Shown in pieces: positions 1 through 64,000 of a stretch of 64,000 nucleotides of DNA. Positions within the stretch are counted from its first letter, which is position 1, and each line of letters starts with the position of its first letter. The position numbers and the translations under genes were made by a program. This stretch comes from Janthinobacterium sp. LM6 (lineage in GTDB: Bacteria > Pseudomonadota > Gammaproteobacteria > Burkholderiales > Burkholderiaceae_D): contig NZ_CP019510.1 of assembly GCF_002002885.1 (NCBI RefSeq), forward strand, positions 310,001-374,000, read 5' to 3'. The notes under the pieces are model-generated. The model was given only the letters and a program-made list of their open reading frames with translations. It was not told the DNA's origin and made no database searches.

Positions 1-1
1 G

Positions 2-235
2 CTGGCGGAAAACCAGACGCGCCTGGCCTCGCTGCTGGAATCGGCGCGTCACGGCAACGCGGCCCTCGGCATCGCCACGACGCGCTACCAGGGCGGTGCC
101 GGCAGCTACCAGGCCGTGCTGGAAAACCAGCGCGCCTTGTACGATATCCGGCGCGAAACGCTGCTGGCGGAAACGGCGTCCTACATCGATGCGATTGCCC
201 TGTACAAGGCGCTGGGATGGGGGCACACTATGTGA
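2..235 (+). CDS. Outer-membrane efflux factor (TolC/NodT-type), C-terminal end
   Basis: This is the last 77 codons of a gene that begins before the window. The residues Y-Q-G-G-A-G-S-Y-Q-A-V-L-E, then an R-R-E-T-L-L-A-E-T heptad-like helix, and the ending A-L-Y-K-A-L-G-W-G are typical of the periplasmic coiled-coil end of TolC-like channels of RND or MacAB tripartite pumps, where ALG(G)GW near the C-terminus is the family hallmark. The family exports drugs or metabolites across the outer membrane with an inner-membrane pump and an adaptor, which would be encoded upstream. The reading frame stops at TGA 233-235. The substrate cannot be inferred from this fragment. Confidence 0.8.
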   Translation: MAENQTRLASLLESARHGNAALGIATTRYQGGAGSYQAVLENQRALYDIRRETLLAETASYIDAIALYKALGWGHTM

Positions 236-260
236 TCTTTTTAGCGCGGAAAGGCACGCG

Positions 261-836
261 ATGTTCACGCAAGGCAGCTGGCTCAATCCACCGGAAAACT
301 GGTCCGCCGACGGCGCGCAATTGCGCGTGACGACGGATGCGAACACGGATTTCTGGCGCAAGACCTCGTATGGTTTTATCCGCGACAGCGGCCATTTTTT
401 CGGCACTGAAATCCATGGCGATTTTACGGCGCAGCTGCACGTGGCGGCGCAGTATGCGGCGCTGTACGACCAGGCCGGCATGATGGTGCGCATCGACGCG
501 CAAAACTGGATCAAATGCGGCGTCGAATTTTCCGACGGCCAGCTCTTATTGAGCACGGTGTTGACGCAGGACAAATCCGACTGGGCCGTCAGCAGCGCGC
601 CCGCCATGCCGGACGGTTTCTGGCTGCGCGTGACGGTGGCGCAAGGCGTGATCCGCGTCCAGTATTCGACCGATGGCCAGCGCTGGCCGCTGCTGCGCCT
701 GGCACCATTTCCCGAGGCCGCCAGCTACCGCGTCGGACCCATGTGCTGCACGCCGGAACGGGGTGGCCTGGAGGTGGCGTTTTCCCGGTTTTCCATCGGT
801 CCGGCGCAGCAAAAAGGCTTGCATGATTTGAGTTAA
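261..836 (+). CDS. DUF1349 family protein (concanavalin A-like fold)
   Basis: The product has 191 residues. The start is set at ATG 261 because a GGAAAGG Shine-Dalgarno sequence lies at 249-255, and a longer reading frame from 96 would overlap the upstream efflux gene. Residues such as F-W-R-K-T-S-Y-G near 30, D-Q-A-G-M-M-V-R near 75 and W-L-R-V-T near 120 match the DUF1349 / YesU-like jelly-roll family. Members are often annotated 'regulation of enolase 1', but their biochemical role is not established. There is no signal peptide or membrane segment. It follows the efflux gene by 25 bp and could be co-transcribed. Family assignment is good; function is unknown. Confidence 0.8.
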   Translation: MFTQGSWLNPPENWSADGAQLRVTTDANTDFWRKTSYGFIRDSGHFFGTEIHGDFTAQLHVAAQYAALYDQAGMMVRIDAQNWIKCGVEFSDGQLLLSTVLTQDKSDWAVSSAPAMPDGFWLRVTVAQGVIRVQYSTDGQRWPLLRLAPFPEAASYRVGPMCCTPERGGLEVAFSRFSIGPAQQKGLHDLS

Positions 837-837
837 A

Positions 838-1236
838 TTAAACCACCCACGTTTCGTGCAGATGGCGCCACAGCAGCGTTCCAGCCGGTGTCTTCTCATA
901 CACGACGGTCGACAGCCGCTCCGTATTTTCTCCCCCCGGCAGCGATTGATACTCGCGGTAAGTCACGCTGGCGCCGGCGGCGTTGTCCTGGATCAATATC
1001 AGGTCGGAAATACGCATGATGAGGCCCGGACGGCTGCCGCCGGCGCCCTGGAAAAACGCCGTCAAGCCAGCATGATCGAGCTGCTTGCCGCCGGGCGACA
1101 CCATCGTGTAACCGGGCGAAAAACGCGCGAGCAAATCGGCGCAATGTTCGGGTGCCGTGGCTACGCCAGAGAGCCACTCGCGGATCAGCACATGCGTGGA
1201 TAACACGTCGTCAAAATAAGGATTCGTAGCGTTCAT
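838..1236 (-). CDS. NTF2-like / SnoaL-like (DUF4440-type) protein
   Basis: This 132-residue cytosolic protein has the cone-shaped NTF2-like pattern: an N-terminal helix region (H-V-L-I-R-E-W-L-S-G), a central stretch with H-A-G-L-T-A-F-F, and C-terminal strands ending L-L-W-R-H-L-H-E-T-W-V-V. The fold is used by small-molecule isomerases, polyketide cyclases and many uncharacterised proteins, so no substrate can be assigned. The start ATG overlaps the stop codon of the upstream MFS gene (ATGA, 1233-1236), which indicates translational coupling and a two-gene operon. Confidence 0.75.
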   Translation of the reverse strand: MNATNPYFDDVLSTHVLIREWLSGVATAPEHCADLLARFSPGYTMVSPGGKQLDHAGLTAFFQGAGGSRPGLIMRISDLILIQDNAAGASVTYREYQSLPGGENTERLSTVVYEKTPAGTLLWRHLHETWVV

Positions 1237-2654
1237 TTTTTGCTTGCTCCATGGTGATGTAAAAGGTCGAGAACGGCGCGGTTATCGATGCGCAGGCACA
1301 GCGCCAGCGGCAGCACGCACGAGACGGCGGCCAGCGCAAAACACCAGTGAAACACCTGCGCCGCGCGCGCATGCTGGGCGGGGTCGTCCAGCGTCGAAAT
1401 TCCCTGCGCCGCCAGCAAGCCGTTGAGCAGTACGCTCAGCAGCGCCACGCCCAGGCAAAATCCCAGCTGGCGGTTGATATTCCACACGGCGCTGGCCTGG
1501 CTCAGCTGCCCGTCCGGCGTGCGCAAAAACGCCGTGCTTTGCGCCGTGCTGCTGCACAAGCCGCCGCCAAAGCCCATCACGGCATACGCGCCGGCCAGCC
1601 AGAACAGCTGGCCCGCCGCATCCACCCGCAGCAGCATCAGCATGCCCGCCGCCTGCAGCAGCGCGCCAAAGATGAACAAGGGTTGCGGCCCCAAGCGGCG
1701 GTAGCTTTTACCCGTGAGCGAGATGGCCGCAAACGAGGCCAGCGCCCACGGCAGCATCAGCGCGCCCGCCGTCGATGCCGACATGCCCAGCACGCCCTGC
1801 AGGTACAGCATGGCCAGCAGGCTCACCCCCATGAACACGCCCGGCACCAGCAGGTACATCAGCATGGCGATGCGCAGCAGCGGTTCGGCGGCCAGGCGCA
1901 GGTTGAGCAGCGGCGTCGACTTGCGCAGCGCGCCGCGCACGTAGATCCAGGCGCAGGCGGCGCCCAGCGCCAGCACGCCGGCGCCAGCCAGGCCATCGCC
2001 GGGCGTGCCCAGCATCGTCAAGCCCAGCAACAGCAAAAGGATGGCTGTGCTGCCCGCCACAAGGCCGGCCACGTCGAGACGGGGCACGGCCGCGCGCGGC
2101 GGGTCGGGACGCAGCCAGCAGGCGGCCAGCAGCAGCGCCAGCGCGGCAAACGGCACGTTCAAATAAAAAATCCAGCGCCACGACAGGCTGTCGACGATCA
2201 CGCCGCCCAAGGCGGGCGACAGGGCGGGCGCCAGCAAGCCCACCAGCATGATGACGGACGACAGGCCGGGGCGCTCGGCCGGCTGATACAGCTGGTAAGT
2301 CATGCTTTGCCCCAGCGGGATCAGCAAGCCGCCGCCCAGGCCCTGCACGCAGCGCCAGGCGATCAGCGCCTCGATCGAGGGCGCCAGGCCGGCGCCGATG
2401 CTGGCGCATAAAAAAGTTAGCAACGATGCCATGAACACGGTTTTGCTGCCATAATAGGCAGCCAGCCAGGCGCTGGCGGGGATGACGATGGTCAGGCCAA
2501 GGATGTAGGCGGTGCTGATCCAGGCCAGCTGCGCCACCGAGGCGTGCAGGGCATGGCCGATGTCGGGATAGGCGACGCTGGTGATGAACATGTTGATCAG
2601 GTCGACGAAAAACCCCAGCAGATAGATGGCCGCGACCTTTTTGCGATAGTCCAT
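1233..2654 (-). CDS. MFS transporter, DHA2 (EmrB/QacA) type, 14 transmembrane segments
   Basis: This 473-residue inner-membrane protein has about 14 hydrophobic segments. The opening (L-G-F-F-V-D-L-I-N-M-F, then A-Y-P-D-I-G) carries a charged residue in TM1 as in proton-coupled DHA2 exporters. Motif C-like W-R-W-I-F-Y-L-N-V-P-F is present near residue 160 and marks drug/proton antiporters. Adjacent genes support an export unit under LysR control: a divergent LysR regulator starts 127 bp away, and an NTF2-like gene overlaps the 3' end. The substrate is unknown. Confidence 0.88.
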   Translation of the reverse strand: MDYRKKVAAIYLLGFFVDLINMFITSVAYPDIGHALHASVAQLAWISTAYILGLTIVIPASAWLAAYYGSKTVFMASLLTFLCASIGAGLAPSIEALIAWRCVQGLGGGLLIPLGQSMTYQLYQPAERPGLSSVIMLVGLLAPALSPALGGVIVDSLSWRWIFYLNVPFAALALLLAACWLRPDPPRAAVPRLDVAGLVAGSTAILLLLLGLTMLGTPGDGLAGAGVLALGAACAWIYVRGALRKSTPLLNLRLAAEPLLRIAMLMYLLVPGVFMGVSLLAMLYLQGVLGMSASTAGALMLPWALASFAAISLTGKSYRRLGPQPLFIFGALLQAAGMLMLLRVDAAGQLFWLAGAYAVMGFGGGLCSSTAQSTAFLRTPDGQLSQASAVWNINRQLGFCLGVALLSVLLNGLLAAQGISTLDDPAQHARAAQVFHWCFALAAVSCVLPLALCLRIDNRAVLDLLHHHGASKK

Positions 2655-2726
2655 GGTGCTCCGAATGGCAAACGGCCAGCTTAAGCGCCCGGCGCCATTT
2701 GCGTAACGGGCCAGCCCCGATTACAC

Positions 2727-2745
2727 TGTCAAAGAAATTTTGACA
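2727..2745. promoter_or_regulatory. Candidate LysR operator palindrome
   Basis: TGTCAAA-GAAAT-TTTGACA is a perfect 7-bp inverted repeat with a 5-bp spacer. It lies in the 127-bp gap between the divergent MFS and LysR genes and contains the T-N11-A pattern that LysR-type proteins prefer. It is the most symmetric sequence in the gap, so it is the likely site for autoregulation and control of the MFS gene. Binding is inferred. Confidence 0.6.
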
Positions 2746-2781
2746 AACCGCTGGAATCCGCATGTTTACTCATTTTTATTT

Positions 2782-3684
2782 ATGATCAGTCTCGACCGCC
2801 TGGGTATTTTTATCGCCATCGTCGACGCCGGCTCGCTGACGGCCGCCGCCGCCGTGCTGGGCCAGAGCAAGGCCGTCGTCAGTTTTAACTTGAAACAGCT
2901 GGAAGCGGAGCTGGGCGTGTCGCTGCTGACGCGCAGCACGCGCAGCCTGGCGCTGACCGACGTGGGACGGCGCTTTTACGAGGATTGCCAGCGCGTGCTG
3001 AGCGAAGCCCAGGGCGCCATCGAGACGGCGCGCCAGGGGCACCAGGGCTTGCGCGGCACCCTGCGCCTGACCACCACCGTCGAATACGGCAGCCGTACGG
3101 TGATCCCCGCGCTGATCGCCTTTGCCGCCGCCCATCCGCAGCTGCAGATCCAGCATTCCTCGTCGTCCTCGCATGAAGACCTGATCTCGGGCGGCTACGA
3201 CCTGGCCATCCGCATGGGTTCCCTCAACGATTCGAGCTACCGCGCCGCGCTGATCGAGCCGTATGCGATCTGGCCCGTCGCCTCGCCCGCCTACCTGGCC
3301 AGCCTGCCCGGCCGGGACATCGCCACCTTGTCCGACTTGCAGCGCGCGCGCTGGCTGGCGCACAGCCGCCTCGCTACGCCCCTGCGCTGGGACGTGCACA
3401 CGCCGGACGGCCCCGCCGCCTTCGTCGCGCAGGACGACGCCGCCATCCATTCCGACTCCGCCTCGGCCCTGCTGGGCTTTGCCCTGGGCGGCTGCGGCGT
3501 GGCCCTGCTGCCGCAATGGCAGGTGGAAGGGGAGGTGCGCGCGGGACGCCTGCGCCGCCTGCTGCCCGACGTCGTCTTCCCGGAACAGGGCGTGTATGCC
3601 GTGTATCCGAACACCCAGCATATTGCGGAAAAAGTGCGCGCCTTTATCGACTTCTTGCGCGTGTTCGTCGGTACGCCGGATTGA
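2782..3684 (+). CDS. LysR family transcriptional regulator
   Basis: The protein has 300 residues: an N-terminal winged helix-turn-helix (residues about 3-60, with G-S-L-T-A-A-A and L-E-A-E-L-G-V-S-L-L-T-R-S-T-R) and a C-terminal periplasmic-binding-protein-like effector domain. The start at ATG 2782 gives the normal LysR N-terminus; an in-frame upstream start at 2740 would add 14 residues and run into the operator palindrome. It belongs to the large LysR branch with S-S-S-S-H-E-D-L in the effector domain (CrgA/AaeR-like). It is divergent from the MFS exporter and probably controls it. The effector is unknown. Confidence 0.9.
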   Translation: MISLDRLGIFIAIVDAGSLTAAAAVLGQSKAVVSFNLKQLEAELGVSLLTRSTRSLALTDVGRRFYEDCQRVLSEAQGAIETARQGHQGLRGTLRLTTTVEYGSRTVIPALIAFAAAHPQLQIQHSSSSSHEDLISGGYDLAIRMGSLNDSSYRAALIEPYAIWPVASPAYLASLPGRDIATLSDLQRARWLAHSRLATPLRWDVHTPDGPAAFVAQDDAAIHSDSASALLGFALGGCGVALLPQWQVEGEVRAGRLRRLLPDVVFPEQGVYAVYPNTQHIAEKVRAFIDFLRVFVGTPD

Positions 3685-3799
3685 TATGTCACTTCGTCAC
3701 TATTTGACAAAAATAACGGTTTCCAAGGGGCAAACGGGCGCCCCTTTCGTTTTGCACGGCCTACACTGAAGGGACGTTGTTCACCGATTGGAGACCATC

Positions 3800-4627
3800 A
3801 TGGCACATACATTGGCAGCAGTTTTCGCCGTGCGCGACATGGCCGAGCGCGCCCGGCACGACCTGATCACGGCGGGCTTTCCCGGCGCCAACATCCGCCT
3901 GCACGATGCGGGCAGTGACGACTTTTCCGCCACGGAAAACATCCGCCGCGACGACAGCGACAGCCTGCTCGACAGCGTCAAGCATTTCTTCACGGACCTG
4001 TTCGGCAGCCACGCCGACCGCCACATCTATGCGGAAGCCGTGCGGCGCGGGCATGTCGTGCTGACACTGGAAGGGGCGAGCGACGCCGATATCCAGCGCG
4101 CCACCGACCTCGTCGAGCGCTACGCGCCGCTCGACATCGATGCGCACGCCGAGCACTGGCGCGCCGGCGGCTGGCAGGGCGCGCCGCAAGACGACAGCGC
4201 GCGGCGCCAGGGCGCCAGCATGCAATCGGGCGCGCCATCGCAGCAGGGCGCGTCGACCGGCAACCTGAACGAGACGGCAGCATCGCAGCAATTTGCGGGC
4301 GGCATGGCGCCGCCGTCATCCGGCACGGGCGCCAACGCGCGCCGCTACCCCAGCGCCGACAACCTGCCGGGCACCAGCTACGACGACGAGCAGTACTACC
4401 GCAACCACTGGAGCGCCACCTATGTCGCCACCGGCGCGCGCTTCGAGGACTACGATCCCGCCTACCGCTATGGCCATTCGATGGCGAACAGCGACAGCTA
4501 CCGGGGCCGCCCGTGGGATGAAGTGGAAGCGGAGCTGCGTTCCACGTGGGAGCACACGTATCCGCAATCGGCGTGGGACAACTTCAAGGCGGCCATCAAA
4601 CACGGCTGGGAGCGCATCACGTCCTGA
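3800..4627 (+). CDS. Hypothetical stress-associated protein (YflT-like N-terminal domain)
   Basis: The product has 275 residues, with start ATG 3800 after a GGAG at 3790-3793. The first 115 residues (V-F-A-V-R-D-M-A-E-R-A, then L-I-T-A-G-F and a long acidic loop) resemble the domain of general stress protein YflT, a predicted ferredoxin-like fold often found with redox or membrane-stress genes. Residues 120-180 are a low-complexity Q/G/S/A linker. The C-terminal third is acidic and aromatic (Y-D-D-E-Q-Y-Y, W-D-E-V-E-A-E-L-R), a pattern seen in many betaproteobacterial proteins of unknown function. No signal peptide or catalytic motif was seen. Confidence 0.6.
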   Translation: MAHTLAAVFAVRDMAERARHDLITAGFPGANIRLHDAGSDDFSATENIRRDDSDSLLDSVKHFFTDLFGSHADRHIYAEAVRRGHVVLTLEGASDADIQRATDLVERYAPLDIDAHAEHWRAGGWQGAPQDDSARRQGASMQSGAPSQQGASTGNLNETAASQQFAGGMAPPSSGTGANARRYPSADNLPGTSYDDEQYYRNHWSATYVATGARFEDYDPAYRYGHSMANSDSYRGRPWDEVEAELRSTWEHTYPQSAWDNFKAAIKHGWERITS

Positions 4628-4650
4628 CGCGCGGCGAGGGGATGGCTCTG

Positions 4651-5706
4651 TCAGCGCCCCTCGTGCGTGAGCTTGAGGAAGTGGTTCAGGATGTGGAAGT
4701 GGTCTTCGAAGAATTGCTCTTCCATGGCCGGCAGGGCGCTCACCGGCACCCACTGCGCCAGCGCCGCATCGTCGGCCGCCGTCACGGCCGGCAGCTGGCG
4801 CGTCTTCAAGTCGAAGTAATGCGCATGCGTGATGGTGCGCCCGCGCTGGCTGCGGTCCGGATGGTCGAACACGGCCACGCCGACCAGCGCCTCGACCAGG
4901 GTGGGCGCCAGCACGCCCAGCTGGGTTTCTTCCGCCAGTTCGCGCAGGGCGCCCTGCAGCAGCCGTTCGCGCGGCTCCAGGAAGCCACCGGGCAGCGCCC
5001 ACAAGCCCTTGCCCGGATAGCCGCCGCGGCGCACCAGCAAGACGTGGCCGCCCGTCTGCACCAGCGCGTCGACGGTGGTGAAGATGGGCGGATACGGCGC
5101 CACGCGCCAGCGCGCCTTGTACGCTTCGATGGCGCGGTATTCCTGCACCAGCGGCGCGTACCACGGCAACAAGGTCCACGCTTTTAAGTACTGGCCGATG
5201 GCCGCCGGCAGCAGCTGCGCCACGGCGCTCAGCGACACGTCCACGTCTTCCGCCTCGAACAGCACGTTGCGGATGGCCGTCGCGCCGATGGGCGCACCGG
5301 GATCGATCTCCAGGTTGAGCAACTGCCAGTGCGGGAAATGGTGCAGATAATAACTGGTGGCGTCCTTGAAGCAGGCCACCAGGGTGACGCGCTGCACCGC
5401 GGGCACGGCGCCCGCCACAGCGCGCCGCACGGCGTCGGCCCACAGGCCATCGTCGTAGTAATCGCGCACGGCCACGTAATGCACGCGCGCGCGCTGCGCC
5501 TCGGGTAACGTTGCGGCGATCATGGCGGCCCGCTCCTGCCACGTAAACGGGTTTTTGGGACTGCGCGCATGGAAGGCGGAACCGAGCACCACCACGACGC
5601 TGGCGGCGGTGGCCAGCGCCTTCTGCAGCAAGCCCGCATGGCCATTGTGAAAAGGCTGGAAGCGGCCGATCAGGATGGCCGCGTCGGCGGAATAGGATAA
5701 GGTCAT
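4651..5706 (-). CDS. nadM: Bifunctional NMN adenylyltransferase / Nudix hydrolase
   Basis: The protein has 351 residues and two domains. Residues about 8-180 are a nucleotidyltransferase with G-R-F-Q-P-F-H-N-G-H (HxGH at 20-23) and a late G-A-T-A-I-R variant of the ISxTxxR motif; in the NadM family this converts NMN and ATP to NAD+. Residues about 200-340 are a Nudix domain (G-F-L-E-P-R-E ... R-E-L-A-E-E-T), and family members cleave ADP-ribose or related pyrophosphates. The Nudix box is slightly off: the Gly that usually follows E-E-T is replaced by Gln-Leu-Gly. The gene overlaps nadE by 4 bp, forming an NAD synthesis operon. Confidence 0.92.
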   Translation of the reverse strand: MTLSYSADAAILIGRFQPFHNGHAGLLQKALATAASVVVVLGSAFHARSPKNPFTWQERAAMIAATLPEAQRARVHYVAVRDYYDDGLWADAVRRAVAGAVPAVQRVTLVACFKDATSYYLHHFPHWQLLNLEIDPGAPIGATAIRNVLFEAEDVDVSLSAVAQLLPAAIGQYLKAWTLLPWYAPLVQEYRAIEAYKARWRVAPYPPIFTTVDALVQTGGHVLLVRRGGYPGKGLWALPGGFLEPRERLLQGALRELAEETQLGVLAPTLVEALVGVAVFDHPDRSQRGRTITHAHYFDLKTRQLPAVTAADDAALAQWVPVSALPAMEEQFFEDHFHILNHFLKLTHEGR

Positions 5707-7418
5707 GCGTCGTCTCCGGTGGGGTAGTGGGCGGCGATCGGCAATTGACGCCCGCTGCCAAACGCGCGCGAACGCACGCGGATGATGGGCGCCGCCTGGC
5801 GCCGTTTGTATTCATTGCGGGCGACCATGCCGAAGATGCGCGTCACCAGTGCGCGCCCCTCGTCCGTCTCGCGCAGCTGGTCGACCAGGGTCAAGGCTTG
5901 CGCGCTTTCTTGCGTCGGCAGGCGGCGTCCCTCGATATGCCATTTCAAGATTTCATCGAGCACGGGGTAGGGCGGCAAGCTGTCGGTGTCGCGCTGGCCC
6001 GGCGCCAGTTCCGCCGACGGGGGTTTGTCGAGCACGGCGACGGGGATCAGTTCGCGCCCGGCACTGGCGTTGAGGTGGCGCGACAGGGCGAACACCTCCG
6101 TTTTATACAGGTCGCCGATCAATCCCAGTCCCCCGTTCGTGTCGCCATACAGGGTGCAGTAGCCAACCGAGATTTCGCTCTTGTTGCCGGTGGTGAGCAG
6201 CAGGGCGCCGAAGGCGTTCGAGTATTCCATCAGGATGGTGCCGCGCACCCGCGCCTGCAGATTTTCCAGCGGCAGCCCTTGCAGCTTGCCGTCGAAGACT
6301 TGGGCATAGCCGGCTTCGTATTGCGCCACGATGTCGCGGATGGCATGCGTGCTCAAGGCGATGCCCAGGTTGGCGCACAGGGCGACGGAATCGGTGACGG
6401 AGCCGGCGCTGGAAAACACGGACGGCATGGTAATGGCCGCCACATTGTCGGCGCCCAGGGCTTCCACGGCCAAGGCCAGGGTCAGCGCCGAATCGATGCC
6501 GCCCGAGCAGCCGACGACGACTTGCGTAAAGCGGCAGCGGCGCGCGTAATCGCGCAAACCGAGCACGATCTGGCGCCGCGCAAATTCCACGGCGGGGATG
6601 CCGTCCGGGTCGGGCACGGGAAACGCCACGCCATCCGTGCGCGTAAAACCGCCGCCGGCAAAACGCAGCAGCTGGAAATCCTCGACGAAGCGGGCCGCCT
6701 CGAATTGCACGCCGAGGGTGGGGGACATGGCGAACGAGGCGCCGTCGAACACGAGCTGGTCCTGGCCACCCACCTGGTTGACGAAGAGCAAAGGCAAGTT
6801 CACGCGCGCGCAGGCGGCGCCGAACACGGCGTGGCGCTGCGCGCGCTTGCCGATGTCGGACGGGCTGGCGTTGATGCTGACGACCAGGTCGGGCCGCGCC
6901 GCGTGCAGGGATTCGAACGGATTGACGGCGTAGGCGCGGCCATCGTCGTTCCAGCCATCCTCGCAAATCATGAAACCGACCTTGCAGCCGGCGATATCGA
7001 GGGTGCAGGCGCCGGGCGGACCGGGCTCGAAATGCCGGCCCTCGTCGAAGATGCCGTAGGTCGGCAGCAGCTGCTTGTAGTATTCGGCGACGATATGCCC
7101 GTCGCGGATCGCCAGCAAGGCGTTGTACAGGGGCTTGCCGACGCCGGGATTGGGCCGCGCCGTGCCGATGACGGTGACCAGCGCAGGCCAGCGCGTGGAG
7201 GCCTCCAGCAACTGATTCAGCGCCTGCTGCATGTCGCGCAGGAAGGCGGCGTCCTCGAACAGGTCGCCCGGGTAATACGCGCACAGCGACAACTCGGGGC
7301 ACACGAGCAGGTCGGCGCCATCGCTGCTGGCGCGGCCCATGCGCACGATGATGGCGGCACAATTGGCGTCGAAGTCGCCCACGGTGGGATTCATCTGGGC
7401 GAGGGCGATGGTCAGCAT
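5703..7418 (-). CDS. nadE: Glutamine-dependent NAD+ synthetase
   Basis: The protein has 571 residues. The N-terminal nitrilase-like glutaminase domain carries the catalytic triad Glu42 (C-P-E-L-S), Lys115 (Y-Y-K-Q-L-L-P) and Cys152 (M-I-C-E-D-G-W). The C-terminal ammonia-dependent synthetase domain carries the PP-loop S-G-G-I-D-S at 305-310. It amidates nicotinic acid adenine dinucleotide to NAD+ using glutamine and ATP in the cytosol. It is the first gene of a two-gene operon with nadM, so the pair covers the last steps of de novo/Preiss-Handler synthesis and NMN salvage. Confidence 0.96.
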   Translation of the reverse strand: MLTIALAQMNPTVGDFDANCAAIIVRMGRASSDGADLLVCPELSLCAYYPGDLFEDAAFLRDMQQALNQLLEASTRWPALVTVIGTARPNPGVGKPLYNALLAIRDGHIVAEYYKQLLPTYGIFDEGRHFEPGPPGACTLDIAGCKVGFMICEDGWNDDGRAYAVNPFESLHAARPDLVVSINASPSDIGKRAQRHAVFGAACARVNLPLLFVNQVGGQDQLVFDGASFAMSPTLGVQFEAARFVEDFQLLRFAGGGFTRTDGVAFPVPDPDGIPAVEFARRQIVLGLRDYARRCRFTQVVVGCSGGIDSALTLALAVEALGADNVAAITMPSVFSSAGSVTDSVALCANLGIALSTHAIRDIVAQYEAGYAQVFDGKLQGLPLENLQARVRGTILMEYSNAFGALLLTTGNKSEISVGYCTLYGDTNGGLGLIGDLYKTEVFALSRHLNASAGRELIPVAVLDKPPSAELAPGQRDTDSLPPYPVLDEILKWHIEGRRLPTQESAQALTLVDQLRETDEGRALVTRIFGMVARNEYKRRQAAPIIRVRSRAFGSGRQLPIAAHYPTGDDA

Positions 7419-7512
7419 GGCGATCTTTCATTGGTTACGCTTGAAACCACTATCCTGCCTGAAAAATTTTCTGAGCGTACTGATGCAATCGTGCAAGCTT
7501 GCCGATTGCTTG

Positions 7513-8025
7513 CTACAAGGTCTTCAGCCAGGCCCGCAAGCGCGTGCGCGCATTCGCATACGGTGACGCCGTATTGAACTGGATCATGCGCCCCATCGTG
7601 TAGTGCGTGTACCAGGGCTGGCCATACAATTGCGCATCGTCATGGGCGTCGATCAGCGCCAGCAGTTGGTTTTTCGCCTGTTCCAGACGCTGCAGCAAGT
7701 CGTCCATGCTGAGGCCAGCATAGTCGGCATAGAAGCGCTGCGCCAGAGCGCCGAGAGCGTTCCACGTGAAACCTTCGGCGGGAAAGACGATGTCGGCCAT
7801 ACTTTTTCCGTCGCGCAGCTGCGCGTGCCAGTGCAGGACCAGCTCATTCCAGCCCACCAGGTAGGCGAGCAGATCGCACACGCTCATGCGCGTGCCTTTC
7901 ACTTGCCCCTCCAGCACGGGATCGCGCGCCAAGGCCTGCGGCACGCGTGCCAGCTCCTGCGCCAGTTTCGCGTACGTAGTGGTAATCGCCTCGACCAGTT
8001 CCTGCTTGCTGTTCGGGATCGCCAT
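7513..8025 (-). CDS. ClbS/DfsB family (DUF1706) four-helix-bundle protein
   Basis: The protein has 170 residues. The opening (I-P-N-S-K-Q-E-L-V-E-A-I), the central D-L-L-A-Y-L-V-G-W-N-E-L-V and the late G-R-M-I-Q-F-N-T-A-S-P-Y are characteristic of ClbS/DfsB, a DinB-like fold. ClbS protects colibactin producers by hydrolysing the cyclopropane warhead; most homologues have no known substrate. The start ATG shares one base with the TGA of the ArsR-rhodanese gene (TGATG at 8023-8027), so translation is coupled. A parS-like 14-mer lies inside the gene at 7759-7772. Confidence 0.85.
   Translation of the reverse strand: MAIPNSKQELVEAITTTYAKLAQELARVPQALARDPVLEGQVKGTRMSVCDLLAYLVGWNELVLHWHAQLRDGKSMADIVFPAEGFTWNALGALAQRFYADYAGLSMDDLLQRLEQAKNQLLALIDAHDDAQLYGQPWYTHYTMGRMIQFNTASPYANARTRLRAWLKTL
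7759..7772. other. parS-like site (outlying)
   Basis: GTTCCACGTGAAAC has the same core as the sites near 56-57 kb. It differs from a perfect palindrome at one position pair. It lies inside the ClbS-like gene, about 37 kb from the candidate origin, and could be a real outlying ParB site or chance. Confidence 0.5.
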
Positions 8026-8669
8026 CACGCCGCCCGGATCACCGGCAAGCCGGCCGCCTGCCAGTCGTCGTAGCCGCTGCCGAGGCGGCGCGCAGGCAAG
8101 CCGTGCTGGCGCAGGGCCGCCACGGCCTGCACGGACAGCACGCAATACGGGCCGCGGCAGTAGGCGGCGATCTCTGCGTTCGCGGGCAATTCGCCCAGGC
8201 GGCGCTGCAAGTCGTCAAACGGAATATTGATCGCCCCGGGCAAGTGGCCGGCGGCAAATTCCTGCGCGGGCCGCACGTCGAGCACGGTGATGCTGGCTTC
8301 CTGCATGCGTTCCAGCAACTCATCGCCCGTGATCGCTTCCACGTGCTCGCCCCGGCCCAGCGCCTGCAATTCGCTGCGCTGGTGCTGCGCATACAGCTCC
8401 AGCGCATCGAGCAACTGCATCACAGGGCCGCTGCCCAGGCGGTACAGCACGCGCTTGCCGTCACGCCGCGCCAGCACGAAACCGGCGCGCCGCAGCTGCT
8501 GCAAATGCTGCGAGGTATTCGCCACGGACAGGCCCGTCAACTCCACCAGCTGCTCCACCGCATATTCGCCGTGCGCGATCTGTTCGAGCAGACGCAAACG
8601 CGGCGCGCTGCCTAAAATATGGGCAAACCCGGCGGAACCGGCAAGCAATTCGATATCGGCATTTTTCAT
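8025..8669 (-). CDS. ArsR family regulator fused to a rhodanese domain
   Basis: The protein has 214 residues. Residues about 10-95 form an ArsR winged helix (L-S-V-A-N-T-S-Q-H-L-Q-Q-L-R-R-A-G-F recognition region). It lacks the ELCVCD metal site of classic ArsR. Residues about 115-210 form a rhodanese domain with active-site loop C-R-G-P-Y-C, so sensing of sulfane sulfur or a redox signal is more likely than metal. An upstream in-frame start at 8705 would lie inside the operator palindrome, so ATG 8669 is preferred, although it has no clear Shine-Dalgarno sequence. It is divergent from the DUF2938 gene and coupled to the ClbS-like gene. Confidence 0.9.
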   Translation of the reverse strand: MKNADIELLAGSAGFAHILGSAPRLRLLEQIAHGEYAVEQLVELTGLSVANTSQHLQQLRRAGFVLARRDGKRVLYRLGSGPVMQLLDALELYAQHQRSELQALGRGEHVEAITGDELLERMQEASITVLDVRPAQEFAAGHLPGAINIPFDDLQRRLGELPANAEIAAYCRGPYCVLSVQAVAALRQHGLPARRLGSGYDDWQAAGLPVIRAA

Positions 8670-8685
8670 TGACACGATGCTAGCA

Positions 8686-8725
8686 CCCTTATAACATTCA
8701 AGCAATCAATTGAATGTTATAAGGG
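8686..8725. promoter_or_regulatory. Palindromic operator for the ArsR-rhodanese regulator
   Basis: CCCTTATAACATTCAA (8686-8701) and its exact complement TTGAATGTTATAAGGG (8710-8725) form a perfect 16-bp inverted repeat with an 8-bp spacer. The repeat lies between the divergent ArsR-rhodanese and DUF2938 genes. The right arm overlaps the AAGGGAG Shine-Dalgarno sequence (8721-8727) of the DUF2938 gene, so bound repressor would block that gene. Confidence 0.85.
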
Positions 8726-8732
8726 AGACACG

Positions 8733-9221
8733 ATGCAAATACTCTGGCTCGATGCGCTGGCGATCGGCGTGGGCGCGACGGCGGTGATGGATGTGTGGGC
8801 GGTGGCGTTAAAACGCTTCTGGTGCATTCCCTCGCTGAACTTTGCGATGGTAGGGCGCTGGCTCGGCCATCTGCCGCGCGGCACGGTGACCCACGCCAAC
8901 ATCGCCCAGGCGGCGCCCGTGCGCGATGAAGCCATCCTGGGCTGGACGGCTCACTATGCGATCGGCGTGCTGTTTGCGGTCGTGCTGCTGGCGCTGGTGG
9001 GCGAGAAGTGGGTGCAAGGGCCGACGTTCGCGCCGGCCCTGCTGGCGGGCCTGGTGAGCGTGGCCGCGCCGTTTTGCATCTTGCAGCCTGGCATGGGCGC
9101 CGGCCTGGCCGCCAGCAAGACGCCGCATCCGAACGCCGCCCGCCTGCGCAGCCTGATGGCCCACACGGTGTTCGGCATCGGCCTGTACCTGGCGGCGCTG
9201 CTGTGGTCGACCGTGCGCTGA
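8733..9221 (+). CDS. DUF2938 family inner-membrane protein
   Basis: The protein has 162 residues with four hydrophobic segments (about 3-25, 70-92, 98-120 and 138-160). G-V-G-A-T-A-V-M-D-V-W at the start, R-W-L-G-H-L-P-R-G near 42, and Q-P-G-M-G-A-G-L-A-A-S-K-T-P are DUF2938 signatures. The function of the family is unknown. A strong AAGGGAG Shine-Dalgarno sequence precedes ATG 8733. Sharing an operator with an ArsR-rhodanese regulator suggests a role in the same sulfur or redox response; this is inference. Confidence 0.85.
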   Translation: MQILWLDALAIGVGATAVMDVWAVALKRFWCIPSLNFAMVGRWLGHLPRGTVTHANIAQAAPVRDEAILGWTAHYAIGVLFAVVLLALVGEKWVQGPTFAPALLAGLVSVAAPFCILQPGMGAGLAASKTPHPNAARLRSLMAHTVFGIGLYLAALLWSTVR

Positions 9222-9231
9222 CTTCTGCCGG

Positions 9232-11661
9232 CTAGCTCGTCAGCGGCGGCACGGGCGCGGCCACAGGGGCCGGTACCGCGGCCGACATGGCCGGCGTCTC
9301 CGGCTGCGCCGGCACGGTGCTCAACACCATCGTGCTGGGCTTGGCGATCGCGATATGCGCCTCGTCCAGGCGCTTGAGCAGCTCGAACAGCAGGGCGCTG
9401 CGGATGCCCGACGTCAGGCGCGGCGACGAGGCATAGCCGGTGGCGTTGAACAGCAACAAGCCATTGTCGATGCCGTCGAGCTGCACGCTGGGCGCCGGCG
9501 TGTCGAGCACGTCGGGATTGTCGACAAACGCGGACAGGATCAGCGCGCGCGCCGCTTGCGCATCCGTGCCCAGCGGCAACGGCAGCTTGACTTGCACCAG
9601 GCCCAGCGGATTGGCCAGGGTGACGTTGCGCACCGTCTTGGTGATGAATTCCGAGTTCGGCACGATCACCGTCGAGCGGTCGCTCAGCTGAATTTCCGTG
9701 GCGCGCACGTTGATGCGGCGAATGTCGCCCTCCACGCCGCCGAGTGACACCCAGTCGCCCACTTTCACCGGACGTTCGGCCAATAAAATCAGGCCGGAAA
9801 CGAAGTTCTGCACCACCGCCTGCAAGCCAAAACCGATACCCACCGACAAGGCCGACGCCACCCACGCGATGCGTTCCAGGCCGATGCCGGCGGCCGACAG
9901 GGCCAGCGCCACGGCCAGCACGCCGCCGATGTAGCCGAACAGCGTGATGAACGACACTTGCATGCCGGAATCGAGATTCGTGGTCGGCAAATAACTGTTT
10001 TGCAGCCAGCGCTTGAACAGGCCCAGCGCAACAAAACCGGCGAGCAGCACCAGCAGGGCCTGGATCAGCGCGCCAGGGCGGATCGCCACCTCGCCGATGG
10101 CCAGGCCATCCTGCAGCTTGCCGACCCGCTGGAACAGCTCGCCCGGCCCTTCACCGAACGGCGCCAGCAGCAGCATCAGGGCCAGCAGCACGACGATGGC
10201 GCGGCCTATGCCCGACAGCAACACGGCCGCCTGGTCGCGCGCCTTGGGCGTGGCCAGCACGGGGTGGGCGGCGTCCGGCGGCGGCGGCGTGGACGCCAGC
10301 AGCATGCAGATATCGTCGACCAGCACCGTCAGCAGATAGGTGCTGCACAGCACCACGATGACCCAGGCGATTTGCTTGGCGACAAAACTGCCGAACGCCA
10401 CATAGCCGACCAGCAAACTGATGACGCTGGACGCCAGCGCCAGCCACAGCAGCACCGTGACGCAGCGCAGCCACAGCGGCGTGACCAGGGTGGCGGGATC
10501 GGCCTCGCGCAGCTGCCGCCAGCAGCGCTCGGCGCGCATCAAGCCGTAGGCGATGGTCGTGCTCATCACCAGGGCCACGATGCAGTTGACGGCCACGGCC
10601 GTCGACAGGCCCGCATTGATGACGATGGTGACCCGTTCCGTCGCCCACACGAGCACGACGATGAAGGAAAACATCGATGGAAAATTGCGCATGCGGTGCG
10701 CCAGCGCGTCGGGCAGGGGCAGCAAACGCCACGACACGCGCCGTGGCGACAGCAGCGCGTGGCCCAGTCCCGCCGTAAAACCGGCAAAACAGATGATGCC
10801 GATCAAGCTGCTGAGAAAAGTCGAGGTTTTGTCCGACAGGCCGCCGTCCCAGCGCAAGCCCATGGCCAGCAATTCCGCCACCAGTCCCGGCGTGGCCAGC
10901 GCCAGCACCAGCACGGCCAGTGCATGCAGCGAGCGGCGCAAGCGGCCATGCGGCACGCGCGTGGCCGTGACCACCAGCAGGTAGCGCGAGGCCCAGATGC
11001 TGGCGCCGATCACGGCCACGATGCCGGCCAGCAAGCCGCCCCAGGCCGACCACGGCGTGGCGCTGGCCGCGTTCGCCAGCTCCAGCTCCAGCGCCCGCAG
11101 GCGCTGCAAGTTCTGCGGCAATTCCGCATGCAGCTGTTTCCAGAAAGAACCAGCCAAAATCGACGCCGTGCGCTCGCCCAGGCGCGCCTGCAACTGCGCG
11201 CGGCGCACCGTCGACACTTGCTCCGAGGCCTGCGTCGCTTCCACGGCCAGCAAGCGCGCCAGTTTCACCTGCGCATCGAGTGCGCTGCTGGTGCGGTCCA
11301 GCTGGCTGCGCTGCGCCGCCACGTCGGGCGCATCTTTTACCCCCGCCGCCGGCTTGCCCAGCTCGGCGAGCCGCGCCTGCACGCTCGACAATGTCGGCGC
11401 GAGCGCCTCGGCCACCTTGTCCGCTTCGGCGCTGGCCGCCAGCGCATCGGCGCGCATCTGCGACAGGGTCGCGTCATCGAGCTCCGCCTCGCCATCGAGC
11501 GCCTTCTGGATGCCGGTAATTTGCTTGCGCAAGCCGTCGAGGCGCTGGTCGGCCGTGGCGGCGTCATCGACGGGCTGCGACCAGGCGGGCGGCGCGGCCA
11601 GCGAGCACGCCAGCAACAACGCCAGCAGGAAAGGGAAGAAACGGAGACGGAAAGAAGTCAT
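9232..11661 (-). CDS. Large MscS-family mechanosensitive channel with DUF3772 domain
   Basis: The protein has 809 residues. A signal peptide (about 1-28, A-A-P-P-A-W-S-Q) is followed by an A/Q-rich periplasmic coiled region (DUF3772, about 35-190) and about 11 transmembrane segments. The MscS pore helix and beta domain follow (G-I-G-F-G-L-Q-A-V-V-Q-N-F-V-S-G, then A-E-R-P-V-K-V-G-D-W-V) at about 610-700, and the tail is Pro/Ala-rich. The architecture resembles MscK/YbdG-type osmotic safety valves. It is convergent with the DUF2938 gene with a 10-bp gap. Its gating cue cannot be read from sequence. Confidence 0.92.
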   Translation of the reverse strand: MTSFRLRFFPFLLALLLACSLAAPPAWSQPVDDAATADQRLDGLRKQITGIQKALDGEAELDDATLSQMRADALAASAEADKVAEALAPTLSSVQARLAELGKPAAGVKDAPDVAAQRSQLDRTSSALDAQVKLARLLAVEATQASEQVSTVRRAQLQARLGERTASILAGSFWKQLHAELPQNLQRLRALELELANAASATPWSAWGGLLAGIVAVIGASIWASRYLLVVTATRVPHGRLRRSLHALAVLVLALATPGLVAELLAMGLRWDGGLSDKTSTFLSSLIGIICFAGFTAGLGHALLSPRRVSWRLLPLPDALAHRMRNFPSMFSFIVVLVWATERVTIVINAGLSTAVAVNCIVALVMSTTIAYGLMRAERCWRQLREADPATLVTPLWLRCVTVLLWLALASSVISLLVGYVAFGSFVAKQIAWVIVVLCSTYLLTVLVDDICMLLASTPPPPDAAHPVLATPKARDQAAVLLSGIGRAIVVLLALMLLLAPFGEGPGELFQRVGKLQDGLAIGEVAIRPGALIQALLVLLAGFVALGLFKRWLQNSYLPTTNLDSGMQVSFITLFGYIGGVLAVALALSAAGIGLERIAWVASALSVGIGFGLQAVVQNFVSGLILLAERPVKVGDWVSLGGVEGDIRRINVRATEIQLSDRSTVIVPNSEFITKTVRNVTLANPLGLVQVKLPLPLGTDAQAARALILSAFVDNPDVLDTPAPSVQLDGIDNGLLLFNATGYASSPRLTSGIRSALLFELLKRLDEAHIAIAKPSTMVLSTVPAQPETPAMSAAVPAPVAAPVPPLTS

Positions 11662-11929
11662 GCGGACCTATGGCTGAAAAGGAGAAAAACGGCCGGATTG
11701 GCGGTGCCGCCGGTCATGGCGTGCTGCCCGGCGGGTGCCTGCCAATATAGCTGAAAACGCGGGCAAGCCGCAGGATAGGCGGAACTGGCGTGTGCTTCCA
11801 GGCGCGACTAGGCATATTGCCCTATGGAAATATCATTCAAAAAGGTCTAGGATCGTCGTCCGCTTGGCGGCGCGGCACCCATCTGCACGCCGCCGACCTT
11901 TTCACCATTCCCTCCGTATTGAGACAGCC

Positions 11930-13609
11930 ATGAAGTTTTTATCCCACCTGACCATCGGCACACGCCTTGCCACAGGCTTTGGCGCCATCGGCGCCATGCT
12001 GATCATTATCTCTTGCCTGGGCATCGCCATGCTGGGCAAGATCAACCAGGGCACCGGCCATATCGTGCATGACAGCATGCCGAAGATTGCGCTCGCCAAC
12101 AGCGTGTCGGCCAACATCAACGACATCGCCATTGCCCTGCGCAACATGATGCTCAGCGCCGATCCGGCCGACCAGCGCAAGCAGACCGACGCCATCCTGG
12201 CTGCGCGCCAGGCGGCGGCCGGCAATCTCGGCAAGCTCGCGAACATGCTCGATTCCGAGCGCGAACAGGCCTTGCTGGCGAAGATGAACGACGCCAACAC
12301 GCGCTATGCGCAGGGGCAGGAAGCCTTGCTTGAACTGATCAGGAGCGGCACGCCGGACGACAGCAGCGCCTACCTGTACGGCCAGCTGCGCCCCGTATTA
12401 CTTATATATAAACAATTGATTGCCGAACAGATCAGCTTGCAAAACACCCTGGCCACCACGGCGGGCGGCAACGCCAATGCCACCTATGCCAACACGCGCA
12501 CCTTGCTGATCGGCATGTCGCTGGCGGCGCTGGCCATCGCGGCGGCGTTGGCGTACGGCATCACACGCTCGATCACCGGCCCCGTCGCCACGGCGCTGCA
12601 GGTGGCCAACACGGTGGCCGCAGGCGATTTGCGCAGCCGGATCGCCGTGCAGTCGAGCGATGAAATGGGGCAACTGTTGCAGGCACTGAAGCGCATGAAC
12701 GACAACCTGGCGCACACGGTGGGCACGGTGCGCGCCGGCACGGAAACGATCGCCTCTGCCTCGTCCGAAGTGGCGGCAGGCAGCCTGGACCTGTCTGCGC
12801 GCACGGAGCAGCAAGCCAGTTCGCTGGAAGAGACCGCCTCGTCCATGGAAGAGCTGACGTCGACCGTCAAACAGAATGCCGACAATGCGCGCCAGGCGCA
12901 CGTGCTGGCCGACACGGCCTCCGGCGTGGCGCAGCGCGGCGGCGCCGTCATCGCGCAAGTGGTGGCGACCATGCGGCAAATCGACGCCTCGTCGAACAAG
13001 ATTGCCGACATCATCGGCGTCATCGACGGCATCGCCTTCCAGACGAATATTCTGGCCTTGAACGCGGCCGTGGAAGCGGCCCGCGCGGGCGAACAGGGCC
13101 GCGGCTTTGCCGTCGTGGCCACGGAAGTGCGCAGCCTGGCGCACCGCTCGGCCGCCGCGGCCAAGGAAATCAAGACCCTGATCGACGACTCGACCCAAAC
13201 CGTGGCGGCCGGCAGCGAACTCGTGCACCAAGCGGGCGACACCATGAGCGACCTGGTCGACAGCGTGCGCCGCGTGACCGACATCATGGAAGAAATCACC
13301 TCGGCCAGCGCGGAACAGACGGCCGGCATCGAGCAAATCAACCAGGCCATCAGCGAAATGGACAACGTTACCCAGCAAAACGCGGCCCTGGTGGAAGAAT
13401 CGGCGGCCGCGGCGGCGGCCATGCAGGAGCAGGCGGCTACCCTGGCGCAGGTGGTGAGCGCCTTCAAGCTGGAAGCCGGCGCGTCGGCAAGCAAGCCGGC
13501 AATCGCCGCGACAACCGTACCGCGCCAGCAAGCCGTCGCCCTGCGCGTACCGGCCGCCAAAAAAGCTGTACCGGCAGCAACGGCGTCATCCGACTGGGAA
13601 GAGTTCTAA
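11930..13609 (+). CDS. Methyl-accepting chemotaxis protein with periplasmic four-helix sensor
   Basis: The protein has 559 residues with start ATG 11930. TM1 is about 10-32 and a four-helix-bundle ligand domain is about 35-190. TM2 is about 195-215, followed by HAMP about 215-268. The MA signalling domain has the hairpin tip [25 protein letters not shown]. The C-terminal D-W-E-E-F resembles the NWETF pentapeptide that tethers CheR/CheB in Tar/Tsr-type receptors, so this is likely a high-abundance, methylation-competent receptor. A GC-rich hairpin follows the stop. The ligand is unknown. Confidence 0.94.
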
Positions 13610-13617
13610 GACAGCAA

Positions 13618-13647
13618 CGCCACAGGTGCCTCTCGGCGCCTGTGGCG
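13618..13647 (+). terminator. Hairpin after the chemoreceptor gene
   Basis: CGCCACAGGTGCC - TCTC - GGCGCCTGTGGCG is a 13-bp stem with one G-T pair and a 4-base loop, starting 9 bp after the mcp stop. No T-run follows, so it may only stabilise or pause the transcript. Confidence 0.55.
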
Positions 13648-13721
13648 TCATGCAGCATAGGCTGCTTCCTGCTATGCGATCTGATCCATGTCAACAAACA
13701 ATCAAGTTTGACACGGCGCGG

Positions 13722-14750
13722 CTAGGCCGAGATTTCTCTCCGGATGATCTCCGCGCCGGCACTGAGCGCTTGCAATTTGCCTCTGGCTACGCGGCGCGAC
13801 AAGGGCGCCATGCCACAGTTGGTGCTTGGATAGAGTTTGTCGGCATCGACAAAGCGCAGCGCCTTGCGCAGGGTGTCGGCCACTTCCTCCGGCGTTTCAA
13901 TGGCATTGCTGGCCACGTCGATGGCGCCGACCATCACTTTTTTGCCGCGTATGAGTTCAATCAAGTCGATGGGAACCCGCGAGTTGTGGCATTCCAGCGA
14001 GATGATGTCGATATTCGATTGCTGCAGCTTGGGGAACGATTCCTCATATTGACGCCATTCGGAGCCCAGCGTATTTTTCCAGTCCGTATTGGCCTTGATG
14101 CCGTAACCATAGCAAATATGCACGGCCGTTTCGCATTTGAGCCCTTCGATTGCCCGCTCCAGGGTGGCGATGCCCCAATCGTTCACTTCATCGAAGAAAA
14201 CATTGAATGCCGGTTCGTCAAACTGGATGATGTCGACGCCGGCCGCCTCCAGTTCCCGCGCTTCCTGATTGAGGATCTTGGCGAATTCCCAGGCCAGCTT
14301 TTCGCGGCTTTTATAATGGCTGTCATACAGCGTATCGATCATCGTCATCGGACCTGGCAGCGCCCATTTGATCGGCTGCGTGGTTTGCTGGCGTAAAAAT
14401 CTGGCGTCGTCCACAAACACCGGCTTCGGGCGGCTCACGGCGCCAACGACGGTCGGCACGCTCGCATCGTAGCGGTCACGAATGCGGACGGTCTCGCGTT
14501 TGTCAAAATCGACGCCGCTCAGATGCTCGATAAACGTGGTGACAAAATGCTGGCGGGTCTGCTCGCCGTCACTGACGATATCGATGCCTGCCTGCTGTTG
14601 TTCCTGCAGCGACAAACGCAAGGCATCCTGTTTGCCCTCAATCAATTCCTCATCCTGTAATTTCCAGGGCGACCACAGCTTTTCAGGCTGCGCCAGCCAG
14701 GAAGGTTTGGGCAAACTGCCGGCAGTTGACGTAGGTAATAATTTTTTCAT
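13722..14750 (-). CDS. mesD: MetE-like core methionine synthase (MesD family)
   Basis: The protein has 342 residues, about half of MetE, and corresponds to the C-terminal catalytic barrel only. The zinc ligands of the MetE superfamily are present as His211, Cys213 (V-H-I-C-Y-G) and Cys312 (S-T-N-C-G-M), with Glu253 as a possible fourth. Published work on core, folate-independent methionine synthases described the MesD family, which acts with the DUF1852 protein MesX in aerobic bacteria; the methyl donor was not known. The DUF1852 gene lies 24 bp upstream and a divergent MetR-type regulator heads the locus, which supports this identity. It methylates homocysteine to methionine. Confidence 0.85.
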   Translation of the reverse strand: MKKLLPTSTAGSLPKPSWLAQPEKLWSPWKLQDEELIEGKQDALRLSLQEQQQAGIDIVSDGEQTRQHFVTTFIEHLSGVDFDKRETVRIRDRYDASVPTVVGAVSRPKPVFVDDARFLRQQTTQPIKWALPGPMTMIDTLYDSHYKSREKLAWEFAKILNQEARELEAAGVDIIQFDEPAFNVFFDEVNDWGIATLERAIEGLKCETAVHICYGYGIKANTDWKNTLGSEWRQYEESFPKLQQSNIDIISLECHNSRVPIDLIELIRGKKVMVGAIDVASNAIETPEEVADTLRKALRFVDADKLYPSTNCGMAPLSRRVARGKLQALSAGAEIIRREISA

Positions 14751-14774
14751 GATGATTGATGTCGTGTATTGTGA

Positions 14775-15755
14775 TTAATCAACGAGCGTGGCGGCAGCCC
14801 ATTGTTCCAGAATATGCTTGTACGGCTTGATGAAATGCTCTTCCGTATATTTGCCCTGCTTGACGGCCAGCTGGCTGCGCTCTTCCCGGTCATAGACAAT
14901 CTGCGTCAGTGAATAATCCTGATTCTTCAGGCTGGGCTGATAGCATTTCCCCGCCGCGGCATTGGCGTTGTAAATCTCGGGCCGATAAATCTTTTGAAAG
15001 GTTTCCATCGTGCTGATGGTGGCGATCAGCTCCAGATTGCTGTAGTCGGCCAGCAGGTCGCCGATAAAATAAAATGCCAGCGGGGCGGCACTGTTTGGCG
15101 GCATGAAATAGCGCACTTGCATGCCCATTTTCTCGAAATAGGCATCCGTCGAGGAGAACTCATTTTGCTGATACTCGACGCCCAAGATGGGGTGCTGATT
15201 TTCCGTGCGCTGATAGGTCTTGCTGCTCGAAGCGCTGAGGCAGATGACCGGCGGCTTGCTGAAACGCTCTTGATAAGCATCGGATCTGACAAAGTGCTTG
15301 AACAGCTTGCCATGAAAATCGCCGAAGTCCTCTGGTGCGCTGAATGTGGCTTGATTATTGTTGTGTTCTGGCAGCAGCACGCTGAAATCGTAATCGCGCA
15401 CGTAAGAGGAGAAGTTATTCCCCGCAATGCCCTCAATGCGTTGTCCGGTTTTTTTATCGATGATATTCGGCTTCAATATCTCGATCAGCGGGATGTTGCC
15501 GCCTTTGACATCGATATTCAACTCGACGGAAATGATTTCGAGTTCGACCGAGTAGCGGTCTGCCTTCGGGTTGTCCCAATGCGCCAGGCTGTTGAAGCGG
15601 CTGTCGATCATTTTCAGGGTGTTGCGCAAGTTCTCCTGGCGGCTCTTTCCCCTGGCCAAATTGGCAAAGTTGGTCGTCAGGCGCGTATTGTCCGATGGAT
15701 GATAGTTTTCATCGAAAACAATGCTCTTGATGCTGAATACAAAGTCGTTGCTCAT
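14775..15755 (-). CDS. mesX: DUF1852 protein, partner of MesD
   Basis: The protein has 326 residues, and ATG 15755 is chosen because S-N-D-F-V-F-S-I-K-S-I-V-F-D-E-N-Y is the normal N-terminus of DUF1852. The full length is collinear with the family. It is cytosolic, with no transmembrane segment or signal peptide. MesX is required for MesD-dependent methionine synthesis in the organisms tested, in an oxygen-dependent manner; its reaction is not known. Codon use here (more AT at third positions) is slightly less GC-rich than the neighbours. It lies between the flavin reductase gene (70-bp gap) and mesD. Confidence 0.88.
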   Translation of the reverse strand: MSNDFVFSIKSIVFDENYHPSDNTRLTTNFANLARGKSRQENLRNTLKMIDSRFNSLAHWDNPKADRYSVELEIISVELNIDVKGGNIPLIEILKPNIIDKKTGQRIEGIAGNNFSSYVRDYDFSVLLPEHNNNQATFSAPEDFGDFHGKLFKHFVRSDAYQERFSKPPVICLSASSSKTYQRTENQHPILGVEYQQNEFSSTDAYFEKMGMQVRYFMPPNSAAPLAFYFIGDLLADYSNLELIATISTMETFQKIYRPEIYNANAAAGKCYQPSLKNQDYSLTQIVYDREERSQLAVKQGKYTEEHFIKPYKHILEQWAAATLVD

Positions 15756-15825
15756 GGTGATCTGCTGTCCTGATTTCTGCGAAAAGGTGAATGGGTTGCT
15801 TGCTTGGCGACTGTGGCCATGCGTC

Positions 15826-16407
15826 TCAGGCTGCGGCCAGCTCTTGCGTCGTGGCAGAGCTCGCATGGCGCGTCAATGCGATCAAGGGCAAGGCCCGTTG
15901 CACCGCCAGCGCGGCCCGCTGGATCAGGGCCTCGTCCTGCACGCGGTAATCGGCGAAATCCTTGTCGGTGGCATACACGCCCAGCGGCAAGGTACGCGCC
16001 TGGAAAAAGCTGAACAGCGGACGCAACTGGTGGTCGATCATCAGGGCATGGCGCTCGCTGCCGCCGGTGGCGGCCAGCAGGACGGGCTTGTCGATCAGGG
16101 CATCCTGATGAATGAAGTCGAAGAAATGCTTGAACAGCCCCGTGTACGAGCCGCGATAGACCGGTGTGGTCACCACCACGATGTCGGCTTGCTCGACGGC
16201 CGCAAGTTCGCGCTCCACCGTCTCGGGCAGCTGCGAGCGCCAGACGGCGCCGGCCAGCTGCGGCGCCAGCTGGCCCAGTTCGACCAGGCGTTGCTCGCAC
16301 AGCACTTCGTCCGCGATCAGGTCCATCAGGTGCTCGGCCAGGGCTGCCGCCTTGGACGGGCGTTGCAGGCCGCCGGAGACGGCGACTAAACGCAGTGGAC
16401 GTGTCAT
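15826..16407 (-). CDS. msuE: NAD(P)H-dependent FMN reductase (MsuE type)
   Basis: The protein has 193 residues with a flavodoxin-like fold. The N-terminal L-V-A-V-S-G-G-L-Q-R-P-S-K binds FMN phosphate, and V-T-T-P-V-Y-R-G-S-Y-T-G-L-F-K-H-F-F-D-F near 75 is the MsuE signature. It supplies reduced flavin to a partner oxygenase. As first gene of the operon with mesX and mesD, it suggests that the oxygen-dependent step uses FMNH2. The start is uncertain: ATG 16407 and ATG 16419 are both in frame and neither has a clear Shine-Dalgarno sequence. The symbol is by family only; no sulfonate genes are nearby. Confidence 0.82.
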   Translation of the reverse strand: MTRPLRLVAVSGGLQRPSKAAALAEHLMDLIADEVLCEQRLVELGQLAPQLAGAVWRSQLPETVERELAAVEQADIVVVTTPVYRGSYTGLFKHFFDFIHQDALIDKPVLLAATGGSERHALMIDHQLRPLFSFFQARTLPLGVYATDKDFADYRVQDEALIQRAALAVQRALPLIALTRHASSATTQELAAA

Positions 16408-16518
16408 GTTTGCTTTCATAGGGAGTGATGCGCGAAGGCCTGGTAAATGCCGGCAACAGGGAAGTGGATGATAGCGGGAGGAATCGATGAAGTATAATGG
16501 TCTTATTTCATACATCCA

Positions 16519-16531
16519 TGAACATGGCTCA
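16519..16531. promoter_or_regulatory. Candidate MetR binding site
   Basis: TGAACATGGCTCA matches the enterobacterial MetR consensus TGAANNTNNTTCA at 8 of 9 fixed positions. It lies 5 bp before the metR start codon, where binding would repress metR. An extended -10-like GTATAATGG (TATAAT at 16493-16498) lies 21 bp upstream of the box. Binding is inferred. Confidence 0.45.
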
Positions 16532-16536
16532 TCTCA

Positions 16537-17436
16537 ATGCTTGAACGCATCCACCTCAGCATCGTCCAGCAGGTCGAGAAACAAGGCTCGCTGACGGCCG
16601 CCGCAGGCGTGCTGCACCTGACCCAGTCGGCCCTGAGCCACAGCATGAAGAAGCTGGAACAGCAGCTGGGCACCGACGTCTGGCTGCGCGAAGGGAGAAA
16701 TTTGCGCCTGACGCAGGCCGGCCAGTACCTGCTGGCGGTGGCGAACCGGGTGCTGCCGCAGCTGGACCTGGCCGAAGAGCGCCTGGGCCAGTTCGCGCAG
16801 GGCGAGCGCGGCGCGCTGCGCATCGGCATGGAATGCCACCCTTGCTACCAGTGGCTGCTCAAGATCGTGTCCCCGTATCTGGCCGCATGGCCCGACGTGG
16901 ATGTGGACGTCAAGCAGAAGTTCCAGTTTGGCGGCATCGGCGCGCTGTTCGGCTACGAGATCGACCTGCTGGTCACGCCCGACCCCCTATACAAGCCGGG
17001 GCTGACCTTCGAACCCGTGTTCGACTACGAGCAGGTGCTCGTCGTGGCCAAGGGCCATGCACTGGCTGCGGCGGCGTATGTGCAGCCGCAGCAACTGACC
17101 CGGGAAGTGCTCATCAGCTACCCCGTGGACATCGAACGCCTGGATATTTACAATCAATTCCTCTTGCCGGCCGGTGTCACGCCCAAGCGCCACAAAGCCA
17201 TCGAAACGACCGACATCATGCTGCAGATGGTGGCCAGCGGCCGCGGCGTGGCCGCACTGCCGCGCTGGCTGGTCGAGGAATATGCGGCCAAGATGGACGT
17301 GGTGCCGGTGCGCCTGGGCGCGCGCGGCATCGCCAAGCAGATTTTCCTGGGGGCACGCGAAACGGACACCGCCATCGACTACGTGCGCGCCTTCATCGCA
17401 CTGGCGCGCCAGCCTGCCAGCGCCAGTGCGCAGTGA
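16537..17436 (+). CDS. metR: MetR-type LysR regulator
   Basis: The protein has 299 residues. The N-terminal helix-turn-helix has H-L-T-Q-S-A-L-S-H-S-M-K-K-L-E-Q. The effector domain has R-I-G-M-E-C-H-P-C-Y-Q-W-L, directly comparable to I-A-I-E-C-H-S-C-I-Q-W-L of E. coli MetR. E-T-L-L-I-Y-P-V-like E-V-L-I-S-Y-P-V-D-I-E-R-L-D and A-G-V-T-P also match. MetR senses homocysteine and activates methionine synthase genes. Its position, divergent from msuE-mesX-mesD, fits control of that operon. Confidence 0.9.
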   Translation: MLERIHLSIVQQVEKQGSLTAAAGVLHLTQSALSHSMKKLEQQLGTDVWLREGRNLRLTQAGQYLLAVANRVLPQLDLAEERLGQFAQGERGALRIGMECHPCYQWLLKIVSPYLAAWPDVDVDVKQKFQFGGIGALFGYEIDLLVTPDPLYKPGLTFEPVFDYEQVLVVAKGHALAAAAYVQPQQLTREVLISYPVDIERLDIYNQFLLPAGVTPKRHKAIETTDIMLQMVASGRGVAALPRWLVEEYAAKMDVVPVRLGARGIAKQIFLGARETDTAIDYVRAFIALARQPASASAQ

Positions 17437-17449
17437 CCGCCGCGACGCC

Positions 17450-18334
17450 ATGGGTCATCTCTTGATGCATCCCGCTCAGCCCAGGGCCGCTGGCAATATC
17501 ACGCACGCCTATTCCCTGGAAGTCAGCGCGAAGGACATGCCTGCGTTGAGCGCGGCGGCGCCGCGGATAGCGCCCGCGTCCACCATTGCCATTCCCTACC
17601 TGCCGCGCGAGGACAACGCCGCGCGGCTGGCCGCGGCCCGCATCGTGCGCACCCTCGGCTTTGAGCCCATGCCGCACTTGTCCGCACGCCGGATTGCCTC
17701 GTTCGCCGAGTTTGAGTCCTTCATCCGGCGCGCGGTCGCCGAAGCGGGCGTCGAGCGCTGCTTCGTGATCGCTGGCGATCCATCCACTGCGATGGGGCCG
17801 TTTTCCGACAGTGCCGCGCTGATCGACACAGGCGTGTTCGAGCGCGCGGGCATGCAGGTGATCGGCGTGGGTGGTCATCCGGAAGGCCATCCGGTCATGA
17901 GCAAGGCAGAGCAGTGGGATGTGCTCGAACGCAAGTGCCGCAGCATCGAGCAGCGCGGCATGACGCCCTTGATCGTCACGCAGTTTGCGTTTGATGCCGA
18001 CATCGTGTTGACGTGGCTCAAAGCGCTGCGCGAGCGCGGCATTGACCATCCCGTGCGCGTGGGCGTGCCGGGTCCCGCGAGCATCGCAGTGCTGGCCCGC
18101 TATGCCGCATTGTGCGGCGTCAGCGCCTGCGCATCGATGTGGTCCAAGTACGGCGTGTCCATCGGCAAGCTGTTCGGCACGGCGGGGCCGGATCTGTTTG
18201 TCGAGCGCCTGACCGCCGGCCTGACAGCAGCCCACGGCAAGGTCAGCCTGCATTTCTTTCCCTTCGGCGGCATCGCACAATCCGTGAAGTGGATAGAGCA
18301 GTACCGTTTCCGCACCGCCCCGGCCCCTGGCTGA
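17450..18334 (+). CDS. Methylenetetrahydrofolate reductase-like (MetF-fold) protein
   Basis: The protein has 294 residues and begins 13 bp after metR on the same strand. It is distant from MetF, but the three active-site residues of E. coli MetF have plausible counterparts: Glu24 (Y-S-L-E-V-S for F-E-F-F-P), Asp110 (I-A-G-D-P for L-R-G-D) and Gln178 (V-T-Q-F-A-F-D-A for Q-F-F-F-D). G-I-D-H-P-V-R-V-G-V-P-G-P fits the MetF G-I-x-P loop. It probably binds FAD and a folate in a TIM barrel. Its pairing with a supposedly folate-independent synthase is notable. ATG 17450 and ATG 17465 are both possible starts. Confidence 0.75.
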   Translation: MGHLLMHPAQPRAAGNITHAYSLEVSAKDMPALSAAAPRIAPASTIAIPYLPREDNAARLAAARIVRTLGFEPMPHLSARRIASFAEFESFIRRAVAEAGVERCFVIAGDPSTAMGPFSDSAALIDTGVFERAGMQVIGVGGHPEGHPVMSKAEQWDVLERKCRSIEQRGMTPLIVTQFAFDADIVLTWLKALRERGIDHPVRVGVPGPASIAVLARYAALCGVSACASMWSKYGVSIGKLFGTAGPDLFVERLTAGLTAAHGKVSLHFFPFGGIAQSVKWIEQYRFRTAPAPG

Positions 18335-18388
18335 CGAGCGCCTCGCCGGCGGCAGCGCGCCGCCAGCAACAGACGCCATCCAGCCGGC

Positions 18389-20218
18389 TTACTCCACCGT
18401 CACCGACTTCGCCAGATTCCTTGGCTTGTCCACATCCGTGCCGCGCGCCAATGCCGTGTGATACGCGAGCAATTGCAGCGCGACCACGTGCAGGATCGGC
18501 GACAGGTCGCCGTAGTGCTCGGGCAGGCGGATGACGTGCAGGCCTTCGCCGGAGCTGATGCGCGAGTCGACGTCGGCGAAGACGTACAGCTGGCCGCCGC
18601 GGGCGCGCACTTCCTGCATGTTCGATTTCAGCTTTTCGATCAGGGCGTCGTTCGGCGCGATGGTAACGACCGGCATTTCATTCGTCACCAGGGCCAGCGG
18701 GCCGTGCTTCAGTTCGCCGGCCGGGTACGCTTCGGCGTGGATGTACGAGATTTCCTTCAGTTTTAATGCGCCTTCCAGGGCGATCGGGTAGTGCATGCCG
18801 CGGCCCAGGAAGAGGGCGTTTTCCTTACGGGCGAATTCTTCGGACCAGGCGATGATCTGCGGTTCCAGCGCCAGCACGGAAGCGATGGCGACGGGCAGGT
18901 GGCGCATGGCTTTCAGGTGCGCCGCTTCCTGTTCTTCGCTCAAGCGGCCATTGACTTGCGCCAGGCACAGGGTCAGCAGGAACAGGCCCGCCAGCTGCGT
19001 CGTAAACGCCTTGGTCGACGCCACGCCCACTTCCACGCCGGCGCGCGTGATGTAGGCCAAGGCGCATTCGCGCACCATGGCGCTGGTGGCCACGTTGCAA
19101 ATGGTCAAGGTGTGCTGCATGCCCAGGCTGCGCGCATGTTTCAGGGCGGCCAGGGTGTCGGCCGTTTCGCCGCTTTGCGAAATCGTCACCACCAGCGTGT
19201 TCGGATGCGGCACGCTGTCGCGGTAGCGGTATTCGCTGGCCACTTCCACGCTGACGGGCACCTTGGCAATCGCTTCGATCCAGTACTTGGCCGTCATGCC
19301 CGCATACGAGCTGGTGCCGCAGGCGAGGATCAGCACGCGGTCGATCTGCTTGAAGATTTTATACGCGTCGTCGCCGAACAGTTCCGGCATGATGCCCGTC
19401 ACGCCTTCGAGCGTGTCGCCGATGGCGCGCGGCTGTTCGAAGATTTCCTTCTGCATGTAGTGGCGGTACGGGCCCAGCTCGGCCGCGCCCGTGTGGGCGT
19501 GCACGGTTTTCACTTCGCGCTCGACCGGCTTGCCATCCACGTCGACGATCCAGCAGCGCGACAGTTGCAGGTCGACCACGTCGCCTTCTTCCAGGTAGAT
19601 GATCTGGTCCGTCGTGCCGGCCAGCGCCATGGCGTCGGAGGCAACAAAGTTTTCACCATTGCCCAGGCCGACGATCAGGGGCGAGCCCTGGCGCGCGGCG
19701 ACCACGCGGTGCGGTTCGTCGCGGCAGAAGACGGCGATCGCATACGCGCCGTCCAGGCGTTTGACGGCTTGCTGCACGGTTTCGAACAGGTCGCCGTTAT
19801 ACATGTGCTCGACCAGATGGGCGATCACTTCCGTGTCCGTCTGGCTCTGGAAAACGTAACCCAAGGCCGTCAGTTCGGCGCGCAGTTCGTCGTGGTTTTC
19901 GATGATGCCGTTATGCACCAGCGCCACGCGGGCGTTCTCTTCCGTTGGGGAAAAGTGCGGGTGGGCATTGAAGGAGACAGGGGCGCCATGCGTGGCCCAG
20001 CGCGTGTGGGCGATGCCCGTGAAACCGCTCAAGCCTTCTTCGGCGATCTGCTTTTCCAATTCCGCCACGCGCGAGGTGGAGCGCGAACGCTGCAAGCGGC
20101 CATCCGCATGCAGGGCGATGCCGCAGGAATCGTAGCCGCGGTATTCCAGGCGCTTCAAGCCTTCGAGCAGGATGGGAGTGATATTACGTTGCGCTACCGC
20201 GCCGACGATGCCGCACAT
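18389..20218 (-). CDS. glmS: Glutamine-fructose-6-phosphate aminotransferase
   Basis: The protein has 609 residues, the usual GlmS length. The N-terminal class II glutamine amidotransferase begins M-C-G-I-V-G-A-V with Cys2 as nucleophile after Met removal, and contains R-L-E-Y-R-G-Y-D-S. Two SIS sugar-isomerase domains follow (S-Q-S-G-E-T-A-D-T near 350), and the protein ends [13 protein letters not shown]. It makes glucosamine-6-phosphate from fructose-6-phosphate and glutamine, the first step toward UDP-GlcNAc. glmU is in the window but 11 kb away. An AT-rich 161-bp gap separates it from a divergent Lrp regulator. Confidence 0.97.
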
Positions 20219-20328
20219 GGAAACCTCTGTCTAAAATTTAATCAATGCAAGCATGCTAATGCAGAGTGAATGAAATATGCTTTCTAAATCTGTGTATTTT
20301 TGACTGAATATTTCACACTCATTTTGTG

Positions 20329-20345
20329 ATGAAATATTATTTCAT
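20329..20345. promoter_or_regulatory. Candidate Lrp-type operator
   Basis: ATGAAAT-ATT-ATTTCAT is a perfect 7-bp inverted repeat. Related half-sites (GAATATTTC at 20306-20314 and GAAATAT at 20272-20278) precede it, and a TATAAT -10 element follows at 20347-20352, 28 bp before the Lrp start codon. The arrangement suits autoregulation by the adjacent Lrp-family protein and possible influence on glmS. Confidence 0.5.
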
Positions 20346-20379
20346 TTATAATCGATTTATTTTCCAATTCATCAAAACC

Positions 20380-20853
20380 ATGAACGATAGCAACATTACC
20401 CTCGACGAGATCGATCGTCGCATCCTGAACGCCTTGCAAATTGATGCATCGCAAACCAACAGTGAGCTGGCGCAAGCGGTGCACGTTTCGGCGCCCACCT
20501 GTTTGCGGCGGGTCAAGCATTTGCGGGAAAGCGGCGTCATCGAACGGCAAGTGGCCATCGTCGCGCCGCAGCTGGTGGGGGCGCGCCTGACCGCCATCGT
20601 GGAAATCACGCTCGACGTGCAGGCGGCGGAGCGCATGGCGGAATTCGAGCAGCTCGTGGCGCAGGAAGCGGCCGTGCTGCAATGCTACCGCGTCTCGCCC
20701 GGCCCTGACTTCGTGCTGATGGTGCAGGTGGCCGACATGCCCGCGTATCACGCGCTGGCGCACCGCCTGTTTGCCGCGCACGCGAATGTGCGCAACGTCA
20801 AAAGCTATTTTTCCACGTTCCGCAGCAAATTCGAGACGCGCATCGCCGTGTGA
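20380..20853 (+). CDS. Lrp/AsnC family transcriptional regulator
   Basis: The protein has 157 residues, with ATG 20380 giving the standard family N-terminus. The DNA-binding domain (about 8-60) contains L-D-E-I-D-R-R-I-L-N-A-L-Q and V-S-A-P-T-C-L-R-R-V-K-H-L-R-E-S-G. The C-terminal RAM domain (about 75-150) contains C-Y-R-V-S-P-G-P-D-F-V-L-M-V-Q-V and ends with S-Y-F-S-T-F-R-S-K-F. It is an amino-acid-responsive regulator of the small single-domain type. No obvious target gene is adjacent on the same strand; glmS is divergent. Confidence 0.92.
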   Translation: MNDSNITLDEIDRRILNALQIDASQTNSELAQAVHVSAPTCLRRVKHLRESGVIERQVAIVAPQLVGARLTAIVEITLDVQAAERMAEFEQLVAQEAAVLQCYRVSPGPDFVLMVQVADMPAYHALAHRLFAAHANVRNVKSYFSTFRSKFETRIAV

Positions 20854-20867
20854 TTCTTTACTTTCAT

Positions 20868-21140
20868 TTATCCACCGTTTGCCCACCGCTTGCCCACACA
20901 CTTATACGGCGCTTTTCCACCGCTTATGCCGCACTTGCCCACAGGCTTATGCACAAGCATGACGCGGGCAAGCCATGGCAGCAGAGCAAGGGATGCGCGG
21001 GGAAGCAGCGCCAGGCGGCCCGCGACGGTACTGCACCGGCATGCAAAAAGTGTACAAGCTACTGCCAGGTCAACTTGTGCACCGGCAGCACACAGCTTGC
21101 CAACAAGTTAGCAGCCCACTTATCGACAGGCTTATCCACA
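20868..21140 (+). repeat. Gene-free stretch with degenerate DnaA-box-like 9-mers
   Basis: This 314-bp gap has no plausible gene. It holds a direct-orientation series of 9-mers related to TTATCCACA: TTATCCACC 20868, TTGCCCACC 20879, TTGCCCACA 20890, TTTTCCACC 20913, TTGCCCACA 20935, TTATGCACA 20947, TTATCGACA near 21119 and one perfect TTATCCACA at 21132-21140. The first three lie exactly 11 bp apart, about one helical turn. The role is unknown; DnaA titration is one possibility. Confidence 0.6.
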
Positions 21141-21167
21141 GCCTGTCCGCGGCGGCAGGCGGCAAAC

Positions 21168-21866
21168 TCAGGGGCGCACTTCCGCTTCGGCATAGAAGCG
21201 GTAGCCGGCGTTGCGGGCGGTATTGATGGGCAAGGCCAGGCCCGCCGCCTGTTCGGCCTTGCGGCGCAAGCGGCTGATCTGGGTGTCCAGGCGGCGCTGG
21301 TCGTAGCTGAGAAAATCCTCGCCCAGCGATTGCACGATCTGCTGGCGGCTGACGATGCGTTCCGGCTCGGCCATCAACACGTGCAGCACGGTGACGTCCT
21401 GTTGCGATAGCGCAATGGCGCCGCAGCCGGGCGGCAAGAGGCGGCGCGGTCCCAGTTCCAGCACCCAGGCCGTGGAAGGCGGCGGCGCGTCGGCAGGCGG
21501 CGCACCCAGGCGCCGGGCCAGCGCGCCCAGGGTGGCGGCCAGCTCATCGAGGTCGGCGCTCTTCGGCAGGTAGTAGTCGGCACCACCGCCCAGTCCGTTG
21601 ACCTTGTCCTGCGTGGCCCCGCGCGCCGTAAACACGACGATGCCGATGGGCTGCCCCTGCGCGCGCAAGGCGCGCACCAGCACCATGCCTTCGCCATCGG
21701 GCAAGCCCAGGTCGATGATGGCAATGCGGTGCACGGCCGGCGCGTAGCAGGCGTGGAAGGCGGCCAGGTCGGCCACGGCGCTGACGCGGTAGCCGCAATC
21801 GCCGAGGAACTCGGTCAACTCGTGGCGCAGCACGGCTTCGTCTTCAAGCAGGATGAGGTTCAACAT
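21168..21866 (-). CDS. Response regulator, OmpR-like winged-helix type
   Basis: The protein has 232 residues with start ATG 21866. The receiver domain (about 1-115) has the acidic pair E8/D9 (L-L-E-D-E), phospho-acceptor Asp52 (I-I-D-L-G-L-P-D) and the conserved Lys in Y-Y-L-P-K-S. The C-terminal winged helix (about 135-230) contains V-S-R-Q-Q-I-V-Q-S-L-G and R-R-L-D-T-Q-I-S-R-L-R-R-K and ends in the usual N-A-G-Y-R-F-Y. It is divergent from the histidine kinase gene with an 80-bp gap, and the two probably form a pair. The regulon is unknown. Confidence 0.92.
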   Translation of the reverse strand: MLNLILLEDEAVLRHELTEFLGDCGYRVSAVADLAAFHACYAPAVHRIAIIDLGLPDGEGMVLVRALRAQGQPIGIVVFTARGATQDKVNGLGGGADYYLPKSADLDELAATLGALARRLGAPPADAPPPSTAWVLELGPRRLLPPGCGAIALSQQDVTVLHVLMAEPERIVSRQQIVQSLGEDFLSYDQRRLDTQISRLRRKAEQAAGLALPINTARNAGYRFYAEAEVRP

Positions 21867-21946
21867 GGCGCAAGGATAACCGATCGCCGTGGGGCCGGGA
21901 AGTTGTCTTTTTGACTGCCACAATGGCCGTGGTAAGCTCCTGCGCC

Positions 21947-23953
21947 ATGAAAATCCTGCTCGCCCTTTGCCTGTTATTCACCGCCCTGTTCCCCCACGCC
22001 GCAGCTGCCGCGCCCGTGCCTGCGCCGCTGCTGCTGCCGGCCAGCGGGCAGCCCGTGTCCGCCAGCGGCCACCTGCAGATGCTGCGCGATGCCACGGGCC
22101 GGCTGGGGCCCGATGCGGCATTGGCGGCGCCAGGCTGGCGCACCTTGCCCGGCGCCGTCAGCGCCGGTTACACGCAGGATGCCGTCTGGCTGCGCCTGGA
22201 CGTGGCGCGCGCGGCAGGTTCCCCCGATGAATGGGTCGTGCGTTTCAGCAACGCCGTGCTCGACGACGTGCGGCTGTACCGCTGGGATGCCGCAGGCCAC
22301 TGGGTCTTGCAGGAAGCGGGCGCCGACGTGGCGCGCGGCAACTGGCCCATCGATGCGCGCCAGGTGGTGTTTCCGCTGCGCCTGCAAGCCGATACGCCGC
22401 AGCGCTGGCTGGTGCGCCTGCACAGCAAAAAGGCCATGTCGACGGAGCTGACCTTGCTGCCCAGCGATGCCTTCGACAACGCTTCGCGCCGCGAATACCT
22501 GTACTACGGCTTGCAGTTCGGCAGTTATTTACTCTTGATCCTGTTCCACATCTTTTTCTGGCGCATGACGCGCGAAGCCCACAGCGGCTGGTATCTGCTG
22601 TACGTGCTGACGAATGCCACGACGGAAGCGCTGACGATCGCCATTCCCCAGCAAATCTTCACCATGCCGAACTGGCTGTCCGATCCCATGCTGGGCGTAT
22701 CGATGGCGATGTCCATCGCCGTCGGCGCGCGTTTTTCCACATTGCAACTGGAACTGCCCGCCCTGTATCCCCGTTTCAGCCGCGTCGTGGTGGGCTTGAC
22801 GGCCGCTGCCGCGCTGTGCGGGGCGCTGCTGGTGCTGCACGGCGACTATGCCGCCGGCGTGCTCGTCGTGCAAATGACGGCCTTGCCATTGATCGTGCTG
22901 TTCATCGCCCTGGCCAGCTGGCTGGCGCTGCGCGGGCATCGTCCGGCGCACGCCTTCCTGTTTATCTTCGGCATCTTTTACGCGGGCGTGGTGATCAGTT
23001 TCCTGCGCAATATGGCCATCGTGCCGCCGAACTTCTGGACCAACCATGCGGCCACCCTGGGCGCCTTCGTGCACATGATGCTGATGAGCCTGCGCCTCAA
23101 CCGCCGCTACGCCGAATTGCGCCGCGCCAAGGACCGGGCGCAAGCGGAGGCCGTCAGCGCCGTGCGCGCCCTGAATGAACGCCTGGAAGAGCAGGTGGCG
23201 CTGCGCACCATGGCGCTGCGGCAGGAAATCGGCCGGCGCGCCGTGCTGGAGGGCGAATTGCGCGCCGCGCTGGAAGTGGAAACCCGCACCCGCGAAGAGC
23301 AGCAGGATTTCGTTGCCATGGTGTCGCATGAATTCCACACGCCCTTGGCCATCATCAATACCACGGCCCAGCAAATTGCCCGCAACACGGACGCGCCGCG
23401 GGAAAAAACCCTGCAGCGCTGCCAGAACCTGCGCGAAGCCAGCGGCCGCATGACGGCGCTGGTGGATGAATATCTGAGCGCCGACCGCATGGAAACGAGC
23501 GCGGCAACCTTCCGGCCCCTGCCATGCGACTTGCCCGCGCTGCTGACGGCCGTGCTGGCCGAATGGCCGCCCGGCCGCATCGAAGCCAGCGTGCAGGCGC
23601 TGCCCGCCAGCGCCGTGGTGGACGCCAGCCTGCTGCGCGTGGCCCTGCGCAACTTGCTCAGCAATGCAGACCGGCACGCGCCGCAAGCCCTGGCGATCCG
23701 CGTGCAGGCCGGCACGCTCGATGACGGCCGTGTGCAGATCGCCGTCAGCAACGAAGGCGAGCCGCTGCCCGCCGATGAAATCCCGCGCCTGTTCCAGAAA
23801 TACTTCCGTGGCCGCATCGCCCAGCACAAGCCCGGCGCCGGCCTGGGCCTGTACCTGGTGCAGCGCATCGCCGAATTGCACGGCGGCCAGGTAATACTGG
23901 CCAGCGCCGGCAACAACGGCACCATCAGCTTCGCCCTGCGCCTGCCCGTCTGA
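21947..23953 (+). CDS. Sensor histidine kinase with 7TMR-DISM sensor
   Basis: The protein has 668 residues. A signal peptide (about 1-22, ending A-A-A-A) is followed by a periplasmic 7TMR-DISMED2 beta-sandwich domain (about 35-170) and seven transmembrane segments (7TMR-DISM, about 185-385). A coiled coil (about 390-445) leads to HisKA with phospho-acceptor His461 (V-S-H-E-F-H-T-P-L). The HATPase has the N box N-L-L-S-N-A-D-R-H-A and the G box G-A-G-L-G-L-Y-L-V. DISMED2 modules are thought to bind carbohydrates or other small ligands. The cognate response regulator is divergent. Confidence 0.93.
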   Translation: MKILLALCLLFTALFPHAAAAAPVPAPLLLPASGQPVSASGHLQMLRDATGRLGPDAALAAPGWRTLPGAVSAGYTQDAVWLRLDVARAAGSPDEWVVRFSNAVLDDVRLYRWDAAGHWVLQEAGADVARGNWPIDARQVVFPLRLQADTPQRWLVRLHSKKAMSTELTLLPSDAFDNASRREYLYYGLQFGSYLLLILFHIFFWRMTREAHSGWYLLYVLTNATTEALTIAIPQQIFTMPNWLSDPMLGVSMAMSIAVGARFSTLQLELPALYPRFSRVVVGLTAAAALCGALLVLHGDYAAGVLVVQMTALPLIVLFIALASWLALRGHRPAHAFLFIFGIFYAGVVISFLRNMAIVPPNFWTNHAATLGAFVHMMLMSLRLNRRYAELRRAKDRAQAEAVSAVRALNERLEEQVALRTMALRQEIGRRAVLEGELRAALEVETRTREEQQDFVAMVSHEFHTPLAIINTTAQQIARNTDAPREKTLQRCQNLREASGRMTALVDEYLSADRMETSAATFRPLPCDLPALLTAVLAEWPPGRIEASVQALPASAVVDASLLRVALRNLLSNADRHAPQALAIRVQAGTLDDGRVQIAVSNEGEPLPADEIPRLFQKYFRGRIAQHKPGAGLGLYLVQRIAELHGGQVILASAGNNGTISFALRLPV

Positions 23954-23964
23954 CGACCGCGCGC

Positions 23965-23989
23965 ATTCCCGACTAAATCAGTCGGGAAT
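23965..23989 (+). terminator. Hairpin after the histidine kinase
   Basis: ATTCCCGACT-AAATC-AGTCGGGAAT is a perfect 10-bp stem with a 5-base loop, beginning 11 bp after the kinase stop. There is no T-run immediately after, so termination strength is uncertain. Confidence 0.6.
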
Positions 23990-24282
23990 CGCTCAGGTTT
24001 GCTCAATTTTAAATTTCCCCGTTCTGATATCTTTCCGCTCAGAAATTTTTGTAGCTTTTTATAACGTTTATATTTAAAAAAGCAACGAAAGCCGCAACGG
24101 ACGCCGTCCACGCACAGCACAGGGAAAACATGCACCGCAACCAACTCGCCAGCCACCTCACCGGCCCCTCCTTGTTCGCGCTGCTTTCCTGACCCGTTCT
24201 TCCCCCATTTCCCGCCCGCGCCAGCCCGGCCAGGTCCGCAGGCGCGCGGGCGTTTTCCCATTCATATCAACAAGGACATCGC
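23990..24282 (+). other. AT-rich leader region before tpsA
   Basis: The gene-free stretch before tpsA is AT-rich at 24000-24090, in sharp contrast to its surroundings, and probably contains the tpsA promoter; H-NS-like silencing is plausible for such tracts. A 20-codon reading frame (24130-24192) follows an AGGGA sequence and has start and stop codons, but no other evidence supports it as a gene. The real tpsA start has AAGGA 7 bp upstream. Confidence 0.4.
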
Positions 24283-27200
24283 ATGCACCGTCACGGATCG
24301 TTGAACCACATCTACCGCCTCGTCTGGAGCCACGTCTTGAACGCCTGGGTCGCCGTCGCGGAAACGTCGCGCGGGCGCGGCAAGGGCAGCCGCCGCAAAC
24401 TGGCCGCGGCAGCGGCCGCCATGACGGCGCTGGCGCTGGGAGGACCGGCGCAGGCCGCGCCCACGGGCGGGCAGGTGGTGAGCGGCACGGCCAGCATCAG
24501 CCAGCAGGGCGACAGCACCACGATCAGGCAATCGAGCCAGCAGGCCGCGCTGAACTGGAACAGTTTTAACGTGGGCGCCAAGGAAACCGTCAACTTCGTC
24601 CAGCCCTCGGCCAGCGCGCTGGCCGTCAACCGCATCTTCGACAGCAACGGCACGCAGATCCTCGGCAGAGTCAACGCGAATGGCCAGGTGTACCTGATCA
24701 ATCCGAACGGCGTGCTGTTCGGCCGCGGCGCACAAGTCAACGTGGGCGGCCTGGTGGCCTCGACGCTCGACGTCGACAGCGCCAGCCTGGGCGGTTCGAA
24801 ACACGCGTTCGGCGGCCAAGGCATTGGCAAGGTCGTCAACGAAGGCACGCTGCGCGCGGCCGATGGCGGCTATGTCGCCCTGCTGGGCCGGCAAGTGAGC
24901 AACCAGGGCGCCATCTCGGCCCGCCTGGGCACGGTCGCCCTGGGCGCCGGCAGCGCCGCCACCCTGAGCTTTGACGGCGCGCGCCTGCTGCAACTGCGCA
25001 TCGAGCAAAGCACCTTGAACAACCTGGCCGAGAACGGCGGCCTGATCCGCGCCGATGGCGGCCAGGTGCTGATGAGCGCAGGCGCCCGCGATTCGCTGCT
25101 GGCCAGCGTCGTCAACCACACGGGCGTCATCGAGGCGCGCAGCGTGGAACAGCGCGATGGCAGCATCATCTTGCTCGGCGGTATGACCGCCGGCACCACC
25201 CATGTGAGCGGCACCCTGGACGCCAGCGCCCCGAATGGCGGCAATGGCGGCTTCATCGAGACGAGCGCCGCTCACGTGAAGATCGGCAACGACGTGCGCA
25301 TCAGCACGGCCGCTGCCCAGGGCCGCGCCGGCACCTGGCTGATCGACCCCGTCGACTTCACCATCGCCGCCAGCGGCGGCGACATCAGCGGCGCCGCCCT
25401 GACGGCCAATTTGCGCAACGGCAATGTCGTGATCCAGAGCACGCAAGGCAGCCACGGCACGGCCGGCGACGTGCACGTCAACGACCAGGTCAGCTGGTCG
25501 GCCAATGAACTGACCTTGAATGCGCAGCGCAACATCAATATCAACGCCAACCTGAACGGTTCCGGCACGGCCAGCCTGGCGCTGGAATACGGCCAGGGCG
25601 CCGCCGCTGCCGGCAACACGGCCGTGTATCAGCTGGGCAACGGCGCGCAGGTGAGTTTGCCCGCCGGACAACACTTCAGCACCAAGCTGGGCGCCGATGG
25701 CGTGCGCACCGGCTACACGGTGATTACCCAGCTGGGCGCTTATCGCAGTGTCACGGGCACCGACTTGCAAGGCATTAACGGCAAGCCGAACGGCAATTTT
25801 GTGCTCGGCGCCGACATCGACGCCTCGGCCACCGCCTCGGCCGCCTGGAACCCCGACTGGTGGGACGCGGGCTTCGTGCCGCTGGGCAGGGATGCGGCCT
25901 TTGGCGGCATCTTCGACGGCCTCGGCCATTCCATCAATCAGCTCAGCATGATGTCCGGTTCCGGCGGCGGCAGCGGCTTGTTTTCCGTGACCACCAAGGA
26001 TGCCCTGATCCAGAACGTGGGCTTGAATGGCGGCCGCATCAAGACCCACTATTACGCCGGTGGGCTGGTGGGCGACAACAAGGGCACGATCAAGAATAGC
26101 TATGCGGCGCTCGACGTCATCGCCGATGGCTTCATCAGCGGCGGCCTGGTGGCGCGCAACAGCGGCACCATCGTCAACAGCTACGCCTCGGGCGCCGTCA
26201 GCAGCAATACCCAGAGCGGCGGCCTGGTCGGCATCAACCTGGGAACGATCAGCAACAGCTATGCCACGGGCAGCGTGGCGGGCAAGACCGAGATCGGCGG
26301 CCTGGTGGGCGCCAACTGGGGAGCGGGATCCGTCAATACCAGCTACGCGGCGGGGCGCCTGCTCATCGCCGACGGCGGCACCAACTTCGGCGGTTTGATC
26401 GGCAGCAACAACGCGCCCCAGCAAATCAGCAACAGCTTCTGGTCCATCGACGGTACGGGCCAGGCGACCTCCAAGGGCGGCACCGGCCTGACGGACACGC
26501 AGATGCGCACGGCCAGCAGTTTTACGGGATTCAATTTCACCACCACGCCTGGCGCGCAGGGCAATAACTGGGTGCTGGTCAACGTGGACGGCAACTTGAA
26601 TAATGCCGGCCATGGCGAAGGCGGCACCTATCCCATGCTGGCATCCGAGTATTCCACAACGATTTACAATGCGCACCAGCTGCAATTGATGTCCATGGCA
26701 CTCAATGGCAGCTATGTGCTGGGAGCCAACATCGATGCCAGCGCCACGGCGGGCGGCAAGGGCGTCTGGGGCAAGAATGGATTCATTCCTGTCGGTATGG
26801 CAAACGGCCTGAGCGGCGGCATAGAAAATATCTTCACCGGCAGCTTGAATGGCCAGAGCCATACCATCAGCGGACTGACCATCGCGTCCGACTTCGATAT
26901 CGTCGGCTTGTTCGGCTATGCGGATAGCTCCTCCGTCATCAGCAATATCGGCTTACTGGGCGGCAGCATCAGCGGCGTCATCCACGTCGGCGCCCTGGCG
27001 GGCTTCGGCAAGGGCCTCATTTCCAACAGCTACAGCAGCGCAACGGTCAATGGCCGCGAGTCTGTTGGCGGCTTGCTCGGCACGAACGACGGCAATATCA
27101 ACAACAGCTACGCCAGCGGCGCCGTCAGCGGCAGCACGTCCGTGGGCGGCCTGATCGGCCTCAACATGGGCAGTACCGTCGAGAACACGTATGCGACGGG

Positions 27201-29268
27201 CATGGTCAAGGGCGAGACCAGCAAGGGCGCGTTAATCGGCACCAACTTCAGCCAGGTAAACAACAGCTTCTGGACCAGTACTGACGGCGTCCCGGGCATC
27301 GGCAGCGGTGGCGGCGCGCAGACGAACGTGCGCGCCTTGAGCGATGCGCAACTGCACTCGAAATCGAGTTTCGATGGCTGGGATATGGCCACGAACGCCG
27401 GCAGCGGCGCCATCTGGCGCATCTATGAAGGCCAGACAGCGCCGTTGCTGCGCAGCTTCCTGACCGCGCTGACAGTCACCTCGGATGCTGTCAGCAAGAC
27501 TTACGATGGCCACAGCTATGCGGGGGGCCTGACCAATGCACGTTACTCGGTCGCTGGCGCTGCCGGCTCCGGGCAAGTCTTTTCCTCAAGCAATAGCCTG
27601 TACGGCGCCATCCGCGATGCCGGCCTCTACAACTCCGTCGGCACCTACCTGTATTCCGGCCAACAAGGGTATGACATCGATCTGCAGGCGGGCGCCCTGA
27701 CGATCAACCGGGCCGTCATCAGTCTGAACGGCACGCGCACCTATGACGGCAGCGCCAGCATGGCGGCCGGTCTGCTGACATTGAGCGGCCTGGTGCAAGG
27801 CGAGAACCTGTTGCTTTCGGGTAACGGTATCCTCGACAACAAAAACGCGGGTGGAAAAAAGACCATGGCCAACGGCACGCTGGCGCTGGCTGACGGCAGC
27901 ACGGGCCAGGCCAGCAACTACACCTTGGAAGGCGGCAGGCACAGCGCCACCGTCAACCGCGCCACGCTGAATGTGCAGGGCGTGGGGGCGGCCAATAAAG
28001 TCTATGACGCCAGCACGGGCGCCACCTTGACCGGCAAGGCCAAGGTGCAGGCGCTGGGCGATGACCAGCTGAACGTGGCCGGAGGCACCGCCCGTTTTGC
28101 CGACAAGAATGCGGGCATGGGCAAGACCGTCACCCTGAGCGGCTTTACCTTGCAGGGCGCGGATGCGGCCAACTATGTGCTGGTGCAGCCGAACAACGTC
28201 ACGGCCGACATCGGCAAGGCCAGCGTGGCAGTGGCCGGCGTGGGCGCGGCAAGCAAAATCTATGACGCCAGCACTGCCGCCACCCTGACGGGCAAGGCCA
28301 CCGTGCAGGCGCTGGGCGGCGACCAGTTGAGCGTGGCCGGCGGCGTCGCCCGCTTTGCCGACAAGAACGCGGGCAAGGGCAAAACCGTCATCGTCGACGG
28401 CTTTGCCTTGCAAGGCGCGGATGCGGCCAACTATGACCTCGTGCAGCCGGGCAAGGTTACGGCCGACATCAGTAAAGCTACTGTCGGCGTGAGCGGCGTG
28501 GGCGCGGCAAATAAAGTGTATGACGCCAGCACGGGCGCCACCCTGACGGGCAAGGCCAGCGTGCAGGCGCTGGGCGGCGATGAACTGCGCGTGGCGGGCG
28601 GCGCTGCCCGCTTTGCCGACAAGCACGCCGGAACAGGCAAAACCGTCATCGTCGACGGCTTTGCCTTGCAAGGCGCGGATGCAGGCAACTATGACCTCGT
28701 GCAACCGGGCAACATCACCGCCGATATCGGCAAGGCCAGCTTGCTGTACACGGCCACCGCCGCCAGCCTGACGGGCGGCCGCACGCCGGAAGGCTTGAGC
28801 GGCAAGGTCAGCGGCCTGCTGGGCGGCGACACCCTGGCCGACGCCACCAGCGGCACCCTGGCCTGGACCAGCCCGGCCACGGCCAGCAGTCCGGCTGGCA
28901 ACTACGCCATCACCGGCAGCGGCCTGGCCTCGGCCGACTATGCCTTCCTGCAAGCCGAGGGCAATGCCGGCGCGCTGACCCTGACGTCGGCAAGCCTGCC
29001 GCCGCCGGCCAGCCTGCCACCGCCGGCCCAGGCAGCCGTGGTGCAACTGCAGGCGCAGGTGCTGGGCAGCTTTGCCGACACGCGTCCCGGCACCTTGGCC
29101 GCCGCGCCCACCATCACCGTCACGCAGACGGACGCCCCGGCCGGCACTGCCGCCGCCAGCAATGCCTTGCCAAACACCAGCATGCAGATCGGCAGCCGCG
29201 GCCCGGCCCTGCAAGTCGTCCTGGGCGGCGTCAAGCTGCCCGCCAACATGCTTAACGTAAATCAATAA
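24283..29268 (+). CDS. TpsA exoprotein: filamentous-haemagglutinin-type with ESPR, GLUG and MBG/YDG repeats
   Basis: The protein has 1661 residues. An extended signal peptide (ESPR; Y-R-L-V-W-S-H-V-L-N-A-W-V-A-V-A-E from residue 11) precedes the hydrophobic core and cleavage near A-Q-A (58). The TPS secretion domain (about 60-300) has N-S-F-N-V-G and I-N-P-N-G-V-L-F-G. A beta-helix follows with at least seven GLUG-type units of the G-G-L-V-G-x-N-x-G-x-I-x-N-S-Y pattern (about 585-700 and 895-980). The C-terminal part has YDG/MBG-type immunoglobulin-like modules, including three 86-residue near-identical repeats, and a Pro-rich tail. It is secreted to the cell surface by the TpsB partner 4 bp downstream; adhesion or biofilm function is inferred. 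Confidence 0.93.
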   Translation: MHRHGSLNHIYRLVWSHVLNAWVAVAETSRGRGKGSRRKLAAAAAAMTALALGGPAQAAPTGGQVVSGTASISQQGDSTTIRQSSQQAALNWNSFNVGAKETVNFVQPSASALAVNRIFDSNGTQILGRVNANGQVYLINPNGVLFGRGAQVNVGGLVASTLDVDSASLGGSKHAFGGQGIGKVVNEGTLRAADGGYVALLGRQVSNQGAISARLGTVALGAGSAATLSFDGARLLQLRIEQSTLNNLAENGGLIRADGGQVLMSAGARDSLLASVVNHTGVIEARSVEQRDGSIILLGGMTAGTTHVSGTLDASAPNGGNGGFIETSAAHVKIGNDVRISTAAAQGRAGTWLIDPVDFTIAASGGDISGAALTANLRNGNVVIQSTQGSHGTAGDVHVNDQVSWSANELTLNAQRNININANLNGSGTASLALEYGQGAAAAGNTAVYQLGNGAQVSLPAGQHFSTKLGADGVRTGYTVITQLGAYRSVTGTDLQGINGKPNGNFVLGADIDASATASAAWNPDWWDAGFVPLGRDAAFGGIFDGLGHSINQLSMMSGSGGGSGLFSVTTKDALIQNVGLNGGRIKTHYYAGGLVGDNKGTIKNSYAALDVIADGFISGGLVARNSGTIVNSYASGAVSSNTQSGGLVGINLGTISNSYATGSVAGKTEIGGLVGANWGAGSVNTSYAAGRLLIADGGTNFGGLIGSNNAPQQISNSFWSIDGTGQATSKGGTGLTDTQMRTASSFTGFNFTTTPGAQGNNWVLVNVDGNLNNAGHGEGGTYPMLASEYSTTIYNAHQLQLMSMALNGSYVLGANIDASATAGGKGVWGKNGFIPVGMANGLSGGIENIFTGSLNGQSHTISGLTIASDFDIVGLFGYADSSSVISNIGLLGGSISGVIHVGALAGFGKGLISNSYSSATVNGRESVGGLLGTNDGNINNSYASGAVSGSTSVGGLIGLNMGSTVENTYATGMVKGETSKGALIGTNFSQVNNSFWTSTDGVPGIGSGGGAQTNVRALSDAQLHSKSSFDGWDMATNAGSGAIWRIYEGQTAPLLRSFLTALTVTSDAVSKTYDGHSYAGGLTNARYSVAGAAGSGQVFSSSNSLYGAIRDAGLYNSVGTYLYSGQQGYDIDLQAGALTINRAVISLNGTRTYDGSASMAAGLLTLSGLVQGENLLLSGNGILDNKNAGGKKTMANGTLALADGSTGQASNYTLEGGRHSATVNRATLNVQGVGAANKVYDASTGATLTGKAKVQALGDDQLNVAGGTARFADKNAGMGKTVTLSGFTLQGADAANYVLVQPNNVTADIGKASVAVAGVGAASKIYDASTAATLTGKATVQALGGDQLSVAGGVARFADKNAGKGKTVIVDGFALQGADAANYDLVQPGKVTADISKATVGVSGVGAANKVYDASTGATLTGKASVQALGGDELRVAGGAARFADKHAGTGKTVIVDGFALQGADAGNYDLVQPGNITADIGKASLLYTATAASLTGGRTPEGLSGKVSGLLGGDTLADATSGTLAWTSPATASSPAGNYAITGSGLASADYAFLQAEGNAGALTLTSASLPPPASLPPPAQAAVVQLQAQVLGSFADTRPGTLAAAPTITVTQTDAPAGTAAASNALPNTSMQIGSRGPALQVVLGGVKLPANMLNVNQ
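27967..28740 (+). repeat. Three tandem 258-bp repeats inside tpsA
   Basis: The marker GTGCAGGCGCTGGG recurs at 28045, 28303 and 28561, giving an exact 258-bp (86-codon) period. Each unit encodes G-V-G-A-A-x-K-x-Y-D-A-S-T ... F-A-D-K-x-A-G ... L-Q-G-A-D-A-x-N-Y. Units 2 and 3 are the closest. The repeats keep frame, so copy number can change by recombination without breaking the protein. Confidence 0.9.
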
Positions 29269-29272
29269 CACC

Positions 29273-30973
29273 ATGACTCATTCCTTGACTCCGCGACACC
29301 TGATGCAACAACCGTTGCTGTCCCTGCTGCTGCTGGCCTTTGCGCCATGCGCCGTAGCACAAACCACCCCGGTCGTGCCCGATGCGGGCGCCATCCTGCG
29401 CCAGTTGCAGCCGGCCACGCCCGCCAATACGGCTCCCGGCGCGCCGGCGCTGCGCATCGAACAGAAAGAGGGCGCGCCGCTGCCCGCCAGCGCGCCATTT
29501 CTCGTCACGCAAATCGACATCGCCGGCAACAGCGCATTCGACACGGCCACCTTGCAGGCGCTCGTCGCCAGCGCCCATGGCACGACCTTATCCCTGGAGC
29601 AACTGGGAGAACTGGCGGCCCGCATCACCAGCTACTACCGCGCCCATGGCTATCCGCTGGCGCGCGCCATCGTGCCCGCCCAAACCATCCGCCAGGGCAT
29701 CGTGCGCATCGACGTGCTCGAGGCGCGCTACGGCAAGGTGGGCATCGACAACCGCAGCGATGTCAGCGACGCCTTGCTGAACGCCACGCTGGCGCCGCTG
29801 CAAACAGGCCAGACCATCAGCCAGGCAGAACTCGACCGCAGCTTGCTGTTGCTGTCCGACATACCGAATGTCGCCATCACGGCCACGCTCACGCCCGGCG
29901 CCGAAGTGGGCGGCTCCGACCTGCTGGTCGATGCCTGGTCCGGTCCGCGCATGGCCGGCGCTGCCTTCCTCGACAACAATGGCAACCGCTACACGGGCCG
30001 CGCCCGCCTTGGCGCCACCGTGTACCTGTACAACCCGCTGCACCAGGGCGACGTGGCCAGCGCCAGCGTGCTCAGCTCGGGCAAGAGCATGTCGTATGCG
30101 CGTCTCGGCTATGATTTGCTGCTGAACGGCGCCGGCACGCGCGCCGGGGTGGCCATGTCCGCCCTGCGCTACCGCCTGGAAGGCGCCATGCGCCCGCTGC
30201 ATGCACATGGCACGGCCCAGGTCGCCAGTGCCTGGCTGCGCCATCCGCTGCTGCGCAGCCGCGATGCGAACATGTCGATCCAGCTGCAATATGACCAGGT
30301 GCACCTGCGCGACCGCATCGACGCCAGCGCCATGCGCAGCGACCGCCGCCTGGACAACCTGAGCGCCACCCTGGGCGGCGACGTGCGCGATGCCGCCTTC
30401 GCTGGCGCCATCACCAGCTGGAGCGTGGCCGCGACGGCTGGCAAGCTCGATATCAGCGACCCGCTGACGCGCCTGAACGACGCCTTCAGCGCCCGCAGCC
30501 ATGGCAATTTTGCGAAATGGAACGTCAACCTGTCGCGCCTGCAAAACCTGGACCAGCGCAACGCCGTGTACCTGGCCTTCGCGGGACAGTGGGCGGACAG
30601 CAATCTCGATTCCTCCGAAAAGATGAGCGTGGGAGGCCCGTACACGGTGCGCGCGTATGACGTGGGCGCGGCAGCTGGCGACCTCGGCTATTTCGGCAGC
30701 GCGGAATGGCGGCATGAACTGAGCGCCAGCGATGCGGGGCAATGGCAAGCCGTGGCCTTCGTCGACAGCGCGCGCGTGACGGTGAACCAGCAGCGCTGGA
30801 CGCCGGGCCCGAACAGCGCGCGCCTGCACGGTGCCGGACTGGGCGTGAACTGGGCGGGCGGGCAGCAGTGGAATGCCCGCGCCTACGTCGCCAAGCCCAT
30901 CGGCGGCACGCCAGTCCTGCTGGCGTCGCGCAGTTCGGCCCGCCTGTGGGTCGAACTGAATCGCCGCTTCTGA
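29273..30973 (+). CDS. TpsB outer-membrane transporter (ShlB/FhaC/HecB family)
   Basis: The protein has 566 residues. A signal peptide (about 1-30, ending A-V-A-Q) is followed by a Pro/Ala-rich stretch. Two POTRA domains (about 75-225) contain Y-Y-R-A-H-G-Y-P-L-A-R-A, the typical POTRA2 signature. A 16-strand Omp85-type barrel follows and ends N-R-R-F with a C-terminal Phe, as needed for BAM recognition. V-G-G-P-Y-T-V-R-A-Y-D near 455 is the conserved VRGY-like motif of the L6 loop, here V-R-A-Y. It exports the TpsA protein encoded 4 bp upstream; the two form one operon. Confidence 0.94.
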   Translation: MTHSLTPRHLMQQPLLSLLLLAFAPCAVAQTTPVVPDAGAILRQLQPATPANTAPGAPALRIEQKEGAPLPASAPFLVTQIDIAGNSAFDTATLQALVASAHGTTLSLEQLGELAARITSYYRAHGYPLARAIVPAQTIRQGIVRIDVLEARYGKVGIDNRSDVSDALLNATLAPLQTGQTISQAELDRSLLLLSDIPNVAITATLTPGAEVGGSDLLVDAWSGPRMAGAAFLDNNGNRYTGRARLGATVYLYNPLHQGDVASASVLSSGKSMSYARLGYDLLLNGAGTRAGVAMSALRYRLEGAMRPLHAHGTAQVASAWLRHPLLRSRDANMSIQLQYDQVHLRDRIDASAMRSDRRLDNLSATLGGDVRDAAFAGAITSWSVAATAGKLDISDPLTRLNDAFSARSHGNFAKWNVNLSRLQNLDQRNAVYLAFAGQWADSNLDSSEKMSVGGPYTVRAYDVGAAAGDLGYFGSAEWRHELSASDAGQWQAVAFVDSARVTVNQQRWTPGPNSARLHGAGLGVNWAGGQQWNARAYVAKPIGGTPVLLASRSSARLWVELNRRF

Positions 30974-30980
30974 TGCGGCG

Positions 30981-31013
30981 GCAACAGCCGGAAGCCCGAC
31001 TTTCGGCTGTTGC
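30981..31013 (+). terminator. Hairpin after tpsB
   Basis: GCAACAGCCG and CGGCTGTTGC form a perfect 10-bp stem around a 13-base loop, 7 bp after the tpsB stop. Only a short T-poor tail follows. Confidence 0.6.
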
Positions 31014-31030
31014 TTGATCCAACGCAAGAG

Positions 31031-31352
31031 TTACCCACCAGCTATCCACCGTCTGTGCACGGTTTTTCCACAGGCTTACCCACAGCGATATCCTGAAAGT
31101 GGGTGACAAATATGCAGTTATCCCCACTTGTACCCACGCTATCCAGCGCTTATCCGCAGACTTACGCACAGAGTTATCCACAATCCGCAGAAAAAGGGGA
31201 TTACATCGCTGGCAAACCGCTGGAATCAGCGGAAAAGGCAGCGACAAGCGCATGGCGGGCCAGATTGAAAAACTTGCCAACAGCTTATGCGCAGGCTTGC
31301 ACACAGGCTTATGCGCCACTTGTGCAGTGGCTTGCCCACAGAGTTATCCACA
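31031..31352 (+). repeat. Gene-free stretch with a second array of DnaA-box-like 9-mers
   Basis: No gene is seen between tpsB and glmU. The stretch is filled with direct-orientation variants of TTATCCACA: TTACCCACC 31031, CTATCCACC, TTTTCCACA, TTACCCACA, TTATCCCCA, TTATCCGCA, TTACGCACA, a perfect copy at 31174-31182, TTATGCGCA, TTGCACACA, TTGCCCACA and a second perfect copy at 31344-31352. The density is far above chance and all copies share one orientation. The role is unknown. Confidence 0.65.
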
Positions 31353-31354
31353 TA

Positions 31355-31382
31355 CAAAAAAGGCAGGCCATGCGGCCTGCCT
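31355..31382 (-). terminator. Rho-independent terminator of glmU
   Basis: On the minus strand AGGCAGGCC-GCAT-GGCCTGCCT is a 9-bp stem followed by six T residues (A-run 31355-31360 on the plus strand), 25 bp beyond the glmU stop. Confidence 0.85.
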
Positions 31383-31406
31383 GTGTGCAAGGGCTGACTG
31401 CGCCGC

Positions 31407-32783
31407 TTACTTCTTGATTTTCACGGGGCGCGTCCAGCCATCGATGGTCACCTGGCGCGCGCGCGATACCGTCAGCTTGCCGGCCGGCGCATCTTTCGAC
31501 AAGGTCGTGCCGGCGCCCAGGGTGGCGCCCTTGCCGACGGTGACGGGGGCGATCAGCTGGCTGTCGCTGCCGATGAAGGCATCGTCTTCAATGACCGTGC
31601 GGAACTTGTTCACGCCATCGTAGTTGCAGGTGATCGTGCCGGCGCCGATGTTGACCTTCGAGCCGATGGTGGCGTCGCCGATGTAAGCCAGGTGGTTGGC
31701 CTTGCTGTGGGCGGCGATCTGGCTGTTTTTCACTTCGACGAAGTTACCGATATGCACGTCTTTCGCCAGGACTGTGCCCGGGCGCAGGCGCGCGTAGGGG
31801 CCGATGATGGAAGCGGCGCCGACGATGGCGTCCTCGATATGGCAGAAGGGCTTGATGTGCGCGCCAGCCGCCACCGTGGCGTTGATGAAGACGTTGTTGG
31901 CGCCCACGCGCACGCCGTCGCCCAGTTCCACGCGGCCTTCGAACACGCAGCCCACGTCGATGGTGACATCGCGGCCGCAAATGAGTTCGCCGCGCACGTC
32001 GATGCGGGCCGGATCGAGCAGGGTCACGCCCCGTTCCAGCAGCGCTTGCGCGATATTGTTCTGGTGGATGCGTTCCAGCTGGGCCAGCTGCACCTTGCTG
32101 TTGACGCCCGCCACTTCCCACACGGCAGCCGGGTGGGCCGAAGTGACGGCCACGCCATCGGCGACGGCCTGGGCGACGATATCGGTCAGATAGTATTCCC
32201 CTTGGGCATTATCATTCGACAAGGCCGACAACCATTGCTTGAGCTGCACGGTGGGCGCGACCATGATGCCGCTGTTGATCTCGCGGATGGCGCGCTCGGC
32301 GGGCGTGGCATCCTTTTCCTCGACGATGCGCACGATGGCGCCGTTGTCGCGCACGATGCGGCCCAGGCCGAACGGGTCGTCCTGTTCCACGGTCAGGATG
32401 GCCAGTTTATCGTTGCCGGCCGCCTGCACCAGCTGCTGCAGGGAAGCGGCGCTGGTCAGCGGCACGTCGCCGTACAGGATCAGGGTCGGCACGCTGTCAT
32501 CCAGCAAAGGCAGCGCTTGCTGGACGGCATGGCCGGTGCCCAGCTGCTGCGCCTGCTCGGCGGCGTCGATCTGCACGCCATGGTTCACCTTGTAGCCGTC
32601 AAGCAACTTCAGCACCGCTGCGCCCCCATGCCCGTAAATCACGCATAATCGGGACGGCGCCAGGCCGCGCGCCGTGTCGATGACGTGCGACAACAGCGGC
32701 TTGCCCGCCAACGGGTGCAATACCTTGGGCAGTGCCGACTGCATACGTTTGCCCATACCGGCAGCGAGAATGACAACGTTCAT
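31407..32783 (-). CDS. glmU: Bifunctional UDP-GlcNAc pyrophosphorylase / GlcN-1-P acetyltransferase
   Basis: The protein has 458 residues with start ATG 32783. The uridyltransferase domain (about 1-230) opens with [11 protein letters not shown], and Y-G-D-V-P-L is the metal/nucleotide site. The left-handed beta-helix acetyltransferase domain (about 250-458) contains [11 protein letters not shown] and [11 protein letters not shown]. It makes UDP-N-acetylglucosamine for peptidoglycan and LPS. It is divergent from the DUF6279 lipoprotein gene with only a 25-bp gap, so the two promoters must overlap coding sequence. Confidence 0.97.
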
Positions 32784-32808
32784 AGACCGTCTTTTATAAG
32801 TTAAGAAT

Positions 32809-33714
32809 ATGAAAAAGTTTAACACGCAGGCCCCGTCTTCCCCGTCTTCCAGCCGCTTTATGTATGCCTTACTGGCCATCCTGCTCGTCGTCATGGCCGG
32901 TTGCAGCGGCTTGCGCCTGGCCTACAACAATGGCGATACCGTGCTGTACTGGTGGCTGAACGCGTATGTCGACCTGGACCGCGACCAGAAGGGCTGGGTG
33001 CGCGACGATATCGACAAGCTGTTCGACTGGCACCGCAAGACGCAATTGAAGGATTACGTGGAAATCCTGCGCACGGGCCAGAAGCAGTTGCAAGGCAATG
33101 CCACGCAGGCGGACTTGATGGCGGATTACAGCGAGATCAAGCAGCGCACCCAGGCGCTGTTGCTGAAGGCGGCGCCCGAGCTGGCCGACCTGGCGCGCTC
33201 GCTCAAGCCCGAGCAAATCGCGCAGATGGAAAAGAAGTTCAAGTCGAACAATGACGATTACCGCAAGAAATACCTGAGCGGCGACCAGGAGAAGCGCCAG
33301 AAACTGCGCTACAAGAAAGCCATGGAGCAATTCGAACTGTGGTTCGGCAGCTTCAGCAGCGAGCAGGAAGCGATCATCCGCAAGGCGTCCGACGCGCGTC
33401 CGCTGAACAATGAGATCTGGCTCGACGAACGCATGCGGCGCCAGCAGAATGTGTTGAGCCTGGTCAAGAAAGTTCACCAGGAAAAGCTCGGCAAGGACGC
33501 CAGCGTGAGCCTGATCAACACCCTGATCAAGGACAGTTTCGAGCGCCTCGAACATTCCGAACGCAAGGCCTTTTTTGATGCCTACGAAAGCAGCACGGCG
33601 CAGATGGTCTTGACGGTCATCAAGATCGCCACGCCGGCGCAAAAAACCCATGCCGTCAAGCGCATGCAGGGCTGGATCGACGATTTCAATTCCCTGACCA
33701 CGCAAGCCAAATAG
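32809..33714 (+). CDS. DUF6279 family lipoprotein
   Basis: The protein has 301 residues. A signal peptide ends in a lipobox (V-V-M-A-G-C at about 28-33), predicting an acylated mature N-terminus. The early [22 protein letters not shown] stretch is the hallmark of DUF6279. The rest is highly charged and alpha-helical, with many K/E/Q residues. The family role is unknown. An in-frame ATG at 32860 is possible, but it would remove the positively charged n-region. Confidence 0.82.
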
Positions 33715-33780
33715 ACAGGCAGCGCCAGCAGGGGGGAGGGGGCCATATGCTATAGTGGCCGCCACCAAATTGAAGAAATG

Positions 33781-33916
33781 AAACGCCTAACAAAACCGTA
33801 GCGAGCGGCAGTGAGTTGTGGCTAAGAAGCGCAGCTGTGCGAATGCACGGGGCCGCCGAGGCAGTGAGCATCGCAGGCCGCAAATCGCGACGCGCAGTAG
33901 GTTTTGTTAGGTGTTT
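33781..33916 (+). repeat. Palindromic leader element covering the rsmD ribosome-binding site
   Basis: The arms AAACGCCTAACAAAACC (33781-33797) and GGTTTTGTTAGGTGTTT (33900-33916) pair over 17 bp with one G-U pair, enclosing about 100 nt of GC-rich sequence. The right arm contains TTAGGTG, the only Shine-Dalgarno-like sequence for rsmD (ATG 33920), so folding would hide it. It may be a structured leader, a small RNA or a dispersed extragenic palindrome. Confidence 0.6.
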
Positions 33917-33919
33917 TAA

Positions 33920-34585
33920 ATGCCCATGCAAAAGAAAATTAAAAAACCCGCCAAAGTCCCCGTCCACCACGCGCCGCCACCGAACCAGGTGCGCATCATC
34001 GGCGGCCAGTGGAAGCGCTCCGTACTGCCTGTTTTGCAGGCACTGGGCTTGCGCCCGACACCGGACCGCGTGCGCGAAACCGTGTTCAACTGGATCAACC
34101 ACTTGCGCGACGGCGACTGGGCCAATGCCCAGGTGCTGGACCTGTTCGCCGGCAGCGGCGCACTCGGCTTCGAGGCGGCCAGCCGCGGCGCGGCGTCCGT
34201 CACCATGGTCGACACCCATACGCCCGTGATCCGCCAGCTGGAAGAAAACAAGGTGAAATTGCGCGCCGATAATGTCCAGCTGCTGCGCGGCGACGCCTTG
34301 CTGACGGCGCAAGGCCTGGCATCGCGCGGCCAGCGTTACGACCTGATCTTCCTCGATCCGCCCTACCAGCAGGATTTCCTGGCGAAAGTGTTGCCGCTGT
34401 GCGCCAACCTGCTCAAGGAAGGCGGCATGGTGTATGCGGAATCGGGCTTGCCGCTGGTCTTCGATGCAACCAGCGCCCTGGAAAAACCGGAGTGGATGGC
34501 GCCGTGGGAAGTCATCCGCGCCGACAAGGCGGGCACCGTTTATTATCATTTGCTAACTTACAACAAAATGCCGGCTACTGCCTGA
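33920..34585 (+). CDS. rsmD: 16S rRNA (guanine(966)-N(2))-methyltransferase
   Basis: The protein has 221 residues. A Lys-rich N-terminal tail is followed by R-I-I-G-G-Q-W-K-R and R-P-T-P-D-R-V-R-E-T-V-F-N-W, the RsmD signature. The SAM site is D-L-F-A-G-S-G-A-L-G-F-E near 80, and the catalytic tetrad is D-P-P-Y near 150. It methylates G966 of 16S rRNA on assembled 30S subunits. It precedes coaD, the conserved rsmD-coaD order of proteobacteria. ATG 33926 is an alternative start. Confidence 0.94.
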   Translation: MPMQKKIKKPAKVPVHHAPPPNQVRIIGGQWKRSVLPVLQALGLRPTPDRVRETVFNWINHLRDGDWANAQVLDLFAGSGALGFEAASRGAASVTMVDTHTPVIRQLEENKVKLRADNVQLLRGDALLTAQGLASRGQRYDLIFLDPPYQQDFLAKVLPLCANLLKEGGMVYAESGLPLVFDATSALEKPEWMAPWEVIRADKAGTVYYHLLTYNKMPATA

Positions 34586-34661
34586 ATCTGCCTATAAATG
34601 AGGCAAAAAAGCTCCCTGGCCCGAGGCGCAGCACCAAGGTGCTCACCAATTTCAGGCATAA

Positions 34662-35195
<534 letters not shown>

Positions 35196-35209
35196 GTAAG
35201 AGTGAAATC

Positions 35210-35476
35210 ATGGCATTACTGATCACCGACGAATGCATCAATTGCGACATTTGCGAGCCCGAGTGCCCGAATGACGCGATCTACATGGGCGCGGAAATCT
35301 ACGAAATCGATCCCAACAAGTGCACCGAATGCGTGGGCCACTTTGACGAGCCGCAATGCCAGCAAGTGTGCCCCGTCAGCTGCATCCCCTTCAATCCCGC
35401 CTGGCGCGAAAGCCCGGAGCAATTGATGGCCAAGTACGAACGCCTGCAGGCGGAACTGCCCGCCGCCAAAGCCTAA
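35210..35476 (+). CDS. YfhL-type 2[4Fe-4S] ferredoxin
   Basis: The protein has 88 residues. Cluster ligands are C9-x2-C12-x2-C15-x3-C19 and a second group C38-x2-C41-x8-C50-x3-C54 with the longer spacing of the YfhL/Alvin ferredoxin class, which has unusually low potentials. A C-terminal helix (about 65-85) is also typical. It lies 14 bp after coaD, an arrangement common in betaproteobacteria. The electron partner is unknown. Confidence 0.93.
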   Translation: MALLITDECINCDICEPECPNDAIYMGAEIYEIDPNKCTECVGHFDEPQCQQVCPVSCIPFNPAWRESPEQLMAKYERLQAELPAAKA

Positions 35477-35553
35477 GCTTTTCTTCCGCGCCACTTCCGG
35501 GCCACGTCTGCGTGGCGCCAGCTTCTGCCAACTGTTCTACACTGTGTGCTGAC

Positions 35554-35562
35554 TTATCCACA
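35554..35562 (+). other. Isolated perfect DnaA box
   Basis: TTATCCACA lies 26 bp before the start of the chalcone-isomerase-like gene, overlapping its likely promoter. DnaA could influence that gene, but a single box may be chance. Confidence 0.4.
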
Positions 35563-35588
35563 GCCCATGGTTTCCACGGAGGTAGAAG

Positions 35589-36197
35589 ATGCAAATAAGC
35601 ACATCCCGTTTGGGCCGCTCCCTGGCCACCGCCTGCCTGTGCGCCACCCTGTGCGCCGCCGTGGCACAACCGGCGCTCGCCGTCGAGGTGGGCGGCGTCA
35701 AGCTGGACGACACGGTGCAGCTGGCCAGCCGCGAATTAAAACTCAACGGCGCCGGCGTACGCTACAAGGTCATCTTCAAGGTGTACACGATCGCGCTGTA
35801 CCTGCCGGAAAAGAAAACCCAGCTGGCCGACATCCTGGCGCTGCCCGGGCCGCGCCGTCTGGAAATCGTCATGCTGCGCGACATCACTTCGGACGAGCTG
35901 GGTCTAGCCTTCATGCAGGGCTTGAAGCGCAGCTCCGACCAGGCCGACCGCACGCGCCTGCTGAGCCAGACGATGCAGTTCGGCGCCATGTTCGAAATGG
36001 TGCCCGGCCTGAAGAAGGGCGACATTCTCACCGTGGACTGGCTGCCGGAAGAGGGAACGTTGTGCAAACTGAACGGCAAACAGGTGGGCGACACGGTGCC
36101 GGACCTGGCTTTTTATAATGCACTGCTGAAAATCTGGATCGGCGCCCATCCGGCCGACACCATGTTGCGCGCGCATTTGCTGGGCGACATGGCGTAA
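35589..36197 (+). CDS. Chalcone isomerase-like periplasmic protein
   Basis: The protein has 202 residues. A signal peptide (about 1-31, A-L-A) is followed by a CHI-fold domain: V-G-G-V-K-L-D-D-T-V-Q near 33, G-A-G-V-R-Y-K-V-I-F-K-V-Y-T-I-A-L-Y-L near 55 and L-K-K-G-D-I-L-T-V-D-W near 140. Bacterial members of this fold (chalcone_3 type) are not flavonoid enzymes; lipid binding is proposed for relatives. A GGAGG-like sequence precedes ATG 35589. Function is unknown. Confidence 0.85.
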   Translation: MQISTSRLGRSLATACLCATLCAAVAQPALAVEVGGVKLDDTVQLASRELKLNGAGVRYKVIFKVYTIALYLPEKKTQLADILALPGPRRLEIVMLRDITSDELGLAFMQGLKRSSDQADRTRLLSQTMQFGAMFEMVPGLKKGDILTVDWLPEEGTLCKLNGKQVGDTVPDLAFYNALLKIWIGAHPADTMLRAHLLGDMA

Positions 36198-36215
36198 TCG
36201 GCTGGCGGCAGGCGT

Positions 36216-36240
36216 AAAAAAAGCCGGCGCAGGCCGGCTT
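36216..36240 (-). terminator. Terminator between convergent genes
   Basis: AAGCCGGC-GCAG-GCCGGCTT is an 8-bp stem. The A-run at 36216-36222 is a T-run on the minus strand, so the element best serves the small membrane protein gene at 36263-36568. Confidence 0.8.
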
Positions 36241-36262
36241 GTCATCTGCAACAGTTGCTCGC

Positions 36263-36568
36263 TCAGGCACGCGTCGACAGGGCGCGCAATTCGGCGGCAT
36301 TGCTTGGCGACACGCCATCCATCTTGCCGAGCGTGCGTTGCAAGGCTTGCGCTTCGCGCATCTGCTGGCGCGCCAGGCGCTCTTCGCGGCTCAGCTTGGG
36401 ACGCACCACCAGCACCATGGCGCGGGCAATGCCCACCAGCAATGGCTTGAACAGCAGGGCGAAGGCGCCCACGGCGACGATCACCAGCACGAGTTGCAGG
36501 GCGTTCAGCAGGGAAATCTCCAGCACGGGTGCGGATACTGCGTACAGGGCGGAGGCGAAGGTAGACAT
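36263..36568 (-). CDS. Small inner-membrane protein, unknown
   Basis: The protein has 101 residues with start ATG 36568. One or two hydrophobic segments (about 8-50: A-L-Q-L-V-L-V-I-V-A-V-G-A-F-A-L-L-F) are followed by a basic, helical cytoplasmic tail (L-S-R-E-E-R-L-A-R-Q-Q-M-R-E-A-Q). No family was recognised. It stands alone between a convergent gene and a divergent LysR regulator. Confidence 0.7.
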   Translation of the reverse strand: MSTFASALYAVSAPVLEISLLNALQLVLVIVAVGAFALLFKPLLVGIARAMVLVVRPKLSREERLARQQMREAQALQRTLGKMDGVSPSNAAELRALSTRA

Positions 36569-36760
36569 AGTGTTCCAGTGCATTATAGAATTTGCCAGTA
36601 CTATAGTGCAGTGCAACATATAAATCTAATTCCATTTCTTGATACCAATTATATGAATCGTGAATGGAAAACTGTAATATTTTTTTACGAGTGAAAATAT
36701 TCGTGCCCGGCGCGGTTTACACTCTTAAGTAATCAATTCAACTTTTATCTTGGGCTTTCC

Positions 36761-37741
36761 ATGAGTTTTCTGACGCTGGATCTGAACTTGCTGCGTGTTT
36801 TCGACGCCGTCATGACGGAACAAAACCTGACGCGCGCAGCCGGCCACCTGGCGATGACGCAGCCGGCGGTATCGAACGCCATCAAACGCCTGCGCGAGAG
36901 CCTCGGTGACGAATTACTGATCCGCACGGCGTATGGCGTGAAACCCACGCCCCGTGCCGAAGCGCTGTGGCCGTCCGTGCGCTCGGCCCTGGCCAGCCTG
37001 GAAGCGGCTGTCACGCCGGAAACCTTCGACGTGTCGAAAACGCATGCCACTTTCCGCATGGCCATGGCCGATGCGACGGCCGCGTTCTGGCTGCCTTCGC
37101 TGATGCGCTCGATCGAACGCGAAGCGCCCGGCGTCAACGTGCGCATGATGCCGCTGACCACGCGCGAACCGCGCCCGATGCTGCTGCGCGGCGACATCGA
37201 CCTGGCCGTGGGCTTCTTTCCCGGCGTGGCGGCGCAACTGTCGAGCGAAACGGGTTCGCCCATCCGCCATGAACGCCTGTATTCCGGCAAGTATGTGTGC
37301 GTGATGCGGCGCGGCCATCCGCTGGCCGACAAGGAATTGACCCTGGATAACTACTGCGCGGCCAACCATTTATTGGTCAGCTTTTCCGGCCGCGCGCATG
37401 GCTTGATCGACGAGGCGCTGTCGCAGATCCACCGCGAACGGCGCATCTTGTTGACGGTCAACCAATTCTTCACGGCAGGAAGAGTCGTCGCCAATTCCGA
37501 CCTGATCACGGTCTTGCCGCGCCATCTGATCGCCTCGACGGGCATGACGGAATCCCTGCTGTACAAGGATTTGCCGTTGACCTTGCCAGCCGTCCACCTG
37601 GACATGCTGTGGCACGAGCGCGACGCCCGCAGCCCCGCCCACAAATGGCTGCGCAACCACCTGGAAAGCATGAACACGCCCACGTTACGGACGGCGACGG
37701 CGGCCGGCGGCGGCGTGGCGCCCAAGCCGCACGTCGAGTAA
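36761..37741 (+). CDS. LysR family transcriptional regulator
   Basis: The protein has 326 residues. The N-terminus L-D-L-N-L-L-R-V-F-D-A-V-M-T-E-Q-N-L-T-R-A-A and M-T-Q-P-A-V-S-N-A-I-K-R-L-R belong to the NodD/SyrM-like LysR branch, and D-L-A-V-G-F-F-P-G in the effector domain is typical of it. No divergent target gene is adjacent except the small membrane protein, 192 bp away. The effector is unknown. Confidence 0.9.
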   Translation: MSFLTLDLNLLRVFDAVMTEQNLTRAAGHLAMTQPAVSNAIKRLRESLGDELLIRTAYGVKPTPRAEALWPSVRSALASLEAAVTPETFDVSKTHATFRMAMADATAAFWLPSLMRSIEREAPGVNVRMMPLTTREPRPMLLRGDIDLAVGFFPGVAAQLSSETGSPIRHERLYSGKYVCVMRRGHPLADKELTLDNYCAANHLLVSFSGRAHGLIDEALSQIHRERRILLTVNQFFTAGRVVANSDLITVLPRHLIASTGMTESLLYKDLPLTLPAVHLDMLWHERDARSPAHKWLRNHLESMNTPTLRTATAAGGGVAPKPHVE

Positions 37742-37756
37742 GACTTGCGATAGGAC

Positions 37757-37790
37757 AAAAAAAACGCCTGATGTCTCAGGCGTTTTTTTT
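37757..37790. terminator. Bidirectional terminator between lysR and mcp
   Basis: ACGCCTGA-TGTC-TCAGGCGT is an 8-bp stem flanked by an A-run and a T-run of eight, so it can stop transcription from both convergent genes. Confidence 0.9.
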
Positions 37791-39348
37791 ATGCGTGGCT
37801 GCTGGACCTGTAACCGATCCGGAAACCGCCCCAGTGCTTGCCCTCGACGTGGATGGGCACGGATAAATCGTGCATGACTTCACCCGTGTCGCGTTTATAG
37901 GTCTGCAACAGGAACGCCTTGGTGTTGCTGCCGCAGCGCTTGCCCGTGCGGTCGCTGAAGATGCGCTTGGTGCGGTTATTCACGATATCGGTGGCGTAAT
38001 CGCCCGTCAGCGGCTGGGAAAACTTCTTGTTGTGCGTTGGAAAATATCCATTGTTGTCGACGGCGCCCGCATACGCCAGATGGGGCAATGCCGCCAGCAC
38101 GCCTTCCTGCAAATCGGGCAGCACCTTGTCCGTAAACGCGTCGAATTTCGTGTTGTGCTTGGGCGGATCGGTATTCGGGATGGGCCGGTAATGGCGGTCG
38201 AACAGGGCTTCGCGCGTGATGCGCCCCGAGGCGATGGCTTGCTCGAAGAGTTTGCCCACTTCGCGCGCGGCGCGCTGGGCCGCCTCGCGGATCTCGTCGT
38301 GCGGCGTGGCCACGCTCGATTCACCGAGGGCGCCGGCGATCACTTCGGCCCGCTCGGCCAGGGCCATGGCCGACTGCGTGGCGCGCGGCAATTCCGCGTT
38401 CGTCGACAGCATGCTGTCGCGGATTTGCAGGATGGCGTCGGCGATCACTTGCGTCGTCTCGACGTGTTCGCGCGAGGCGCGGGCGATTTGCCCGATCTCG
38501 TCCTCGGACTCGCCCGATGACTGCTCGATATGGCTCAATGAGGCGTGCACGCTTTGCACATTGCGCGCCGCTTCCGTGACGCCGGCCGCGAGCGAACTCA
38601 TGCCGCGTGCGGCTTTTTCCGATTGTTCATTGATTTCGCGCACCATCACGCTGATTTCATCGGAAGCTTCCTTGGTGCGCTGCGCCAATTGCCGCACTTC
38701 CCCTGCTACCACGGCAAAACCGCGCCCGTGTTCGCCAGCGCGCGCCGCCTCGATGGCGGCGTTCAGCGCCAGCAAATTGGTGCGCGCGGAAATATCGGAA
38801 ATGGCTTCCGTAAAGCCCGTGATGCGTTTGGATTTTTCCTGCAGGCTCAGCATGTTGCTGGAAGCGCCTTGCGCTTCCTCGCGTGCGTTATTGATGCGCT
38901 GCAAGCCCTGGTCCACTTCGGCGCGCGCCGCCACGCTTTCCACGCGCACGCCGGCGGCCACCTTGGCGGCCCGTTCCGCATTGGCGGCGATCTTTTCCGT
39001 CATCGCGGCATTTTGTACGGAACTGTCGGCGATGTCGCTGGCCGTGCGCACGTCGAGTTCCACCTTCTGTTTGACGGAATCGACAAAATACGAGGTTTCC
39101 GCCGCGCCGATCATGATGGCATCGATGGCGTTGCCCACCGTGTCGGCGAACTGGTGCAAGCCCGGCTCGCCGCGCGGACGGCCGGCAAACGCCAGCAGCA
39201 CGGCGCCGATGGCGGCGGCCACGCAGGCGATCAGATACGGATGGTCGCCGCCCGAGAGCAACAACAGATAGGCCAGGCAACAGGCGACGGCCATGGCCAG
39301 GATCGTGAATACAAAGAAACGCACCAGCTGATGCTGCAACTGCTTCAT
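37789..39348 (-). CDS. Methyl-accepting chemotaxis protein with C-terminal sensor domain
   Basis: The protein has 519 residues. Start ATG 39348 follows a GGGGGA sequence. Two close hydrophobic segments (about 8-55) leave almost no periplasmic domain. The MA signalling domain is central ([18 protein letters not shown] near 190). About 130 residues follow it ([38 protein letters not shown]), a cytoplasmic Cache/PAS-like sensor placed after rather than before the signalling hairpin. It lacks a CheR-tether pentapeptide. Confidence 0.88.
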
Positions 39349-39550
39349 TTGTCCCCCGCTGCGCGAACCCGTCACGCCCCCGCGGGGACGTGCCATAACC
39401 GTATGCGGGTGGGCACGATTGCCCACTTTGCACCCTGAAGTGACCGTCTGCGCGGCGTTTCAGGCGGCTACCGGATAGCAGAATTGTAGTTCTACCCTAC
39501 AACATTTGTTCCGATAGCTCAATCAGAAAAGTGGGGCGGCTACACCAGGG

Positions 39551-40006
39551 TCACTTAATTGGCAATTTGGTCGTGTTTTTGACCTCTTCCATGACGGCAT
39601 AAGTGTGGGTTTCCCGCACACCTTTCTGCAACAGTGTCTTGCCCAGGAATTCGCGGTAGGCGGCCATGTCCTTGACGCGCGCCTTGACCAGGTAATCGAA
39701 ACCGCCGGCCACCATGTGACATTCCAGTACCTCTGGAATGATTTGTACGCTATGCTTGAAGGCGTCGAACACTTCCGGTGTCGTGCGATCGAGCACCACT
39801 TCGATGAACACCAGCAGCGACACGTCGAGCAGCTGCGGGTTCAACTGGGCCGTATAGCCCATGATGTAACCGGATTCGTGCAACTTGCGCACGCGCTCCA
39901 GGCAGGCGGCCGGCGACAGGTTCACGCGCGCGGCCAGCTCCACATTGCTGATGCGTCCATCGCTCTGCAATTCCATCAAGATTTTCTTACTGATCTTGTC
40001 CAGCAT
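39551..40006 (-). CDS. Lrp/AsnC family regulator, likely PutR
   Basis: The protein has 151 residues. ATG 40006 is preferred because a G-run sits at Shine-Dalgarno distance; GTG/ATG/TTG codons further upstream are in frame. The helix-turn-helix is D-G-R-I-S-N-V-E-L-A-A-R-V-N-L-S-P-A-A-C-L-E-R-V. The RAM domain has E-C-H-M-V-A-G-G-F-D-Y-L-V-K-A-R-V. It is close to true Lrp in the DNA-binding part. It is divergent from putA across 206 bp, the arrangement of PutR/PruR regulators that activate putA in response to proline. Confidence 0.9.
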   Translation of the reverse strand: MLDKISKKILMELQSDGRISNVELAARVNLSPAACLERVRKLHESGYIMGYTAQLNPQLLDVSLLVFIEVVLDRTTPEVFDAFKHSVQIIPEVLECHMVAGGFDYLVKARVKDMAAYREFLGKTLLQKGVRETHTYAVMEEVKNTTKLPIK

Positions 40007-40212
40007 TACCATCACCCCCAAATTAATATTATTTGGTTAAATTGTCGCATCAAAAACTATCTATTGCTAGTCCCCTGTATTACCAGAATTAATCCATAAG
40101 AATCCCCTTTACAATCGAATCATCTTAACGTCCGACTTTCTGTATTTTTTTGCACCAAAAAAGAGCAAGAATTACGTCAGTTTTCGTCCCCTTTTCCTTG
40201 TAAAGAGCACTT

Positions 40213-43200
40213 ATGCACCCTGCAGGCCCCTCGGCTTTTACCCCGATTCCTTTTGCTGCGTTCCAGGCAGAAATCCTGCCCGAAGCGACACCCCAACGCG
40301 CCGCCGTCACCGCCGCCTATAGGCGCGATGAGGTTTCCGCCGTGCAGTGGCTGTTGCAACAAGTCCGCCCCAGCAGCACCGAAACGACGGCCGAAGGGCA
40401 AGCCCTGGCGCACCGCCTGGTCTCGAACGTGCGCCAAAAACGCACACGCGCGTCCGGCGTCGATGCACTGATGCACGAGTTCTCGCTATCGTCGGAAGAG
40501 GGTGTTGCATTAATGTGTCTGGCTGAAGCGCTGTTGCGTATACCCGACAGTCAAACGGCCGACCGTCTGATCGCCGACAAAATCAGCAAGGGCGACTGGA
40601 AGAAGCATCTGGGCGAATCGCCGTCGCTGTTCGTCAACGCGGCCACCTGGGGCTTGCTGATCACGGGCAAACTGGTCAGTACCAGCAGCGAATCGGGCCT
40701 CGGTTCGGCGATGACCAAGCTCATCGCCAAAGGCGGCGAACCGCTGATCCGCAAGGGCGTCGACCTGGCCATGCGCATGCTGGGCAACCAGTTCGTGACG
40801 GGCCAGACCATCGAGGAAGCGTTGAAGAACAGCCGCGACAACGAAACGCGCGGCTACCGCTACTCGTACGACATGCTGGGCGAGGCGGCCCTGACGCAAG
40901 CCGATGCGGCCAACTACTACGCCTCGTACGAAACGGCGATCCATGCCATCGGCAAGGCGTCGAACGGCCGCGGCATCCGCAACGGCCCCGGTATTTCCGT
41001 GAAACTGTCGGCCCTGCACGCGCGCTACAGCCGTGCCCAGCGCGCCCGCGTCCTGGAAGAATTGCTGCCGAAAGTCAAAGCGCTGCTGTTGCTGGCCAAA
41101 CAGTACAACATCGGCTTCAACATCGATGCGGAAGAGACGGACCGCCTGGAACTGTCGCTCGACCTGATGGAAGCACTGGCTTTCGATGCGGACCTGGCCG
41201 GCTTCGACGGCATCGGCTACGTGGTGCAGGCGTACCAGAAGCGCTGCCCGTTCGCCATCGATTTCCTGATCGACCTGGCGCGCCGCAGCGGCCGCAAGTT
41301 CATGGTGCGCCTGGTCAAGGGCGCGTATTGGGATGCGGAAGTCAAACGCGCGCAAGTCGACGGCCAGGAAGGCTATCCCGTCTACACGCGCAAGGTCTAC
41401 ACGGACGTGTCTTACCTCGTCTGCGCGCAAAAACTGCTGGCGGCCAGCAGCCTGATCTACCCGCAATTTGCCACGCACAACGCGCAAACCCTGTCGACCA
41501 TCTACACCTGGGCGAAACGCGACGGCATCACCGACTACGAATTCCAGTGCCTGCACGGCATGGGCGAGACCCTGTACGACCAGGTCGTCGGCCCCGACAA
41601 TCTGGACAAGCCGTGCCGCATCTACGCCCCCGTCGGCTCGCATGAAACCCTGCTGGCCTACTTGGTGCGCCGCCTGCTGGAAAACGGCGCCAACTCGTCC
41701 TTCGTCAACCAGATCGTCGACGAAAGCGTGGCCATCGATAGCCTGATCCGCGATCCCCTCGAGCAGGCACGCCTGCAGGGCGGCTTGCCGCACCCGTCGA
41801 TTCCGTTGCCGCTGGACATGTTTGGCAGCGAGCGCAGGAACTCGGCCGGCCTGGACCTGTCGAATGAAGACACCTTGCGCACCCTGGCCACCGGCCTGGC
41901 CCAGCAGCAACAATGGCAGGCAGCGCCGCTGATCGATGGCGCCGTCAGCCTGAACGGCCCCACGCACATGCTGCACAACCCGGCCCAGCACGACGATGTC
42001 GTGGGCAAGGTCATGGAAGCCGGTCAAGCCGACGTGGAAACGGCCCTGGCCAGCGCCAGCGCCTTCGCCATGGATTGGCAAACCACGGAACCGTCGCTCC
42101 GCGCGCAAGCGTTACTGCGTGCGGCCGACCTGTTCGAGGAACACCATATCGAGCTGATGGCCCTGGCCGTGCGCGAAGCGGGCAAGTCCCTGCCGAACGC
42201 AATCGCGGAAATCCGCGAAGCCGTCGACTTCCTGCGCTACTACGCGGCGCAGGTGGAACATGCGCCGAATACCCTGGCGCTGGGGCCCGTCACCTGCATC
42301 AGCCCGTGGAATTTCCCATTGGCCATCTTTACGGGCCAGCTGGCCGCCGCCCTGGCGGCGGGCAACGTGGTGCTGGCCAAGCCGGCCGAGCAAACGCCGC
42401 TGATCGCCCACCGCGCCGTGCAATTGCTGCATGCGGCGGGCGTGCCGCGCGGCGCGCTGCAATTCCTGCCGGGCAGCGGTGAAGTGGTCGGCGCCGGCCT
42501 GTGCAATGACACGCGCGTCAAAGGCGTGATTTTCACGGGCTCGACGGAAGTGGCGCAATTGATCAACCGCAACCTGACCGCGCGTGCCGTGGCCGAAGGC
42601 ATCGACATTCCCCTGATCGCCGAAACGGGTGGCCAGAATGCCCTGATCGTCGATTCGTCCGCCTTGCCGGAGCAAGTGGTGCAGGACGTGATGTCGTCCG
42701 CTTTCGACAGCGCCGGCCAGCGCTGCTCGGCCTTGCGCGTGCTGTTCCTGCAAACGGAAATCGCCGACAAGACCATCCACATGCTCAAGGGCGCCATGCA
42801 GGAATTGCGCGTTGGCAATCCTGACCGCCTGGCGACCGATATCGGTCCCGTCATCGATGCGGAAGCGCAAGGTAACTTGCTGGCGCACATCAACAAGATG
42901 AAAACCATGGCCATCGACCATTATTCGCTCGATTTGCCGACCGTCAAAGGCACGTTTGTTGCCCCGACCGTGCTGGAAATCAAGTCGCTGGCGCAATTGA
43001 CGCAGGAAGTCTTCGGCCCCGTGCTGCACGTGATCCGCTACAAGCGGGCCGAACTGCCGCAACTGGTGCAATCGATCAATGACAGCGGCTACGGCTTGAC
43101 CCTGGGCATCCATACGCGCATCGATGAAACCATCGATTTCATCACCAAGCGCGCGCACGTGGGCAATATTTATGTGAACCGCAACATCGTCGGCGCCGTC

Positions 43201-43866
43201 GTCGGCGTGCAACCGTTCGGCGGCGAAGGCAAGTCCGGCACCGGACCCAAGGCCGGCGGCCCCCTGTACCTGAAACGCTTGCAGCGCAATGCGCCTGCCG
43301 GCGCGCAGCACCAGCGCCAGGCGCCGCCGGCCCTCGATGCGCTCACCGTGTGGGCGAAGATGCATGGCCACGGCCAGGTGCAGCAACTGGCGCAGGATTA
43401 TGCGCGCACCACCTTGCTGGGCAGCACCACCGTCTTGCCAGGCCCGACCGGCGAGCGCAATACCCTGAGTTTTGCCGCGCGCGGCACGATTCTGTGCGCG
43501 GCGGCAACGTCCGGCACCTTGATGAACCAGCTGGCGGCCGTGCTGGCCACCGGTAACCAGGCCCTCGTGCTGGCGCAAGCGCCGGATCTGATCCCCGGCG
43601 ACTTGCCGGCGGCGCTGAAAGACCGCATCCAGGTCGTCAGCAGCCTGGAGTCGGTCAAGCATGATTTCCAGATCGCCATGATCGAGCCCTGCCTCGATGG
43701 CCAGCTCAAACCGCTGCTGGCGGCACGGGAAGGGGCCCTGGTGGGCACCATCGCCACCACGCAGGAGGGTGCCATCCCCCTGTGGCGCCTCGTCGCTGAG
43801 CGGGCGCTGTGCGTGAATACGACGGCAGCGGGTGGTAACGCGAGTTTAATGATGCTGAGCGTCTAA
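40213..43866 (+). CDS. putA: Bifunctional proline dehydrogenase / P5C dehydrogenase
   Basis: The protein has 1217 residues. It starts directly with the PutA arm/alpha domain and has no ribbon-helix-helix DNA-binding domain, so it is not a self-regulator. The FAD-dependent PRODH barrel (about 190-490) contains D-A-E-E-T-D-R-L-E and Y-Q-K-R-C. The P5C dehydrogenase (about 560-1020) has I-S-P-W-N-F-P-L, catalytic Glu in A-E-T-G-G-Q-N and catalytic Cys in S-A-G-Q-R-C-S. The C-terminal 180 residues form the ALDH-like tail of long PutA proteins. It oxidises proline to glutamate at the membrane. Confidence 0.96.
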   Translation: MHPAGPSAFTPIPFAAFQAEILPEATPQRAAVTAAYRRDEVSAVQWLLQQVRPSSTETTAEGQALAHRLVSNVRQKRTRASGVDALMHEFSLSSEEGVALMCLAEALLRIPDSQTADRLIADKISKGDWKKHLGESPSLFVNAATWGLLITGKLVSTSSESGLGSAMTKLIAKGGEPLIRKGVDLAMRMLGNQFVTGQTIEEALKNSRDNETRGYRYSYDMLGEAALTQADAANYYASYETAIHAIGKASNGRGIRNGPGISVKLSALHARYSRAQRARVLEELLPKVKALLLLAKQYNIGFNIDAEETDRLELSLDLMEALAFDADLAGFDGIGYVVQAYQKRCPFAIDFLIDLARRSGRKFMVRLVKGAYWDAEVKRAQVDGQEGYPVYTRKVYTDVSYLVCAQKLLAASSLIYPQFATHNAQTLSTIYTWAKRDGITDYEFQCLHGMGETLYDQVVGPDNLDKPCRIYAPVGSHETLLAYLVRRLLENGANSSFVNQIVDESVAIDSLIRDPLEQARLQGGLPHPSIPLPLDMFGSERRNSAGLDLSNEDTLRTLATGLAQQQQWQAAPLIDGAVSLNGPTHMLHNPAQHDDVVGKVMEAGQADVETALASASAFAMDWQTTEPSLRAQALLRAADLFEEHHIELMALAVREAGKSLPNAIAEIREAVDFLRYYAAQVEHAPNTLALGPVTCISPWNFPLAIFTGQLAAALAAGNVVLAKPAEQTPLIAHRAVQLLHAAGVPRGALQFLPGSGEVVGAGLCNDTRVKGVIFTGSTEVAQLINRNLTARAVAEGIDIPLIAETGGQNALIVDSSALPEQVVQDVMSSAFDSAGQRCSALRVLFLQTEIADKTIHMLKGAMQELRVGNPDRLATDIGPVIDAEAQGNLLAHINKMKTMAIDHYSLDLPTVKGTFVAPTVLEIKSLAQLTQEVFGPVLHVIRYKRAELPQLVQSINDSGYGLTLGIHTRIDETIDFITKRAHVGNIYVNRNIVGAVVGVQPFGGEGKSGTGPKAGGPLYLKRLQRNAPAGAQHQRQAPPALDALTVWAKMHGHGQVQQLAQDYARTTLLGSTTVLPGPTGERNTLSFAARGTILCAAATSGTLMNQLAAVLATGNQALVLAQAPDLIPGDLPAALKDRIQVVSSLESVKHDFQIAMIEPCLDGQLKPLLAAREGALVGTIATTQEGAIPLWRLVAERALCVNTTAAGGNASLMMLSV

Positions 43867-43969
43867 AGGAACCTGAGAAAAAGTCCATGGCGTTGTTGCC
43901 TTGCCTGGCCGTACATTCGTACTGCCTGCGGCAAGGCGCCTGGCCCTGAACATTTTTCAGGCTCCTTTG
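43865..43969 (+). repeat. Extragenic palindromic element after putA
   Basis: Nested inverted repeats: outer arms near 43865-43881 and 43951-43969 (AAAGGAACCTGA against TCAGGCTCCTTT, imperfect), inner arms GCCTTGCC (43898-43905) and GGCAAGGC (43930-43937), and an apical GTAC-ATTC-GTAC (43911-43922). It begins two bases before the end of putA and precedes the real terminator. It resembles a dispersed REP/BIME-like element. Confidence 0.55.
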
Positions 43970-43974
43970 TTTTT

Positions 43975-44013
43975 AAATAAAAAGGGCAGAACCGGTGGTT
44001 CTGCCCTTTTTTT
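43975..44013. terminator. Bidirectional terminator between putA and mtnN
   Basis: AAAGGGCAGAACC-GGT-GGTTCTGCCCTTT is a perfect 13-bp stem with A-run and T-run flanks, serving both convergent genes. Confidence 0.93.
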
Positions 44014-44032
44014 ATGCACGCTAGCTGAAAAA

Positions 44033-44809
44033 TCAGCTGGCCAGGCGCTGGCACAGCTGCTGAATCACCGTCAACGCGTACGGCGAAGCGACGGCCTGCA
44101 CGAAACGCATGAAGTCGACGGCCGCCTCCTCATTCGCGTTGTCGGAAATGGTGCGCATGACCGTAAACGGCACGCCGAGTTCAAAACACACTTGCGCCAC
44201 GGCGGCGCCTTCCATTTCGACGGCCAGCAGGTCGGGGATATCTTCTTTCAACTGGTTCATATGCGCGGCGCTGCTGATGAACTGGTCGCCGCTGGCGATC
44301 AGGCCGCGGTGCACTTGCGCGTGCTGCAGACGAAATTGCGCAATATCTGCCGCCTTGAGCACGCTGGAGACATCGTCACGCAGGAAATCTTCCGCGGCGG
44401 CAGCCAGTTGCGTGCTCAATTCCAGGTCCGTGGCAAAGCGCTGCAAGCCCGTCAGCGGCACTTCGAAGCGGGGAAACAAGGGACGGGCGTCCATATCGTG
44501 CTGCAACAGCGCTTCGGCCACGACGATATCGCCGACTTTCACGTGTTTATCCCCGCTGCCGGCCACGCCGGTGAAGACGATGTGGGTAACTCCGTACTTT
44601 TCCACAAGGATAGAAGCTGTCATGGCAGCGGCAACCTTGCCCAGACGCGACAGGACGCACACAGCGTCGATATTCCACAGGGTTCCCAGGGTGTAGTCGC
44701 GCATGCCGTGCGAACGCCTCTGGGGGCCTTGCATGGCTTCTACCAGCCCCTGCTGTTCTTCGTGCAAGGCACTGATGATGCCTAAACGCATTTTTTTGTG
44801 TGAATTCAT
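44033..44809 (-). CDS. mtnN: 5'-methylthioadenosine/S-adenosylhomocysteine nucleosidase
   Basis: The protein has 258 residues. The core R-L-G-I-I-S-A-L-H-E-E-Q opens the nucleoside-phosphorylase fold, V-F-T-G-V-A-G-S-G is the ribose/purine loop, and A-V-E-M-E-G-A-A-V-A-Q is the family signature with the catalytic Glu pair. The catalytic Asp lies in T-I-S-D-N-A. It cleaves MTA and SAH and so feeds the methionine cycle and AI-2 precursor formation. Starts at 44809 and 44791 are both in frame; neither has a clear Shine-Dalgarno sequence. It borders the candidate replication origin. Confidence 0.9.
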   Translation of the reverse strand: MNSHKKMRLGIISALHEEQQGLVEAMQGPQRRSHGMRDYTLGTLWNIDAVCVLSRLGKVAAAMTASILVEKYGVTHIVFTGVAGSGDKHVKVGDIVVAEALLQHDMDARPLFPRFEVPLTGLQRFATDLELSTQLAAAAEDFLRDDVSSVLKAADIAQFRLQHAQVHRGLIASGDQFISSAAHMNQLKEDIPDLLAVEMEGAAVAQVCFELGVPFTVMRTISDNANEEAAVDFMRFVQAVASPYALTVIQQLCQRLAS

Positions 44810-44928
44810 GCTGTTTTTACAGGTTTTTTGGATTGCCAAACGGTTTACAGGGTGAAAACAGCTATTTCGGTGACTTTTCCACCGTGCGCGTTTGTCTCTG
44901 TGTTTTAAATAAAGATGTATACATAAAA

Positions 44929-45124
44929 ATAGTAGTGATAGTAAACGGCCATTTTTTTGTGGATAAGTCGGTATACCGTATAAAAATCATCGACTTGGCG
45001 CACAAAAAAGTAGGCGCACAAGCATTGTATCTACGGAGGACTTGTTTGGGATAAAAATCGGGCTGTGGACAAAGATCGACTTTTCCCACATCTCATCCTG
45101 TGGATATGCAGGTACTTATCCACA
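44929..45124 (+). repeat. Origin module 1
   Basis: The module opens with ATAGTAGTGATAGTAAACG (44929-44947), then has a box at 44958-44966 (minus orientation), a TGTATC in the middle, a one-mismatch box at 45099 and a closing box at 45116-45124 (plus orientation). It is 196 bp long. Confidence 0.75.
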
Positions 45125-45392
45125 GTGACAAGCAGAAATCACGGGTTTTCTTGCTGCAGTGACATGTTTGACGGCATTTGCGTGCACTGATCCCTGTCTG
45201 GCAATGCATGTTGAGCGATCACGAACACGGTTCTTTCGCGAACATCGGCGTCCAGGTAATTCCTGGAAGACGGTTTGGCAGTGGGTCGCGCTGTCGCCGT
45301 TGGCTTTTTTTTTGATGCTTTTTGCATGCTTTTTGGAAATATCCCCGGACTTCCGCTTTTTTTGTCGGTTTACAATAGATCTATATATAAAA

Positions 45393-45587
45393 ATAGTAGT
45401 AATAGTAAACGCGTTTTTTTCTGTGGATAAGTCGCTTTTTTTCAACAGGATCAATCGTTTACGCGCAAAATAAAGCGTGCATAATCGCTGTATCACGCGA
45501 GGAGCAAAATTGTATAAAATGCGGGCCTGCGCATAACTTCGTGTTTACTCACAAGTCATCCTGTGGATATCAAGCGACTTATCCACA
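45393..45587 (+). repeat. Origin module 2
   Basis: The module opens with ATAGTAGTAATAGTAAACG (45393-45411), then has a box at 45422-45430, a TGTATC in the middle, a one-mismatch box at 45562 and a closing box at 45579-45587. It is 195 bp long and begins 464 bp after module 1. Confidence 0.75.
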
Positions 45588-45865
45588 ATCGCCTCAAATT
45601 CCCCTTCTTTTCGACATCGAACCGTTTGTTGGCACTGTGCCTGCTCAAGCCGGTTGACGTTTCCATTTTGCAAAACGGTTTGGCAGTGCTGTGTGCGTGA
45701 TGGCGGCCGCGCCGGTTTTCGTCGCTCAGTTGTTGGCTGGATTTTTTTTGTCAGCCAAAGCAGTTCGGCGGTTTTTTTTGAAGTCAGGCTTATGAACCTT
45801 CCCGAAGGCGAAGGTCAGGCAAAGCGCGCGTTGTCGGGTTTACCTTAACAAGTTCGTATACAAGA

Positions 45866-46062
45866 ATAGTAATAGTAGTTAACGGCGGCATCTTCTGTGG
45901 ATAAGTCCGGATTTATCCTTGTAAACAATCGCTTGGCGTGCGGATAAACGCTGAGTAAACGTTGTATCGGCTTGGGATGGTTTTGGGATAAAAAAAAGTC
46001 GTCCAAAAAAATTTTCGTTTACTCACATATCGTACCTGTGGATATCCATACGGTTATCCACA
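45866..46062 (+). repeat. Origin module 3
   Basis: The module opens with ATAGTAATAGTAGTTAACG (45866-45884), then has a box at 45896-45904, a TGTATC in the middle, a one-mismatch box at 46037 and a closing box at 46054-46062. It is 197 bp long and begins 473 bp after module 2. The segment TTTACTCAC before the closing pair is shared with module 2. Confidence 0.75.
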
Positions 46063-46284
46063 GCTCGCAACCCCTGTTTGGAGCGGGTTTTCAGCTGTCA
46101 GATGAGCTCGTTTACGCGGTGATCATGCTGGCCATGCGATTAATGTCGCCCTGGCCCGGCACTGGTGGTAATCTCAAGGCGGCTCAGCAGCCATGCATGC
46201 ATGAAGAAAGACAGACTCTGGTAAAGGGACGCGGTGAGGAGACACGCCGCGCGACAGCTTGATGGCATACCGAAAGGAGCTTCA

Positions 46285-47910
46285 TTGGAATCGGCAGGCG
46301 AATACGACTACATCATCGTGGGCGGCGGCACGGCAGGTTGCGTGCTGGCCAACCGGCTCACGCGCGACAAGGATGCCAATGTTTTACTCGTGGAAGCGGG
46401 CGGCAAGGACGATTACGTGTGGATCCACATCCCCGTCGGCTATCTGCATTGCATCGGCAATCCCCGCACAGACTGGCTGTATTCCACGCAGGCGGACCCG
46501 GGGCTGGGCGGGCGCAGCCTGATGTATCCGCGCGGAAAAGTCCTGGGCGGCAGCTCTTCCATCAACGGCATGATCTATATGCGCGGCCAGGCCGGCGATT
46601 ACGACCACTGGGCCGACCTGACGGACGACGCCTCCTGGCGCTGGGACAAAGTCTTGCCGTTGTTCAAACAAAGCGAGGATTATTACGGCGGCGCGTCCGA
46701 AAACCATGGCGCGGGCGGCGAGTGGCGCGTGGAAAAACAGCGGCTGTCGTGGGATATTTTGAATGCTTTCCGCGATGCGGCGCAGCAAGTCGGCATTCCG
46801 AAAACCAGCGATTTCAACGGTGGAGATAATAGCGGCAGCGCCTATTTCGACGTCAACCAGCGCCGCGGCATCCGCTGGAATACCTCCAAAGCGTTTCTGA
46901 AACCGGCATCGCGCCGGCCGAACCTGACCATCATGACGGGTTGCCACGTGGAACGTCTATTGATCGAGACCACGGACGCGGGGCCGCGCTGCACGGGCAT
47001 CGTGTTGACGGGCGGCGGCACGCAGTGGCAGGCGACGGCCCGGCGTGAAACTTTATTGACGGCGGGCGCCATCGGTTCGCCGCAATTGCTGCAATTGTCC
47101 GGCATCGGCCCGGCCGCCTTGCTGCGCGAACATGGCATCACGCCCGTGCTGGACTCGGCTGGCGTGGGCGGCAATTTGCAGGATCACTTGCAGCTGCGCA
47201 TGGTTTACAAGGTGCAGGGCGTGAAAACCTTGAATGTGATGGCCAGCAATATCGTGGGAAAAATGCAGATCGGCTTGCAATATGCGCTGTTCCAGAGCGG
47301 GCCCATGTCGATGGCGCCGTCGCAGCTGGGAGCGTTTGCCAAGTCCGACCCGCAGCAAGCCACGCCGAACCTGCAATACCATGTGCAACCCTTGTCCTTG
47401 GACAAATTCGGCGAACCGCTGCACGCGTTTCCCGCGTTTACGGCCAGCGTGTGCAATCTGCGCCCCACCTCGCGCGGCCATGTGCATATCGCGTCGGCCG
47501 ACAGTTATGCGGCGCCGAAGATCGTGCCCAATTACCTGAGTACCGAGCAGGACCGCGCCGTGGCGGCCGACGCCTTGCGCCTGACGCGGGCCATCGCCGC
47601 CGCGCCGGCGTTAAGTAAGTTTGCGCCGCAGGAATACAAGCCCGGCGTGCAATTCCAGAGCCAGGAAGAGCTGGCGCAGGCGGCCAGCCAGATCGGCACC
47701 ACCATTTTTCATCCCGTCGGTACCTGCCGCATGGGCCTGGCCAGCGATGCCTCGAGCGTGGTCGACAGCCAGCTGCGCGTGCTCGGCGTGGGGGGCTTGC
47801 GCGTCGTCGATGCGTCGATCATGCCGTACATTACTTCTGGTAATACGAACTCGCCCACCGTGATGATCGCGGAAAAAGCGGCGCAAATGATACACGCGGC
47901 CTGGAAATAG
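46285..47910 (+). CDS. GMC family oxidoreductase (choline dehydrogenase-like)
   Basis: The protein has 541 residues. The start is placed at TTG 46285, because AAAGGAG (46273-46279) lies at ideal distance and the protein then begins E-S-A-G-E-Y-D-Y-I-I-V-G-G-G-T-A-G. That is the FAD dinucleotide-binding motif. G-G-S-S-S-I-N-G-M-I-Y-M-R-G-Q near 90 is GMC signature 1, and H-P-V-G-T-C-R-M-G near 475 contains the catalytic His region. It oxidises an alcohol with flavin. No betaine genes are adjacent, so the substrate is open. Confidence 0.92.
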   Translation: MESAGEYDYIIVGGGTAGCVLANRLTRDKDANVLLVEAGGKDDYVWIHIPVGYLHCIGNPRTDWLYSTQADPGLGGRSLMYPRGKVLGGSSSINGMIYMRGQAGDYDHWADLTDDASWRWDKVLPLFKQSEDYYGGASENHGAGGEWRVEKQRLSWDILNAFRDAAQQVGIPKTSDFNGGDNSGSAYFDVNQRRGIRWNTSKAFLKPASRRPNLTIMTGCHVERLLIETTDAGPRCTGIVLTGGGTQWQATARRETLLTAGAIGSPQLLQLSGIGPAALLREHGITPVLDSAGVGGNLQDHLQLRMVYKVQGVKTLNVMASNIVGKMQIGLQYALFQSGPMSMAPSQLGAFAKSDPQQATPNLQYHVQPLSLDKFGEPLHAFPAFTASVCNLRPTSRGHVHIASADSYAAPKIVPNYLSTEQDRAVAADALRLTRAIAAAPALSKFAPQEYKPGVQFQSQEELAQAASQIGTTIFHPVGTCRMGLASDASSVVDSQLRVLGVGGLRVVDASIMPYITSGNTNSPTVMIAEKAAQMIHAAWK

Positions 47911-48043
47911 CCGGGCAAGCGTGCGAGTTTGCGCCATTCGGGCCGGCGAAAAATCCCCGTAGTTATACTGTATTGTGCGTTAAATTTAAGTTGTGTATTA
48001 TAAAAATGACTAAGTAGTACAAAAAGTACAACTAGGAGACACG

Positions 48044-48814
48044 ATGTCAAACGTAATCTTGGAAACAAGAAATTTGACCAAGGAATTCAAGGGATTCACC
48101 GCTGTGAGCGAGGTGAACCTGAAGGTAGAGCGGGGCCATATCCACGCCTTGATCGGTCCGAACGGCGCCGGCAAGACCACGTGTTTCAACTTGCTCACCA
48201 AATTCCTGGTCCCCACTTCCGGACAGATCCTGTTCAATGGGAAAGATATCACGGCCGCCAAACCGGCCCAGATCGCGCGCATGGGCGTGATCCGTTCCTT
48301 CCAGATTTCCGCCGTCTTTCCGCATTTATCCGTGCTGCAAAATGTGCGCATCGGCTTGCAGCGCCAGCTCGGTACCTCGTTTCACTTCTGGCAAAGCGAA
48401 CGCGCATTGAACCAGCTCAACGACCGCGCCATGGCCTTGCTGGCCGAAGTCGACCTGACGGAGTTCGCCGACACCATCACGGTCGACATGCCTTACGGCC
48501 GCAAGCGGGCGCTGGAAATTGCCACCACCCTGGCGATGGAGCCGGAAATGATGCTGCTCGATGAACCGACGCAAGGCATGGGCCACGAAGACGTGCACCG
48601 TGTGACGGAACTGATTAAAAAAGTGTCGGCTGGCCGCACGATTTTGATGGTGGAACACAATATGAGCGTGGTGTCTGGTATCTGCGACAAGATTTCCGTC
48701 CTGCAGCGCGGCGCCATGCTGGCCGAAGGCAGTTACGCGGAAGTGTCGCGCAATCCGCAAGTGATGGAAGCGTACATGGGCACCACCCACGCGGAACTGG
48801 AAGGGGCGCATTGA
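48044..48814 (+). CDS. livG: Branched-chain amino acid-type ABC transporter ATPase (LivG)
   Basis: The protein has 256 residues. Walker A is G-P-N-G-A-G-K-T-T near 38. The signature region is M-P-Y-G-R-K-R-A-L-E-I-A instead of LSGGQ, in line with the PYG variant common in LivG. Walker B is M-M-L-L-D-E-P-T, and the H-loop is M-V-E-H-N-M. An AT-rich gap of 133 bp with a TATTATAAA-like -10 precedes it and is the likely operon promoter. It energises the LivHM permease together with LivF. Confidence 0.93.
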   Translation: MSNVILETRNLTKEFKGFTAVSEVNLKVERGHIHALIGPNGAGKTTCFNLLTKFLVPTSGQILFNGKDITAAKPAQIARMGVIRSFQISAVFPHLSVLQNVRIGLQRQLGTSFHFWQSERALNQLNDRAMALLAEVDLTEFADTITVDMPYGRKRALEIATTLAMEPEMMLLDEPTQGMGHEDVHRVTELIKKVSAGRTILMVEHNMSVVSGICDKISVLQRGAMLAEGSYAEVSRNPQVMEAYMGTTHAELEGAH

Positions 48815-49542
48815 TGGCGACACGAGCGAATGGCAGCGCACCCGCGCTGGAAATTGCACAACTGCACACCTGGTATGGCGAATCGCACATCCTGCATGAC
48901 GTGAACCTGAAAGTGGAACAGGGCGAAGTGGTGACCTTGCTGGGCCGCAACGGCGCCGGCCGCACCACCACCTTGCGCGCCATCATGGGGCTGACGGGGG
49001 CGCGCACGGGCTCCATCAAAGTCAACGGCGTCGAAGCGATAGGTTTGGCCACGCACAAAATCGCCCACCTGGGCATCGGGTATTGTCCTGAAGAGCGCGG
49101 CATTTTTTCCTCGCTGTCGACGGAGGAAAACCTGCTGCTGCCGCCGACCCTGGCCAGCGGCGAGAAGGGCATGTCGGTGGAGGAAATCTACGCCATGTTC
49201 CCGAACTTGCAGGAGCGCCGCCACAGCCAGGGCACGCGCCTGTCGGGCGGGGAACAGCAGATGCTGGCCGTGGCGCGCATCCTGCGCACGGGCGCGCGTT
49301 TGCTGCTGCTCGATGAAATATCCGAAGGCCTGGCGCCCGTCATCGTGCAAGGGCTGGCGCGCATGATCACCACCCTCAAAGCGAAGGGTTACACCATCGT
49401 CATGGTGGAACAGAATTTCCGGTTTGCCGCGCCGCTGGCGGACCGGTTTTATGTGATGGAGCACGGTCAGATCGTCGAGACTTTTGCTGCATCCGAACTG
49501 GAGGCCAAGATGCCGGTATTGACCGAGCTGCTTGGCGTGTAA
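48814..49542 (+). CDS. livF: Branched-chain amino acid-type ABC transporter ATPase (LivF) with altered Walker A
   Basis: The protein has 242 residues. ATG 48814 overlaps the livG stop (TGATG). The Walker A motif reads G-R-N-G-A-G-R-T-T: the nucleotide-binding Lys is Arg50 (codon CGC at 48961-48963). The signature R-L-S-G-G-E-Q-Q, Walker B L-L-L-L-D-E and M-V-E-Q-N (Gln at the H-loop, normal for LivF) are intact. The exchange may weaken or abolish ATP hydrolysis at one site of the LivG-LivF pair, or be a trait of this subfamily. Confidence 0.92.
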   Translation: MATRANGSAPALEIAQLHTWYGESHILHDVNLKVEQGEVVTLLGRNGAGRTTTLRAIMGLTGARTGSIKVNGVEAIGLATHKIAHLGIGYCPEERGIFSSLSTEENLLLPPTLASGEKGMSVEEIYAMFPNLQERRHSQGTRLSGGEQQMLAVARILRTGARLLLLDEISEGLAPVIVQGLARMITTLKAKGYTIVMVEQNFRFAAPLADRFYVMEHGQIVETFAASELEAKMPVLTELLGV

Positions 49543-49612
49543 TGCCCATGTAGTTCCGTATCGTCGTCGAGCAATCGTTTAAATAGCAAACAATAATCCC
49601 AACGGAGACACT

Positions 49613-50821
49613 ATGAAACGTAACGCTATCGCCATTGCCACCGCCACCCTGTGCGCCCTGGGTTTTTCCGCTGCCGCACATGCCCAGGTATCGGGCGACA
49701 CCATCAAGATCGGTTTTATTTCCGACATGTCGGGCGTGTATTCCGACGTCGACGGCCTCGGCGGCGCGGAAGCCATCAAGATGGCGATCGCCGATGCCGG
49801 CGTGGTGCTGGCCGGCAAAAAGGTGGAATTTATTTCCGCCGACCATCAAAACAAGGCCGACATCGCCGCCTCGAAGGCGCGCGAATGGTTCGACCAGCAG
49901 GGCGTCGACATGCTGATCGGCGGCACCAATTCCGGCGCCAGCCTGGCCATGGCCAAGGTCGCGGCGGAAAAGAAGAAAATCTTCATTGCCATCGGTGCCG
50001 GCTCCTCGCGCCTGACGAATGAAGAGTGCACGCCGTACACCGTGCATTATGCGTATGACACGGTGGCGCTGGCGCGCGGCACGGGCGGCACCATCGTCAA
50101 GCAGGGCGGCAAGAACTGGTATTTCATGACGGCCGACTACGCGTTTGGCCACTCGCTGGAAAAAGACACGGCCGAGGTCGTCAAGGCGGCCGGCGGCAAG
50201 GTGCTGGGCAGCGTCAAGCATCCGCTGGGCGCTTCCGATTTCTCTTCCTTCCTGCTGCAGGCGCAAGCGGCCAAGCCGCAAATCCTGGGACTGGCCAATG
50301 CCGGTGGCGACGCCATCAACAGCATCAAGGCGGCCAACGAGTTCGGCTTGACGAAATCGATGAAACTGGCCGGCTTGCTGATCTTCATCAATGACATCCA
50401 TTCGCTGGGCTTGAACTTGACGCAAGGCATGTACCTGACGGATGGCTGGTACTGGGATTTGAATCCTGAAACGCGCGCCTGGTCGAAACGCTATTTCGCC
50501 AAGATGAAGAAGGAACCGTCGATGCTGCAGGCAGCCGACTATTCGGCTGCGGCGAACTACCTGAAAGCCGTCAAGGCGCTGGGCACGGATGACACCGAGA
50601 AAGTCATGGCCTATCTGAAAAAGACCAAGATCAACGACATGTTTACCCAGAATGGCGAAGTGCGCCCCGATGGCCGCATGGTGCACGATATGTATCTGAT
50701 GGAAGTCAAGAAACCGGCCGAGTCGAAGTACCCATGGGATTACTACAAGGTGGTCGCCACCGTGCCCGGCGCACAAGCGTATGTGACCAAGGCCGAGTCG
50801 AAGTGTTCGCTGTGGAAATAA
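49613..50821 (+). CDS. ABC transporter substrate-binding protein (LivK-type)
   Basis: The protein has 402 residues. A signal peptide (1-25, A-A-A-H-A-Q) is followed by a type I periplasmic-binding fold: I-K-I-G-F-I-S-D-M-S-G-V-Y-S-D-V near 30, L-I-G-G-T-N-S-G-A-S near 101 and Y-F-M-T-A-D-Y-A-F-G near 165. It belongs to the branched-chain amino acid / amide / urea binding group. The ligand cannot be fixed. A GGAG sequence precedes the start. A hairpin after the stop may give it higher mRNA levels than the permease genes. Confidence 0.92.
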   Translation: MKRNAIAIATATLCALGFSAAAHAQVSGDTIKIGFISDMSGVYSDVDGLGGAEAIKMAIADAGVVLAGKKVEFISADHQNKADIAASKAREWFDQQGVDMLIGGTNSGASLAMAKVAAEKKKIFIAIGAGSSRLTNEECTPYTVHYAYDTVALARGTGGTIVKQGGKNWYFMTADYAFGHSLEKDTAEVVKAAGGKVLGSVKHPLGASDFSSFLLQAQAAKPQILGLANAGGDAINSIKAANEFGLTKSMKLAGLLIFINDIHSLGLNLTQGMYLTDGWYWDLNPETRAWSKRYFAKMKKEPSMLQAADYSAAANYLKAVKALGTDDTEKVMAYLKKTKINDMFTQNGEVRPDGRMVHDMYLMEVKKPAESKYPWDYYKVVATVPGAQAYVTKAESKCSLWK

Positions 50822-50837
50822 CGCTGTAGCAATCTCC

Positions 50838-50869
50838 ACAGAGTGCCCGCCGCTGCGCGGGTGCTCTGT
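50838..50869 (+). terminator. Intra-operon hairpin after the binding-protein gene
   Basis: ACAGAGTGCCCGC and GCGGGTGCTCTGT pair imperfectly around a short loop. A second hairpin (GCGCCGCCGC ... GCGGTGGCGC) lies near 50903-50930. Such structures between binding-protein and permease genes usually attenuate or protect transcripts; no T-run is present. Confidence 0.45.
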
Positions 50870-50982
50870 CCTGCATGCGCTTCGCTCGCAGGGTTCGCCT
50901 TGCGCCGCCGCTTCCGTTTGCGGTGGCGCGTTTCCCTTGATACCACACCGCTATCCGGCGGTGCTTTTTATACTGTGATGCC

Positions 50983-51867
50983 ATGGAAATTTTCGGCGTT
51001 CCAATACAAGCGATGATGAGCCAGCTGCTGCTGGGTCTCGTTAACGGCTCGTTCTATGCCATGTTGTCCCTCGGTCTGGCTGTCATCTTCGGCTTGCTGA
51101 ATGTGATTAATTTCTCGCACGGCGCCATGTACATGATGGGCGCCTTCCTGGCCTGGATGGGCCTCAGCTATTTCGACATCAATTACTGGGCCATGCTGGT
51201 CATCGCCCCTATCCTCGTCGGCCTGGTCGGTATCCTGATCGAAAAGACCATGCTGCGCTGGCTGTATAAACTCGACCACCTGTATGGCTTGCTGCTGACC
51301 TTTGGCATCACCCTGATCATGGAAGGCGTGTTTCGTTCCTTCTATGGCGTCTCGGGCCAGCCGTATGCTGTGCCCGAAGCGCTGGCCGGCGCAACGGACC
51401 TGGGCTTCATGATTTTGCCGAACTACCGCGCCTGGGTGGTCATCGCTTCGCTCTCCGTCTGCCTGGCCACCTGGTTCATCATCGAAAAAACCAAGCTGGG
51501 CGCCTACCTGCGGGCCGGCACGGAAAACCCGAAACTGGTGGAAGCGTTCGGCATCAACGTGCCGCTGATGGTCACGCTGACGTTCGGCTTCGGCGTGGCG
51601 CTGGCCGGTTTCGCCGGCGTGCTGGCGGCACCGATCATCCAGGTTTCGCCGCTGATGGGCTCGAACCTGATCATCGTCGTGTTTGCCGTGGTGGTGATTG
51701 GCGGCATGGGTTCCATCATGGGCTCCATCCTCACTGGCCTGGGCCTGGGCGTGATCGAGGGCCTGACCCGCGTGTTCTACCCGGAAGGCTCCGCCACCGT
51801 GGTGTTCGTGGTGATGGTCATCGTGCTGCTGCTGCGTCCCGCCGGCCTGTTCGGCAAAGAAAAGTAA
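50983..51867 (+). CDS. livH: Branched-chain amino acid-type ABC permease (LivH)
   Basis: The protein has 294 residues with eight or so transmembrane segments. L-V-N-G-S-F-Y-A-M-L-S-L-G-L-A-V-I-F-G-L-L-N near 20 and F-S-H-G-A-M-Y-M-M-G are LivH hallmarks, and G-G-M-G-S-I-M-G-S near 240 is the inner-membrane coupling region. It pairs with LivM to form the import channel. It follows the binding-protein gene by 161 bp. Confidence 0.94.
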   Translation: MEIFGVPIQAMMSQLLLGLVNGSFYAMLSLGLAVIFGLLNVINFSHGAMYMMGAFLAWMGLSYFDINYWAMLVIAPILVGLVGILIEKTMLRWLYKLDHLYGLLLTFGITLIMEGVFRSFYGVSGQPYAVPEALAGATDLGFMILPNYRAWVVIASLSVCLATWFIIEKTKLGAYLRAGTENPKLVEAFGINVPLMVTLTFGFGVALAGFAGVLAAPIIQVSPLMGSNLIIVVFAVVVIGGMGSIMGSILTGLGLGVIEGLTRVFYPEGSATVVFVVMVIVLLLRPAGLFGKEK

Positions 51868-51898
51868 TCCTCATCAGTCATGTATTGGAGCTACCACG

Positions 51899-52879
51899 AT
51901 GAATAAGAATGTAGGCTACGCCATTGCCCTGCTGCTGGCCTTGGCGGCCCCGTTTTACGGCTATCCCGTCTTCCTGATGAAGTTGCTGTGCTTTGCCCTG
52001 TTTGCCTGCGCTTTCAATTTGCTGATCGGCTACACCGGCTTGCTGTCGTTCGGCCATGCGGCCTTCTTCGGCGGCGCCGGCTATGTCACCGGCTATGCGC
52101 TGCGCACCTGGGGCTGGCCAACGGAATTGGGATTGCTGGCCGGCGTCGCCACGGGCGCCTTGCTGGGCCTGGTGATCGGCGGCCTGGCGATCCGCCGCCA
52201 GGGCATCTACTTTACGATGATCACCCTGGCGCTGGCGCAGATGGTGTACTTCCTGGCCTTGCGCCTGCCGTTCACGGGGGGCGAGGATGGCTTGCAGGGT
52301 GTTCCACGTGGAACCTTGCTGGGCACGATAGACCTGGGCAATGACACTGTCTTGTACTACGTCGTGCTGGCCATTTTTGTCGCCGGCTTCGCCCTGATCG
52401 TGCGCACCATCCACTCGCCGTTCGGACAAGTGCTCAAGGCCATCAAGGAAAACGAACCACGCGCCATCTCGCTCGGCTACGACGTCAACAAGTACAAGCT
52501 GATGGCCATCGTGCTGTCCGCTTCGCTGGCCGCGCTGGCCGGCGCCACCAAGACCCTGGTGCTGGGCTTTGAGACTTTAACCGACGTGTACTGGGGCATG
52601 TCGGGCCTGGTCGTGCTGATGACACTGGTGGGCGGCATGGGCACCTTGTCCGGTCCCATCCTCGGCGCCGTCTTGATCATCGCGCTGGAAAACAAGCTGG
52701 GCGATGTTGGTACCTATCTGGCCACGCACACGGGCATCGAGTGGTTCGGCACCCTCGGCGAATCGGTGGGCATGGTGACCGGCGTGATCTTCGTCATTTG
52801 CGTGCTGATGTTCCGGCGCGGCATCGTCGGCGAAGCCATCGCGCGCTTCGGCGGCAGGCCAGCCAAAGCCGCTGTCTGA
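51899..52879 (+). CDS. livM: Branched-chain amino acid-type ABC permease (LivM)
   Basis: The protein has 326 residues, highly hydrophobic. N-L-L-I-G-Y-T-G-L-L-S-F-G-H-A-A-F-F near 45 and G-G-M-G-T-L-S-G-P-I-L-G near 245 are LivM signatures. A GGAG sequence precedes ATG 51899. A perfect parS core lies inside the gene at 52301-52314. A strong terminator follows, so livM ends the operon. Confidence 0.94.
   Translation: MNKNVGYAIALLLALAAPFYGYPVFLMKLLCFALFACAFNLLIGYTGLLSFGHAAFFGGAGYVTGYALRTWGWPTELGLLAGVATGALLGLVIGGLAIRRQGIYFTMITLALAQMVYFLALRLPFTGGEDGLQGVPRGTLLGTIDLGNDTVLYYVVLAIFVAGFALIVRTIHSPFGQVLKAIKENEPRAISLGYDVNKYKLMAIVLSASLAALAGATKTLVLGFETLTDVYWGMSGLVVLMTLVGGMGTLSGPILGAVLIIALENKLGDVGTYLATHTGIEWFGTLGESVGMVTGVIFVICVLMFRRGIVGEAIARFGGRPAKAAV
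52301..52314. other. parS site
   Basis: GTTCCACGTGGAAC is a perfect 14-bp palindrome with the same core as Pseudomonas-type parS. It lies inside livM and encodes ordinary residues there. It is the site closest to the candidate origin (6.2 kb away). Confidence 0.8.
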
Positions 52880-52890
52880 TTTTCAAGCAA

Positions 52891-52916
52891 CGCCGGACCG
52901 ATCGTCCGGCGTTTTT
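52891..52916 (+). terminator. Terminator of the liv operon
   Basis: CGCCGGAC-CGATC-GTCCGGCG is a perfect 8-bp stem followed by five T residues, 11 bp after the livM stop. Confidence 0.92.
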
Positions 52917-52955
52917 CATTGTGCGTCCACTGTTACCTTAACGGAGAGAACCACC

Positions 52956-55022
52956 ATGCAAACGACGATCACGCGCGCGGGCACCGGCATGAGCCTGTGC
53001 ACCCTGCTGGCATTGGCAGCCTGCGGCAGCAACCATGCGCCGGAAGAACTGAACCAGATACCCGGCTACCTGGGGACGATTGCGCGCGCCGACTACGACG
53101 GCAAAACGAACGATTTGCTCACGGCCGGCCTGGGCAAGACGGGGCTGGCGGGAGCGACTCCCGCGTATGCGAATGCCGAACAGCCGACACCGGTCGAATT
53201 GCGCCGCAATGCGATCTACGCCAATTACCGCGCCGTGCTCGACATTGCCGCTAACAGCGGCTACGGCACCCTGTATGGGCCGAACGTGGATGCGGCCGGC
53301 AATGTGGGCACGGGCGAGGGCCTGGTCGCCGGCAGCGAATACATCGCCTATGCGGACGATGGCACGGGCAAGAAGAATGTCACCCTGATGGTGCAGGTGC
53401 CGGCCAGCTTCGACCCGGACCGTGCCTGCATCGTCACGGGCACGTCCAGCGGCTCGCGCGGCATTTACGGCGCCATCGGCAGCTCGGGCGAATGGGGCCT
53501 GAAGAAGGGCTGCGCCGTGGCGTATGCCGACAAGGGCTCCGGCACGGGCCTGTATGTGTTTGAAGATGACAGCGTCAACCTGCAGAACGGCGTGCGCGCG
53601 GGCAGGGTGGCTGCCGGCAAGAACGCGCTCTTCGCGCCGGACTTGAGCGATGCCGACCGGCTGGCCTGGGCTGCTGCCAACCCGAACCGCATCGCCTTCA
53701 AGCACGCGCACTCGCAGCAAAATCCCGAGAAGGATTGGGGCAAGGTCACCCTGCAGGCGGTCGAGATGGCGTATTACGTGTTGAACGAGCGCTATGGCGT
53801 ACTGGCACGCGACGGCAGTTCGCGCGTCGTGCGGCTGACACCGAAGAACACCATTACGATTGCGTCCAGCATTTCCAACGGCGCCGGCTCGGCCTTGCTG
53901 GCGGCGGAACAGGATAGCAAGGGCTTGATCGGCGGCGTGGCGGCCAGCGAGCCGCAAGTGCAGCCGCAGCCATCCACGGCCTACAGCGTGCGCCAGGGCG
54001 GGATGCTGGTCGCCAATCCCGGCCGCGCGCTGTTCGACTACGCCACCTATGCCGCCCTGTATCAGCCGTGCATCGCTTCCGTGGCCGGCAATGCGGGACG
54101 CTGCACGGCGCTGGTGACCAAGGGCTTGCTGAACGGCGCCGACCTGGCGGCGCAGCAGGCGGACGCAAAGCAGCGCTTGCACGCGTATGGCTGGCTGGTT
54201 GATTCCGATCCGCTGCAGGCGGCGCACGCGGGCACGAATATCCTCGTGGCCGTCACGTATGCGTATGCCTACGGAAAATTCTCCGTGACCGATAAAGTGT
54301 GCGGTTTCACGTTTGCGCAGACGGATATCAGCGGTAATCCGGTCGCGTTCACGTCGGCGCAAAAGGCGGTCAGTTTTGCCGCGCAGAGCGGCATCGTGGG
54401 CAATGTCGTGTACGAGAACAGCGTGGGCGGCGCCAGGGTGTACACGGCCGGCGTCTCGCCATCGAGCAGCCTGGCGGACCAGTCGCTCGACGGCTTCCTG
54501 TGCCTGCGCAGCCTGGCGACGGGACGCGATGCCGTCAGCAACGCCAACTTGCAGGGTACGCTGGCCGCGCAAAGCGTGCGCGTGCGGGCCGGCATGGCCG
54601 AGGTGCAGGCGACGGGCAAACTCAATGGCAAGCCGGCCCTCATCGTGCACGGCCGCAGCGACACCTTGATTCCCGTCAATCACGCCTCGCGCGCGTATGT
54701 GGGCTTGAACGCGTCGGTGGAAGGGGCGAATAGCCGCCTGCGCTATATCGAGGTGACCAACGCCAACCACTTCGATTCCTTCAGCAGCGCCTTGCCGACC
54801 CTGATCGTGCCCCTGCACGTGTACCTGAACCGGGCGCTGGACGCCATGTATGCGCACTTGAACGCCAAGCAAGCCTTGCCGCCATCGCAGGTGGTGCGCA
54901 CGGTGACGCGCGCCGATGCGTCGACCCTGATCACGAATGTCAACGTGCCGGCGATTGCGGCAACGCCGGCGGCCGGCAATGTCATCAGTGTGACGGGGAC
55001 GGTGGTGGATATTCCCAACTAG
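52956..55022 (+). CDS. D-(-)-3-hydroxybutyrate oligomer hydrolase
   Basis: The protein has 688 residues with a lipoprotein-like signal (L-L-A-L-A-A-C, Cys near 25). The body matches the 3HB-oligomer hydrolase family (PF10605): V-T-G-T-S-S-G-S-R-G-I-Y-G, V-A-Y-A-D-K-G-S-G-T-G, and I-A-S-S-I-S-N-G-A-G-S-A, which probably holds the nucleophilic Ser. G-R-S-D-T-L-I-P-V-N-H near 570 fits the Asp of the charge relay. It degrades oligomers released from polyhydroxybutyrate to monomers. GGAGAGAA precedes the start. Confidence 0.92.
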   Translation: MQTTITRAGTGMSLCTLLALAACGSNHAPEELNQIPGYLGTIARADYDGKTNDLLTAGLGKTGLAGATPAYANAEQPTPVELRRNAIYANYRAVLDIAANSGYGTLYGPNVDAAGNVGTGEGLVAGSEYIAYADDGTGKKNVTLMVQVPASFDPDRACIVTGTSSGSRGIYGAIGSSGEWGLKKGCAVAYADKGSGTGLYVFEDDSVNLQNGVRAGRVAAGKNALFAPDLSDADRLAWAAANPNRIAFKHAHSQQNPEKDWGKVTLQAVEMAYYVLNERYGVLARDGSSRVVRLTPKNTITIASSISNGAGSALLAAEQDSKGLIGGVAASEPQVQPQPSTAYSVRQGGMLVANPGRALFDYATYAALYQPCIASVAGNAGRCTALVTKGLLNGADLAAQQADAKQRLHAYGWLVDSDPLQAAHAGTNILVAVTYAYAYGKFSVTDKVCGFTFAQTDISGNPVAFTSAQKAVSFAAQSGIVGNVVYENSVGGARVYTAGVSPSSSLADQSLDGFLCLRSLATGRDAVSNANLQGTLAAQSVRVRAGMAEVQATGKLNGKPALIVHGRSDTLIPVNHASRAYVGLNASVEGANSRLRYIEVTNANHFDSFSSALPTLIVPLHVYLNRALDAMYAHLNAKQALPPSQVVRTVTRADASTLITNVNVPAIAATPAAGNVISVTGTVVDIPN

Positions 55023-55044
55023 CGGCTGCTTGTGCGTCGCGGCA

Positions 55045-55072
55045 AAGCCACGCGCCATGCGTGGCTTTTTTT
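55045..55072. terminator. Terminator between phb-oligomer hydrolase and adh
   Basis: AAGCCACGC-GCCAT-GCGTGGCTT is a 9-bp stem followed by a T-run on the plus strand. The two genes are convergent. Confidence 0.88.
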
Positions 55073-55078
55073 ATGACA

Positions 55079-56236
55079 TTACAGCGCGGCCGCATAGATG
55101 GCGCGCGCATCGCCGCGCGTGACGGGACGGGGATTGTTGCCCAGCAAGCGCGTCTGCAGCATGGCTTCATCGGCCAGCCGGTCCAGGTCGCCTGCTTCGA
55201 TGCCCACCTCGCGCAGGGTGCGGGCGATGCCCGTGGCCGAGGCAATCTCCTGCATCGCGTCGATCAGGGCCACGGCCCGCGCCTCGTCGCTGCCGGTGAT
55301 GCCGGGTTGCAAGACGTCCGCCAGTTGCGCATACAGTGGCGCCGCGTGCGACAGATTAAAACGCAGCACGTGCGGCAGCACCAGTGCATTCGACAGGCCA
55401 TGTGGCACGTGGAACAGTCCACCGATGGGATAGGCGAGCGCGTGCACGGCGGCCACGGGGGCGTTGGCAAACGCCTGGCCGGCCAGCATGGCGCCCAGCA
55501 GCATGGCTTGGCGCGCCGGCAAGTTGCTGCCATCGCGGCAGGCCGTGAGCAGATTGCCGGACAGCAGCGACAGCGCCTGGGTGGCCAGCATGTCGGACAA
55601 GGGATTTTTCAGCAGGCGGCTGGTGTACGCTTCGATCGCATGCACCATAGCGTCGATGCCGGTGGCGGCCGTTACGGCGGGCGGCAAGCCCAGGGTCAGG
55701 CTGGCGTCGAGGATGGCCAGATCCGCATACAGTTGCGGCGCCACCACGCCCATCTTCGTGGTGGCGCCCGTGGTGACGATGGCGATGTGCGTCACTTCCG
55801 AGCCCGTGCCCGCCGTCGTCGGCAATTGCACCAGGGGCAGGCGCTGGCCGTGGACATTGCCGATGCCATACAGTTGGGCCAGTTCCTGGTGGCCCGGCGC
55901 CAGCACGGCGATCAGCTTGGCCACGTCCAGCGAGCTGCCGCCACCGAGGCCGATAATCAGTTCCACGTGAAACATCCGGGCCTGGGCCACGCCTGCCAGC
56001 ACGATGGCTTCGGGCGGATCGGCTTGCACCTCGGAAAAAACATGGGTGTCGATGCCCGCCGTCCGCAAGCTGTGCAGGGGAGCATCGGCCAGTCCCGTGT
56101 GTAGAAACCCTGCGTCGGTGACGAGCAGGGCGCGGCGGACGGTGGGGAAGTGATGGGCGATGTGCGCGCCCAGCTGGGCGGCGGCGCCCGTTTCAACGAT
56201 CAGATGCGGCACGGTGCGGAACTGGAAGGCGGGCAT
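55079..56236 (-). CDS. Iron-containing alcohol dehydrogenase
   Basis: The protein has 385 residues. G-L-G-G-G-S-S-L-D-V-A-K near 95 binds the NAD(P) phosphate, P-T-T-A-G-T-G-S-E near 140 is family signature 1, and H-A-L-A-Y-P-I-G-G-L-F-H-V-P-H-G near 260 supplies the metal His residues. It is a group III Fe-ADH, perhaps acting on short-chain alcohols or hydroxy acids. It is last on the minus strand after the gdx operon with a 76-bp gap that contains a parS site. A parS-like core also lies inside it. Confidence 0.92.
   Translation of the reverse strand: MPAFQFRTVPHLIVETGAAAQLGAHIAHHFPTVRRALLVTDAGFLHTGLADAPLHSLRTAGIDTHVFSEVQADPPEAIVLAGVAQARMFHVELIIGLGGGSSLDVAKLIAVLAPGHQELAQLYGIGNVHGQRLPLVQLPTTAGTGSEVTHIAIVTTGATTKMGVVAPQLYADLAILDASLTLGLPPAVTAATGIDAMVHAIEAYTSRLLKNPLSDMLATQALSLLSGNLLTACRDGSNLPARQAMLLGAMLAGQAFANAPVAAVHALAYPIGGLFHVPHGLSNALVLPHVLRFNLSHAAPLYAQLADVLQPGITGSDEARAVALIDAMQEIASATGIARTLREVGIEAGDLDRLADEAMLQTRLLGNNPRPVTRGDARAIYAAAL
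55960..55973. other. parS site
   Basis: GTTCCACGTGAAAC, a one-step variant of the palindromic core, lies inside the iron alcohol dehydrogenase gene. A weaker relative (TGTGGCACGTGGAACA) lies at 55401-55416. Confidence 0.75.
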
Positions 56237-56295
56237 GCAGACTCCTGACGGTAAGGACGGAAGCCAAGCTTACTCCGCTTTCCCGCGCCGCGTAT

Positions 56296-56309
56296 GTTTC
56301 ACGTGGAAC
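56296..56309. other. parS site
   Basis: GTTTCACGTGGAAC is the exact reverse complement of the 55960 site. It lies between the 53-residue membrane protein gene and the alcohol dehydrogenase gene. Confidence 0.82.
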
Positions 56310-56312
56310 CGT

Positions 56313-56474
56313 TTAGTCTTGCAGCTGGCTTGCCAGCCCCAGGCTCACGAACAGCGACAGGCTGGAGACGGCCGCCAGCACGCGGAACGTGCGCGCATCT
56401 TGCCGATATTCGCGCGCGGCCGCATAGGCCAGGCCGGCGCCCATCAGCAGGTTGAGCAACAGGAGCTTGCTCAT
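56313..56474 (-). CDS. Small membrane protein in the gdx-nuoA operon
   Basis: The protein has 53 residues. Two hydrophobic segments (about 3-19, [15 protein letters not shown], and about 32-49, [15 protein letters not shown]) flank a charged R-E-Y-R-Q-D-A-R-T turn. Its ATG overlaps the nuoA stop (ATGA at 56471-56474), so it is translationally coupled. No family is recognised. Confidence 0.65.
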
Positions 56475-56830
56475 TCCCACTCCAGCGCGCCGCGTTTCCA
56501 TTCATAGGCCAGGCCGATGGCCAGTACGCTCAGAAAACCCATGACGGCCCAGAAGCCATGCAAGCCCAGCTCATTGACGTTGGCCGCCCACGGCATCAGG
56601 AAGATCACCTCGATATCGAACAGGATGAACAGGATGGCCACCAGGTAGAAACGGATGTCGAACTTCATGCGCGCATCGCCGAACGCTTCGAAGCCGCATT
56701 CGTACGGCGATAGTTTTTGCGGGTCCGGTTTGTGCGGACCCAGCGCGCGGCCCAGCAGCATGGGCACGATGCCGACGAGGATGCCGATCAGAATGAACAG
56801 GAGGACGGGAAAATAGTTTTCGAGGAGCAT
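56471..56830 (-). CDS. nuoA: Solitary NADH-quinone oxidoreductase subunit A
   Basis: The protein has 119 residues with three transmembrane segments. [10 protein letters not shown] and [23 protein letters not shown] are full NuoA signatures, including the loop Cys and the membrane Glu/Asp, so the protein looks functional. GAGAGGAA precedes ATG 56830. In complex I operons nuoA is followed by nuoB; here it follows gdx by 11 bp and is coupled to a small membrane protein, with no other nuo gene around. It is either an extra copy or a displaced one. Confidence 0.9.
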
Positions 56831-56841
56831 GGGGATTCCTC

Positions 56842-57162
56842 TCAGTGGCTGGACGACAGTTTCATCAGCACGATGCCGCACACGATGAGGACGGCGGCGC
56901 AGACGCGCATGGTGTTGAGCTGCTCGCCCAGAAAGACGATGCCGACGATGAAGGCGCCGACGGCGCCGATGCCCGTCCAGATCGTGTAGGCCGTGCCCAG
57001 GGGCAGGGTGCGCATGGCCAGCGACAGCAAGCCGAAGCTGGCGATCATCATGACGATGGTAACAACGGAGGGGGTGAGTTTGGTGAAACCCTCGGAGAGT
57101 TTCATCGAATATGCCCACACGACTTCAAACATGCCGGCAATGAGTAACAGTATCCAGGCCAT
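56842..57162 (-). CDS. gdx: Guanidinium exporter (SMR family, Gdx/SugE)
   Basis: The protein has 106 residues with four transmembrane helices. Glu13 (A-G-M-F-E-V-V-W-A) is the essential proton/substrate residue, and [13 protein letters not shown] marks the Gdx subtype rather than EmrE. Gdx proteins are dual-topology antiporters that exchange guanidinium for two protons. AAGGAG (57168-57173) precedes the start, directly after the second hairpin of a guanidine-II riboswitch, which confirms the substrate class. It is first in an operon with nuoA and a small membrane protein. Confidence 0.95.
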
Positions 57163-57181
57163 GGCGGCTCCTTATACAGAG

Positions 57182-57225
57182 CGGGCCGTCCCGGTGTGTT
57201 CCCATGATGGGGGAGGCCGTCCTCC
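57182..57225 (-). promoter_or_regulatory. Guanidine-II (mini-ykkC) riboswitch
   Basis: On the minus strand two hairpins with ACGG loops appear: GGAGG-ACGG-CCTCC (57225-57212) and CGGG-ACGG-CCCG (57193-57182), separated by 18 nt. Tandem ACGR-loop hairpins just before a Shine-Dalgarno sequence define this class, in which guanidine binding lets the loops kiss and frees translation. The second hairpin ends 8 nt before AAGGAG of gdx. Confidence 0.9.
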
Positions 57226-57330
57226 TGGATGATCGTCCCGCTGGCCACTGGCGTGGTCGCGTTGGCGGACGATGCGGCAATTGTAGCAAACATTTCACGC
57301 TACCGCAGCCCACTGCCTGACCACGCTGCG

Positions 57331-57346
57331 TGTTCCACGTGAAACA
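57331..57346. other. parS site
   Basis: TGTTCCACGTGAAACA differs from the universal TGTTTCACGTGAAACA at one base. It lies in the intergenic region between gdx and mnmG, 3 kb before parA. Confidence 0.88.
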
Positions 57347-57427
57347 GAAATCGCCGTTGACTTGCCCCTGCTGAGTAAAAATTAAGCAAAAAATGCGCTG
57401 CGCAAGGTTGCGCTTGCAAAAAGACTC

Positions 57428-57433
57428 TATAAT
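57428..57433 (+). promoter_or_regulatory. -10 element of the mnmG operon
   Basis: TATAAT lies 47 bp before the mnmG start codon. A clear -35 at normal spacing is not visible (TTGCGC at 57408 is only 14 bp away). Confidence 0.5.
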
Positions 57434-57479
57434 CGGAGCTCTCATCCCGCATTTTTACTTGCACTGTTACCTATTTATC

Positions 57480-59417
57480 ATGTTATTTCCTACAGAATTC
57501 GACGTCATCGTTGTCGGTGGTGGTCACGCCGGTACCGAGGCGGCCCTCGCTTCCGCCCGCATGGGGCAGAAGACGCTATTGCTCACGCATAATATTGAGA
57601 CACTGGGCCAGATGTCGTGCAACCCTTCCATCGGAGGCATCGGCAAGGGCCACCTGGTCAAGGAAGTCGATGCCATGGGCGGCGCGATGGCGATCGCCAC
57701 CGACGAGTCCGGCATCCAGTTCCGCATCCTGAATTCCTCGAAAGGCCCGGCAGTCCGCGCCACGCGCGCCCAGGCCGACCGCATTTTGTACAAGGCCGCC
57801 ATTCGTACGCGCCTGGAAAACCAGCCGAATCTGTGGCTGTTCCAGCAAGCCGTCGACGATTTGATCGTCGAAGGCGACCGGGTCGTCGGCGCCGTGACGC
57901 AGATCGGCCTGAAGTTCCTGTCGCGCGCCGTCGTGCTGACGGCCGGTACCTTCCTCGACGGCAAGATCCACGTGGGCTTGAATAACTACTCGGCCGGCCG
58001 TGCCGGCGACCCGCCTGCCATCTCCTTGTCGGCCCGCCTGAAAGAACTGAAACTGCCGCAGGGCCGCTTGAAAACGGGCACGCCGCCGCGCATCGATGGC
58101 CGCACGATCGACTTTTCCGTGATGCAAGAACAGCCGGGCGACCTCGATCCCGTGCCCGTGTTTTCCGTGATGGGCAACACGGCCATGCACCCGCGTCAGG
58201 TGCCATGCTGGGTCACGCACACGAATAGCCAGACGCACGACATCATCCGCGCCGGCCTGGACCGCAGCCCCATGTATACGGGCGTCATCGAAGGCGTGGG
58301 GCCCCGTTATTGCCCGTCGATCGAAGACAAGATCCACCGTTTTTCGGGCAAGGAATCGCACCAGATCTTCCTCGAGCCGGAAGGCTTGACGACGCATGAG
58401 TTCTATCCGAATGGCATCTCCACGAGCTTGCCGTTCGACGTGCAGATCGCCCTGGTGCAGTCGATGAAGGGGATGGAAAACGCGCACATCCTGCGTCCCG
58501 GCTATGCCATCGAATACGATTATTTCGACCCGCGCGGCTTGAAGGCATCGCTGGAAACGAAGGCCGTCGCCGGCCTGTTCTTCGCCGGCCAGATCAACGG
58601 CACCACGGGCTACGAGGAAGCGGCCGCGCAAGGCATGCTGGCGGGCCTGAATGCGGCCTTGCTGACGCAGGACAAGGAAGCCTGGGTACCGGGCCGCTCC
58701 GAGGCCTATCTGGGCGTGCTGGTCGACGATCTGATCACGCAGGGCGTGCAGGAACCGTACCGCATGTTCACCAGCCGCGCCGAGTACCGTTTGAGCCTGC
58801 GCGAAGACAATGCCGACATGCGCCTGACGGAGATCGGCCGCGCCCTGGGCTGCGTGGGCGACGCTCAATGGCAAGCGTTTGAAACGAAGCGCGAAGCGGT
58901 GGCGCGCGAACTCGAGCGCCTGCGTTCCACGTGGGTCAACCCGCGCATCCTGGCGGCCGCCGAATCGGAACGTATCGTGGGCCAGGCCATCGAGCGCGAG
59001 TATTCGCTGGCGGACTTGCTGCGCCGTCCGAACGTCGCCTACGACACCCTGATGAGCATGACGGGTATCGAAGGCCAGGCCCTGGCAGGTCCCGGCGTGG
59101 AAGATGCAGCCGTGCGCGAGCAGGTGGAAATCCAGCTCAAATATGCGGGTTACATCGAGCGCCAGAGCAAGGAAATCGAGCGTCACGAACACTATGAAAA
59201 CCTGGCTTTGCCAGAGGGTTTCAATTACCTGGATATCGGCGCGCTGTCCGTCGAAGTGCGGCAAAAACTCGACAAGCAGCGCCCGGAAACCCTGGGCCAG
59301 GCTTCGCGCATTTCCGGCGTGACGCCGGCGGCGATCTCGCTGCTGCTGGTCCACCTGAAAAAGCGCGGCTTCGGTGCCGCGCAGACCACCACTTTAAAGG
59401 ACGAGGTTGTTGAATGA
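57480..59417 (+). CDS. mnmG: tRNA uridine-5-carboxymethylaminomethyl modification enzyme
   Basis: The protein has 645 residues. ATG 57480 is chosen because [19 protein letters not shown] begins the FAD-binding fold as in all MnmG proteins. [11 protein letters not shown] near 50, [10 protein letters not shown] near 200 and [14 protein letters not shown] near 370 are family signatures. With MnmE it modifies the wobble uridine of several tRNAs. It overlaps rsmG by 4 bp and starts the mnmG-rsmG-parA-parB order. Confidence 0.97.
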
Positions 59418-60058
59418 AGCAGTTTGACCGGGCCGCATTGGCCCAGATTTTGAATGAAGGCATCGCCGCGCTGGGGCTGGACCTGAGCGCGGATCAGACG
59501 GAAAAACTGCTCGATTACCTGGCCTTGCTGGCCAAATGGAACAGCGTGTACAACCTGACGTCGGTGCGCGATCCGCTGCAGATGCTGACTCTGCACGTGC
59601 TCGATTCGCTGGCCGCTGTGCCGGCGTTCGCGGAGGCGAAAAACGTGCTCGACGTGGGCGCCGGCGGCGGCTTGCCGGGCATGGTATTGGCCATCGCCCG
59701 GCCCGATGTGAAGGTGTCGATGATCGACACGGTGCATAAAAAGACGGCATTCCTGACGCAAGTGAAGGCCGAACTGGGCCTGGCCAACGTTACCGTGTAC
59801 ACGAAACGGGTGGAACAGCTGGAAGTGGCGCAGAAATTCGATGTGATCACCTCGCGCGCCTTTGCCGATCTGTCCGACTTCGTCAACTGGTCGAACCACG
59901 TGCTGGCCGAGGGCGGGCAATTCATCGCCTTGAAAGGGGTGGCACCGCCAGACGAGAGAGAGAGACTGCCGGCAGACTGGCAAGTGACGGAATTACGGCC
60001 TATCCAGGTGCCAGGGTTAAATGCAGAGCGTCATCTGGTCTTTATGGCAAGAATTTAA
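59414..60058 (+). CDS. rsmG: 16S rRNA (guanine(527)-N(7))-methyltransferase
   Basis: The protein has 214 residues. ATGA overlap with mnmG couples translation. [12 protein letters not shown] near 38, [13 protein letters not shown] near 78 (SAM site) and [10 protein letters not shown] near 145 are RsmG signatures. It makes m7G527; loss of it gives low-level streptomycin resistance in other bacteria. Confidence 0.96.
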
Positions 60059-60075
60059 AAGCCGGAAATTAAACG

Positions 60076-60155
60076 GTATAAATCATATAAATAGTTTATA
60101 CGGTATAAATGATATAAACGATTTATATCGTATAAATGAAATAAACAGTATAAAT
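60076..60155 (+). repeat. AT-rich iterated GTATAAAT repeats
   Basis: GTATAAAT occurs at 60076, 60103, 60130 and 60148, the first three at an exact 27-bp spacing. GATATAAA-CGA-TTTATATC (60111-60129) is a perfect palindrome inside. The tract is almost GC-free in a GC-rich genome, follows the rsmG stop directly and precedes parA. It could be a protein-binding site or an easily melted element. Confidence 0.6.
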
Positions 60156-60179
60156 CGTTTCGGATAAGTGGGTCGTGGG

Positions 60180-60311
60180 AAATTATTGTGAAGTTATGAC
60201 GAACAGAGCCGGATGCGCTGCAAGGCGCCCGTTGCGACGCAGTGCGGGCACTGCTAGCAGTGGGCAACGCCGCAGGGCGCCGGTTATGGAAGTCAGAAAT
60301 CACAATAATTT
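60180..60311 (+). repeat. Extragenic palindromic element before parA
   Basis: The outer arms AAATTATTGTGA (60180-60191) and TCACAATAATTT (60300-60311) are perfect complements over 12 bp. Inside are GGCGCC-rich arms and two small palindromes (CAGTGC-GG-GCACTG and CACTGCTAGCAGTG). Its nested design resembles the element after putA. It occupies most of the 318-bp gap between rsmG and parA, together with the GTATAAAT tract. Confidence 0.6.
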
Positions 60312-60376
60312 ATTACGACCTACTTAGATGCCGGGGCGCACGATGAAGTTTGCATCTCTTTACAACTAGAAGATAC

Positions 60377-61147
60377 ATGGCCAAAATTTTTTGTGTAGCA
60401 AATCAAAAGGGTGGTGTTGGTAAAACCACAACAAGCGTCAACCTCTCCGCCGGTCTGGCCAAGTTGAACCAGCGCGTGCTGCTGGTCGACCTCGACCCGC
60501 AGGGCAATGCGACCATGGGTGCCGGCATCAACAAGGCCGGCCTGAAGGCGTCCACTTATGAAGTCATGCTGGGCGAGTCCGATGTCAAGACGGCACGCCA
60601 GCGTTCGGAAGCGGGACGCTTCGACGTCTTGCCGTCGAACCGCGAGCTGGCCGGCGCGGAAGTGGAGATGGTCGAACTCGACAACCGCGAACGCCGTCTG
60701 AAGGATGCGCTGGCCGAAGTGGACGGCGAATACGATTTCATTTTGGTAGATTGCCCACCGGCATTATCGATGCTGACCCTGAACGGCCTGTGCGCCGCGC
60801 ATGGCGTGATCATCCCGATGCAGTGCGAGTACTACGCGCTGGAAGGTTTGTCCGACCTGGTCAACACCATCAAGAAGGTGCATGCCAACCTGAACCCGGA
60901 CTTGAAGATCATCGGCTTGCTGCGCGTGATGTTCGATCCACGCATGACATTATCACAACAAGTGTCGGCGCAGCTGGAACAGCACTTCGGCGACAAGGTA
61001 TTCAATACCATCATCCCGCGCAATGTCCGCCTGGCCGAAGCGCCATCGTACGGCTTGCCCGGCGTGACCTTCGACCCCAGCTCGAAAGGAGCCCAGGCGT
61101 ATATCGCCTTCGGCGCCGAGATGGTCGAACGCATCAAACATATGTAA
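60377..61147 (+). CDS. parA: Chromosome partitioning ATPase ParA
   Basis: The protein has 256 residues. ATG 60377 gives A-K-I-F-C-V-A-N-Q-K-G-G-V-G-K-T-T-T, the deviant Walker A with two Lys residues of the ParA/MinD family. V-D-L-D-P-Q-G-N-A near 42 and D-C-P-P-A-L near 125 are the other nucleotide motifs. No N-terminal DNA-binding domain is present, so it is the chromosomal (type Ib-like / Soj) form. It works with ParB and the parS sites to move new origins. Confidence 0.96.
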   Translation: MAKIFCVANQKGGVGKTTTSVNLSAGLAKLNQRVLLVDLDPQGNATMGAGINKAGLKASTYEVMLGESDVKTARQRSEAGRFDVLPSNRELAGAEVEMVELDNRERRLKDALAEVDGEYDFILVDCPPALSMLTLNGLCAAHGVIIPMQCEYYALEGLSDLVNTIKKVHANLNPDLKIIGLLRVMFDPRMTLSQQVSAQLEQHFGDKVFNTIIPRNVRLAEAPSYGLPGVTFDPSSKGAQAYIAFGAEMVERIKHM

Positions 61148-61211
61148 ACAAGGGGCGAGCGCCTGCACATTGTGATGTAAGCGCTTACTCTGAAAACACG
61201 ATTAGGACAGC

Positions 61212-62096
61212 ATGGCTACGAAAAAATTAAAAGGACTGGGTCGCGGACTCGACGCCCTGTTGGGCGGCGGCGGCGATTTTGCCAGTCCGGACACGAATCA
61301 ACCGTCGAACTTGCCCGTGTCGCAAATGCAAGCCGGCAAATACCAGCCGCGCACGCGCATGGACGAGGGGGCCTTGAATGAACTGGCCGCCTCGATCAAG
61401 GCGCAGGGGCTGATGCAGCCGATCCTGGTACGCCCGATCGGGCAAGATACCCTGAGCGGCGTTATCAAATATGAAATCATCGCCGGCGAACGCCGTTTCC
61501 GCGCCTCGCAGTTGGCTGGCCTGACGGAAGTGCCGGTGCTGGTGCGCGATGTGGACGATCTGGCGGCCGCCGCCATGGCGCTGATCGAGAATATCCAGCG
61601 CGAAGACTTGAATCCGCTGGAAGAGGCGCAGGGCATCCACCGCCTGATCGCCGACTTCAGTTTTACGCATGAGCAAGCGGCCACTGCGCTGGGACGCTCG
61701 CGCAGCGCCGTGTCTAACCTGTTGCGCCTGATGAACCTGGCCGCTCCCGTGCAGACCATGCTGATGGCCGGCGATATCGACATGGGCCATGCGCGCGCGC
61801 TGCTGGCCGTCGATGCGGCCAGCCAGATCACCCTGGCGAACCAGGTCGTGGCCAAGCGCCTGTCGGTGCGTGAAACGGAAAAGCTCGTTACCCGCACGGT
61901 CGAGGAAGCGGCCAACCCGGTCGAACCGCGGCAGAAGGAAAAGTCCGGCGACATCGCGCGCCTCGAAGAAGAGCTGTCCGATGCGTTGGCCACGCCCGTG
62001 GTGTTCAAGATGGGCAACAAGGGCCGTGGCCAATTGGTGATCGATTTTGCCGATCTTGACGTGCTCGATGGTTTGTTGACCCGCTTGCGTGGTTAA
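61212..62096 (+). CDS. parB: Chromosome partitioning protein ParB
   Basis: The protein has 294 residues. The basic start K-K-L-K-G-L-G-R-G-L-D-A-L-L contains the ParA-stimulating motif. The N-domain has the CTP-binding G-E-R-R-F-R-A box near 95 and I-E-N-I-Q-R-E-D-L-N-P-L-E-E-A near 125. The helix-turn-helix T-A-L-G-R-S-R-S-A-V-S-N-L-L-R-L recognises parS, and the C-terminal dimer domain ends the protein. It loads and slides at the parS sites listed here. Confidence 0.96.
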   Translation: MATKKLKGLGRGLDALLGGGGDFASPDTNQPSNLPVSQMQAGKYQPRTRMDEGALNELAASIKAQGLMQPILVRPIGQDTLSGVIKYEIIAGERRFRASQLAGLTEVPVLVRDVDDLAAAAMALIENIQREDLNPLEEAQGIHRLIADFSFTHEQAATALGRSRSAVSNLLRLMNLAAPVQTMLMAGDIDMGHARALLAVDAASQITLANQVVAKRLSVRETEKLVTRTVEEAANPVEPRQKEKSGDIARLEEELSDALATPVVFKMGNKGRGQLVIDFADLDVLDGLLTRLRG

Positions 62097-62294
62097 ATAG
62101 CAAGCTGCAAAGACAGGGGCCATGCGGGTGTGGACGATCCGGCCATGCTTTCCAGATGCACCACGTGATTCCTTGATAACACGGCTGGAAGCGGCCAGAC
62201 AAGCGACTTTGCCATATAGTGGTGCAAAAGGCGGCGAATAGTCGGTAAAGCGTCAGTTTCACGCAGCAATTGCCCTGCTGCGGTGCAGCAACGT

Positions 62295-62324
62295 TTGACT
62301 CTATAGATCAAAGCCAACTATAAT
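62295..62324 (+). promoter_or_regulatory. Promoter of the ATP synthase operon
   Basis: TTGACT (62295-62300) and TATAAT (62319-62324) are separated by 18 bp, a strong sigma-70 promoter. It lies 42 bp before the TTG start of atpI. The 200 bp between parB and this promoter contain no gene. Confidence 0.85.
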
Positions 62325-62366
62325 CCCGTGTCTTTGCGTGTGTAGATTTTTCTGGGAACTTGGCAA

Positions 62367-62735
62367 TTGAGTGATTCACAACAAAGTATTGCCAAGCCAG
62401 TCTACAAAGTAGTTGCATTGCAGCTAGCAATCGCTATCAGCTTTGCCACGGTCACCCTGTTTTTTGGTGGCAATGTCAGAGGCTGGTCCGCCGCATACGG
62501 CGGCGCTATCGCAGTCATCGGTAGCCTGGTGTATGCCCTGTTGGTGGTTCGCGGTTCTAGCGACGCCAATAAGGCATTCCGGGCGCATTTGCGCGCAGAA
62601 GTGGTGAAAATATTTATCACAGCGGTGCTGTTTATATTGGCACTGGTGTTGTTTCAGTCGGCCGCCTGGTTATGGCTGATCTTGGGTTTCGCGGTGGCAA
62701 CCTTAGCATACTGGTTTTCATTGCTCGCTGTTTAA
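62367..62735 (+). CDS. atpI: ATP synthase assembly protein AtpI
   Basis: The protein has 122 residues with four transmembrane segments. F-G-G-N-V-R-G-W-S-A-A-Y-G-G-A-I-A near 33 and R-A-E-V-V-K-I-F-I-T-A-V-L-F near 76 match AtpI. It starts with TTG 62367; no ATG lies near the N-terminus in frame. AtpI helps assemble the c-ring. It is the first gene of the atp operon. Confidence 0.88.
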   Translation: MSDSQQSIAKPVYKVVALQLAIAISFATVTLFFGGNVRGWSAAYGGAIAVIGSLVYALLVVRGSSDANKAFRAHLRAEVVKIFITAVLFILALVLFQSAAWLWLILGFAVATLAYWFSLLAV

Positions 62736-62765
62736 TCATTGGTTTTGGGGCCTGTTGAGCTCTGA

Positions 62766-63596
<831 letters not shown>

Positions 63597-63646
63597 TCAT
63601 TAACTTTATATTTTGTTTTTTTAGTATCTTTCGTTTTTAAATTTAG

Positions 63647-63934
<288 letters not shown>

Positions 63935-63977
63935 TTCGCTCCAACCCTAGGAGAAACTTTTAGTTAGGAGCAAAGGT

Positions 63978-64000
63978 ATGGACATCAATATGTCGCTCAT
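63978..64000 (+). CDS. atpF: ATP synthase subunit b, 5' end
   Basis: Only the first seven codons (M-D-I-N-M-S-L) are in the window. The position 43 bp after atpE, the TTAGGAG Shine-Dalgarno sequence at 63964-63970 and the N-terminus fit atpF. Confidence 0.75.

What the first reader, a model, noticed from the sequence alone, without database searches (positions are those of the whole stretch)
44841..46070. Three-module DnaA-box region, a likely chromosomal origin away from dnaA
Six perfect DnaA boxes lie in 1.1 kb as three inverted pairs with spacings of 158, 157 and 158 bp inside modules of 195-197 bp. Each module opens with an ATAGTAGTAATAGTAAACG-type AT block and contains TGTATC between the two boxes. 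Module starts are 464 and 473 bp apart. Triplication with diverged filler but conserved box spacing implies selection. Known oriC regions usually have irregular box clusters beside dnaA; here the neighbours are mtnN and a GMC oxidoreductase gene.
Basis: partly seen in the sequence, partly recalled or inferred. Interest (0 to 1): 0.85.

Follow-up and report, generated by a model that had tools for sequence, protein, structure and literature searches.

The report
Three-unit bacterial chromosome replication origin
This stretch is very probably where the bacterium starts copying its chromosome, and instead of one start unit it carries three similar units in a row, far from the gene for the start protein; most related bacteria of the same family that were searched carry two or three such units too.

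Summary
In detail: six perfect DnaA boxes form three inverted pairs (158, 157, 158 bp). In this genome (one 6.29-Mb contig, Janthinobacterium by a relative's named contig) the origin reading is well supported: GC skew is mostly negative through dnaA up to about 354 kb, then mostly positive; the cumulative minimum is 353,712, the modules start at 354.9 kb. The one [11 protein letters not shown] site, mnmG and parAB lie 11-16 kb away. Each module reads as a full initiation unit: AT-rich stretch, DnaA-trios, R1-type box, IHF-like site at the E. coli offset +28, inverted distal box. A module model finds only these three copies here, one or more in 370 of 392 family genomes and, by hand count, two or more in 310. 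In 7 of 13 chosen outgroup genomes a match sits directly after dnaA. Modules are 86-91% conserved in the genus, fillers 66-69%. Skew in two other genera did not place the origin. Origins away from dnaA are known; my ten paper searches listed no repeated complete units. Whether each unit fires is untested.

The parts
44896..45126 (+). Module 1 (DUE-like AT stretch, DnaA-trios, box R1-like, IHF-like site, TGTATC, distal box)
   Evidence: R1 model match C1:354897-355126 = window 44897-45126; 90% mean identity across 9 genus loci
45360..45589 (+). Module 2
   Evidence: R1 model match C1:355361-355588; 91% mean identity across 9 genus loci
45831..46064 (+). Module 3
   Evidence: R1 model match C1:355833-356063; 86% mean identity across 9 genus loci
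44930..44946 (+). DnaA-trio block of module 1, TAGTAGTGATAGTAAAC
   Evidence: trio definition from PMC8287927
45394..45410 (+). DnaA-trio block of module 2, TAGTAGTAATAGTAAAC; overlaps the third least stable 50-mer of the window
45867..45883 (+). DnaA-trio block of module 3, TAGTAATAGTAGTTAAC
44958..44966 (-). DnaA box, trio-proximal (R1-like), module 1
45116..45124 (+). DnaA box, distal (R4-like), module 1
45422..45430 (-). DnaA box, trio-proximal, module 2
45579..45587 (+). DnaA box, distal, module 2
45896..45904 (-). DnaA box, trio-proximal, module 3
46054..46062 (+). DnaA box, distal, module 3
44985..44997 (+). IHF-like site of module 1, AATCATCGACTTG (1 mismatch to WATCARNNNNTTR)
45449..45461 (+). 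IHF-like site of module 2, GATCAATCGTTTA (1 mismatch)
45923..45935 (+). IHF-like site of module 3, AAACAATCGCTTG (1 mismatch)
45026..45031 (+). Conserved TGTATC, module 1 (45489-45494 in module 2, 45963-45968 in module 3)
45099..45107 (-). One-mismatch DnaA box TGTGGATAT, module 1 (45562-45570 in module 2, 46037-46045 in module 3)
46234..47910 (+). GMC oxidoreductase gene, right neighbour (longest ORF; true start may lie further in)
57331..57346 (.). parS, the only exact match of TGTTNCACGTGNAACA in the genome
57393..59417 (+). mnmG (gidA)
59414..60058 (+). rsmG (gidB)
60350..61147 (+). parA-like ATPase gene
61212..62096 (+). parB

Best explanation
The region is oriC of this chromosome, and it is built of three tandem, diverged copies of an initiation unit that resembles E. 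coli oriC's left half plus R4. Inferred mechanism: DnaA binds the two outward-facing high-affinity boxes of a unit; IHF binds about 28 bp inside the trio-proximal box and bends the DNA so that weak boxes and the distal box are brought in; ATP-DnaA grows from the proximal box across a 13-15 bp spacer onto the single-stranded DnaA-trios (TAG/TAA type) and opens the AT-rich stretch beside them; helicase is then loaded. I think at least two units can open, so that units back each other up or raise the number of DnaA molecules needed before firing. Shown here: position of the skew switch in this genome, anatomy, spacings, conservation, copy number. Inferred: binding, bending, melting, and which units fire. 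Split of confidence: that it is oriC, about 0.95; that each unit has the described anatomy, about 0.9; that more than one unit opens in cells, about 0.5.
For: Skew switch and minimum at 353.7 kb, bootstrap range excluding dnaA. Sampled skew turns negative again between the windows at 3.36 and 3.50 Mb; the point opposite 355 kb is 3.50 Mb. parS at 367,331, mnmG at 367,501. Three model matches in the genome, none elsewhere at E <= 1e-4 among 56 scored candidates. In 65 aligned modules from 29 loci: box spacing 156-159 in 61, 144-146 in the other 4 (about one helical turn less); best IHF match at offset +28 in 63 of 65; at that offset 56 of 65 have at most one mismatch and 9 have two, against 0.5% of all positions with at most one. 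E. coli MG1655: an IHF-like match also at +28 from R1; R1-R4 180 bp. The 65 were picked by similarity to this window's modules, so these counts lean towards the pattern. Within the genus, modules are 0.86-0.91 identical, fillers 0.66-0.69. Modules lie 0.2-15 kb from mnmG in 26 of 26 family genomes examined.
Against: The skew test outside the genus failed to help: in G281, 40 sampled windows favour neither modules nor dnaA (signed means -0.0039 and -0.0041; best about 5.75-6.0 Mb, +0.0069), and in G107, 20 windows of 10 kb are weak. 22 of 392 family genomes have no match and 60 have one only (hand count), so several modules are not found everywhere. Each IHF-like site in this window has one mismatch, and E. 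coli's at +28 has two, with two other equal matches in the stretch scanned. AT content left of the proximal box is 0.68 and 0.71 in modules 1 and 2 but 0.57 in module 3 (window mean 0.38). The module profile also gave E 1e-10 to 3e-14 in loci of unrelated phyla that had been pre-selected for a box pair (L162, L182, L225), so weak matches elsewhere need not be homologous. No binding, melting or read-depth data.
Confidence: 0.85

Rival explanations
1. The region is oriC, but only one module opens; the other two are DnaA binding platforms that titrate DnaA or help assembly, as the non-opening part of a bipartite origin does.
For: Bipartite origins with one opening part are known in Helicobacter and other Epsilonproteobacteria (PMC5043019, passages). 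The window's modules differ (m1-m2 62%, m1-m3 56%, m2-m3 57% identity) and m3 is less AT-rich. Within the genus each module forms its own clade (ultrafast bootstrap 100, 100, 99), and m3 groups with last modules of Massilia and Duganella (98), which fits different roles.
Against: The trio-block end motif lies 13-15 bp from the box in 65 of 65 modules and an IHF-like match with at most two mismatches at +28 in 65 of 65, several modules per locus included; a pure binding platform would not need trios. The 65 were picked by similarity, which weakens this.
Confidence: 0.4
2. A DnaA-regulating site (datA- or DARS-like cluster) and not the origin; the true origin is at dnaA.
For: This genome has DARS-core-like sites elsewhere, so DnaA box clusters outside the origin exist here. 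dnaA has two boxes upstream. In one relative, G068, the DARS pattern with one mismatch overlaps a module end.
Against: Skew minimum range 314-372 kb excludes dnaA; 15 of 17 windows between dnaA and the modules have left-arm skew. In the window's genome the DARS pattern, with up to one mismatch, does not occur in the modules. The dnaA-dnaN gap holds no TTATNCACA and no model match. parS and parAB are near the modules.
Confidence: 0.03
3. A repeated regulatory region of the neighbouring mtnN-like and GMC oxidoreductase genes with DnaA-controlled promoters.
For: Intergenic position between divergent genes.
Against: Module-to-mnmG proximity holds in 26 of 26 family genomes examined, 0.2 kb in three; in 7 chosen outgroup genomes a match lies after dnaA. 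Neighbour genes were named only in this window.
Confidence: 0.01

Closest known systems
E. coli oriC (MG1655, L243)
   Same: Trio/DUE-proximal box in reverse orientation, IHF-like match at +28 from it, distal box inverted; lies beside mnmG.
   Different: One unit instead of three; R1-R4 180 bp instead of 156-159; E. coli oriC has eleven GATC (PMC10380432), the three modules with flanks three in all. L, M, R 13-mers were not looked for.
Basal unwinding system (BUS: DnaA box plus DnaA-trios), PMC8287927
   Different: Here two or more model matches per genome in 310 of 392 family genomes (hand count). I saw passages and the first of two parts of the results of that paper and cannot say whether its tables list an origin with several.
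Cupriavidus metallidurans CHR1 origin (PMC2864759, passages)
   Same: Order Burkholderiales (recalled); skew switch about 90 kb from dnaA, next to 213 nt with three perfect DnaA boxes.
   Different: No module anatomy or repetition described in the passages seen.
Bipartite origins of Helicobacter and other Epsilonproteobacteria (PMC5043019, passages)
   Same: More than one box cluster in an origin; outward-facing distal box in three species.
   Different: Only one cluster has the opening element, and the clusters flank dnaA.

Membership tests
DnaA-dependent chromosomal oriC | GC-skew switch at the site | tested here: met
   Minimum 353,712; bootstrap 314-372 kb
DnaA-dependent chromosomal oriC | Cluster of DnaA boxes beside a low-stability AT-rich stretch | tested here: met
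   Boxes; modules 2 and 1 hold the third and sixth least stable 50-mers of the window, module 3 is not among the twelve listed
DnaA-dependent chromosomal oriC | parS/parAB/mnmG neighbourhood | tested here: met
DnaA-dependent chromosomal oriC | Read-depth peak and autonomous replication | not testable with these tools
   no reads, no bench
DnaA-dependent chromosomal oriC | Skew switch at the same locus in other genera | tested here: inconclusive
   G281 40 windows, G107 20 windows
BUS (DnaA box + DnaA-trios) | At least three trios within 16 bp of a DnaA box | tested here: met
   trio blocks of the three modules; distances 13-15 in 65 of 65 modules picked by similarity
BUS (DnaA box + DnaA-trios) | DnaA-dependent strand opening | not testable with these tools
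   -
E. coli-type oriC unit | IHF site at the E. coli offset from R1 | tested here: met
   +28 best in 63 of 65 and among the best in E. coli; that the E. coli match is IBS1 is recalled
E. coli-type oriC unit | R1-R4 spacing of 180 bp | tested here: not met
   156-159 in 61 of 65, 144-146 in 4
E. coli-type oriC unit | GATC-rich (SeqA/Dam control) | tested here: not met
   1, 2 and 0 GATC in the three modules with flanks
E. coli-type oriC unit | IHF and its binding present in the organism | not tested
   genes for IHF were not searched
DARS core | Head-to-head boxes 14 bp apart and a third at +12 | tested here: not met
   own-genome matches of the pattern are three places outside the modules

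The most novel reading that the evidence does not exclude
A bacterial origin made of three complete, separately selected unwinding units in tandem, each able to open DNA, kept in this genus and paralleled by two- or three-unit origins through the family after the origin parted from dnaA; unit identity, not only number, is under selection.
Probability: 0.43. Interest if true: 0.78.

Novelty: new variant of a known kind. Interest (0 to 1): 0.62.

Why it matters
If several units open, the usual picture of one opening element per bacterial origin needs a natural exception that runs through a family. The searched family genomes hold one, two or three matches, in direct tandem or, in two genomes, inverted, with tight spacing inside a unit and loose spacing between units. 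That makes the family a natural test bed for what one origin unit needs and for why more than one would be kept. It also shows E. coli-like spacing of R1 and the IHF-like site in another class of bacteria. For annotation: this contig is numbered from near dnaA, 355 kb from the skew switch.

Tried and rejected
Considered and rejected: origin at dnaA (skew); datA/DARS reading of the modules; promoter reading. Tried without result: Tandem Repeats Finder on the 1.79-Mb array found nothing. Skew in G281 and G107 did not place an origin. My box scan recognised no DARS-like trio of boxes in the stretch fetched for E. coli DARS2, only one in that fetched for DARS1; that these stretches hold DARS1 and DARS2 is recalled. 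The mtnN figure is not used, because several loci do not reach that far. The clade supports printed after midpoint rooting are shifted near the root; I use the split supports (the cross-genus m1 group has 62, not the 100 printed). In one search only five candidates per genome were scored, and a match can be counted again on the opposite strand (seen in G141), so counts per genome are approximate. The 39 genomes were chosen by me, 38 of them single contigs (G086 has two), several because a match lay near the contig start, so the outgroup proportion is not a random sample.

Full report
Observation. Six perfect DnaA boxes lie at 44958, 45116, 45422, 45579, 45896 and 46054 as three inverted pairs. 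The pair pattern occurs three times in the genome, all here, with no reversed-control match in any of the 40 genus genomes searched. The spacings are as stated, except that module starts are 464 and 474 bp apart on the boxes (464 and 470 on the AT block).

Whole-chromosome test. The genome is one contig of 6,288,464 bp; the window is 310,001-374,000; dnaA's C-terminal domain is at 1,805-2,011. I took 80 windows of 20 kb: 40 contiguous from -200 to +600 kb, the rest spread. With the origin at 355 kb, 29 of 32 right-arm windows are positive and 44 of 48 left-arm windows negative; the best symmetric origin on a 10-kb grid is 360 kb. The cumulative minimum within the contiguous 800 kb is at 353,712, block-bootstrap 95% range 314-372 kb. 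The sampled skew turns negative again between the windows at 3.36 and 3.50 Mb; the point opposite 355 kb is 3.50 Mb. One exact [11 protein letters not shown] site (367,331), mnmG (367,501), rsmG, a parA-like gene and parB follow within 16 kb of the modules. The genus is called Janthinobacterium because genus member G006 has a contig of the same length, 597,428 bp, and with module hits as the named J. lividum contig NZ_JAAOLY010000001.1.

Anatomy. I aligned 65 modules from 29 loci (alignment A1), taken from second-round profile hits with E < 1e-27 in a set of loci that I chose; being picked by similarity, they lean towards the pattern. Reading left to right: an AT-rich stretch; ATAGTAGTAGTAGTTAAC, that is TAG/TAA triplets as in DnaA-trios read 3' to 5' from the box; a spacer; CTGTGGATAAG; aaTCAa....TT; TGTAT; weak box-like stretches; TGTGGATATCC; TTATCCACA. 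The trio-to-box distance is 13 (14 modules), 14 (27) or 15 (24). Box-to-box is 156-159 in 61 modules and 144-146 in 4. The IHF-like match is best at +28 in 63; at +28 all 65 have at most two mismatches, 56 at most one. E. coli's R1 also has an IHF-like match at +28 (two mismatches, not unique) and R4 at +180; 180 is about two helical turns more than 158. The left DOR of E. coli holds R1 and an IHF site and is what is needed for opening (PMC10380432, passages).

Conservation. The paired pattern is in 39 of 40 genus genomes (37 of 37 of good quality) and 281 of 392 family genomes (258 of 346 good ones). A sequence-only model (R1) finds a match in 370 of 392 family genomes, 336 of 346 good ones; by my hand count of that table 60 have one and 310 two or more. 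In a sample of 150 genomes of the order 75 have a match, 4 of them in the family; of the other 71, 57 have one by hand count. Outside the family most of these are weak; the same profile reached E 3e-14 in a locus of an unrelated phylum pre-selected for a box pair, so weak matches may be general origin likeness rather than homology. Named holders with strong profile hits are Janthinobacterium, Massilia, Duganella, Herbaspirillum and Undibacterium. Within the genus, across nine loci, modules are 86-91% identical to the window and the two fillers 66% and 69%. The modules of the window are 56-62% identical to each other, less than to their counterparts in genus member G002 (71-79%).

Evolution. 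In a maximum-likelihood tree of the 65 modules (split supports) each Janthinobacterium module forms its own clade (100, 100, 99). m3 groups with the last modules of three Massilia loci and one Duganella locus (98). m1 groups with first modules of Massilia (and one second module) with only 62. In other loci (L099, L101, L097/L098, L095/L096, L102/L103) the modules of one lineage group together (94-100), which means separate duplications or conversion there. Among 26 family genomes the modules lie 0.2-15 kb from mnmG in all; the distance to dnaA, which I could compute or bound for 24, runs from 14 to about 790 kb. In two genomes (G161, G191) the two modules face opposite ways. In 7 of 13 chosen outgroup genomes one match lies 67-139 bp beyond the DnaA domain, on the opposite strand to dnaA; two of these seven are strong (4e-21, 9e-19), five weak (2e-8 to 8e-5) and supported mainly by their place. 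I read one, G421, where a trio-like block is present and the start of what looks like dnaN follows. Of the other outgroups, G482 has two tandem matches 16 kb from dnaA, G487, G444 and G518 have matches elsewhere, and G395 and G412 have none. So the module seems to be an old origin unit that sits at dnaA in several relatives and near mnmG, often in two or three copies, in this family. The window's own dnaA-dnaN gap has no TTATNCACA.

Results against. The skew check in two further genera did not work: G281 supports neither site, G107 is too noisy. So the claim that the modules are the origin rests on this genome's skew, and for the rest of the family on conservation and neighbourhood. Module 3 is less AT-rich than the others. 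Some family genomes have one match or none.

Print record. Ten searches of the paper library listed, in the rows shown (titles and starts of abstracts), no paper on an Oxalobacteraceae origin or on repeated complete origin units; several searches listed only part of their hits, and most subscription journals and bioRxiv are not held, so this is weak evidence of absence. An origin about 90 kb from dnaA is in print for Cupriavidus metallidurans (PMC2864759, passages).

Verdict. It is a new variant of a known kind. Whether more than one unit fires is the open and testable question.

Noticed in passing
own genome C1:113604-113638, C1:4439126-4439160, C1:4440179-4440213 (L007, L069): Three sites with the box arrangement and the exact 14 and 12 bp spacing seen in the E. 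coli bioD-uvrB stretch (DARS1, recalled), each with a perfect IHF consensus starting exactly 119 bp after the first box. The pattern with up to one mismatch is in 82 of 145 family genomes, no reversed-control match in any row, and three in each of the 8 Janthinobacterium genomes searched. The DARS2 paper whose passages I saw speaks of gamma-proteobacteria (PMC8682772).
   Followed up: partly
own genome C1:~1791180-1792220 (L050:11180-12220): Intergenic-looking array of about seven diverged ~150-bp units; five show a DnaA box head-to-head with a weaker TTYTGCACA box 14 bp on, and IHF-like sites lie between: looks like a multiplied DARS- or datA-like site in the right arm.
   Followed up: partly
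window 20850-21150, 31010-31360, 35554-35562: Further DnaA boxes on the + strand near the origin; the first two lie in stretches with many CCACA/TTATCC-like words.
   Followed up: no
window 44833-44846, 45264-45283, 45668-45688: A short repeat around AACGGTTTGGCAGTG in the fillers and a related stretch left of module 1; no known role.
   Followed up: no
G161:C1:4057294 and 4060129; G191:C1:4043092 and 4043871: Two modules in opposite orientation, unlike the direct tandem in the window.
   Followed up: no
G281, 6.02 Mb contig: Sampled skew hardly organised around either dnaA or the modules; rearranged chromosome or assembly, not resolved.
   Followed up: partly
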